Below, piece after piece: positions 1-32,863 of a stretch of DNA of 32,863 nucleotides; position 1 is the first letter of the stretch; each line of letters opens with the position of its first letter. The notes beneath the pieces were generated by a model that saw nothing but the letters and a program-made list of their open reading frames with translations, had not been told where the DNA came from and did no database searches. Source of the DNA: a virus; the IMG/VR virus record IMGVR_UViG_3300009068_000104, positions 1 to 32,863 of that record, one strand, 5' to 3'. The position numbers and the translations under genes are program-made.

Positions 1-104
1 TATTTCGGTTGCAACTCAGTATTGGCCGTGCCAGCTGGACAGAGGACCCATTGACTGTGCGCTGCCCAGGAACACTGGGATTTTCCATAACACCATACTG
101 AATA
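1..104. other. gene-free left edge
   Basis: I see no convincing gene here. One plus frame is open from base 2 to about 256, but it has no start signal or recognisable composition and is set by the inverted repeats beside it. CCCAG (65-69) and CTGGG (75-79) form a 5-bp hairpin with a 5-base loop, followed on the plus strand by ATTTTCC. It could be a weak terminator. Confidence 0.5.
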
Positions 105-209
105 GATCGTTTCTTCTAAAAGAGCTATCTTGCATACCCCATACGAGATATCTTGTAGCTGCCACTAACGATGTGGCAGCATCGCATAGCTCTTTTAGAA
201 GAAACGATC
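105..209. repeat. nested inverted repeat A (24-bp outer arms)
   Basis: The outer arms at 105-128 and 186-209 are perfect 24-base reverse complements. Inside them a second perfect hairpin, GCTGCCAC (158-165) with GTGGCAGC (173-180), closes a 7-base loop, TAACGAT on the plus strand. That loop is the exact complement of ATCGTTA at 252-258, in the internal loop of the neighbouring repeat B. A transcript of either strand could fold into two long hairpins joined by a loop-loop contact. There is no T-tract for a standard terminator. A structured RNA, a transcript-end protector or a replication/packaging site are all possible. Confidence 0.8.
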
Positions 210-215
210 ATCATA

Positions 216-283
216 TCACGAAGGTGTATCTTATGCGTATCTGTGCCACAGATCGTTAGTCTTATAAAGATACACCTTCGTGA
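216..283. repeat. nested inverted repeat B (17-bp outer arms)
   Basis: TCACGAAGGTGTATCTT (216-232) and its perfect reverse complement (267-283) form the outer stem. Inside, ATCTGTG (239-245) and CACAGAT (247-253) form a second stem. It lies three bases after the stop codon of the 51-aa gene at 287-442, so it would be the 3' end of that mRNA. CTAACGAT/ATCGTTAG complementarity (165-172 with 252-259) links it to repeat A. Confidence 0.8.
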
Positions 284-286
284 AAC

Positions 287-442
287 TCAATTTACTCGTT
301 CAATTATCGGCTTACCAACTAGCTTGTACTTTTCAGCCAGCTTATTTATATAGGCGAAAGCGGCCTTCATTGAAGCAAAAAACTCTTCTCCCTCTGCGAG
401 AAAACCATCTTTAGCCTTGTAGTCGTAAGTTACCTTGAACAT
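287..442 (-). CDS. small hypothetical protein, 51 aa
   Basis: I do not recognise a family. The ATG at 442 is preceded by a strong Shine-Dalgarno GAGGAGAG, and a consensus promoter lies just upstream (467-495). A longer open frame to 541 would have to be read across that promoter, so the short start (MFKVTYDYKA) is preferred. The product is mixed-charge with many aromatics and no membrane segment. It is the last gene before the paired hairpins at 105-283. TATAAATA on the minus strand at 350-343 resembles a T4 late promoter but sits inside the reading frame and may be chance. Confidence 0.7.
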   Translation of the reverse strand: MFKVTYDYKAKDGFLAEGEEFFASMKAAFAYINKLAEKYKLVGKPIIERVN

Positions 443-466
443 CTTTCTCTCCTCATCGTTATAGGT

Positions 467-495
467 AGTATATATGATTCGGTATTCGGTGTCAA
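467..495 (-). promoter_or_regulatory. sigma-70-type promoter for the 51-aa gene
   Basis: On the minus strand TTGACA (495-490) is followed by a 17-base spacer and TATACT (472-467). The predicted start of transcription, about 460, leaves a short leader that ends in the GAGGAGAG ribosome site. Confidence 0.75.
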
Positions 496-570
496 GTCTT
501 TTATTAGTGACAGTTCCGATATCACCCATCGTCACTGACAACCGTTGAGCAGAGCCCGCGGACTCTTTGT

Positions 571-588
571 ATCAGGTTGGACCCTGAT
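571..588. repeat. small hairpin downstream of tRNA-Met
   Basis: ATCAGG (571-576) and CCTGAT (583-588) form a 6-bp stem just after the tRNA pair on the minus transcript, followed by a near-palindrome around CCGCGG. It may mark the 3' end or a processing point of the tRNA transcript. There is no U-tract. Confidence 0.4.
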
Positions 589-600
589 GCTGTTTGCCTC

Positions 601-675
601 TGGTGCGCGAGGTAGGACTCGAACCCACACTCAGGCCGTTATGAGCGACCGGCTTCACCTTTAAGCTACTCGCGC
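601..675 (-). tRNA. tRNA-Met (anticodon CAU)
   Basis: The minus strand folds as a complete cloverleaf: a 7-bp acceptor GCGCGAG/CTCGCGC, a GCTT/AAGC D-stem, an anticodon stem GGTCG/CGGCC with loop CTCATAA (anticodon CAT), and a T-arm with the TTCGAGT loop. Discriminator A and an encoded CCA end (601-603) follow. A paired G1:C72 makes it elongator-type Met, or Ile if the wobble C is modified to lysidine; sequence alone does not decide. It starts five bases after the neighbouring tRNA-Leu. Confidence 0.93.
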
Positions 676-680
676 TAAAT

Positions 681-758
681 TGGTGCCCCAAGTCGGATTC
701 GAACCGACACTGTACGGATTTTAAGTCCGTTGACTCTAACCTGTTGGCCTACTGGGGC
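681..758 (-). tRNA. tRNA-Leu (anticodon UAA), short variable arm
   Basis: The acceptor GCCCCAG/TTGGGGC has one G:U. The D-stem has about 3 bp. The anticodon stem ACGGA/TCCGT has loop CTTAAAA (anticodon TAA), and the T-arm is GTCGG-TTCGAAT-CCGAC. Discriminator A and an encoded CCA end (681-683) follow. The anticodon reads UUA, yet the variable region is only about 5 bases (ACAGT). Bacterial leucine tRNAs normally have a long variable arm. Confidence 0.88.
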
Positions 759-853
759 GGTTTGTGACAGTATTTAGACAAATGCAAAACAAGCGTATTC
801 TAAATATCGGCGCGTGAAGTGTATATTATGATCCTGAACGATAGGAAAACACC

Positions 854-1087
854 ATGACCGATAAACTATTTGCCCAAATCAGTGACCGCATAGACACAAT
901 CCAATCTAAAATTGAATTCCTCAATGAGGTCGAAATGAGAATCGATTCCATCTTGAGCAACCTCATCGAAGAACTAGAAGACGAAGAAGACGAAGAAGAC
1001 GAAGATGATGAGGAAGTTGTTGAAGAAGATATCCTTTCAGAACCGGAATCCATCCTAACTGCCAACACCACAGATTATCCTGGCTAA
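854..1087 (+). CDS. acidic coiled-coil-like protein, only plus-strand gene
   Basis: I do not recognise a family. The ATG at 854 follows AGGA with about 8 bases of spacing. Residues 1-42 look helical with heptad-like hydrophobics. Residues 42-58 are almost all Glu/Asp, a strongly acidic run. The antisense frame is poly-Ser and is an artefact of that run. It is divergent from the tRNA pair at 601-758, convergent with tRNA-Arg, and ends just before a perfect 11-bp hairpin. A highly acidic small phage protein could be a DNA mimic or a binding partner for a basic protein; this is inference only. Confidence 0.65.
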   Translation: MTDKLFAQISDRIDTIQSKIEFLNEVEMRIDSILSNLIEELEDEEDEEDEDDEEVVEEDILSEPESILTANTTDYPG

Positions 1088-1094
1088 GTTTTTT

Positions 1095-1123
1095 GTAAGG
1101 GGGAATCAAAAGTTCCCCCTTAC
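1095..1123. terminator. bidirectional hairpin between convergent transcripts
   Basis: GTAAGGGGGAA (1095-1105) and TTCCCCCTTAC (1113-1123) form a perfect 11-bp GC-rich stem with a 7-base loop. It lies between the plus-strand acidic gene and the 3' end of tRNA-Arg. Neither side has a U-tract directly after the stem; the plus strand has TTTTTT just before it. A terminator or an RNA-end barrier is the likely role. Confidence 0.55.
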
Positions 1124-1128
1124 ACATA

Positions 1129-1205
1129 TGGCGGTCACTGAAGGATTCGAACCCTCGACCCACGGAGTAGAAATCCGTTGCTCTATCCGGCTGAGCTAAG
1201 AGACC
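1129..1205 (-). tRNA. tRNA-Arg (anticodon UCU)
   Basis: The acceptor GGTCTCT/AGTGACC has one internal mismatch. D-stem GCTC/GAGC, anticodon stem ACGGA/TCCGT with loop TTTCTAC (anticodon TCT), variable GGGTC, and T-arm GAGGG-TTCGAAT-CCTTC complete the fold. Discriminator G and an encoded CCA (1129-1131) follow. It reads AGA/AGG, codons that are rare in many bacterial hosts. It has its own promoter at 1229-1257. Confidence 0.93.
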
Positions 1206-1228
1206 GTAGAAAAACTTACTATGGGTAT

Positions 1229-1257
1229 ATAGTAGCAGGTATAATAAGGCTTGTCAA
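1229..1257 (-). promoter_or_regulatory. sigma-70-type promoter for tRNA-Arg
   Basis: TTGACA (1257-1252), a 17-base spacer, then TACTAT (1234-1229) on the minus strand, about 25 bases ahead of the tRNA-Arg 5' end. The -35 hexamer overlaps the stop end of the gene at 1254-1625. Confidence 0.7.
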
Positions 1258-1625
1258 GCCACCTGCCATTCTATATCATATTCAGTCTCAACCCATTCTG
1301 AACCATCATACTCTTGAATGCGATACCTGGTACCACGATCCAATTCACGGATTAGCAAGTTAGCACAATCACCGTCAGCCTCTTCACGAAGCTCCTCAAC
1401 AACCTGAACCAAGATAGGATCAGCACGGTCTTCGATATCATAGCGTGAGAAATAATCGGGTGAACCATCTTCCAAATCGGCGATACGGAACCTCACTCTG
1501 CTATAAGCCAACTCTTTATATTCAACTTCGGTGAAAGGAATACCCTTCAACTCAAGGTATCGCCGAACTCCTGCATCCGATAGACTGAACCCACCGAAGC
1601 AACCATTATACACGATCTTAGTCAT
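1254..1625 (-). CDS. conserved phage hypothetical protein, 123 aa
   Basis: The N-terminus MTKIVYNGCFGGFSLS followed by a helical RRYLELKG segment resembles a hypothetical protein that I recall from phages of several Proteobacteria. No function is known to me. It is acidic, with no membrane segment or clear catalytic motif. Its ATG lies inside the end of the 35-aa membrane gene upstream (overlap ATGACTAA), so translation is probably coupled. A promoter-like TTGACA-N16-TATAAT falls across its first codons. Confidence 0.8.
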   Translation of the reverse strand: MTKIVYNGCFGGFSLSDAGVRRYLELKGIPFTEVEYKELAYSRVRFRIADLEDGSPDYFSRYDIEDRADPILVQVVEELREEADGDCANLLIRELDRGTRYRIQEYDGSEWVETEYDIEWQVA

Positions 1626-1632
1626 TTGTCAA
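1605..1632 (-). promoter_or_regulatory. promoter-like sequence at the start of the 123-aa gene
   Basis: TTGACA (1632-1627), 16 bases, then TATAAT (1610-1605) on the minus strand, with GTG ahead of the -10 as in the promoter at 3400-3427. It would start transcription inside the 123-aa gene, so it may serve downstream RNA or be coincidental. Confidence 0.45.
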
Positions 1633-1725
1633 CCCCGTATATTGAGCGATACCAAAGGCGATAGCCATACCAATCGACAAGGCGATAAGCGGCCCAAAGA
1701 TGATAAAAAGGTCTGTTGAGGTCAT
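1618..1725 (-). CDS. 35-aa membrane micro-protein
   Basis: Reading MTSTDLFIIFGPLIALSIGM and onward, it is one hydrophobic segment of about 22 residues followed by a short polar tail. The start ATG at 1725 overlaps the stop of the upstream gene (ATGA) and has AGGAAG five bases before it. Its stop overlaps the start of the 123-aa gene. The strong ribosome site and double coupling support a real gene. The function is unknown; a single-span membrane peptide could be an inner-membrane modulator. Confidence 0.65.
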   Translation of the reverse strand: MTSTDLFIIFGPLIALSIGMAIAFGIAQYTGLTND

Positions 1726-1931
1726 GCTACTTCCTTTTCTTTCATAGCCAATAAAAGACGTTCAAGAAACCAAGTCTCTTCCTGCACGGCTTGGTTATAG
1801 CCGCGGTTATACTTGATTTCCTCATCTGACAGGTCGGTTGCGGCCGCCAGATACTTAGCCGAAGTCTCAAGGAGCCCTTGGCTGCCATCAAGACGGAGTT
1901 GAAGCCATTCGCGGATTTCATTCACGGTCAT
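1722..1931 (-). CDS. small hypothetical protein, 69 aa
   Basis: I start at the ATG at 1931 (MTVNEIREWL), which follows AAGG with good spacing; a frame-open ATG at 1952 lies inside the upstream membrane gene. The product is a probable all-helical protein with many Glu/Lys. Its last codons overlap the start of the 35-aa membrane gene (ATGA). No family is recognised. Confidence 0.7.
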   Translation of the reverse strand: MTVNEIREWLQLRLDGSQGLLETSAKYLAAATDLSDEEIKYNRGYNQAVQEETWFLERLLLAMKEKEVA

Positions 1932-1935
1932 TACC

Positions 1936-2097
1936 TTATCCTTTCTGAGCATTTACATATAGTATCAGAAAAAGTACCCCGGTGGCAACAAAGGCATTCG
2001 TACCAAGCCCAATAAAAACCACACCGGCTATCAGTGAACCAAGCGAAAAGGCCATAGAGCCTAAAGCCTTGAGCATTTCAGTTTTCGGATCGTTCAT
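1936..2097 (-). CDS. 53-aa two-span membrane micro-protein
   Basis: The translation begins MNDPKTEMLKALGSM and contains two hydrophobic stretches (about residues 15-32 and 36-48) separated by a short turn, ending in a polar NAQKG. The ATG at 2097 is preceded by GAGGAAATAAG. The stop lies just ahead of the next start at 1931. It has holin-like topology, but two short spans are not enough to call it one, and no lysis gene is adjacent. Confidence 0.65.
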   Translation of the reverse strand: MNDPKTEMLKALGSMAFSLGSLIAGVVFIGLGTNAFVATGVLFLILYVNAQKG

Positions 2098-2106
2098 CTT
2101 ATTTCC

Positions 2107-2319
2107 TCAAGCATAGAAGTGGCGGCGAAAAGCACGGATTTGCTTCTCACTCTTTTGAAGCAAGGCAGTCCAATCGCCGGACTGTTCCGCTTCACGGATG
2201 TCCTTGTTCACCCAATTGGAAAAACCTTTGCTGGTATTACCGTTCATGGATATTCTGGAGTTTCCAGCATCACCCATACGTTTACCGAATTCGGTCGAGA
2301 TTGGCTTGCGTAAACCCAT
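2107..2319 (-). CDS. small basic hypothetical protein, 70 aa
   Basis: The start at 2319 is preceded by GGAGG, which lies in the last codons of the upstream gene. The product is rich in Lys, Arg, Asn and Ser, with no membrane segment or recognised motif. It ends ten bases before the two-span membrane gene. Confidence 0.7.
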   Translation of the reverse strand: MGLRKPISTEFGKRMGDAGNSRISMNGNTSKGFSNWVNKDIREAEQSGDWTALLQKSEKQIRAFRRHFYA

Positions 2320-2320
2320 T

Positions 2321-2758
2321 TTAGGCCTCCACGGTTACAGGAATCGCCTTGAAGTAAGGCATGCCACGGGTAGCATAAGTCCACTCATTACCATCGAACA
2401 GGTAGAAAAACTCACAATCACCATAGTTCGAACGGAACGCCTTTGCATCGGCGAAGTCTCGCGCAGGCGTATCTTCGCCACGGTCGCGGTTGTAGAAGGT
2501 CGTCATATCACCGTACAGGTCATCCCACTTTTCTTGAGAAAAGTTGGTCGAGAAACGAGAGAACGGGTGCTGGACACCAATTTCCTTGTCGAGTGAAGAA
2601 ACGTCTCCCATATCGATCAAGTCCAAGACCTTTTCGATATCGGTGTAATACTGGGCCAGAGTGGCGCCAACACCCTCAAGGTAGCCATCCCAATGGCAGT
2701 AAATGCCGGTGACAGAGCCATCATACTCAAGAAAACCGATTGCGGAACGAGTAGCCAT
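2321..2758 (-). CDS. conserved phage hypothetical, 145 aa
   Basis: The N-terminus MATRSAIGFLEYDGSVTGIY followed by CHWDGY is a pattern I recall from a conserved family in large myophages, including T4-like ones. The family has no known function. The protein is acidic and aromatic-rich, with a second conserved-looking FFYLFDGNEWTY segment near residues 117-128. The ATG at 2758 is preceded by GAGG. It is followed two bases later by the next gene. Confidence 0.8.
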   Translation of the reverse strand: MATRSAIGFLEYDGSVTGIYCHWDGYLEGVGATLAQYYTDIEKVLDLIDMGDVSSLDKEIGVQHPFSRFSTNFSQEKWDDLYGDMTTFYNRDRGEDTPARDFADAKAFRSNYGDCEFFYLFDGNEWTYATRGMPYFKAIPVTVEA

Positions 2759-2769
2759 TTTTATTTACC

Positions 2770-2973
2770 TCAGTTGGTGGATTGGTTCTGGAGATTACGC
2801 ATAACTCGGATCAGATAATCGCGGGCGACTTCACTATTCAAAGCGCCTTCAAAAACCTCTTCGGAGGAGCATTGCATGAAACGGGCTAGTGCCTCGGCGG
2901 TGCAGATGACGGCATAGCCATCATTTACATCTAAATTGGAATTGATGAAGCGGCTAGCGTTGGATTGTCTCAT
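2770..2973 (-). CDS. small hypothetical protein, 67 aa
   Basis: The start at 2973 (MRQSNASRFI) has AGGAG with a 7-base spacer. A longer open frame reaches 3054, but its first part is the promoter repeat at 3001-3076, which is also present upstream of the neighbouring gene, so it is non-coding. The protein is probably helical, with two Cys. No family is recognised. Confidence 0.7.
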   Translation of the reverse strand: MRQSNASRFINSNLDVNDGYAVICTAEALARFMQCSSEEVFEGALNSEVARDYLIRVMRNLQNQSTN

Positions 2974-3000
2974 TGTTAAGCTCCTGTTTGAGTGGTTTAT

Positions 3001-3076
3001 CATGGATACAGGATACACGGTCTGGAGGAGGAAGCAAGAACTTTCTGTTGCCAAGCTTCTTATACTTTAGTCTAAT
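3001..3076 (-). promoter_or_regulatory. direct-repeat promoter region, copy 1
   Basis: This 76-base segment aligns without gaps to 3391-3466. Shared blocks are TATACTTTAGTCTAAT, TCTGTTGCCAAGCTT and ACACGGTCTGGAG in the plus orientation. It ends about 30 bases ahead of the 67-aa gene start. The minus strand carries TTGCTT and, 16 bases on, TATCCT, a weaker version of the copy 2 promoter. Confidence 0.65.
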
Positions 3077-3081
3077 ACGCC

Positions 3082-3360
3082 TTAGGCGGCGGCTTCGAGC
3101 CATGCAGCGGGAACACGGTACACATTGCCAGCTTGAACCTTGACGGCCACATTTTTGGTCAAGATTTTCTGGACGACGCCAATGTAAAGAGTGCCCTTAT
3201 ACACGAACTTGACTTTAGAGCCAGGATCGAAAGCCCACTTCTTGGTCTTGTTCATCTGATTACGAGCAAACTTGAGCGCAGCAATAACGCTGTTCAACTG
3301 GTCGTTCGTCAGATCGCCGAACATGATAGCTTGATTGATTTGATTGATCGTTATTGCCAT
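3082..3360 (-). CDS. hypothetical protein with SH3-like segment, 92 aa
   Basis: The first half is helical (NQAIMFGDLTNDQLNSVIAA). The second half reads VKFVYKGTLYIGVVQKILTK then VKVQAGNVYRVPAAWL, which resembles a small SH3/KOW-type beta barrel as seen in nucleic-acid-binding proteins. This is a fold impression, not a confirmed match. The start at 3360 has only a weak GAGAGA ribosome site. The open frame to 3444 is rejected because it covers the promoter repeat at 3391-3466. Confidence 0.7.
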   Translation of the reverse strand: MAITINQINQAIMFGDLTNDQLNSVIAALKFARNQMNKTKKWAFDPGSKVKFVYKGTLYIGVVQKILTKNVAVKVQAGNVYRVPAAWLEAAA

Positions 3361-3390
3361 GCTAGAGTCTCTCTCTTTCTCTCTTTTCAT

Positions 3391-3466
3391 CATGGAAGTA
3401 TTATACACGGTCTGGAGCTGGATGCAACCATTATCTGTTGCCAAGCTTGGTATACTTTAGTCTAAT
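3391..3466 (-). promoter_or_regulatory. direct-repeat promoter region, copy 2
   Basis: This is the second copy of the 76-base element at 3001-3076. It contains TTGCAT (3427-3422), a 16-base spacer and TATAAT (3405-3400) on the minus strand, about 40 bases ahead of the 92-aa gene. CCAAGCTTGG (3441-3450) is a perfect 10-base palindrome and could be an operator half; copy 1 has it broken. Confidence 0.7.
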
Positions 3467-3480
3467 GTCAAGATTTTGAC

Positions 3481-3616
3481 AGTCTGGTGGTCCGACCGTA
3501 CGGTCTCCATAGAAAAACACCCATTCACGGATCGACCTGGAGACGCCTCCAGCGGTCGACCCTGGGATGGGTGCTATGGTAGCCGCTCCAGCCGCTCTGG
3601 CTGGAGGCCGTCGATC
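3481..3616. other. multi-helix structured intergenic region
   Basis: The region lies directly after the stop of the 77-aa gene and holds nested complementary segments. These are a 12-base palindrome GACCGTACGGTC (3494-3505); CCATAG + CACCCAT (3507-3512, 3518-3524) pairing with ATGGGTGCTATGG (3567-3579); TCGACCTGGAG (3532-3542) pairing with CTCCA..GGTCGA (3547-3559); and CTCCAGCC (3586-3593) with GGCTGGAG (3599-3606). Further segments (GGATCGAC 3529-3536, GTCGATCC 3610-3617) could form a competing outer helix. It is more GC-rich than its flanks. A structured RNA or complex terminator is possible. Confidence 0.65.
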
Positions 3617-3850
3617 CTAGACGAAGACCCGTGTGAACTCATCGTTAACATTTGTAACAGGTTGTGTTACGCTCTGGATGATGAAATTTGGAGTGAATCC
3701 TGCGAAGCCACCACCATCATTGTAGAAGACGGCATATTCCATGGCTTCCTCCTCGAAATAGAAAGTGTTGATAACCTTGTCGGTGGCCACCTCATAAAGT
3801 TCCCAAACGTAATCGGTATCCTGTTGTAGCAATGCGACCACATACTTCAT
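3617..3850 (-). CDS. small hypothetical protein, 77 aa
   Basis: The start ATG at 3850 overlaps the upstream oxygenase stop (ATGA) and follows GGAGGAG at ideal spacing; the in-frame ATG at 3865 covers that ribosome site and is rejected. The product reads MKYVVALLQQDTDYVWELYE, soluble, acidic and aromatic-rich. No family is recognised. It is the last gene before the structured region at 3481-3616. Confidence 0.75.
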   Translation of the reverse strand: MKYVVALLQQDTDYVWELYEVATDKVINTFYFEEEAMEYAVFYNDGGGFAGFTPNFIIQSVTQPVTNVNDEFTRVFV

Positions 3851-4533
3851 TTGAAACTCCTCCAATTTGATACAGGCTGAATGCCAAGGGCTTTAGCAGA
3901 TTTCTCTTTGTATGTCAGAACGGCATCAGAGGCGATGCTGATCCGTCTTTTGGTCAGGTCAGTTTTCGTTTTGACACCTTCGTCCTTCACTACAGGCCCG
4001 CCGAGTGTATCATGACCAAGACTAGCAGGGAAAACGAAGATTGATCCTTGTTGTGGCATGAATTGCCAGGTATATGAGTTCAGGACATTCCATACATTCT
4101 TTGAGTTGTTGTATCGCACACAACCAGCAAATGGTTCCACAGGTCTTTCATTGTGAAAACGAATGGCCTGATTGCAGCTTTCTGGAGCATTCACATAATA
4201 CACGAATGATATATGTGCGTCTTTGTGTGAGTGTGTCGGCGTGCTTCTAGTCTGTAGCACGTTGAGCCATGACTTCACGATGTTGATATTGAAGTTATCG
4301 CTATCAACATTCAAGGTGCCGAGATACTCTTCGATACACTCCGAAAGATATTTATAGAGGTCTTCAAATGCAGGATCATGATGAATAGTCACATGCCCCG
4401 TTTCTTCTTCAGAGTATCCTTCACTGGTGAAATGCTTTAAACCAACATCGAAGAATAGTTGTCTGAACTCTTCGTGCTTAGGATACTGAAACTCACCAAT
4501 CAAGGTTGGAAACAGAGCATGTGTTACCATCAT
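3847..4533 (-). CDS. 2OG-Fe(II) oxygenase-like protein
   Basis: This is a putative 2-oxoglutarate/Fe(II) dioxygenase of the type common in T4-like marine phages. Candidate iron ligands are in HSHKDAHISFVYYVNAP (about residues 101-117), with a distal His in the ASLGHDT segment and Arg in KRRISIASDA, the order expected for the double-stranded beta-helix fold. The 228-aa length is typical. The substrate is unknown; family members act on proteins, nucleic acids or small molecules. It starts at the ATG overlapping the upstream stop, with AGGAG about 11 bases before it. Confidence 0.8.
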   Translation of the reverse strand: MMVTHALFPTLIGEFQYPKHEEFRQLFFDVGLKHFTSEGYSEEETGHVTIHHDPAFEDLYKYLSECIEEYLGTLNVDSDNFNINIVKSWLNVLQTRSTPTHSHKDAHISFVYYVNAPESCNQAIRFHNERPVEPFAGCVRYNNSKNVWNVLNSYTWQFMPQQGSIFVFPASLGHDTLGGPVVKDEGVKTKTDLTKRRISIASDAVLTYKEKSAKALGIQPVSNWRSFK

Positions 4534-4946
4534 GGTATATAAACTCCTATCTTTGCGGTATAGACGGTGTGTAGTGTGCTGTGGTCTTTGTAATTACCCA
4601 GTTGAATGGCGCCAGATGTAAGGATGCTATTCATAAGCCCTCCTCTCAGTTTACCACCTATCACGTCCTGCCTTTCTCTCTCCGACATTCGCATCATTTC
4701 ATATTCATTGATAGAATAGCTGACAGTCAGATTTTTTAGATTTCTATCATCATGAAACTCTGCAACATAGCTGGCAACATCTTTGATAGAATAGTGGTCA
4801 CCACCCAAATTAATAGGCGGTAATGACTTTCGATGATTATCAAGAAACTGTTGACAGAACTTTATCTGTTCTTCAACAGTTGTGGTCTTCTCGGCCTGAC
4901 GAGCGAAGGTCGAGGCTTGTAGATGCCTTTCGAAAGCCTCAATCAT
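4530..4946 (-). CDS. hypothetical protein, about 138 aa
   Basis: I do not recognise this family. The start is uncertain: ATG at 4946 (MIEAFERHLQ) overlaps the upstream gene by eight bases, and ATG at 4958 is also possible; neither has a strong ribosome site. The N-terminal half is helical and polar, followed by a GGDHYSIKDV segment and a C-terminal beta-rich part. Its stop overlaps the oxygenase start (ATGA), so the two are probably translated together. Confidence 0.65.
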   Translation of the reverse strand: MIEAFERHLQASTFARQAEKTTTVEEQIKFCQQFLDNHRKSLPPINLGGDHYSIKDVASYVAEFHDDRNLKNLTVSYSINEYEMMRMSERERQDVIGGKLRGGLMNSILTSGAIQLGNYKDHSTLHTVYTAKIGVYIP

Positions 4947-5193
4947 CCGCACTCTCATATGTATCGTAGAAGATATCTGGCTTGCAAGGATAAAACTCAC
5001 CCTTCACACCCTTGATGATATAATCACCGAGACTTGCTGCCATAGTACCTTCAAGGGTATAGATGTTGATGTATGGTTCAAAGTTATCATCTCGCGCACG
5101 GACGACACCATTACACCATTCAGCTAAATCACGATAGTTAAATTCGGTGAATAGCTTTGCTTCGATTACAACCGGCTTCTTACGATAGAACAT
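4939..5193 (-). CDS. conserved phage protein, GDYIIKGVKGEFYPCKPDIF motif
   Basis: The opening MFYRKKPVVIEA and the closing GDYIIKGVKGEFYPCKPDIF are the signature of a very widespread small phage protein family, found across siphophages and myophages, whose function is not established. The 84-aa length is normal. It overlaps the next gene and starts four bases after the upstream stop. Confidence 0.85.
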   Translation of the reverse strand: MFYRKKPVVIEAKLFTEFNYRDLAEWCNGVVRARDDNFEPYINIYTLEGTMAASLGDYIIKGVKGEFYPCKPDIFYDTYESADD

Positions 5194-5197
5194 GATC

Positions 5198-5647
5198 TCA
5201 CTCCGTTACGATTCGTTTCCATTCATCATTAATCTTGAGCCACAGATGCCCGTCTTTACCGACTGACATTGCAACCTTGATTGTCTCATCAAAGTCATTA
5301 TCACCCTTGATCTCTACCGCTTTACCAATAACAAGTTTTGCATTGGTAGGTTGTGCTGAGGTGATAAAGCAATTATCTACATACGCTTTACTGATAGCTG
5401 TGCATTGACCATCAGCATTGAACCGAAAAATTTCTCGACCAGATCCACCACCTCCGCCACCACCGATGAAGGTCTGCGACCACTCTGGATACTTTGGTGG
5501 TGGCGGAGGTGGTTTATGTGCAGCAAGTGTCATCAACTCTCTATCAGGAGCCATTGATGTAGGTGGTGCTTTTGCCATTGCTTCTGCGGCCATCAGAACA
5601 CCGAATGGTGCAGCTGGTAAGAAGCTGAAGAATGCTCGCCTATTCAT
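5198..5647 (-). CDS. exported protein with Tat-like leader and Pro/Gly runs
   Basis: The N-terminus MNRRAFFSFLPAAPFGVLMA has an RR pair and a hydrophobic stretch, like a twin-arginine leader, with a possible cleavage site after AEAMA-KA. Residues 46-51 are six prolines and residues 63-69 seven glycines. The C-terminal half (about 75-149) looks like a small folded domain. The poly-Pro and poly-Gly codons are the two arms of a perfect DNA inverted repeat (5448-5512). The start overlaps the upstream stop (ATGA). The function is unknown; the protein at 6045-6485 has a similar leader. Confidence 0.75.
   Translation of the reverse strand: MNRRAFFSFLPAAPFGVLMAAEAMAKAPPTSMAPDRELMTLAAHKPPPPPPKYPEWSQTFIGGGGGGGSGREIFRFNADGQCTAISKAYVDNCFITSAQPTNAKLVIGKAVEIKGDNDFDETIKVAMSVGKDGHLWLKINDEWKRIVTE
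5448..5512. repeat. 17-bp inverted repeat encoding poly-Gly and poly-Pro
   Basis: CCACCTCCGCCACCACC (5448-5464) and its perfect reverse complement (5496-5512) are separated by 31 bases inside a gene. On the mRNA this is a very stable GC-rich hairpin. Read in frame, one arm gives glycines and the other prolines. Confidence 0.85.
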
Positions 5648-5865
5648 TTCTTTATCCCGCTCATAGTTTTTCTGCCGATGGTTTCATTCACTCGCGCTCT
5701 GACATAGGCATTCTCCCAAGTCCAGGACTCGCCTGTGTCATCTTGAAAGCACAACCACATCAGGTCATTCTCAATACCATAGTCGATGATGAAATGTGCC
5801 ATAGCTCTACCCTTTGGTGTCATCAAAGGGATAGGCGGATTCAATTGTGTAATGGTGTTGCTCAT
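5644..5865 (-). CDS. conserved phage hypothetical, 73 aa
   Basis: The segment TPKGRAMAHFIIDYGIEND followed by LCFQDDTGESWTWEN resembles a small phage protein family seen next to other accessory genes; no function is known to me. The ribosome site GAGTGAAGGT precedes ATG at 5865, and the same GAGTGAAGGTATGA string precedes the gene at 5881-6048. Its stop overlaps the next start. Confidence 0.75.
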   Translation of the reverse strand: MSNTITQLNPPIPLMTPKGRAMAHFIIDYGIENDLMWLCFQDDTGESWTWENAYVRARVNETIGRKTMSGIKK

Positions 5866-5880
5866 ACCTTCACTCTCCCG

Positions 5881-6048
5881 TCATATAAGTTTCCTACTGG
5901 GTATAATTAACAACCAAGGTCTTGGCTTTCTCATAATATCTTCTAGTGTAACTTTTAAGCAGCCTCTACGATAATAGTTACGATACCTATTCGTAATTGA
6001 TATTACTGGTTGAAATGTATCTTGATTGATTCCAGCTTGCTGTTTCAT
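5881..6048 (-). CDS. small basic hypothetical protein, 55 aa
   Basis: The translation begins MKQQAGINQDTFQPVIS and continues with RYRNYYRRG. It is strongly basic, with no membrane segment. The ATG at 6048 overlaps the upstream stop (ATGA) and is preceded by GGAGTGAAGG. It fills what would otherwise be a 180-base gap. No family is recognised. Confidence 0.65.
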   Translation of the reverse strand: MKQQAGINQDTFQPVISITNRYRNYYRRGCLKVTLEDIMRKPRPWLLIIPSRKLI

Positions 6049-6485
6049 ACCTTCACTCCCAAATATTCCGCAATGCGATGCGTCAATGAAGTCTGATTGA
6101 CTTCAGCTTGCCGTGTTGCTCGCCTTTCAAAGTACATACGCATTTTAGCCACTTCTGTGATTGACTTCATGTTGCGAATATCAGGATCAATATCATTAAA
6201 CCTGACACCTGAAAAACCCATACGCCAGTCTTTCATTTCGTCTGTCACTCTCTGAGCAATCCACTTAGCAGGGTCGCTAGTGATTAACGATAGTTGATCC
6301 TGCATTTCTTTGACATATGCAGTGGTATCTTTTACCATAGGAACATCATGCGCTGACCAATGTTTTTCAGGAGTGTAATAAGAACCCTGAGTAGAAGGAA
6401 CAGGATTCATACCAGATTGAGCACCAAGTGTTGACGCACCAACAGCACCAATACCGAGAAAGGATAGCATACCGCGTCTATTCAT
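6045..6485 (-). CDS. exported protein with Tat-like leader
   Basis: MNRRGMLSFLGIGAVGASTL is a twin-arginine-type leader, with possible cleavage near LGA-QS. The mature part is helical and polar, with a stretch of charged residues (about 60-146). The start is chosen as the second of two tandem ATGs (6485), five bases after GAGGT; 6488 is the alternative. It overlaps the upstream micro-gene (TGATG). Its leader resembles that at 5198-5647, suggesting two phage proteins sent through the same route. The role is unknown. Confidence 0.75.
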   Translation of the reverse strand: MNRRGMLSFLGIGAVGASTLGAQSGMNPVPSTQGSYYTPEKHWSAHDVPMVKDTTAYVKEMQDQLSLITSDPAKWIAQRVTDEMKDWRMGFSGVRFNDIDPDIRNMKSITEVAKMRMYFERRATRQAEVNQTSLTHRIAEYLGVKV

Positions 6486-6487
6486 CA

Positions 6488-6622
6488 TCAACCTCTATCG
6501 ACCAACACAGCATAGACGATAGGAACAACTTTGCGATATATCCAACGCTCTGGTTCTTCAAAACGAATCACTGGTAGCAGATCGTCTTCATCGTGAAGAT
6601 AACATAACCAAGCAAGTTTCAC
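6488..6622 (-). CDS. 44-aa micro-protein with GTG start
   Basis: Reading (GTG)KLAWLCYLHDEDDLLPV then IRFEEPERWIYRK. The GTG at 6622 overlaps the stop of the BI-1 gene (GTGA), and GGGAG lies seven bases upstream. The stop overlaps the start of the next gene (TGATG). The composition (Trp, Tyr, Glu, Arg) is protein-like. No function can be assigned. Confidence 0.65.
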   Translation of the reverse strand: MKLAWLCYLHDEDDLLPVIRFEEPERWIYRKVVPIVYAVLVDRG

Positions 6623-7320
6623 TTTCTATCTCCCAACAACTGGAGCAGGTTCACAAAGATATTGATGAAGTCTAGGTAAAGATTGAGAGCGCCAAAGATA
6701 CCAGCCTTGCGGATTTCTTCATCGTCATTTAGTTCGTAGTACTTCTCCTTGATATCCTGCATGTCATATGCGGTGAAGCCAACAAAGATAAGAACACCGA
6801 TAACACTGATGGCAAAGGCCATAACGCTACTCTGTAGAAACAGATTGACGACACCAGCAATCATCAAACCAATAGCGCCCATCATAAGGAACGATCCCAT
6901 GCTACTCAGGTCGCGCTTGGTGGTGTAGCCATACAATGCAGTAGCACCAAATGTTGCGGCACTAATGAAGAACACATTAGCAATGCTGCCCAGCTTGAAT
7001 ATCATAAAGATGCTACTAAGGCTCAGGCCCATCAAAGCAGAGAAACAATAGAGCATGGTCCTTGCTGTGCTTGATGACATACTATCTGCCATGTATGAGA
7101 ACAGAAACACGAATGCAAGAGGCGCAAAGATAGCAACCCACTTGAATGGCGTTCCCCAAATAGCAGCACCAATCTCAGGTGACAGACCAATGTATGCGCT
7201 AACAACCGCACTGATTAGCAATGCGATTCCCATATGATTGAACACACCAACGAGATATGTTCTGAGACCCCAATCAACGACTGGTGCTGGGTATGCGTGT
7301 GATTCGTTTTGATAAGACAT
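6619..7320 (-). CDS. Bax inhibitor-1/YccA family membrane protein
   Basis: This 233-aa protein is close to the usual family length, with about seven hydrophobic spans from residue 20 to the end. Family marks are the GVFNHMGIALLISAVVSAY first span, FVGFTAYDMQDIKEKY near residues 183-198 and the terminal GALNLYLDFINIFVNLLQLL. Bacterial relatives such as YccA sit in the inner membrane and can inhibit the FtsH protease; others leak calcium. A phage copy could protect phage proteins from FtsH or alter membrane stress; this is inference. GGAGTAAGGC precedes the ATG. It resembles host genes more than phage genes and was probably acquired by transfer. Confidence 0.9.
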   Translation of the reverse strand: MSYQNESHAYPAPVVDWGLRTYLVGVFNHMGIALLISAVVSAYIGLSPEIGAAIWGTPFKWVAIFAPLAFVFLFSYMADSMSSSTARTMLYCFSALMGLSLSSIFMIFKLGSIANVFFISAATFGATALYGYTTKRDLSSMGSFLMMGAIGLMIAGVVNLFLQSSVMAFAISVIGVLIFVGFTAYDMQDIKEKYYELNDDEEIRKAGIFGALNLYLDFINIFVNLLQLLGDRK

Positions 7321-7323
7321 GCC

Positions 7324-7659
7324 TTACTCCTTATTTAACCAAGGTTCAGAACCTTGCCCATAGTTTTCGGTCCAATTTAGTGGTACTTTTGCCTGGCTTG
7401 CTTGTTCTTGTGCCCAAGGATCCATAGAATATAACTGTATGTCGCGTAAAATCGCTTCTAAATAATAGATATGCTTCTCTTTGTCTGCGATGGTCTGCTT
7501 CATTTCCATGATGCCGCCAGGGCCAGAAGTGAGTTGTTCGATACGTTCAACGCCAACTCTGATAGCACCAAGAGTGATATCATATTGCGATTCAAGTTCT
7601 TTAACTCTCTGCTCCAGCCAGATTATTTGGCTTGATGCTGGGGTTCCCTTGTAACTCAT
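7324..7659 (-). CDS. hypothetical coiled-coil protein, 111 aa
   Basis: Residues about 10-75 form a long amphipathic helix (IIWLEQRVKELESQYD ... KEKHIYYLEAILRDIQ), a probable coiled coil. The C-terminus is Trp/Asn-rich. Two in-frame ATGs exist (7665, 7659); AGGAG is nine bases before 7659 and three before 7665, so 7659 is preferred. It overlaps the upstream gene by 59 bases, a large overlap for this genome. No family is recognised. Confidence 0.7.
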   Translation of the reverse strand: MSYKGTPASSQIIWLEQRVKELESQYDITLGAIRVGVERIEQLTSGPGGIMEMKQTIADKEKHIYYLEAILRDIQLYSMDPWAQEQASQAKVPLNWTENYGQGSEPWLNKE

Positions 7660-7876
7660 TTCCATCTTCTCCTAGATGAATGGTAAGTGTTGCATCTCTC
7701 AGTCTATATCCACGATCATGCCAAGCCTGAATCTTCCTTGAGATATCTTTATCATCATAGGTTGATCGACAATGGCGTACCCATGCTTCCATCGGAGTCA
7801 CACCAAAGGTATGATGAGCATAATACCCTTGAGTATGGGGGCAGTATATTACAAATCCTTCGATAGTCATTTTCAT
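7601..7876 (-). CDS. hypothetical protein, 91 aa
   Basis: The start ATG at 7876 shares its A with the helicase stop (TAATG), with AAAGG upstream. The segment YCPHTQGYYAHHTFGVTPME followed by AWVRHCRSTYDD holds several Cys and His that could bind metal, though no classic finger spacing is present. The last 20 codons overlap the next gene. No family is recognised. Confidence 0.7.
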   Translation of the reverse strand: MKMTIEGFVIYCPHTQGYYAHHTFGVTPMEAWVRHCRSTYDDKDISRKIQAWHDRGYRLRDATLTIHLGEDGNELQGNPSIKPNNLAGAES

Positions 7877-9258
7877 TACGACACCTTTAGTTTCTTAAAC
7901 TTGTCCTTGTTAGAGGAGTAGTTATTTGAAGTTACTTGTTCCGATTGCCCAGAATCCATGATATCGATCTGTGCTGATTGTTCTACATCATACAGTCTCA
8001 TCTTCGCTCTGTCAACCCCCACCACAAATCTTTTGTTGCTTGTTGGATCGTTGTAACGGTTCTTTAACTGCTTAATCATAATCTGCCCAAGCTTTTCCAA
8101 TGTCTCATTGGTCATCAAAGCAAACATCAAGTCTGCGGTGGCCGGGAGCCCGAAGGATTCTGAGGTGTCTGTGAGTTCGACATCTGAGCTGGCAAATCCG
8201 CTTCTGGTTGTTTGTGTTGCACTGAGTACTGGTACGTTGAACTCCACTGCCAGACCTCGTAGCTCTTCCGCGATTGACTTGATGAGCGTGTAAGAGTTGA
8301 CATTCGATCCAGCTTTAATGCGAGAAGAACAGCAAATGTTAAGATAATCGATGTAGATAATATCAGGAACAAAGTTTCGTTTAAGTCTAAGCTCATTCAA
8401 CAGACTCCTAAAGTGGTTGTATCCGGCCGCAGCGGTTGGATATTCTTTGATGATTAGCTTACCATGCGCTTTCGCCTTCGCAGTACTCATCTTCTTGTCG
8501 TACATATCTTTCGATAGCTTCTCAAGGTCATGGATATCGACATTGAGAAGATTGGCATCGATACGTTCTGCAATCTTCTCTTCTGACATTTCCATTGTTA
8601 TATAGAGTACGTTCAAACCAGCAGAGATGTTAGCCGCAGCACAGTGACACATGAACAAAGACTTACCGACACCAGTACCAGCAAGAGCGATGTTCAGAGT
8701 TTTCTTAGGCAAACCACCCTTGGTGATCTTGTTGAAGAAATCGAGATCAAAGGGCACACGCTCTTCAACACGATGATAGAAATCGAAACGCTCATCTGAG
8801 TTTTCGAAGTAGTCATGCCCAATGTTAGGATCAAACGATACAGCCAAAGCTTCTGTAAGCAAAGACGGTATAGCACCCTTCTGTAAAGCATTATCTTTGT
8901 TGTTCATAATATCAATAGCTCTCATCATCGCTTGATAGATGGCTTTCTCTTGACAGAAGTTCTCTGTACTATCAATCAGCCATTGCTCATTGACCTCAGC
9001 ATGAATATTGAAAGAAGCTAGGGCGCTTTTACACGCCCTAGCCTCATCTTCTGTGACACCATTCATGGCGTCGATTTCAATTGTCAATGCTTCAATGGTT
9101 GGGCGCTGATTGTACTTGCTTACAAACTTGTCAATTTGTTTGAAGAGGATCTTGTCCTCTCCGTTGAAGTATTCATCTTTGATGAATGGAAGGGCCTTTC
9201 GGTGATAGTCTTCGTTGGCTATCAGGTTCCTCAGAATAGTTTTCTCCAGCGACATCAT
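7876..9258 (-). CDS. 41: replicative DNA helicase, T4 gp41-like (DnaB family)
   Basis: The hexameric helicase that unwinds the phage replication fork and recruits primase. The N-terminal helical domain (1-150) is followed by a RecA-like core with Walker A AGTGVGKS (193-200), Walker B IYIDY (301-305) and the SATQTTRSGFASSD arginine/loop region (346-359). The 460-aa length is close to T4 gp41. GGAGG stands six bases before the first of two ATGs. UvsX and a gp40-position gene lie immediately upstream, the T4 order. The last 30 residues are Ser/Asn/Lys-rich and probably flexible. Confidence 0.93.
   Translation of the reverse strand: MMSLEKTILRNLIANEDYHRKALPFIKDEYFNGEDKILFKQIDKFVSKYNQRPTIEALTIEIDAMNGVTEDEARACKSALASFNIHAEVNEQWLIDSTENFCQEKAIYQAMMRAIDIMNNKDNALQKGAIPSLLTEALAVSFDPNIGHDYFENSDERFDFYHRVEERVPFDLDFFNKITKGGLPKKTLNIALAGTGVGKSLFMCHCAAANISAGLNVLYITMEMSEEKIAERIDANLLNVDIHDLEKLSKDMYDKKMSTAKAKAHGKLIIKEYPTAAAGYNHFRSLLNELRLKRNFVPDIIYIDYLNICCSSRIKAGSNVNSYTLIKSIAEELRGLAVEFNVPVLSATQTTRSGFASSDVELTDTSESFGLPATADLMFALMTNETLEKLGQIMIKQLKNRYNDPTSNKRFVVGVDRAKMRLYDVEQSAQIDIMDSGQSEQVTSNNYSSNKDKFKKLKVS
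7987..8015 (-). promoter_or_regulatory. sigma-70-type promoter inside the helicase 3' end
   Basis: TTGACA (8015-8010), 17 bases, TATGAT (7992-7987) on the minus strand. It is placed to drive the genes from 7876 down to BI-1/YccA. It lies in coding sequence, so chance must be considered, but its spacing matches the other promoters here. Confidence 0.55.
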
Positions 9259-9550
9259 CTTTTCCCTCCAGCGTTTCCAAAATTAAATGATTGAGTATGA
9301 TACCGATATGTTCAGTAAATCTCTTATCATTCCTTAATGCAGTTTCGGTATGATCTCCCATCTCAAGGATCTCATAGATGAATTGAAGAACAGCCTCGCC
9401 ATCTTCCTTCTCTTTCACACCAATCTTCACATAACGATATATAACATTTTTATAAGGGCCTGTCAAGACCTCAATTGGTATCGTGTCGCCGACTTCACCA
9501 GGTTTATGTAGGTCGTCACGAAACCTATAGTCTTTACCTATATCAAGCAT
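9173..9550 (-). CDS. gp40-position protein (head vertex chaperone candidate)
   Basis: The 125-aa protein begins [14 protein letters not shown] and contains [20 protein letters not shown], a pattern I associate with a conserved gene found between uvsX and gene 41 in T4-like phages. In T4 that position is gene 40, a head-vertex assembly factor. The assignment rests on position and weak sequence memory, not on alignment. GGAGGAAGAAA precedes the ATG, which overlaps the UvsX stop by eight bases. The last 28 codons overlap the helicase start. Confidence 0.65.
9438..9466 (-). promoter_or_regulatory. sigma-70-type promoter inside the gp40-like gene
   Basis: TTGACA (9466-9461), 17 bases, TATATA (9443-9438) on the minus strand, ahead of the helicase gene. 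The flank GAGGTCTTGACA is shared exactly with the promoter at 14107-14135. Confidence 0.5.
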
Positions 9551-10598
9551 TTTCTTCCTCCACAGTTGTTACATTTGACTTACCATACAAGAACTCACCC
9601 TTGCAGGCCTCATCAATCTGATCGAGGACTTCTTTAGTGAAATACTTTTCAGGATTCTTTTCAATCACCGATTCAAATACCTTATCACCATTAGGCATTT
9701 CAAATCGAGTTGATACTTTCTTGAAGATACCAAACTTCTCAGCAAGGTCAATCAACCCATAGTAAGGATCGAGACCATCTGCATAGTTTAGCAGGGTTTC
9801 AACCTTCTTGTTCTCAATAGTGAGACGAGCCTTCTTCAAGTTAGCCGTGATGATAGCGCCAGTGATAGAGTTATCAGACTTATCTTTATCTTTCTTCTTT
9901 GAGAGGAAGATGATAGAAGAGGCTGCATACTCAAGCCCAGAACCACCACCCATCTTCTTCATAGGCACATATGAACCAATCACATCATACACATGGTTGG
10001 TCACAATCAATGGCACGTTCGCTTTACCTAACTTGAGAGTAAGTACACGGAAGGCGCCACGAATTAATTGTGAACGTGTCATATCACGAGTGTCTTTACC
10101 TTCTGCGATATCCGACATCTCTTTCTCAGTTGAGAGATTACCAAGTGAGTCAAGCACAAACATCATTGGCAATCTATCACCATGCTTTTGCTCAAGGTAC
10201 TTGTCGAGAATTTTCACGGCCTGTGTGCGAAACTCCTGAATGGTAGCAACAGGCATGATAGCGATACGCTTAACATCAACACCACGATCTTGCAGCATTG
10301 ACTTTGAGATAGCTGATTCAGATTCAAAGTAGAACACGAAAGCTTTCTCATTGTCACGCAAGAACTGGCGAACCATGTTCATTGCATAGAAGGTCTTACC
10401 TGTCGAAGGTTCACCTGCTAGTGCAGTAACTTTGTTACCAGGTAATCCACCGTAGATGGATCCAGAAAGTAGAGCATTGAGACTATAACTACCAGTTCCA
10501 ATAAAACTAGTAACGTCGCCAGCCTCCACGCCGTCGTCAACAATCCCAGCATACTCATTGCCTGTTTCTTTCATCAGTGATGCGAATATATCTGTCAT
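9543..10598 (-). CDS. uvsX: UvsX recombinase (RecA family)
   Basis: The phage strand-exchange protein for recombination-dependent replication and repair. Walker A GEPSTGKT (62-69), Walker B MFVLD (146-150), and the [20 protein letters not shown] region (217-236) with the core ATPase and DNA-binding loops. The 351-aa length is close to T4 UvsX. AAGGAG is well placed before the ATG. It is flanked by a cupin gene upstream and gp40-like/gp41 downstream, the T4 recombination-replication cluster. A consensus promoter at 11037-11065 could drive the set. Confidence 0.93.
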
Positions 10599-10608
10599 AA
10601 GTTTCTCC

Positions 10609-10938
10609 TTATTGTCCCATTCTTACAATGTCGTTCTCTTCGGTGATCTCACCGCACTGAACTTCTATGATTACTAACGGGATGTTTGATATGTTGGTGA
10701 TTTTATGTACTGACAAAGGTTTCACTACAAAGGTCTCACCACGTTTGACCGTAAACTTCTTATCATCAAGAATGACTTCACCACGACCTTCTGTGATAGC
10801 CCATGTCTCTGATCTATGTATATGATATTGAAGACTGATAGACTTGTCAGGTTGAATGGTTAGCTTCTTTACTTTATACCAAGCTCCTTGGTCAATAACT
10901 TCCCATGTACCCCATGGGCGCTCACATGTTTCTCTCAT
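10609..10938 (-). CDS. cupin, mannose-6-phosphate isomerase type II C-terminal-like
   Basis: This free-standing 109-aa cupin matches the C-terminal isomerase domain of ManC-type enzymes: [20 protein letters not shown] (8-27), [19 protein letters not shown] with the metal-binding His-x-His and Glu, and [20 protein letters not shown]. Known members interconvert fructose-6-P and mannose-6-P or bind sugars. The usual nucleotidyltransferase half is absent. It lies between gene 43 and uvsX, where T4 has DNA-modification genes. Together with the GDP-mannose epimerase at 21565 it suggests mannose-based sugar supply; this is inference. The start overlaps the polymerase stop. Confidence 0.85.
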
Positions 10939-13487
10939 GAAAAGAATGCCTCCAAGCTACTTACTTCTTCTGTCTTCCAACCAATGCTGTCCAAGACGAT
11001 CTTCAAAGGTTCGACAAAAGACTTTTCATATTGAGTATTATAGTCGATATACTTATGGATGTCAAGCTCTTTTGGTATCTCATTTGGAAAAGAAACGATG
11101 TTAGATTGGATCGTGTTCGGTTCTTTGAGATAGATGAATTTGATCTTCTCGCCTTCTTTGATAAGCTCATACTTTTTTTCAAGCTTATGCTTTCTTAGCA
11201 AGTTATTGTAGACGAGAGAACCACGAACATGAATTGGAGTACCTTTCTCAAAGATAGATCCATTCTTGCCGCCATAAGTTTTCAATCCATTCACACCGCG
11301 AGGGAACGCAATGTTGACAGGATCTTGTTTCTTGAACTCTACGCGGAACTCATCGATGAACTTGATGACTGCGGCCTGATCTTTGTTGAAGATGATATCA
11401 ATTGCTTCCCACAGCTTCTCTTTACAAGCAGCAGGAGTTGATGACTTAATCATCTCAAGCCCCATGACCTTCAGCTTCGGCTTTGCATACTGGACTCCTT
11501 CGTTGTTATGTACACGAAGGATATATCTCTTCTTTGCAGTCCAGATACCTTTATCACACAAAGCTTCGCGCTTCATCATCATCTTTTGGGCAAAAGCGTT
11601 AGTGTAAGTAGCAAGCTCTCCATAAGATTTATCAATAAACGGTTGAATCTTAGCTTCACAGATTTTATCCATGAAGGCGATGACTTCATCTGTTGTACAA
11701 GAAGGATTCGTTTCTTTAATAGTCTTATTGACCAATTTATCAAGTGAAAGGTAGATTGAGTCCGTATCGCTTGCAATAACATAGTCTTCACCTTTAGTTT
11801 GTAGTATCTTGTTCATGTAGATGTTTAGTTTGTTTTCAATCCAGCGAATCGAAAGCTGGCCTGCTGTAGTGATACCCGAAGCCTGACGGATATCAAAGAA
11901 ACGGAAGTACTCGTTACCTAAAGCACCGTAAGCTGAGTTCAGACAGACTTTCTTTGCAAGCTGCAAGTTATTATATCTTGCAATTCTCTTTTCAATTTCA
12001 AATCTAGCATCAGGGTCGCTTACTAGTTCAAGTTCTTTCTTCGCTGCAATAGCCTTCTTCTTGTAGACTGTACGGTCATTGTACATAGTCTCCATCATTT
12101 CAGGAAGAAAACCTTGCTTGTTTGTGCGAAAGAACTGCCCGTTCGGTGTTAGGGTGTGGCCAGCCAACCCATCTGTAGAAATAGACTGCCCAAGAAGACT
12201 GTCAACATCAACATTACAAAGAAGGATATTGCGATGAGCATCTTCATAATCTTTTGGCTCCAATAGTGTTTCAGGTGAGATATTATATTGGATGATAAGA
12301 TGCGGATACAGGCTGTTCAAATCGAATGAAGCAACCCAGTGATGAAGCCCAATGATAGGGTCTTTCACATATGCACCAACATAAGCCTCAGACTTGCTAT
12401 GTTGTGTGATAGGCGGAAGAACCACATTACGTTCACGCAGATGATTATAGATGAGAGCATCCCACATACGAACCTGTGCGAACACATCATCATAGTTGGT
12501 CTTACTATCATAAGCAAGAGTGAGGGCCAACTCAATCAACTTCAGCTTATCATCAAGGCGTTCAATCAGTTCCACGTCCTTGATATTATACTCGATGAAT
12601 AGCTGATAGTTGTCTTTGTAAAGTGTGTGAAGGTTACCATACTCTTCATAAGATAACTTACGCTCACCAAGTTCTGCATTGGCGATGCTATCAAGTTTGT
12701 ATGATGCTTGAGACTTACCTTCAGGAGCATATCGCTGATACAGGTCAATGTAATCAAGCACGGAGATACCGAGCATGATATAGGTCTTGAACTGACGGCC
12801 AGGCCCAAAGTTTACATCTCGCTCATTGAGGATACCCCAAGGCGAAAGACGACGAGCTTCATCCTCACCAAACAAACGCTTGATGCGGTTCACAATATAG
12901 GTAATGTCGAAGAGCTTCACATTCCAGCCGGTGATGATATCAGGATAGTTACCAGTCCACTCATCAATGAACCGCTTGATAAGATCAAACTCATCACGGC
13001 ACTTGATATACTTCACATCTTCACGGGTGTTGTTGAATTCACCACACCCAAATACCATGAACTTATTACCCATCTTATAGGTGATAGCTGTGATAGGTTC
13101 AGATGCAGTTGCAGGTTCTGGGAAACCATTCTCAGAACCCACTTCGATATCGATATTGCAGACGTTGATATGATCGAGATCCCAATCAACTTCGTTGGGA
13201 TACTCGTCGGCGATGAAGGCATATTCATACTTCTGATTGCCATAAACCTTGAGGCCCTGCACATCATCATACTGCTTAACAAAATCACGACAGTCACGGA
13301 TTGTGCCAGGTTTAATCTCTGACACATGCTCACCCGTGACGGTCGTGAACTTAGTTGGCTTTGATGAGGGTACAAAGAGTGTTGGATGATAGTCTGAGCG
13401 GAGTCTTACTCTCCGCCCATTCTCAACACCACGATACAAGATTTTAGAACCATAGACCTGAACATTCGTATAGAATGATTTTGTCAT
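10935..13487 (-). CDS. 43: family B DNA polymerase, T4 gp43-like
   Basis: The replicative polymerase with proofreading. Exonuclease motif I has D113-I-E115, Exo II lies in NVKLFDITYIVNRI (189-202) and Exo III in YNIKD (300-304). Polymerase motif A is DLNSLYPHLI (389-398), motif B KKVCLNSAYGALGN (512-525) and motif C SDTDSIYLS (573-581). The C-terminus likely carries the clamp-binding tail. The 850-aa length is slightly shorter than T4 gp43 (898), and no split or intein is seen. The ATG shares its A with the upstream stop (TAATG). Confidence 0.96.
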   Translation of the reverse strand: MTKSFYTNVQVYGSKILYRGVENGRRVRLRSDYHPTLFVPSSKPTKFTTVTGEHVSEIKPGTIRDCRDFVKQYDDVQGLKVYGNQKYEYAFIADEYPNEVDWDLDHINVCNIDIEVGSENGFPEPATASEPITAITYKMGNKFMVFGCGEFNNTREDVKYIKCRDEFDLIKRFIDEWTGNYPDIITGWNVKLFDITYIVNRIKRLFGEDEARRLSPWGILNERDVNFGPGRQFKTYIMLGISVLDYIDLYQRYAPEGKSQASYKLDSIANAELGERKLSYEEYGNLHTLYKDNYQLFIEYNIKDVELIERLDDKLKLIELALTLAYDSKTNYDDVFAQVRMWDALIYNHLRERNVVLPPITQHSKSEAYVGAYVKDPIIGLHHWVASFDLNSLYPHLIIQYNISPETLLEPKDYEDAHRNILLCNVDVDSLLGQSISTDGLAGHTLTPNGQFFRTNKQGFLPEMMETMYNDRTVYKKKAIAAKKELELVSDPDARFEIEKRIARYNNLQLAKKVCLNSAYGALGNEYFRFFDIRQASGITTAGQLSIRWIENKLNIYMNKILQTKGEDYVIASDTDSIYLSLDKLVNKTIKETNPSCTTDEVIAFMDKICEAKIQPFIDKSYGELATYTNAFAQKMMMKREALCDKGIWTAKKRYILRVHNNEGVQYAKPKLKVMGLEMIKSSTPAACKEKLWEAIDIIFNKDQAAVIKFIDEFRVEFKKQDPVNIAFPRGVNGLKTYGGKNGSIFEKGTPIHVRGSLVYNNLLRKHKLEKKYELIKEGEKIKFIYLKEPNTIQSNIVSFPNEIPKELDIHKYIDYNTQYEKSFVEPLKIVLDSIGWKTEEVSSLEAFFS
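11037..11065 (-). promoter_or_regulatory. perfect-consensus promoter in the gene 43 3' end
   Basis: TTGACA (11065-11060), exactly 17 bases, TATAAT (11042-11037) on the minus strand. It is placed to drive cupin-uvsX-gp40-gp41 independently of the polymerase. Confidence 0.7.
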
Positions 13488-13804
13488 TACATCCCTGGGA
13501 TTAAGAGCTTCGTTGTAGGCACAGAAACGATTCCACCAAACATGCTATTATACTGATTGATGAACTCTTGCACCGGCTTCATGGTTACTATAACATGGGC
13601 CTTGTGAATTGTAAAGTCTTTCTCTTCAGAGAATTCAACCCAAGGTGCGAAACCTACAGTTGGTGTCTTCGGATCAACCTTATTCGGCATTAGAACCACT
13701 CGAACAGGATTCTTGATTGAGATAACAGTATCAGTTTCCGCTGTTACTTCGGACATAAGTTCTTCACCTGAGATCAGGCGGATAAGTTTAAGGTTTGTAG
13801 CCAT
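13487..13804 (-). CDS. conserved T4-like protein next to DNA polymerase, 105 aa
   Basis: LKLIRLISGEELMSEV at the start, then IKNPVRVVLMP and a late VTMKPVQEFINQYNSM are features I recall from a conserved small protein of marine T4-like phages. It has an Sm-like beta pattern and no known function. It is soluble, without a signal or membrane segment. The start overlaps the upstream stop (TGATG). It sits directly before gene 43 in what looks like one operon. Confidence 0.8.
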   Translation of the reverse strand: MATNLKLIRLISGEELMSEVTAETDTVISIKNPVRVVLMPNKVDPKTPTVGFAPWVEFSEEKDFTIHKAHVIVTMKPVQEFINQYNSMFGGIVSVPTTKLLIPGM

Positions 13805-14010
13805 CAGTCTTGTAACTCCATCATATAGTCATAAACACCAACAGTAACCCACTTCTCAGGAATGAGAGTGACACGGCTACCAGATTCCGTGCTGTAGGTA
13901 TACTTGTTCTCATAGTCAATGATCTTTGCGATCCTTTCCCACTTACCATCAAAGGCTCTCTGCTTGAATTGTGTCTCAAGCACGTTAAGCCCATGTTCAT
14001 AGTTTTTCAT
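13804..14010 (-). CDS. small hypothetical protein, 68 aa
   Basis: The start at 14010 (MKNYEHGLNV) has AAAGG seven bases before it. An in-frame ATG at 14025 overlaps the upstream stop and is the alternative. The protein is mixed helix/strand, with no known motif. The stop overlaps the next start (TGATG). Confidence 0.7.
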   Translation of the reverse strand: MKNYEHGLNVLETQFKQRAFDGKWERIAKIIDYENKYTYSTESGSRVTLIPEKWVTVGVYDYMMELQD

Positions 14011-14021
14011 AAATGTACCTT

Positions 14022-14297
14022 TCATAGATCAATACCAAAATAGTTAGAGGTTGAGATTAGTTTGAAGTGATACTTTTCTAATCCTGCTTCAATGCAAGCA
14101 TCACAGATTATACCAGTTGGATAGATGTTTGTCAAGACCTCATAGATGTAACCATCAGCAATTGTTGAACCATAATTGCCGGCCAGATACTTCTTACCGT
14201 CACGTTCGAAAACATCAGTAGCACACTGAAAACCCTGTGTTTGATTGTCTTCAAAGAATGGTTGAAATTCTTTCTTGCAGTTGGTACAGATTACCAT
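14022..14297 (-). CDS. zinc-ribbon-like hypothetical protein
   Basis: Two CxxC pairs, CTNC near the N-terminus and CDAC about 70 residues later, suggest a four-Cys zinc site bringing the two ends of the 91-aa protein together. A third region, GFQCATDVFERDGKKYLAGN, lies between. The start is taken as ATG 14297, just after the upstream stop; 14309 is the alternative. It may bind nucleic acid or be purely structural; no specific family is recognised. A perfect promoter lies inside it. Confidence 0.7.
   Translation of the reverse strand: MVICTNCKKEFQPFFEDNQTQGFQCATDVFERDGKKYLAGNYGSTIADGYIYEVLTNIYPTGIICDACIEAGLEKYHFKLISTSNYFGIDL
14107..14135 (-). promoter_or_regulatory. perfect-consensus promoter ahead of the gene 43 operon
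   Basis: TTGACA (14135-14130), 17 bases, TATAAT (14112-14107) on the minus strand, inside the zinc-ribbon gene. It is placed to drive 14010, 13804 and the DNA polymerase. It shares the flank GAGGTCTTGACA with the promoter at 9438-9466. Confidence 0.7.
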
Positions 14298-14299
14298 CT

Positions 14300-14974
14300 T
14301 CAGTCCCATAGTGCGCGATAATATCTACCGAAAAGCTTAAACGCATTTGCCTTACGAGCATCGAACTTAGTATTCTCTTCGTGATACTTTTCCCAAGACA
14401 TAACATTTTCTGGCGAACCATCAAACGGGATACCATCTGATATCTTACGCGAATATGCACTAGGGCTTTCTGGCCCGTCAGGATCTTCGTTTGCTTCCTG
14501 ATAAAACGCCCAAATCATTTCGTCAAGAATCCAATCCCAACGAGCTTCATGTAGTTTATCAACACCACCGTAATTCTCTTCTTCTTCGGTTAACGGAGGC
14601 GCAGCAGCAGAACGCAAATGCTCAGGCACATCTTCATCGTCTACGAAAGGAGAACCATGCTTAGTTGCTTTCATCTGAACGAGCATAGGATGAATGATAA
14701 GCGATAGCGTATGATCCATCGACCATGTGTCATAGTGGTCAATACGAATCTTGATCTTGCGCTTTTTCTTCGACTCAACCCAATTGCAGAGATTAGAAAG
14801 CCAATTAACCTCAGCCAACCAATCACCAAACTTATCGTGAGCTTTGTAGTCCCAACGATCAAGACGAGGATCATCGTCAGCGAAGATACCGCGACGATCA
14901 ATCCAAAAGAAAATCTTATCAGCAATCTGATAAGGACCTGTCCAGTTTCTGTAGTGACCAATATAGACTTTCAT
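14300..14974 (-). CDS. conserved T4-like hypothetical, 224 aa
   Basis: MKVYIGHYRNWTGPYQIADK at the start and the block RIDHYDTWSMDHTLS followed by MKATKHGSPFVDDEDVPEHL belong to a protein I recall as strongly conserved in T4-like phages of marine and soil bacteria. The function is unknown. The many Trp and acidic residues and the conserved D/H cluster suggest an enzyme or a metal-binding protein. AGGG precedes the ATG; the start lies just after the upstream stop. Confidence 0.85.
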   Translation of the reverse strand: MKVYIGHYRNWTGPYQIADKIFFWIDRRGIFADDDPRLDRWDYKAHDKFGDWLAEVNWLSNLCNWVESKKKRKIKIRIDHYDTWSMDHTLSLIIHPMLVQMKATKHGSPFVDDEDVPEHLRSAAAPPLTEEEENYGGVDKLHEARWDWILDEMIWAFYQEANEDPDGPESPSAYSRKISDGIPFDGSPENVMSWEKYHEENTKFDARKANAFKLFGRYYRALWD

Positions 14975-14975
14975 C

Positions 14976-15185
14976 TTAGCACCCTTCGTTATTGTCTATA
15001 TCATCCAAAGCCATCATAGCATTGATAGAATCCATCAACGTCTTCTGAAGCCCAACTCTAGCAAAGACCTTGATAGCCTGCTCATCCATATCAACAATGA
15101 CAGTTGCAGTACCATCATCGTTAGAGATAACGTCATTCACGGTGATGAAACCACCTCCGAATGCGATAGGTTCATTCTCATTCAT
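14976..15185 (-). CDS. conserved small phage hypothetical, 69 aa
   Basis: The core DDGTATVIVDMDEQAIKVF followed by a helix resembles small proteins found beside the 224-aa gene in related phages. It is acidic and soluble. GAGG precedes the ATG at 15185. It is separated from tRNA-Gly by about 20 bases upstream. Confidence 0.75.
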   Translation of the reverse strand: MNENEPIAFGGGFITVNDVISNDDGTATVIVDMDEQAIKVFARVGLQKTLMDSINAMMALDDIDNNEGC

Positions 15186-15204
15186 AATATAACCTCACAT
15201 GTTT

Positions 15205-15279
15205 TGGAGCGGGCGACTGGATTCGAACCAGCGACGAACAGCTTGGAAGGCTGACACTCTACCCCTGAGTTACACCCGC
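15205..15279 (-). tRNA. tRNA-Gly (anticodon UCC)
   Basis: The acceptor GCGGGTG/CGCCCGC has one T:G. D-stem ACTC/GAGT, anticodon arm with loop CTTCCAA (anticodon TCC), variable TCGTC, and T-arm GCTGG-TTCGAAT-CCAGT complete the fold. Discriminator T and an encoded CCA (15205-15207) follow. Position 27:43 is a T:T mismatch. It lies seven bases after the upstream gene's stop, so it is probably cut from the mRNA. Confidence 0.94.
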
Positions 15280-15286
15280 AATTGTT

Positions 15287-15694
15287 TTACTTAGCCTTCT
15301 TGCCCTTCTTGGCCTTCTTGACTATCTCTTTGATCTCTTCTTTAACTTCTTTAATTTCCTCGACAACCACCTCGATCTTTTCTTCGACCTTGGCAGCTTC
15401 TATCTTGACTTCTTCAACAACTGGCTCAACAATAGCTTCGATCTTTGCTTCAGCTTCCATCGCCTTAACAAAGGCAGCCTCTGTCGTAGCATCGATATCA
15501 GCCTTGATATCTTCTCTTGCCTTATCGATAACTTCTTCGGCCTTAGCTTCAGTCTTGGCCACAATCTCTTCAACAGCCTTGACAGTCTCGGCCAAACCTT
15601 CAGGGTTTGTCATATCTTCCGTTGCAGGCCTCATCGCCTTTAAGACGTAATACCCAACGACGCCAAGTATCAATACACCAACAATAAATTCCAT
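15287..15694 (-). CDS. membrane-anchored Ala/Glu/Lys-rich helical protein
   Basis: Residues 3-19 (FIVGVLILGVVGYYVLK) form one membrane span. The remaining 115 residues are a single long charged helix with repeated EE/KK/AKAE patterns and a basic KKAKKGKKAK end. The expected picture is an inner-membrane anchor holding a long cytoplasmic rod. AAAGGAG precedes the ATG at 15694. No family is identified; low-complexity similarity to histone-like or apolipoprotein-like sequences would be misleading. Confidence 0.75.
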   Translation of the reverse strand: MEFIVGVLILGVVGYYVLKAMRPATEDMTNPEGLAETVKAVEEIVAKTEAKAEEVIDKAREDIKADIDATTEAAFVKAMEAEAKIEAIVEPVVEEVKIEAAKVEEKIEVVVEEIKEVKEEIKEIVKKAKKGKKAK

Positions 15695-15706
15695 TTCATT
15701 TCTCCT

Positions 15707-15940
15707 TTAGATCAATCTACTCAAACCATATAACTCAGGATAGATGCGTTCAAGTACAATGAGAGCATCTTTCTTTCTGCCGTTCCTGAAGTGCCATACA
15801 ACGTCTTCGATTTCTTGATCGAGATGGTCTTCTGACTTCTTCGTGATAAGATAACCACGACCTTCAAGTTCTTCGATAAGATCATCATCTTCGAAACTGT
15901 CAAGATCCTCTTCATCAACCCAGACTTCTTTGTACGGCAT
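15707..15940 (-). CDS. acidic hypothetical protein, 77 aa
   Basis: The start MPYKEVWVDEEDLDSFEDDD is strongly acidic, followed by a helical part with WHFRNGRKKDALIVLERIYP. GGAG precedes the ATG. It lies directly downstream of the sugar block, with a promoter-like sequence in the end of the epimerase gene. No family is recognised. Confidence 0.7.
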   Translation of the reverse strand: MPYKEVWVDEEDLDSFEDDDLIEELEGRGYLITKKSEDHLDQEIEDVVWHFRNGRKKDALIVLERIYPELYGLSRLI

Positions 15941-15944
15941 CCGT

Positions 15945-16892
15945 TTAGCTCCTCATTGACTTTATGATGGACACCATATCATGCTCTGGCTCAAATGTCA
16001 ATACCTCTTTCATACGAGTAACATCAGAAACCAAACGATCTACATCACCAGGTCTACGATCAAGGAACTCAAGGTCGAACTTTCGTCTTTCGATCTTAGA
16101 TATGGTGTCAATTACTTCCAGTACGGAATAACCACGCCCTGTTCCTATGTTGCAAACAATTCCTTTATCGTTCTTTTCCATATACTCATAGGTCTTGATG
16201 TGTGCCTTACAGATATCCACTACATGTATATAGTCGCGAACGGCCGTGCCATCTGGTGTATCGTAATCGTTGCCGTAGATTTTTGCCTCGTTTGACTCCA
16301 TAAGGATAGGAATCAGATGCGTCTCTGGATCATGCTCTTCGTATAAGTTAGCCTCTACATTACGGCCTGCTGCATTGAAGTATCGAAGAATGCCAACCTT
16401 CATCTTCTCATCTTTTGAAATATCAAGGAGTACGTCTTCTACCATGCTTTTGGTCTTCGCATAGATGCTTTTTGGATTCTTAGTCATATCTTCAGATAGT
16501 GGTACTTTACTAGGTCCATACACAGCACAAGTACTGGAGAAAATGAAATGCTTGGCTCTATGAAGCATCATATTTATCAATCTCAGAGAACCACCAACAT
16601 TGTTCCAGTAATACTTTCTCACCCACACCTCACCCTCTTCAACAGAAGATAGCGCAGCAAAATGAAATACACAATCGAAACCGATGTTATAATCCATCAA
16701 CATAGAAACATTGCTCATCGATAAGTCTATGGTATAGAAACGATCATATAGATGTTCAAGATGATCTTTTTGATCTTTATCAAGCCCAAAGATTATGCAA
16801 TCAGGATAGGCTTGGCGTAGTTCGTAGCACATATGGGAACCAATGTATCCATTGGCCCCCGTCACAAGAAATGTTTTAGGCATATGGCTCAT
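15945..16892 (-). CDS. UDP-glucose 4-epimerase-like (GalE family SDR)
   Basis: An NAD-dependent nucleotide-sugar epimerase. The Rossmann motif TGANGYIGSH (11-20), SSTCAVYG (119-126), catalytic Y144-x3-K148 and RYFNAAGRN are family marks, and the late RRPGDVDRLVSD is typical of GalE. At 315 aa it is a little short of the usual 330-340. The start is set at 16892, after AAGGA; ATG at 16883 is possible. It likely interconverts UDP-Glc and UDP-Gal (or the N-acetyl forms) to feed the glycosyltransferases upstream. It is the last gene of the sugar block. Confidence 0.88.
   Translation of the reverse strand: MSHMPKTFLVTGANGYIGSHMCYELRQAYPDCIIFGLDKDQKDHLEHLYDRFYTIDLSMSNVSMLMDYNIGFDCVFHFAALSSVEEGEVWVRKYYWNNVGGSLRLINMMLHRAKHFIFSSTCAVYGPSKVPLSEDMTKNPKSIYAKTKSMVEDVLLDISKDEKMKVGILRYFNAAGRNVEANLYEEHDPETHLIPILMESNEAKIYGNDYDTPDGTAVRDYIHVVDICKAHIKTYEYMEKNDKGIVCNIGTGRGYSVLEVIDTISKIERRKFDLEFLDRRPGDVDRLVSDVTRMKEVLTFEPEHDMVSIIKSMRS
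15973..16001 (-). promoter_or_regulatory. promoter-like sequence in the epimerase 3' end
   Basis: TTGACA (16001-15996), 17 bases, TATGGT (15978-15973) on the minus strand, just upstream of the 77-aa and membrane-anchored genes. The -10 is weak. Confidence 0.4.
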
Positions 16893-17676
16893 ACTTCCTT
16901 CTAGGCATGAATTCACAAGCTAAGTTAGATTGTGGCGGTGGTTGTTCTGCATTCTTCAGAGAAAGAATCTTAGCATCATCCTTACAGCAAATCCACATCT
17001 CATCACGAAGACGCCAAGTAAGTGTCTGCATGATAGGATGCCTTTGCAACTCACCTTTCCACCAGTCATCATTACGAATATCTGGAATGGTGCGGATGTA
17101 TTCAGACTTTGACCACCAATAGTTACCACTGAAATGCTTCATAGGCCAAGGTGCATAGTTAGCCGAGACTACATCGTGGTTCTCAAGTAATCTATTACAC
17201 TCCTGCCATCTTTCAACCACCGCCCACTCAAGAAACTTCCTCCAGTAAAAGTAGTTCTTGAACTCATTGAACTTACCTGCACGGAGATGCCTCTCATATG
17301 AGGTGACACCCTTGGCGTGCATATACAAGAAGTGAGCATCTTCACGGAGAGCATGGTCATAAATTAGTTGAAGTGTGGCATACTCGGTGATTGGGCGAGT
17401 GTTTCTGCCATATAGATCGGAGTCGAGAGAATGAAGATCATTGTCACCTTTGAAACGGTCTTCAAACTCTACGACTTCGATCTTGTTGCTCAAAGAACTT
17501 GCGAGGCCTTTTGCTAGAGCAACATTTGCTGGTTTACCTACAACTACAAGATAGAACTTCTCGGCCGCATCAATAAGCCCGTGGTCTTCACACATCTTAT
17601 ATTGCTCAAGAAGATAGTTAGACCATGCAGCATGTTCATCAGGGAGATAGAGATGATAGTAGATATACTTTTTCAT
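16876..17676 (-). CDS. putative glycosyltransferase, 266 aa
   Basis: The order FLYMHAKGVTSYERH, YFYWRKFLEWAVVERWQECNR and HFSGNYWWSKSEYIRTIPDI resembles phage and bacterial sugar transferases in capsule-type loci, with YMHAKGVT in the nucleotide-sugar site and SGNYWW in the acceptor region. No classical DxD is obvious, so the call is by resemblance and context. It overlaps the upstream methyltransferase (ATGA) and the downstream epimerase. Confidence 0.65.
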   Translation of the reverse strand: MKKYIYYHLYLPDEHAAWSNYLLEQYKMCEDHGLIDAAEKFYLVVVGKPANVALAKGLASSLSNKIEVVEFEDRFKGDNDLHSLDSDLYGRNTRPITEYATLQLIYDHALREDAHFLYMHAKGVTSYERHLRAGKFNEFKNYFYWRKFLEWAVVERWQECNRLLENHDVVSANYAPWPMKHFSGNYWWSKSEYIRTIPDIRNDDWWKGELQRHPIMQTLTWRLRDEMWICCKDDAKILSLKNAEQPPPQSNLACEFMPRRKYEPYA

Positions 17677-18896
17677 TCTCTAATCTCCACTTTGGGGAAG
17701 TAAGTGACATAACGATCAAACTCACTATGCTTGCTTGAACTGCGGGCAGTCTTAATCTTCTTCACAATCTCATCATAGAAATTCCATGCAAGCGGAACAA
17801 AACAGACGGTATCATCAAGCTCTTTCAACTTCTCGGATGAATAGATTGGAATGCTAGAGCCTGGTGTGAAACGACCTTGCTTCAACGGATTGTCATCGAT
17901 AATGAAATCGAGTTTGAGGCTAGAGTAGTTGAGCAATGTCATACCTTTTGCAGGTGCACCATAGCCAATACCATACCAACCAACTTCATTGCTGGTCATA
18001 CGACTAACTACTTCGACCAACTCTTTGACAACCGCATTACAGTAGTTGGCATACTTCACATAGGTCTCAGGCTGATATAGACCATTTGCAGTTTCATCTT
18101 CAAGCCTCTGTTCGATCAGACTACCTTTCAGGTCTTTCTTTGAGACGACGAAGATATAACTTGTGCCATGAATGGGCATAGTCGTTACGTCGATAAGATA
18201 TAAACCAGCACGTTCACAAAGCTTCTTCATTGACAATGTATTGAAGAAAGAGATGTGTTCATGATAGATGGTATCAAACTCATTATTCACAATCATATTA
18301 GCTTGTGAAGTCTGAATGAATAACAAACTATCCTCGTGCATCACCTTTGAGGCCGTCTTCAAGAAAGAAAGAGGATCGGCTGTATGTGCAAAGACATTCT
18401 GTGCAGTTATAACATCGAAACAGAATACTTTCTCGGCAAACTCATCATTAAAGTATTCACACGCCACCGAATGATTCTTATTTGATAGTTCATGAAGGTT
18501 CTTTGCAGGATCAACACCATAGGTATCATAACCCAGAATCTTGAAGTAGTCGAGCTGAGTACCATCATTGCAACCAACATCAAGCACAGTGTCCGATTCA
18601 GGTGCCATTTGATTGACATACCATGCGAAGTCTTCGAAATGCTTATGCCCTGTTTGAGTTGTGCCACTCACATAAAGATAATCTTCAAACATGAGTGAAG
18701 GATCAACAGCATGAGTAAGTTGTACATGATAACACTCTTCGCAGCGATTGATAGCCAGAGGAAACTCCGGCTGCCAATCATCTTTGTTTAGCTTATATGA
18801 ATTAGCCAGAGGCTGCCTCTTCAAATCAAGAACAAGCTTTAACTTGTTCGAACCACATGCAACACACTCGGTAAGCTTAGTGCAATCCGCTTTCAT
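17673..18896 (-). CDS. sugar C-methyltransferase-like protein
   Basis: Three parts typical of NDP-sugar C-methyltransferases (TylC3/NovU type) are visible. The first is an N-terminal zinc site, C11VAC14 with C52EEC55. The second is a SAM-binding core, VLDVGCNDGTQ (104-114), followed by YHEHISFFN. The third is a C-terminal domain with WYGIGYGAPAKGMTLLNY. The 407-aa length is normal. These enzymes methylate a 4-keto sugar, which fits the 4,6-dehydratase-like gene directly upstream. The start at 18896 has GGAG six bases before it; longer starts lack one. Confidence 0.88.
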   Translation of the reverse strand: MKADCTKLTECVACGSNKLKLVLDLKRQPLANSYKLNKDDWQPEFPLAINRCEECYHVQLTHAVDPSLMFEDYLYVSGTTQTGHKHFEDFAWYVNQMAPESDTVLDVGCNDGTQLDYFKILGYDTYGVDPAKNLHELSNKNHSVACEYFNDEFAEKVFCFDVITAQNVFAHTADPLSFLKTASKVMHEDSLLFIQTSQANMIVNNEFDTIYHEHISFFNTLSMKKLCERAGLYLIDVTTMPIHGTSYIFVVSKKDLKGSLIEQRLEDETANGLYQPETYVKYANYCNAVVKELVEVVSRMTSNEVGWYGIGYGAPAKGMTLLNYSSLKLDFIIDDNPLKQGRFTPGSSIPIYSSEKLKELDDTVCFVPLAWNFYDEIVKKIKTARSSSKHSEFDRYVTYFPKVEIRE

Positions 18897-18907
18897 AGTA
18901 TTCTCCA

Positions 18908-19939
18908 TTAGGCCAGCAACCAATGATTATGTTGCAGTGTCCAGTTCACAACTTCTTCAATGCGATCACGCAGACGCACACGGGGTTCCCAACCAAGGCT
19001 CTTCATATATTCACCACTCAGGCTATAACGAAGATCATGGCCAGGGCGAGACTTGTTAAAGTCAACGAGCTGATAGTTGAGATCCTTATTCATAACCTTA
19101 GAGATGATCTGAGCCAGCTCAAGGTTGTCAATCTCTTCATTGCCAACTACGTTGAACTTAGGGCACTTCGCACCACCATAATCAGGCATACTAAACTCGG
19201 ACTCATCGAGCTTTAGAATGTGCATAAGAGCATCAGCAACATCAGACACATGAACATAGAAACGAGAACCAGGTTGCCCTGTCACGATATCAGCATGAAC
19301 AGTAATCATCTCTCCGTCACGGATATTCTTGATGCACTTCGGCACATACTTCTCAGGATGCTGACGCTGCCCAAACACATTCATCGTATGGCAGATGTAG
19401 ACAGGCAGATTGTAAGTATTATGGAATGAAACAGCCAACTCTTCGCCGCCTGCCTTTGTAGCAGAGTAAGGATTGGTTGAGTTATATCGGGCGCGTTCAT
19501 CATAGAGAACACCCTTTGGTGCAGGACCAAATACTTCATCAGTAGAGAAGTAAACGAAACGCTCAAGGTTCTTACACTGACGAGCATAGTTGAGGATGTT
19601 ACAAGTACCCACAACATTGTCCTGCACAAACTCAAGAGGTGCAAGAATAGCACGGTCAACGTGAGACCCTGCGGCCAAATGCAACACATAATGACAATCG
19701 CCAATGTTGTTGAATGTGAGTGGATTGATTTCAGCCTTCAAATCATGGAAAACAAATCGAACACGCTTTCGCGTTTCAGCATCTTTTGTTTCCATGAGTT
19801 CGTGAAGACGATTGAGATTACCTGAGAAGTCAAGACGGTCAATCGTTACGATATCCCAGTCTGTACGTTCGAGCAACATTTCGATGACATGATGAGCGAT
19901 AAAACCGGCACCGCCCGTAACCAACACTTTCTTTTTCAT
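18908..19939 (-). CDS. dTDP-glucose 4,6-dehydratase-like enzyme
   Basis: An extended short-chain dehydrogenase. The nucleotide motif TGGAGFIAHH (8-17) has Ala in place of the last Gly. The catalytic triad region STDEVFG (132-138) carries the Thr-Asp-Glu typical of RmlB, and Y158SATK162 is the active Tyr/Lys. HTMNVFGQRQHPEKYVPKCI is also RmlB-like. It likely makes a 4-keto-6-deoxy sugar nucleotide. GAGGTAATT precedes the ATG. It feeds the adjacent C-methyltransferase; the exact nucleotide (dTDP, UDP, GDP or CDP) is uncertain. Confidence 0.87.
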   Translation of the reverse strand: MKKKVLVTGGAGFIAHHVIEMLLERTDWDIVTIDRLDFSGNLNRLHELMETKDAETRKRVRFVFHDLKAEINPLTFNNIGDCHYVLHLAAGSHVDRAILAPLEFVQDNVVGTCNILNYARQCKNLERFVYFSTDEVFGPAPKGVLYDERARYNSTNPYSATKAGGEELAVSFHNTYNLPVYICHTMNVFGQRQHPEKYVPKCIKNIRDGEMITVHADIVTGQPGSRFYVHVSDVADALMHILKLDESEFSMPDYGGAKCPKFNVVGNEEIDNLELAQIISKVMNKDLNYQLVDFNKSRPGHDLRYSLSGEYMKSLGWEPRVRLRDRIEEVVNWTLQHNHWLLA

Positions 19940-19941
19940 AA

Positions 19942-20688
19942 TTACCTCGCAAGTTCGAATGCTTTAAGAGTCACTTGAGAATCGACGAATTTCCAATTCT
20001 CTCTCTTATACTTATCACGCATGATCCGAGGGTACACCTCATAGATCATATGGTTCATTTCTTTCATAGCTTCATTCTGGTCATAGTATGAAGGTTTAAT
20101 GTGGTTCGGCGGATGATAGATAGATGCCGCATGGACTACATTAGCTGTACACTGTAGCACATCACAGAACACTTTGTCAATACCCCAACCAACAGTAAAG
20201 TCGAGTTCTTTGAAAAAATCTATGGCCTTGTGAAACATATCTTGACGGAAGAAGGTGCTACCCATTTCAACAAAGTTAGTTTCAGAACACACCCAAGCCT
20301 TGTTCTGTTTCAGGCAATCATAGATGATACCTGAACCTTCCATCATAGATAGCTGCCACAGTTTCGAGTCGATTGTCTTTGCAATATGAAGCCCAAGATT
20401 GAAAGACTGGATATCGGTGATCTGGTCATCATCGACACAACCAATATAGTCATACTTGGTAACATCGAAGAATTCAGGAATCTGCTTGATGATTTGCCAC
20501 TTATGCCCTTTCATTCGAAGGATATGATCGTATGAATTTGGCTCTGGTTCAAAGTCATTGTAGACTACGCAAAGCAACTCATAGTTACGCTCTCTCTTAT
20601 TGGTGAACCGCCAATGATTCTCCGCATCAAAGCGAGGATCAAACGTCATTGGAATACCAGTAGGAGTAATAATTAGATTCTTAGCCAT
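19942..20688 (-). CDS. putative glycosyltransferase (VDDDQ motif)
   Basis: The segment YDYIGCVDDDQITDI near residues 79-93 gives a DxD-type metal site as in GT-A glycosyltransferases. VGWGIDKVFCDVL further on looks like the acceptor/aspartate region seen in DUF707-type relatives. The 248-aa length fits a single GT domain without membrane segments. The start overlaps the GT10 gene by eight bases. The sugar and acceptor are unknown. Confidence 0.7.
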   Translation of the reverse strand: MAKNLIITPTGIPMTFDPRFDAENHWRFTNKRERNYELLCVVYNDFEPEPNSYDHILRMKGHKWQIIKQIPEFFDVTKYDYIGCVDDDQITDIQSFNLGLHIAKTIDSKLWQLSMMEGSGIIYDCLKQNKAWVCSETNFVEMGSTFFRQDMFHKAIDFFKELDFTVGWGIDKVFCDVLQCTANVVHAASIYHPPNHIKPSYYDQNEAMKEMNHMIYEVYPRIMRDKYKRENWKFVDSQVTLKAFELAR

Positions 20689-21568
20689 TCAAAACACCCT
20701 TATAGACATTCTTATCAAACCAATTCAGAAAGCGGTCCTTGTCAAAGAACTTGTTGACTTTCTGATAATCGGCAAACATGGGTTGCATATACATCTCTTC
20801 ATACAAATCAGGATGCTCATCAATCTCTTTGATAGCAGCAAAGAACGCATCATCGTCCTGATAATCATGCCAGTTGAGAAAGGCCTTCGTATTGAAATCG
20901 ACTTCAATAGTTGGGCTTCCCCAATAGATAGGAATGGTTTTAGCACATAGAGCATCATATAGCTTTTCTGTGGCGTAACCAGGATAGCTAGAGTTTTCGA
21001 AGCAGAGATTGAATCTGTGTTTGTTGAGGAATTGTAGTTTAGCTTGGACAGACTCTTCACCACGCGGTAAGATATAGCCTGTGTTATTATATAGAGGGCC
21101 TGCGGAAGCTACTGGCTTATACTCATTCAGTCTATGAAACCATTTATTACGCATAGCACATGCTTCATTCTTCACCACGAATGAGCAGAAGTCACTTGGT
21201 TGAAGAAGGTCGGCTGCGCTTCTATTAATAGTGCTTGTATTAGGTACATCTCTAAAGTGGTTATCATAGTCGTAGATGACATAGAGAGGTAACCGATAGT
21301 TCTGCCCGTCAAACTCAAAGTGGTCAATCGTGATTGAGTGATGACAACGATAATCCCACGGTCGAGCATTTTCACCCGTGTAGAATACTTTGATACAGTT
21401 CTTCGCATCATAGTTGATATTATCACCACCGAAGTTTTTGTCACCAAAGATTAGATAGTCTGGATTGTTGTCATCACGAACAATCTCATAACGCTCAGAC
21501 AAAACCTTGGTGAAGAAATTTTCAATACCACCGAACGTATCGGTGAAACCCAATCTCAATAACTTCAT
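20681..21568 (-). CDS. GT10 family fucosyltransferase-like enzyme
   Basis: The hallmark alpha-1,3-fucosyltransferase motif is present: CFENSSYPGYATEKLYDA (189-206) followed by TIPIYWGSP (211-219). Family members transfer L-fucose, or a similar L-sugar, from the GDP-sugar. The N-terminal acceptor domain has VFYTGENARPWDYRCHHSIT. At 295 aa it has no membrane anchor, as in bacterial enzymes. The start is the ATG at 21568 overlapping the epimerase stop; longer in-frame starts lie in that gene. The neighbouring GDP-mannose 3,5-epimerase could provide GDP-L-galactose as donor. Confidence 0.9.
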   Translation of the reverse strand: MKLLRLGFTDTFGGIENFFTKVLSERYEIVRDDNNPDYLIFGDKNFGGDNINYDAKNCIKVFYTGENARPWDYRCHHSITIDHFEFDGQNYRLPLYVIYDYDNHFRDVPNTSTINRSAADLLQPSDFCSFVVKNEACAMRNKWFHRLNEYKPVASAGPLYNNTGYILPRGEESVQAKLQFLNKHRFNLCFENSSYPGYATEKLYDALCAKTIPIYWGSPTIEVDFNTKAFLNWHDYQDDDAFFAAIKEIDEHPDLYEEMYMQPMFADYQKVNKFFDKDRFLNWFDKNVYKGVLNG

Positions 21569-22602
21569 ATCATTGATTCTTTCTTGACAACTTGATCTTC
21601 GATCCATTCATAAGTTGGAATCAAACCTTTGAAGAGTGTGTACTTTGGTTTCCAACCAAGCTTCTCTTCGATGAGACGATTATCTGAGTTTCGCCCGCGG
21701 ACGCCCGTGGGGCCAGATATATGATTGACCTTTGGATCTTTAAGTGCAATGAAAGATACCAGGTTTACAAGCTCATTGATTGTCACCATCTCTTCAGAGC
21801 CGATATTAACAGGGCCCATGAAGTCTGACTCCATGTGCATACGAACCGCATCAATGCAATCATCAATGTACAGGAATGAACGTGTCTGTTCACCATCACC
21901 CCAGATATCAACAACACCGTTGCTCTGAATTACTTTTCGGCACATAGCAGCAGGTGCTTTCTCTTTACCACCATCCCATGTACCTAAGGGACCATAGATG
22001 TTATGGAACCGAGCGATGCGTACAGGAATATTGTAATTGCGATTATAGGCAAGATATAAGCGTTCACTGAATAACTTCTCCCATCCATATTCACTATCAG
22101 GGTTTGCAGGGTATGCACTAGACTCTTCGCAGTTTGGATTCTCTGGATCTAACTGATTATGTTCCGGATACATGCAAGCAGACGACGAGTAAAAGACCTT
22201 TGTGATATTTGTCTTGTGTCGATGATTGATATCTTTCACAGCATCAAGCACATTCAAGTTAATACTTGCTGAGTTGTGCATAACATCTGCATCATGTTCA
22301 CCTGTGAAGATGTAACCTGCACCACCCATATCAGCAGCAAACTGATAGATTTCATCAAAAGGCTTATCGAACTGCATTGCCCACGTTTGATGTGGATCGC
22401 GACGAGAGCCGGCAAAACCAATCAACTCCCTCACTTCTCTCGCATCACGCAAGTCACGCAAGACGAAATGGTCAGCCTGAGACCTATCATACTCTGGATA
22501 CTTTAAGTCAACGCCACGAACCCAATAGCCTTCGGCCTTGAGACGCTTGACCATATGATTGCCGATAAATCCACCGGCTCCTAATACAAGTGCTGTTTTC
22601 AT
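21565..22602 (-). CDS. GDP-mannose 3,5-epimerase-like enzyme
   Basis: The motif LGAGGFIGNH (7-16), then QFAADMGGAGYIFTGEHDAD (87-106), SSSACMYPE with the family's catalytic Cys at about 143, Y172GWEK176 and WDGGKEKAPAAMCRK (209-223) are specific to GDP-mannose 3,5-epimerase. That enzyme converts GDP-D-mannose to GDP-L-galactose or L-gulose. The family is best known from plants and some bacteria. The 345-aa length is normal. GAGGTAATC precedes the ATG. It pairs logically with the GT10 gene just downstream. Confidence 0.9.
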   Translation of the reverse strand: MKTALVLGAGGFIGNHMVKRLKAEGYWVRGVDLKYPEYDRSQADHFVLRDLRDAREVRELIGFAGSRRDPHQTWAMQFDKPFDEIYQFAADMGGAGYIFTGEHDADVMHNSASINLNVLDAVKDINHRHKTNITKVFYSSSACMYPEHNQLDPENPNCEESSAYPANPDSEYGWEKLFSERLYLAYNRNYNIPVRIARFHNIYGPLGTWDGGKEKAPAAMCRKVIQSNGVVDIWGDGEQTRSFLYIDDCIDAVRMHMESDFMGPVNIGSEEMVTINELVNLVSFIALKDPKVNHISGPTGVRGRNSDNRLIEEKLGWKPKYTLFKGLIPTYEWIEDQVVKKESMI

Positions 22603-22604
22603 GA

Positions 22605-23144
22605 TTACCTCTTAGTCCAGAACCAAATTGCTCTATTGGATACCTGAATAGGTGTTCCAATCTTACTCTGCCTGCGAAACTCGGTAAGAGCGGTCTTTAC
22701 CGTTACTGTCTCATGCCCATTACCGCAAAAGATTCCGCCGCTTGGAGTAATGTCGTATGATAGCATAAGATTCTCAACAGTGCAAGTCATATCATTCACA
22801 CAGACAACATCTGGCAAACTTTCTTTACTCTTCAAGCTTTCAATATCATTCTTCATCACCAGCTTACCTTTTAGGTTCTTGGTGTTCTTAGCAAAGACGG
22901 CCTTAATCAAATCGGCATCATCACTCTCATACTTGTTGATGACATAAACTTTTTCGATCTTATCACCAGTAGTCTCAAGCATATCCACAATCGATTCACC
23001 CTTGAGGTCACCGATAACAGCTACAAAGACCTTATCTTTCCTGATTCGCTTGATGTATGGGACAATGCCTCTTGAGATAAAGTTCTGATGAGGCCACATT
23101 CCGAAAATCTTTAGATTCTCGATATCAAAGTATTCGGGGTTCAT
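22605..23144 (-). CDS. methyltransferase-like protein, 179 aa
   Basis: Residues 36-75 look like the first part of a Rossmann fold (VFVAVIGDLKGESIVDML). The C-terminal SGGIFCGNGHETVTVKTALT followed by EFRRQ resembles the last strands of class I methyltransferases found in sugar loci. The glycine-rich SAM motif is not canonical, so the call is tentative. It overlaps the upstream glycosyltransferase (ATGA), with AAGG eight bases before the start. Confidence 0.5.
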   Translation of the reverse strand: MNPEYFDIENLKIFGMWPHQNFISRGIVPYIKRIRKDKVFVAVIGDLKGESIVDMLETTGDKIEKVYVINKYESDDADLIKAVFAKNTKNLKGKLVMKNDIESLKSKESLPDVVCVNDMTCTVENLMLSYDITPSGGIFCGNGHETVTVKTALTEFRRQSKIGTPIQVSNRAIWFWTKR

Positions 23145-24019
23145 GCGTAAATCCTTTCAATCTGTTCTTTCAAACCATCAACACGGTCGTACTGATGGAC
23201 AATAAAGTATGGTTCACCAGCAGGAGTCTTTACAACACCATCTTCAATGAGTGGCTGCACATCCTCATAGATGGCTTCATACTTCGAAGGGTCTTGCTTG
23301 AACATCATACCAAGATCACCCTTACCAGACTTCACAGCACCAAGAGTTGTACCAAGCTGAATAGCCCAACCATCTTCATTGGTCATAAAGTCGGTATCAA
23401 ACTTAAAAGGTGCTGATGTGATGATGAAGTTAAAGACGGCCTGATCGACAATCTGAATTGGTCGATTCACGCTGAGATGGAAGATGAAAGAGAGAAGGCC
23501 CTTGATGGTTTGAAATTCGCCACCCAAGACGCCGACATTATAGATGAGGTTCTCTTTGAGAATGTTGTGAAAGTATGGGCCAAAAGTATCAAGCAGATTC
23601 TTATTACCCCAAGGTTCATTCTTATATCTCATACCTTCAGACGAGGCATAGAGAAAGTGAAACCTATCTACAAACCAATCAGATGGATTCTTCTGAAAGA
23701 CTGCATCACGAACATCTGTAGTGATTACGTTGTTGTACTCTTCTTTGGTTGTCTCAAGGAAGTTCCAGAGATAGAAGAAACGCTCAACATGAGGAGCATT
23801 GTTATTCGGTGCAACCATATCACCATCAGCATTTAATCGCCCATAGAGGCTGAGAATGATACCTTCACTCGTCAGCTTGTCTATAGTGGCCTTCTTCATA
23901 TTTGTGCCGACGATAGCAATATCACCTTCGAAGCCACTACGCTTGATAGAGTTTACCCAAAACTTCAACTGATCCCAGTCATAGTTAGATGCACCACCGA
24001 TTACCAGATCCTTAGTCAT
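23141..24019 (-). CDS. putative glycosyltransferase (TDVRD motif)
   Basis: VIGGASNYDWDQLKFWVNSI at the start and NNVITTDVRDAVFQKNPSDW near residues 95-115 resemble GT-A-type transferases recurrent in marine phage sugar loci, with TDVRD as the metal-binding acidic site. IVDQAVFNFII later is a typical acceptor-side helix. The ATG at 24019 is chosen because GGAG lies eight bases before it. The donor is unknown. Confidence 0.7.
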   Translation of the reverse strand: MTKDLVIGGASNYDWDQLKFWVNSIKRSGFEGDIAIVGTNMKKATIDKLTSEGIILSLYGRLNADGDMVAPNNNAPHVERFFYLWNFLETTKEEYNNVITTDVRDAVFQKNPSDWFVDRFHFLYASSEGMRYKNEPWGNKNLLDTFGPYFHNILKENLIYNVGVLGGEFQTIKGLLSFIFHLSVNRPIQIVDQAVFNFIITSAPFKFDTDFMTNEDGWAIQLGTTLGAVKSGKGDLGMMFKQDPSKYEAIYEDVQPLIEDGVVKTPAGEPYFIVHQYDRVDGLKEQIERIYA

Positions 24020-24021
24020 TA

Positions 24022-24744
24022 TCAATTCTCCTTCACGAAAAAGTCATCCCAGCGCGAAATCTCCATAAACTTCCGCTTGTATCCATTAGCAGTCATAAGC
24101 TCGAACAGTTTATCACGCATGGTGAAATTATGCTCAACGCTGATACATCTTACTTCATACCTATTATTCTTCTGAAAGAACGCATTGAGAATGCCATACT
24201 CACTACCTTCAGTGTCAACAGACATGAAGTCGATAACCTCTGGCGCACCATATTCATCAAGCATATCGTAAAGTGAGATTGTTTTGACCGAGATTGTCTT
24301 AGCTTTCTCACGCTCGGCCTTAAACTCATCATCACGACCAAAACCCTTGATGGTAGCTAAGTCAGCAGCATCGGTCATAAGAAACTCAAGTGTCTCACCA
24401 CTCACACTGAACACACACTTATCTGTGATATTACAGGAACGATTCTTACGCAACTCTTCATGCCAGATTGGATTAGGTTCAGCAAGAATACCTGACCATC
24501 CGTATTTCTGTTCAAGTAGATAGCTGTTGCTACTAGTCTTACCATCAGTAGCACCAAATTCAACAAAGTACTTCATGGTATAGTTGTTTCTGGTTTCCCA
24601 CAAAGCCCATACGTCTTGATAGCTCTGTGCTTCACTCTCATGTGCATGTTGTAAACAGAAGCCAATGAACTGAAACAACTCATCATTACGAAGTTGTTCG
24701 TTTGATGCTTCTTTGATTGAGTAAATTAGTTTACCAAGATCCAT
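24022..24744 (-). CDS. FkbM family methyltransferase
   Basis: The SAM-binding FVEFGATDGKTSSNSYLLE (60-78), ILAEPNP, and the family signature VIDFMSVDTEGSEYGIL (near 176-192) support an FkbM-type O-methyltransferase. Such enzymes methylate sugar hydroxyls in polysaccharides and antibiotics. The start ATG at 24744 is preceded by AAAGG at seven bases. The 240-aa length is usual. Its position among glycosyltransferases suggests it caps or decorates the same glycan. Confidence 0.87.
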   Translation of the reverse strand: MDLGKLIYSIKEASNEQLRNDELFQFIGFCLQHAHESEAQSYQDVWALWETRNNYTMKYFVEFGATDGKTSSNSYLLEQKYGWSGILAEPNPIWHEELRKNRSCNITDKCVFSVSGETLEFLMTDAADLATIKGFGRDDEFKAEREKAKTISVKTISLYDMLDEYGAPEVIDFMSVDTEGSEYGILNAFFQKNNRYEVRCISVEHNFTMRDKLFELMTANGYKRKFMEISRWDDFFVKEN

Positions 24745-24746
24745 AA

Positions 24747-25502
24747 TCAAGCCTTTAGCCAGGGAAATTTATCACCATAGATTGCAGCCATACTCTCATT
24801 TCCCTTTTCAAAGAAGTTGGCTGTTACTGAGTTTGGATTGCCATCAAGACGATAACAGAGTGAGTGCTTACCACTTGTATCCCACTTGCAGTGGTCTTTG
24901 ACGTTATAGAAGAAGTTGCGATCACCACCCCAACCATGATGCCAAAACTGTGACACCTTGATTAGAAACTCACGGCGAAATGCAAATGAGGATGTGTCGA
25001 TGAGAAAGCTTTCTTCATTACCATGTGTGAAGTAGATAGGCCATTTACCAAGGCTCTCACAGTTGTCATCACAAAGATAGTTCTTATTCTCATCATAGAT
25101 TTGACGAAGAGAATATGCGAAGTCATTCTGTTCAAGAACCTTGACAAGGCTCTCAACATGATCTGGTGCATACCAGTTGTCTTCATCGAGGAAGAAGATA
25201 TAGTCAGAGTTGATTAGATGTGGATAGGCCGCATAGATACGATGCCCGTAGAAGCCATCACCAACTTTACCTGTATTGTATGGTGATGTTGTCAGAGTTA
25301 CATGATTTAGCAAATCATCATCGTATGCGAAGTTATGCAAGAATTTTTTTTGATGTTCTGGACCATCAACGACAATTAGATGGTCGATATGACCATACGT
25401 TTGATTCTTGATGCTCAAAATGGCATCAAGAACCTTAGGTGATCCGATTGTGGGGGTAATGACCGTTACAGTCTTAGGGGAAGTTACGAAGTTGTATTTC
25501 AT
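24747..25502 (-). CDS. family 2 glycosyltransferase
   Basis: VTVITPTIGSPKVLDAILSI (near 12-31), HLIVVDG and SDYIFFLDEDNWYAPDHVES (about 99-118) are the standard GT-A, GT2 order, with DED as the metal-binding site. HHGWGGDRNFFYNV is a probable acceptor/catalytic-base region. At 251 aa it is a single domain. The ATG at 25502 overlaps the stop of the micro-gene upstream (TGATG), with AAGG eight bases ahead. It is the first full gene of the sugar block. Confidence 0.85.
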   Translation of the reverse strand: MKYNFVTSPKTVTVITPTIGSPKVLDAILSIKNQTYGHIDHLIVVDGPEHQKKFLHNFAYDDDLLNHVTLTTSPYNTGKVGDGFYGHRIYAAYPHLINSDYIFFLDEDNWYAPDHVESLVKVLEQNDFAYSLRQIYDENKNYLCDDNCESLGKWPIYFTHGNEESFLIDTSSFAFRREFLIKVSQFWHHGWGGDRNFFYNVKDHCKWDTSGKHSLCYRLDGNPNSVTANFFEKGNESMAAIYGDKFPWLKA

Positions 25503-25651
25503 CACCAATGCCTTATCACGCCAGCTATAATAAACATGTTCGTTAGTATATAGCTGAGAATTATGACCGTTCGGATGATAGCGACTCTATCAGCCTCAAT
25601 GTTGTTCTTACCGTTCTTTTCACCTAGAGCCTTAGCCCACAGTCTCCACAT
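25502..25651 (-). CDS. 49-aa membrane micro-protein
   Basis: The ATG at 25651 (MWRLWAKALGEKNGKNN) follows GGAG by about 11 bases. Residues 23-46 (AIIRTVIILSYILTNMFIIA) form one membrane span. A longer open frame to 25702 would run through the hairpin at 25678-25699 and is rejected. The stop overlaps the first sugar-block gene (TGATG). The function is unknown; it might anchor or couple the sugar operon. Confidence 0.6.
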   Translation of the reverse strand: MWRLWAKALGEKNGKNNIEADRVAIIRTVIILSYILTNMFIIAGVIRHW

Positions 25652-25677
25652 AGTATAGTATTCTCCACATAAAGGCA

Positions 25678-25699
25678 AGAGGGAGATTTCTCTCCCTCT
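25678..25699 (-). terminator. GAAA-tetraloop hairpin after the DUF1127-like gene
   Basis: On the minus strand AGAGGGAGA-GAAA-TCTCCCTCT forms a perfect 9-bp stem closed by a GNRA-type GAAA loop, four bases after the stop of the 59-aa gene. There is no U-tract. It separates the tRNA/Hsp20 transcript from the sugar block and may act as a terminator, a processing site or a 3'-end stabiliser. Confidence 0.65.
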
Positions 25700-25702
25700 C
25701 AC

Positions 25703-25882
25703 TTACTTATAATTCTCGGTGGCCTTGTAGACAGCACCGTAGATTTCATGCCTTTGTAGACCTAGGTCTTCAAGTTCTTCCTTTGAAAGCTCCATCAATT
25801 CATGTTCAGCTTTACGCTGTAGACGAAACTTATCAAAGAAACCTTGAAAGGCCTCTGTTAGTTCTTCTGCCAGAATAATCAT
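25703..25882 (-). CDS. DUF1127-like small protein, 59 aa
   Basis: The C-terminal ELMELSKEELEDLGLQRHEI (28-47) matches the short DUF1127 signature (LSxxELxDIGLxRxxI), and the N-terminal half is a basic amphipathic helix. DUF1127 proteins are abundant in Alphaproteobacteria, where small members bind RNA and affect growth and nutrient responses. A phage copy is likely host-derived and regulatory. The ATG at 25882 has AAGGAC six bases upstream and starts two bases after the Hsp20 stop. Confidence 0.75.
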   Translation of the reverse strand: MIILAEELTEAFQGFFDKFRLQRKAEHELMELSKEELEDLGLQRHEIYGAVYKATENYK

Positions 25883-25883
25883 T

Positions 25884-26372
25884 TTAGTCCTTCAAAAATT
25901 GTTTTTCTGAAACGCTGCCATCATTAATCTTAACCTTCTTAGGTTTCTTATCCTCAGGGATCAGACGCTCTAGCATGACTTTTAGCATACCATTCATAAG
26001 GTCCGCATCCTTGACGATAATGGTATCAGCAAGAGAGAACTTACGGGTGAATGCACGATCAGCAATACCCTTGAACAGGTATTCAGAAGCAGGGAATGTG
26101 GAAGCATTTGTGCTACCCTTAATGGTAAGGGTGCCTTCGTCAATTTCGACCTCGATATCTTGGCTACCGAAACCGGCCACAGCAACCTCGATGACATACT
26201 TGGTATCGTCAATCTTGCGGATATTGTAAGGCGGATAGGTAGGAATCTTAGGAAGACTCTCGGTAATCTGATTCATCTTTTTGAAGATGTCATCAAAGCC
26301 AATAGCAGTCTTTGTCATATCGGCGATATTGAAGGTGAAAGGATCGAAGTGTGGGATTTTGTTGATAGACAT
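25884..26372 (-). CDS. small heat shock protein, Hsp20/IbpA family
   Basis: The alpha-crystallin domain spans about residues 46-142: YPPYNIRK, YVIEVAVAGF, TLTIKG, FKGIADRAFTRKFSLAD and the C-terminal NGMLKVMLERLIPE, the order found in IbpA-type proteins. The N-terminal FDDIFKKM is also IbpA-like. The 162-aa length is typical. As an ATP-independent holdase it may protect phage structural proteins; Hsp20 genes recur in T4-like phages. It shares a promoter with the tRNA upstream. GGAG stands ten bases before the ATG. Confidence 0.92.
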   Translation of the reverse strand: MSINKIPHFDPFTFNIADMTKTAIGFDDIFKKMNQITESLPKIPTYPPYNIRKIDDTKYVIEVAVAGFGSQDIEVEIDEGTLTIKGSTNASTFPASEYLFKGIADRAFTRKFSLADTIIVKDADLMNGMLKVMLERLIPEDKKPKKVKINDGSVSEKQFLKD

Positions 26373-26431
26373 GTGTAGTTAACTCCTTTTAAGCAAGTTA
26401 GGGTTAGAACTCTTCCCATAAGGCAAAGAGT

Positions 26432-26506
26432 TGGTTGCGGAGGTCTGAATTGCACAGACGATCTTTTGGGTATGAGCCAAACGAGATCCTACTTCTCCAC
26501 TCCGCT
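26432..26506 (-). tRNA. initiator-like tRNA-Met (anticodon CAU)
   Basis: The 5' AGCGGAG pairs with 3' CTCCGCA except at position 1:72, which is A:A. An unpaired first position is the hallmark of bacterial initiator tRNA. D-stem GAGA/TCTC has the initiator A11:U24. The anticodon stem TTTGG/CCAAA has loop CTCATAC. T-stem GTCTG/CAGAC closes an unusual TGCAATT loop. Discriminator A and an encoded CCA (26432-26434) follow. It aligns along its whole length with E. coli tRNA-fMet. Only two of the three classical anticodon-stem G:C pairs are kept. Confidence 0.82.
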
Positions 26507-26540
26507 ATAGTGTCAGAACGCATTACTCAATCTGACAGAC

Positions 26541-26571
26541 TATTTATATCACACCGGGTTTGAAATGTCAA
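26541..26571 (-). promoter_or_regulatory. promoter for the tRNA-fMet/Hsp20 transcript
   Basis: TTGACA (26571-26566), 17 bases, TATAAA (26548-26543) on the minus strand. The same -10 reads TATAAATA (26548-26541), which is also the T4 late promoter sequence, so host polymerase and a late sigma could both use it. The -35 overlaps the stop of the PAAR gene. Confidence 0.75.
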
Positions 26572-26897
26572 CCACCGGCAAAAACTGTTGGTGATCCTTG
26601 GGCTACCCAGGTGCAGTTTGTTGGAACTCCAATTGATATTAAAGGATCTAACATGCGCCCAGCTCCTCTAGAATTAGTAAAAACGGTAACACTTCCAATT
26701 GCAATATAACTTCTATGTATTGTGAGAGGTTTTGTACATGCGATAGGATTTGCACTAGCCAGATGTGGTGTATTGAAATCAAACTGACGGCTTACAGGTA
26801 TACTGTTCACATATACATTTATAGAACCGCAAGATCGAACCATAGCTCCACAATGAGGAAAGTCGGCCGCACCCATGAATGTTACTGGTTGACTCAT
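26568..26897 (-). CDS. PAAR-like baseplate spike tip protein
   Basis: This 109-aa protein has the repeated PAAR layout: FPHCG, GSINVYVNSIPVSRQFD, C54 and GSVTVFTNSRGAGRMLD, ending VAQGSPTVFAGG. Cys/His residues are placed as in the zinc-binding tip. In T4 the equivalent (gp5.4) caps the gp5 needle and helps pierce the outer membrane. The PAAR tetrad itself is replaced by PVSR. It lies at the end of a three-gene tail run and overlaps the upstream gene (ATGA). Confidence 0.8.
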   Translation of the reverse strand: MSQPVTFMGAADFPHCGAMVRSCGSINVYVNSIPVSRQFDFNTPHLASANPIACTKPLTIHRSYIAIGSVTVFTNSRGAGRMLDPLISIGVPTNCTWVAQGSPTVFAGG

Positions 26898-27373
26898 GGA
26901 TATAAGCTCTTTATATATGTATAAGCAGATGTATAATCTTTGGTCACTTCTCTAGATATTGAGACACTATCATTTGCACCACCGCCTGAATATTGAATTT
27001 CAAGATTGTAGACGATAGTTATTGATGATCTTGGATCAGCGTTGACTTCATAGACAATCACATTGGCTGGTGTTGAGAATGTGTCGACCGTTACCGAAGG
27101 GCTTAACCAATAGTAAGAATTGTTTACATTCGAGTTTAATGAGGTGTATTTCACATTATCTGTATATCCTGTTGTATAGGAACCAGAGAATCTAATGACA
27201 TGATTGGATACATTTATCGTCACGTTACCAAGAGCTACGTTAGATGTGACAGTTACATTTCTAACATTAGCATTGATACTGGTTCCTGTGTTAGCCTGCA
27301 CCCATACCTCATCTGAGAAATAGGTTCTTGTGATAACACTAGAGAGTGTATTTGGATAAAGTTCTACGGTCAA
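26894..27373 (-). CDS. probable tail/virion protein with TTG start, 159 aa
   Basis: The composition is Thr, Ser, Val and Asn-rich with alternating hydrophobics throughout, as in all-beta virion proteins. The reading frame has no internal Met, so a non-ATG start is needed. TTG at 27373 overlaps the upstream stop (TTGA) and has GGAG seven bases before it, so it is the probable start. It lies between a beta-helix needle-like gene and the PAAR tip gene, which suggests a baseplate role. No specific family is recognised. Confidence 0.65.
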   Translation of the reverse strand: MTVELYPNTLSSVITRTYFSDEVWVQANTGTSINANVRNVTVTSNVALGNVTINVSNHVIRFSGSYTTGYTDNVKYTSLNSNVNNSYYWLSPSVTVDTFSTPANVIVYEVNADPRSSITIVYNLEIQYSGGGANDSVSISREVTKDYTSAYTYIKSLYP

Positions 27374-27729
27374 TCGTCAACTCCAAAACAAAATTTTGAC
27401 GAATCTGGTATTCTCTTTTCTTTTTGAAACTTCTCTACCAACTGCTTATGTTCCTTATACCTATCATCATCTTCATCTGGATTCAGGTCGATGCGTGGAG
27501 CCAAATGCACTAGATGCGCTTTCGACTCCACAAGAACCGTATCATCACCAACCATATTTATCTTCTTTGCATTGATGTTCAAGTCACCATTGCAGTTGAA
27601 GTTCATATCATTGTGACCATCGATATTGATGTTGTTGTTTTCATCAATACGAATGGTGATACCACCTTCAACTTCAATGAGTGCAGGCCTTGACTCAACC
27701 TTATGATAGTGATAGTTGGTGTCAGACAT
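27370..27729 (-). CDS. beta-helix baseplate/needle-like protein, 119 aa
   Basis: Residues 15-80 show short alternating repeats (GGITIRIDENNNINIDGHND, NFNCNGDLNINAKKINMVGD) like the triple-stranded beta-helix of gp5 or VgrG needles. The C-terminus is charged and probably forms a helix (KEHKQLVEKFQKEK). Next to a PAAR gene two positions downstream, a needle or needle-adaptor role is plausible. The lysozyme part of T4 gp5 is absent. The start shares a base with the dUTPase stop (TAATG). Confidence 0.65.
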   Translation of the reverse strand: MSDTNYHYHKVESRPALIEVEGGITIRIDENNNINIDGHNDMNFNCNGDLNINAKKINMVGDDTVLVESKAHLVHLAPRIDLNPDEDDDRYKEHKQLVEKFQKEKRIPDSSKFCFGVDD

Positions 27730-28283
27730 TAAGCAACCTTCTTTGGTCTGCCACGCCCGCGCTTTTCAACAGCAGGTGTTTCAACACCCGTCGAACCAAG
27801 CCCACCAACACGGTCAGTCTTCTGTGTAGGTGCTTCGCTCGTCTCAACAAGGGCATACTTCAAGCTCTGTACCAATTCAGCCTGTGCGATGCGGTCACCA
27901 TTGCTGATAGAGATAGGATTCTCAGAGTGATTGGTGAGTAGCACAAATGTTTCTTGAAAGTAATCTGAATCGATTACAGCCTCAAGATTGGCCAGCACCA
28001 ATCCTTGCTTGTATGAAAGCCCAGAACGAGGATGGATTCGAAGTGAATAGCCTTCGGGGATATCGAAGATGAGACCGGTCGGTACCATGATGCGGTCACC
28101 AGGCATTATCACCGCTCTACCGTCTTTAAGTGTTCTGGTGAAAGGTGAATTGAAACCACTGTAGCCAGCATACTCATACTTACCATATGCTTGGAAAGCA
28201 ATGTCGAAACATGCGGCCTGTTGTGTGCCAAAGGTAGGTAGAACCACTTCTGGATTAGTCTTGAAGATTTTCAACTGTGTCAT
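27729..28283 (-). CDS. dut: dUTPase with AT-hook-like C-terminal tail
   Basis: It cleaves dUTP to dUMP and pyrophosphate, keeping uracil out of phage DNA. All five trimeric dUTPase motifs are visible: ACFDIAF (24-30), HPRSGLS (84-90), NLEAVIDSDYFQE (99-111), NGDRIAQAEL (128-137) and RVGGLGSTG (158-166). An extra tail, KRGRGRPKKVA (174-184), carries the RGRP core of an AT-hook, which binds AT-rich minor groove. Residues 36-50 are an insertion relative to short dUTPases. GGAG precedes the ATG by seven bases. Confidence 0.94.
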   Translation of the reverse strand: MTQLKIFKTNPEVVLPTFGTQQAACFDIAFQAYGKYEYAGYSGFNSPFTRTLKDGRAVIMPGDRIMVPTGLIFDIPEGYSLRIHPRSGLSYKQGLVLANLEAVIDSDYFQETFVLLTNHSENPISISNGDRIAQAELVQSLKYALVETSEAPTQKTDRVGGLGSTGVETPAVEKRGRGRPKKVA

Positions 28284-28304
28284 AATATAGCTCCAAAGTT
28301 CAGG

Positions 28305-28709
28305 TTAGTCTTCTCGGCGTTTCTTGCCAATGTTATATTTCGTCACCAGAATCCAGTCATTCTTCTCTTTGTGTGACAGTATCTTGATCTGGCTAAGTGG
28401 TGAAACGGGGTCTTCGCTCTTTGCTGGATCGACCAGTGCTAGAAGATTCCATTCAGCCAATAGGTTAGCAATCGTATTTAGTCGACCCTTATCATCGTCC
28501 GAGAAGTCAGACTTCTTACCATCGAGTAAGAATAATTGCTTGAAGTGTAAGATATAATACTTACCTTGCTTGTGTAGAATATGACAGGACTGATAAAGAG
28601 TCCTGTCTTTTTTTGATGCAACACCAATGCGCGAGAGTGTTTCTCTAATCTTTAGAAAGTCATCTGGTTCTGGTAGCGTCACCTCTATCAGTTCGCTTAG
28701 ATTTAACAT
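28305..28709 (-). CDS. regA: RegA translational repressor
   Basis: Strong resemblance to T4 RegA: LPEPDDFLKIRETLSRIGVA, then YQSCHILHKQGKYYILHF (39-56), and a C-terminal WILVTKYNIGKK. RegA binds ribosome sites of early mRNAs, including those of the clamp and clamp loader, and blocks translation. Here it is downstream of gp45-44-62, as in T4. The 134-aa length is slightly longer than T4's 122. The start at 28709 lies inside the gp62 gene, with AAGGTGG five bases ahead. Confidence 0.92.
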   Translation of the reverse strand: MLNLSELIEVTLPEPDDFLKIRETLSRIGVASKKDRTLYQSCHILHKQGKYYILHFKQLFLLDGKKSDFSDDDKGRLNTIANLLAEWNLLALVDPAKSEDPVSPLSQIKILSHKEKNDWILVTKYNIGKKRRED

Positions 28710-29088
28710 TCAAACCACCTTTGTTCAATTTTCTTTTTATATCATCGATTTGACCATCGGACAGAAGCATCAGAACATCTTTGGCCTTCTCATTAGAGTA
28801 GTTGAAATACTCTTTGACGGCCTCAAGGTTCTCGATTGTCTCTCGCTTCTGCCATTTCTGGAATGGCCTTCTATAGGCCCGTATGGTATTTAGATAATAG
28901 TGGTATTGAAGGAGACCGTCGATGTTTGGCACCTTGTTCATCTCATTAGCGAACAAGACGCAATCCTTGTGAAAGGAAAGCGCCTTGTTGACGACGAACG
29001 GGACATAATCCCGTTCGTTCTCATGTGTTACCTCTACCTTCTTGGTCTGAAGGATAGAAGGTATTATTTCTTTGAAGAGGTCGGACAT
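28660..29088 (-). CDS. 62: clamp loader small subunit, gp62-like
   Basis: YVPFVVNKALSFHKDCVLFA then NEMNKVPNIDGLLQYHYYLN followed by FQKWQKRE and NEKAKDVLMLLSDGQI resembles the short gp62 of T4-like cyanophages (about 140 aa, against 187 in T4). It partners gp44 to load the clamp. The C-terminal 17 codons overlap regA; the tail is basic and may be poorly conserved. The ribosome site is weak (GAGAAAG), so coupling to the gene upstream is likely. Confidence 0.85.
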   Translation of the reverse strand: MSDLFKEIIPSILQTKKVEVTHENERDYVPFVVNKALSFHKDCVLFANEMNKVPNIDGLLQYHYYLNTIRAYRRPFQKWQKRETIENLEAVKEYFNYSNEKAKDVLMLLSDGQIDDIKRKLNKGGLNVKSKRTDRGDATRTR

Positions 29089-29222
29089 GCTTTTTCTTTC
29101 TCTAGTAAAAACTTCTCAACCATTCTCTCATGCTTCATATCATCAAGATGAGGTTCTCTCCAATGAGTGGCCTTCTTGTCTTTCTTTCTGAAAACAGGTC
29201 GTGACCAATTCTTATTAGACAT
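29064..29222 (-). CDS. small basic micro-gene between 44 and 62, 52 aa
   Basis: Reading MSNKNWSRPVFRKKDKKATH with a Lys/Glu-rich helical second half. It overlaps the gp44 stop by eight bases and the gp62 start by 25 bases, filling the only gap in the clamp-loader operon. There is no strong ribosome site, so translation would depend on coupling. The function is unknown; it might be a clamp-loader or polymerase accessory. Confidence 0.5.
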   Translation of the reverse strand: MSNKNWSRPVFRKKDKKATHWREPHLDDMKHERMVEKFLLEKEKACPTSSKK

Positions 29223-30153
29223 ATTCACAGTCAACCATAATCTCAGTTAAACATGCTACCAAGTTGATCTCTTGGTCAGCCACGAATGCAGACTGATATT
29301 GATAACGAGCCAGGATAACAACAGCCTGCGGAATGCTAGCCGGCTTAAAGTACTCATACAAGCTATCGTAAACCTTACGATAGATACGCGACGGTTCAAT
29401 GTCAGAGTTGGTCACAACCCACTTCCGCATCTCTGCAAAGTTACCCTCTTTCAGATAGCCAACAAGGTCGGCAATTTTTCTTACATCTGAAATCTGAGCG
29501 AGAGTGCCAGCATCAATAGAACCACCAGAAGAATATCGTTGAAGCTCGTTGAGAGTCCGACGATAATCTGGGAAAAACTTCTCGACAATCTTGATAAGAA
29601 CTTGCTTGTCATATTCCACCTTCTGATTGATTAGAATAGTTGAAAGTCTCTGAAAGAGTTGTGCAGCCATACGAGGTTTCTCATCAGCCTTCAATGAGAA
29701 GTCAATCACAGAACAACGAGAATGCAACGCATCAAGTAGGCGAGACTTGAAGTTACAGGTGAAGATGAAAGAGCAATTCTCAGAATACTCCTCAACAGCA
29801 CCACGCAATGCTGCTTGTGCATCAGGTGTAAGATAGTCGGCCTCATCGAGGATGATAACCTTACGCCCACCAGTCAGAGAGATTGTGGAGGCATAGCCAC
29901 GAATCTTGGTTCGCAGCATATCGATGCCACGTTCTTCTGACGAGTTGATGAACATGTAGTTCAAACCAATCTCTTCACACATAGCCATAGCGACGGTGGT
30001 TTTACCAACACCAGCACTACCAGTAAGCATGAGATTTGGAATGTTTGCAGTGTCTACATAACTCTGAAAGACCTTCTTGATACGATCAGGAAGAATACAA
30101 TCAGATACAGTCTTTGGCCTAAACTTTTCTACCCACAGGTATTCACCGCTCAT
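29215..30153 (-). CDS. 44: clamp loader ATPase subunit, gp44-like
   Basis: AAA+ ATPase that opens and loads gp45. Walker A GSAGVGKT (45-52), Walker B ILDEAD (101-106), sensor-1 FTCNF (131-135) and the SRC arginine-finger motif (145-147) are all present; the N-terminal LWVEKFRPKTVSDCI is classic. The 312-aa length matches T4 gp44 (319). The start at 30153 has GGAGG nine bases before it; the longer in-frame start at 30195 is inside the upstream gene. Confidence 0.95.
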   Translation of the reverse strand: MSGEYLWVEKFRPKTVSDCILPDRIKKVFQSYVDTANIPNLMLTGSAGVGKTTVAMAMCEEIGLNYMFINSSEERGIDMLRTKIRGYASTISLTGGRKVIILDEADYLTPDAQAALRGAVEEYSENCSFIFTCNFKSRLLDALHSRCSVIDFSLKADEKPRMAAQLFQRLSTILINQKVEYDKQVLIKIVEKFFPDYRRTLNELQRYSSGGSIDAGTLAQISDVRKIADLVGYLKEGNFAEMRKWVVTNSDIEPSRIYRKVYDSLYEYFKPASIPQAVVILARYQYQSAFVADQEINLVACLTEIMVDCEYV

Positions 30154-30358
30154 TTTCAAGATCCTCCATAATCTTTTCAAAGATTTGAATTGCACCTTCT
30201 CTACCTAACTGTGCCTTGAAGATGTTCTTCGAAGTAACGGTCATGATAGAAGCTAAGGCAAACAAGTCTTGTACATCATCGCACAACATGATCTGCCTGT
30301 CAATAGGCCTCATCAATTCTTTCATGCGATTTCTTCTTTCTGAAGGATTAAAGGCCAT
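30143..30358 (-). CDS. conserved small hypothetical between 45 and 44, 71 aa
   Basis: A helical protein beginning MAFNPSERRNRMKELMRPID then QIMLCDDVQDLFALASIM. I recall similar short proteins beside gp44 in marine T4-like phages. The ribosome site GGAT lies six bases before ATG 30358. It overlaps the gp44 start by 11 bases. The function is unknown. Confidence 0.72.
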   Translation of the reverse strand: MAFNPSERRNRMKELMRPIDRQIMLCDDVQDLFALASIMTVTSKNIFKAQLGREGAIQIFEKIMEDLENER

Positions 30359-30361
30359 ATT

Positions 30362-30652
30362 TCATCCAATCATGTTACTTTGGTCGATTGAGAGTCTTGT
30401 GTATCCGTCAGGATCAGTATAATGTTTGATGAGATCCAAATCTGAAGTAAACTTCAATTGACAACCTTCACACTCAGACGGGCAAATTCCCCACAACCAA
30501 TTGCGACGCACCTTTCTAATGTCGTCATCATTCCAATCTGATGATGACCTATTGTTGTGCATATCGCAATTAGCATTAGGGATCCACGGAGCGGGGCAAA
30601 AGTCTTCGATGTTATTTTGAATCTCAGACTCTAGCGCCCTTAGCCTAAACAA
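30362..30652 (-). CDS. Cys-rich, probably metal-binding protein
   Basis: Five cysteines (C19, C29, C57, C61, C64 counted from the TTG) in FCPAPWIPNANCDMHNN and LWGICPSECEGC suggest a zinc or iron-sulfur site. The PAPW...C layout recalls SPASM-type ends of radical SAM proteins, but the protein is far too short to be one. The TTG at 30652 lacks a ribosome site. The frame stays open upstream, and CTG at 30688 stands seven bases after AAGGAG, so the true start may be that CTG, giving about 108 residues. Confidence 0.65.
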   Translation of the reverse strand: MFRLRALESEIQNNIEDFCPAPWIPNANCDMHNNRSSSDWNDDDIRKVRRNWLWGICPSECEGCQLKFTSDLDLIKHYTDPDGYTRLSIDQSNMIG

Positions 30653-30689
30653 CTCTGTGGCATATTTTATTGCCGCCTGATTATACAGT

Positions 30690-30980
30690 TTACGACTCCT
30701 TGATGATACTGTCGTAGAAATCCTGGAAGTTCTTCTCTTCTTCGACGATAGTGTTATAGTTGGCCATGAAGTAAGCCTTAGCCATCTTACGAACCAACTT
30801 CTTGTCTACACCGAGTTCATCACAGATTTCGGTGATAGCTTCTTTCTGCAAGTCACGTTCACTAGCCACACGGGTCAAAGAATCATTGATTGCATAGATA
30901 ACATTCTTCAGCTTCTTCTTCTCCTCATTCGAAAGAGAATTAGGAGAGACGAAAGGCTTGTTGTGACCCATCATAGACAT
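30690..30980 (-). CDS. DsbA-like late transcription accessory protein
   Basis: The segment ITEICDELGVDKKLVRKMAK followed by YNTIVEEEKNFQDFYDSI lines up with T4 DsbA (RAKDELGVDGKMFNRLL ... VVELYDTVF), a small double-stranded-DNA-binding protein that aids late transcription. The 96-aa length is close to T4's 89. It is helical and charged. The start shares a base with the upstream stop (TAATG), with GGAG eight bases ahead. Confidence 0.72.
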   Translation of the reverse strand: MSMMGHNKPFVSPNSLSNEEKKKLKNVIYAINDSLTRVASERDLQKEAITEICDELGVDKKLVRKMAKAYFMANYNTIVEEEKNFQDFYDSIIKES

Positions 30981-31171
30981 TACTTCTTCTCCGTAACAAC
31001 AAGCTGGTCATAACCGGTAGCCACCAACCAAGTATTAAGATTGTTGATGATCTCTTCAGCAGAACGGTTTTCCCAATTCATGCTTACACAGCGGATATCG
31101 TCGCTGGTATCCTTATCACGAAAAGTGTAGCTGACATTCCAGCTTTCGTTTGTCTGTTGCTTTTTAGCCAT
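30980..31171 (-). CDS. small hypothetical protein, 63 aa
   Basis: SWNVSYTFRDKDTSDDIRCV then a helix with WLVATGYDQLVVTEKK suggests a small alpha/beta protein; no family is known to me. It begins three bases after the gp45 stop. The ribosome site is made by the last gp45 codons (GGAGAAGAAG, encoding Glu-Lys-Lys), and the same string ends this gene and serves the next. Confidence 0.72.
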   Translation of the reverse strand: MAKKQQTNESWNVSYTFRDKDTSDDIRCVSMNWENRSAEEIINNLNTWLVATGYDQLVVTEKK

Positions 31172-31173
31172 GA

Positions 31174-31830
31174 TTACTTCTTCTCCAGAGCGATGAAATA
31201 CTTGAGGGTTGCGGTCTTGTTAGTCCAGCAGGTGAAACCACCAATCTTGATTTCGACCTTGTAGTCATCAGGGATCAGCTTCAGGTTTTCAGTCTTGAAC
31301 ATCACACTGAAGTCTGCGCCATCATGGTCTGCAATCTTTGAAGATGCAAAATTCGAGGTGTCATTCTTCGACTCATGGGCCTGAAGATAGATGCCGCCAT
31401 TCTTACCGATGATAGAAAGATTGGAGAGATCATTCATTGAAGCCAAGCGAAGAAGCTTTTGCAAGGTGGCATATGTGAGGTTGAAAGATACGTCAGCATC
31501 CTTCATCACAAGGTCTTTGCCTTCAGGCGGAGAGATGATTAGATTAGGAGATGCAGAGTAGAAATTTAACTCAAGGTCAGCATCTTTCATAATGACAGAC
31601 TGTGAAGTGAAGCTCAATTCGGGGCTATTCAAGGTCGTGACATTGCCTAGGAACTGATTCAAGTCATAGATACCGAAAGTCTCAGTGAAGTCATCTTCAA
31701 GATGCGCCTCAACAAGGATTGTGCTTTCGGGAGATACGGTCTTTTGAACAAGACCTGGGCGAAGGACAACACCAGAGTTGATACTGGCAAAGTTCTTCAA
31801 GACAGTTAGAGTACGTTCATTCATCTTCAT
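31174..31830 (-). CDS. 45: sliding clamp, gp45-like
   Basis: The trimeric processivity clamp for gp43, also the mobile activator of late transcription in T4. LKNFASINSGVVLRPG (11-26) matches T4 LKNFATINSGIMLKSG, IYDLNQFLG (54-62) matches IYDLNGFLG, and the C-terminal TATLKYFIALEK matches the last strand of T4 gp45. The 218-aa length compares with 228. AAGGAG precedes the ATG. It heads the clamp-clamp loader-RegA operon. Confidence 0.94.
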   Translation of the reverse strand: MKMNERTLTVLKNFASINSGVVLRPGLVQKTVSPESTILVEAHLEDDFTETFGIYDLNQFLGNVTTLNSPELSFTSQSVIMKDADLELNFYSASPNLIISPPEGKDLVMKDADVSFNLTYATLQKLLRLASMNDLSNLSIIGKNGGIYLQAHESKNDTSNFASSKIADHDGADFSVMFKTENLKLIPDDYKVEIKIGGFTCWTNKTATLKYFIALEKK

Positions 31831-31848
31831 AATATAGACTCCTTAGTT

Positions 31849-32496
31849 TCAAGCTACAGATTTGATTATATCAGAGTTTGTTGGCCCTGTAAAGACCTTC
31901 ATCATGTGAAGAAGATCGGATTCCAACATCACCATACTTCCATTGTTTTCGATAGTGTAGTCACGATGATAACCAACCCAAGCCCACTCTGAGTAATGGA
32001 TCGGATAGTTTACCATAAGGTCGGTATTCTGTTCTTTGTTAGCCTGCATGGCTACATCATACCACTTCGGTGCTTTACCTCGGTTTACTTGCACGATGTA
32101 TCCACCACTCTTGCGAATGAAGTCAATCTCATTTGGAAATCGAACATCAGGAATAACCACATGCTTGTGGTCATTCAATCGCTTTGCTACAGTATGAATC
32201 CAGATTTCATCATCAAAGACTTGGCGCCCGGCCTCAGTACCCATCTTCTGCATCATCAGACGAGGTGTTACCTGATAACCAAACTTGTCAGACCACCAAG
32301 GATCAACCTTCTCGCGCCAGTCACGGCTTTCTTTGGTATCACCTTCAAGCATTTGCCTGTCCCAGCCAAAGATGACCGAGACAGCATCTTTCAGTGCATC
32401 AGCAAAAGAAAGGCGAACGAATTGGTAATCTCTAATTAAGACATCACCAATCGTTCCCTTACCTGAGCCGGCGAATCCAACTACGCCGATCAACAT
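31849..32496 (-). CDS. 1: deoxynucleoside monophosphate kinase, T4 gp1-like
   Basis: The P-loop GFAGSGKGT (7-15), followed by FADALKDAVSVIFGW, a WWSDKFGYQVTPRLMMQKMG substrate region and VVIPDVRFPNEIDFIRKSGG, matches the phage dNMP kinase family, which phosphorylates dGMP, dTMP and modified dCMP. The 215-aa length is typical. AGGA lies about 11 bases before the ATG. It supplies dNTP precursors next to the replication genes. Confidence 0.87.
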   Translation of the reverse strand: MLIGVVGFAGSGKGTIGDVLIRDYQFVRLSFADALKDAVSVIFGWDRQMLEGDTKESRDWREKVDPWWSDKFGYQVTPRLMMQKMGTEAGRQVFDDEIWIHTVAKRLNDHKHVVIPDVRFPNEIDFIRKSGGYIVQVNRGKAPKWYDVAMQANKEQNTDLMVNYPIHYSEWAWVGYHRDYTIENNGSMVMLESDLLHMMKVFTGPTNSDIIKSVA

Positions 32497-32498
32497 GT

Positions 32499-32863
32499 TT
32501 AGAGGTTTCCTGTTAACTCTGCAATCTTGGGCATGTTACCTTGGAAGGCGTAAGTGCCAACATGCTGTGTCTGCATCCAAGGGCAGAGCCAGATGTTACC
32601 ACCAATCGCACGCCAGTACTGACAGAACATATAGTCTTCAGACAGGTAACGGTGAGAGTCGGGATCGATAACGGTATCAAAGTAAGCATGAATGTACCTT
32701 GAGCCGTCGAAGTTCTGTTGCCCAACATGGTCAGGCTTGTAGTTCAAATGCGGATACTCATCTTTGAACTTATCGAAGACCTGACGCTTGACGAGCATAT
32801 AACCAGTGCCAATCTCCATGACCTCAAGAGGCTCACTCACGCGGAACGTAGTGGTACCAGGAA
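32499..32863 (-). CDS. glycosyltransferase-like protein, 5' end cut by window
   Basis: The frame is open to the window edge, so this is the C-terminal part (about 120 residues). EVMEIGTGYMLVKRQVFDKF then PDSHRYLSEDYMFCQYWRAI and IWLCPWMQTQHVGTYAFQGN is a pattern I know from a T4-like phage protein with a GT-A-like glycosyltransferase fold; SEDYMFC carries the likely catalytic acidic residues. GTG at 32840 is not the true start because homology-like sequence (TTFRVSEP) continues upstream. Confidence 0.7.
   Translation of the reverse strand, partial: PGTTTFRVSEPLEVMEIGTGYMLVKRQVFDKFKDEYPHLNYKPDHVGQQNFDGSRYIHAYFDTVIDPDSHRYLSEDYMFCQYWRAIGGNIWLCPWMQTQHVGTYAFQGNMPKIAELTGNL

Follow-up and report, generated by a model that had tools for sequence, protein, structure and literature searches.

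What is encoded by the two long palindromes that lie side by side, in a gene-free stretch, near the start of virus record IMGVR_UViG_3300009068_000104? The window that we analyzed is the entire record (32,863 bases) and is probably a fragment of a larger genome. It carries replication genes of the T4-like kind (DNA polymerase, helicase, UvsX and clamp loader), and among isolate records the polymerases of cyanophages are nearest to its own, at ∼50% identity. A long series of minus-strand ORFs (15945–25508) resembles, on a by-eye reading of the translations, nucleotide-sugar epimerases, glycosyltransferases and methyltransferases. The initial annotation had suggested that the palindromes form a defined RNA fold with a contact between their loops. 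Our analysis shows that both hairpins are the front end of a larger conserved RNA on the minus strand.

Two Hairpins on the Minus Strand Beside a tRNA Island

The inverted repeats that drew attention to this locus are present as described, with a perfect 24-bp repeat (105–128/186–209) next to a perfect 17-bp repeat (216–232/267–283), each enclosing a second inner stem. They also lie far beyond chance, as had been argued: when both strands were folded and compared with 200 dinucleotide shuffles, the z scores were −11.9 (plus) and −9.6 (minus), and none of the 200 shuffles folded as well. Read on the minus strand, hairpin A (105–209) has a basal stem, GATCGTTTCTTC/GAAGAAACGATC, that covaries among relatives, and an upper portion, tip A, with two inner hairpins. 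One of these (158–180, minus strand) presents the loop ATCGTTA and is identical in 15 other viral contigs; the other (134–151, minus strand) pairs AUAUCUC with GGGGUAU. Hairpin B (216–283, minus strand) has the 17-bp outer stem, inside which it shares homology with the tips of the L017 and L010 hairpins.

Two natural variants of the 134–151 hairpin, in L011 and L022, change a G-U wobble to a G-C pair, and do so on the minus strand only. Because these variants strengthen pairing on that strand, and because the neighboring gene, promoter and tRNAs all share it, the RNA strand as judged from the sequences is the minus strand. The hairpins lie, as had been noted, just 3′ of a gene that has its own strong promoter: a sigma-70-like promoter (TTGACA-17-TATACT, 495–467, matching 11 of 12 consensus positions) and a small ORF taken from the ORF list (MFKVTYDYKAKDGF..., 51 amino acids, 287–442, minus strand) lie upstream of the RNA. 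L001–L003 are arranged alike and carry relatives of the ORF, for which a PHROG search returned no match. Genes for tRNA-Met (CAT, 601–675), tRNA-Leu (TAA, 681–758) and tRNA-Arg (TCT, 1129–1205) belong to the same island and strand as the RNA. Between tRNA genes, a small acidic protein gene occupies the opposite strand (854–1087, plus) and is followed by a perfect 12-bp hairpin, TGTAAGGGGGAA/TTCCCCCTTACA, at 1094–1124. A simple terminator had been considered a poor explanation for the palindromes, and a scan of the transcribed strand for intrinsic terminators, in which a hairpin is followed by a U-tract, agrees: it reports no U-tract at hairpin A or B.

A Conserved Core Domain Extends Past the Hairpins

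The hairpins had been delimited correctly, but the feature does not end at position 105. Conserved RNA runs on through window positions 1–109 and beyond, and this best-conserved domain, which fell outside the annotated interval, also holds a better supported kissing-loop candidate. The domain is apparent in L002, a stretch reached through a relative of the small ORF, where the gene is followed by tRNAs, these by a hairpin, and the hairpin by a conserved segment; that segment corresponds to window 1–109 on the minus strand. An 18-base string from the core matched 22 viral stretches, and further patterns together with a tip-A string yielded more copies. Covariance model R1 matches the window with 106.5 bits (E 5e-24) over model positions 1–109 of 199, the 3′ half of the domain being lost at the window end.

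The core was found on 35 further contigs (34 from IMG/VR and one from a genome bin), which gives 36 model-matching copies including the window. All carriers are metagenomic records, mostly fragments, and each of the 24 carrier records that were searched whole has exactly one core. Because some cores are identical (L032/L033, L080/L081 and L079/L089), and because L023 and L026 look like halves of one genome split at an assembly end, the number of independent copies is somewhat below 36; pair counts use distinct rows only. Pattern scans also produced chance matches without the fold (L034, L036–L038, L040, L042–L045, L047–L059, L072–L078 and L091–L095), which were rejected. Among isolate phages, a blastn search of INPHARED gave tRNA or chance matches only, and the covariance model, run on four T4-like cyanophages and two other isolate genomes, found no match. 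We found no description of the core RNA in the open-access papers that we searched.

The core spans ∼200 nt and is modeled as a closed multi-branch domain. Helix P1 (20 bp) closes the domain, which contains P2, a 3-bp P3 that encloses P3a/P4 (with P4a) and P5 (with P5a), and P6. The window retains the 5′ strand of P1 (86–106; its 3′ strand lies past the window edge), hairpin P2 (CCCAG/CUGGG, 65–79), which covaries across relatives, and the P3a/P4/P4a hairpin with its palindromic loop (17–57), all on the minus strand. When all 36 copies were aligned by fitting them to the model (alignment A5), 98.2% of cells were paired and 38 of 56 pairs had changed on both sides, compared with 30–49% pairing for slid partners, and none of 500 shuffles reached any of these measures. 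An alignment of 20 sequences built from sequence only gives a similar picture: 97.5% of cells pair, against 32–47% for slid partners, and both sides change in 32 of 60 pairs, four of the 60 belonging to the palindrome described below. The consensus structure itself goes back to the fold of a single sequence, L027. The weakest core helix is P5a (89%), and the P4 pairs, being nearly invariant, are little tested because they offer hardly any variation. Covariation of this extent indicates that the window RNA and its relatives almost certainly constitute a conserved structured RNA, and it strongly supports the original suggestion of a defined structured RNA at the hairpins.

A Self-Complementary Loop as a Candidate Dimer Contact

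Helix P4a closes a loop of 9 nt, which in the window includes the self-complementary sequence CCAGCUGG (31–38, minus strand), a candidate homodimer kissing loop. A palindrome of six or eight bases is kept in 36 of 36 loops, compared with 6% of random 9-mers, and it is kept while its letters change: CTAGCTAG, CCTGCAGG, CCAGCTGG (the window), CTGCAG, CGGCCG and TAGCTA all occur, as does CAGCTG. The loop of L027 is CCUGCAGG, and CUAGCUAG is a natural loop in other cores. Among the 20 sequences of alignment A3, the positions flanking the central GC are T-A in 10, A-T in 9 and G-C in 1, with zero mismatches, and these two positions cannot pair intramolecularly because they are only 2 nt apart. In a tree from which the loop was left out, at least 8 changes fall on the four central letters, and L009/L016 differ from L020 in their palindromes while the cores are identical. 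Such switches may reflect recombination among a few ancestral loops, such that 8 changes need not equal 8 mutations.

Intermolecular pairing would be the simplest reading of a palindrome kept in this manner, and we lean toward the view that two RNA copies pair through the P4 loop as a homodimer. The apical loop of the HIV-1 dimerization initiation site (DIS) holds a palindrome of six bases through which two copies can pair (PMC7357161). The core RNA likewise has a six-base apical-loop palindrome, a likeness that concerns only how the RNAs might work. Unlike HIV-1 DIS, to which it is unrelated, the core RNA has no conserved purines flanking the palindrome in its loop (alignment A4), and its palindrome is often eight bases long.

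The contact proposed in the initial annotation, between the loops of hairpins A and B, finds less support. The loop complement itself is exact (TAACGAT at 166–172 with ATCGTTA at 252–258), and an extended match (164–175/249–260) is 92% complementary. However, the stretch in B is not fully unpaired; in the best fold of B it lies partly in a stem, and unpaired segments of A and B of at least 4 nt have at most 3 complementary bases in common. Nor is the contact supported as the key feature of the RNA, given that the 15 other contigs with tip A show no conserved partner. An exact one occurs only in L083, and L011, L085, L087 and L088 lack any Watson-Crick or G-U partner within 400 nt upstream and 45–187 nt downstream. 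Conversely, the B relatives L010 and L017 exist without A. Despite the exact 7-nt complement in the window, we consider it very improbable that the two hairpins kiss in a defined complex within one molecule.

A Leading Hairpin with Exchangeable Tips

Hairpin A is the window's version of a hairpin, P0, that precedes the core in most relatives. The P0 basal stem covaries (GTTG/CAAC and GATG/CATC among relatives, GATCG/CGATC in the window) and is capped by about a dozen different kinds of tips. Tip A is nearly identical over ∼90 nt across diverged cores and basal stems, and differing tips are found on the near-identical cores of L009, L016, L020 and L025. From these sequence patterns, the P0 tip is very likely swappable between phages.

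P0 is also separable from the core, because tandem P0 pairs occur directly before tRNA-Lys in L084 (about 1892–2127, minus), L086 and L090 (6578–6815, plus), records in which a model search found no core. Since hairpin B is related to the tips of L017 and L010, the window likewise holds two P0-type hairpins in tandem. An extra exchangeable hairpin, GGGGATTC...ACCCCATCGTGGGTGTAACGG, lies upstream of P0 in L010, L019, L021, L022 and L079–L084, and because its 3′ end overlaps the P0 5′ arm, the two may compete. The P0 tip of L016 (9792–9853) has a tRNA-like fold that reaches 26.2 bits with the tRNA model, just short of the gathering score of 29 (E 8e-4), and is uncalled by ARAGORN; a similar-looking tip in L019 gives no match to the tRNA model.

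Position Within tRNA Islands

A downstream tRNA is in reach for 27 copies, and 23 of these end 2–4 nt before it. The other four spacings are 5, 7 and −4 nt, the last reflecting model positions that overlap the tRNA, and 58 nt in L046. For the remaining copies, L032/L033 have no directly downstream tRNA and 7 run off the contig. The core stands behind a tRNA in L002, L008, L013, L023, L032/L033 and L039, mostly without P0. In L002, P0 begins one base after the end of the upstream tRNA, and the other in-island copies touch the 3′ end of theirs or run slightly into it. Because the RNA thus adjoins tRNAs on both sides, the enzymes that process tRNA ends may release it.

A boxA-like motif of the GCTGTTTGACATTG type, which we take to resemble the boxA of ribosomal RNA leaders, lies upstream in 26 of the 29 copies with P0 and is missing in the window, L002 and L046. 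The tRNA islands of L079, L080, L081 and L089 include anticodons TCA and CTA, and TCA occurs also in L020, L027, L084 and L090; these tRNAs, called SeC/Pyl by ARAGORN, are possibly suppressor tRNAs.

Relation to Known Phage RNAs

In cmscan searches (to E 10) of window 1–620, L002, L027 and L008, neither the core nor the hairpins matched any Rfam 15 family, and both GOLLD (RF02032) and ROOL (RF03087) are absent from the results. Matches of microRNA and snoRNA models to the long perfect stems fell far under gathering scores and were discarded. A cryo-EM study of GOLLD, ROOL and OLE describes the first two as phage RNAs from the vicinity of tRNA islands that assemble into cages by way of kissing loops and A-minor contacts (PMC12286853). 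GOLLD has a conserved 3′ part, a variable 5′ part, intermolecular kissing loops and sometimes tRNAs in its linker, and ROOL is an RNA-only multimer with kissing loops that is often near tRNA islands (PMC12286853). The core RNA is likewise a structured phage RNA located in tRNA islands, but it lacks any sequence or structure match to GOLLD and measures ∼200 nt, compared with >800 nt for many GOLLD RNAs; it is also much smaller than ROOL and has different helices. A GOLLD match above the gathering score was found in a single carrier, on the L013 contig (G013:C1:20648–21111, minus), 4.8 kb upstream of the core RNA (15683–15879, same strand) and separate from it. A search of 15 carriers for ROOL, run without a positive control, found none. 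By these comparisons, the core RNA is not a member of the GOLLD or ROOL family, although by analogy it may work like them.

Alternative Explanations and Implications

We assign a probability of roughly 0.6 to the reading that this locus encodes a phage tRNA-island RNA that is released by tRNA processing and pairs through its P4 loop. Comparison of the copies establishes a structured noncoding RNA, conserved within the tRNA islands of phages and read from the window minus strand. tRNA-processing enzymes would free it from the transcript that it shares with the tRNAs, as its ends adjoining tRNAs suggest. Two copies would then join through the self-complementary P4 loop into a homodimer or larger assembly, a step with moderate support from the kept palindrome, such that the RNA probably homodimerizes. 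More speculatively, the product could serve during infection as an RNA-only scaffold, much as GOLLD and ROOL might, and the P0 tip would be its variable displayed part; a scaffold role of this type, proposed by analogy, is our first guess at the function, although we regard it as rather doubtful.

The arrangement of the locus also brings to mind a cis-acting leader of the tRNA operon, in which P0 and the core govern boxA-type antitermination read-through or processing and no free RNA has a role. In most relatives the RNA is indeed the first element past a promoter-like stretch and boxA-like motif, directly before the first tRNA, and a stretch ahead of P0 can base-pair with the P0 5′ arm, making alternative hairpins possible. 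Yet the in-island copies listed above follow a tRNA, mostly without P0, no U-tract follows P0, and a leader would not be expected to keep a loop palindrome, so we judge this reading unlikely. Still less probable is that P0 tips serve as tRNA mimics or decoys, baits for host tRNA-cutting or RNA-sensing defenses, for which the core is a handle. The tRNA-like score of the L016 tip would fit such baits, as would the swapping of tips among near-identical cores and their sharing by diverged cores, but most tips are unlike tRNA, that of L019 included, and several carriers have no P0 at all. Finally, we give next to no credence to the idea that the hairpins are transcription terminators, or mobile elements at the DNA level, with no function as RNA. 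Long perfect palindromes would suit such elements, and tip A barely differs between diverged backgrounds, as for a mobile piece; but the U-tract is missing, the G-U to G-C changes keep pairing on one strand, and the dense covariation of the adjoining core already contradicts this explanation there.

In the boldest reading, which we hold to be somewhat less likely than not, the RNA would belong to a third class of phage tRNA-island RNAs, apart from GOLLD and ROOL, that would self-assemble through a palindromic loop, acquire like-with-like specificity by loop switching and carry an exchangeable displayed tip. GOLLD and ROOL are phage RNAs that build RNA-only cages. A shorter, separate RNA at the same kind of locus, whose self-pairing loop has stayed self-complementary through several changes, would offer a small, tractable model for why such RNAs are kept by phages next to tRNA genes: a core of this size lends itself to transcription and testing, and its natural loop variants would serve as ready-made specificity controls.
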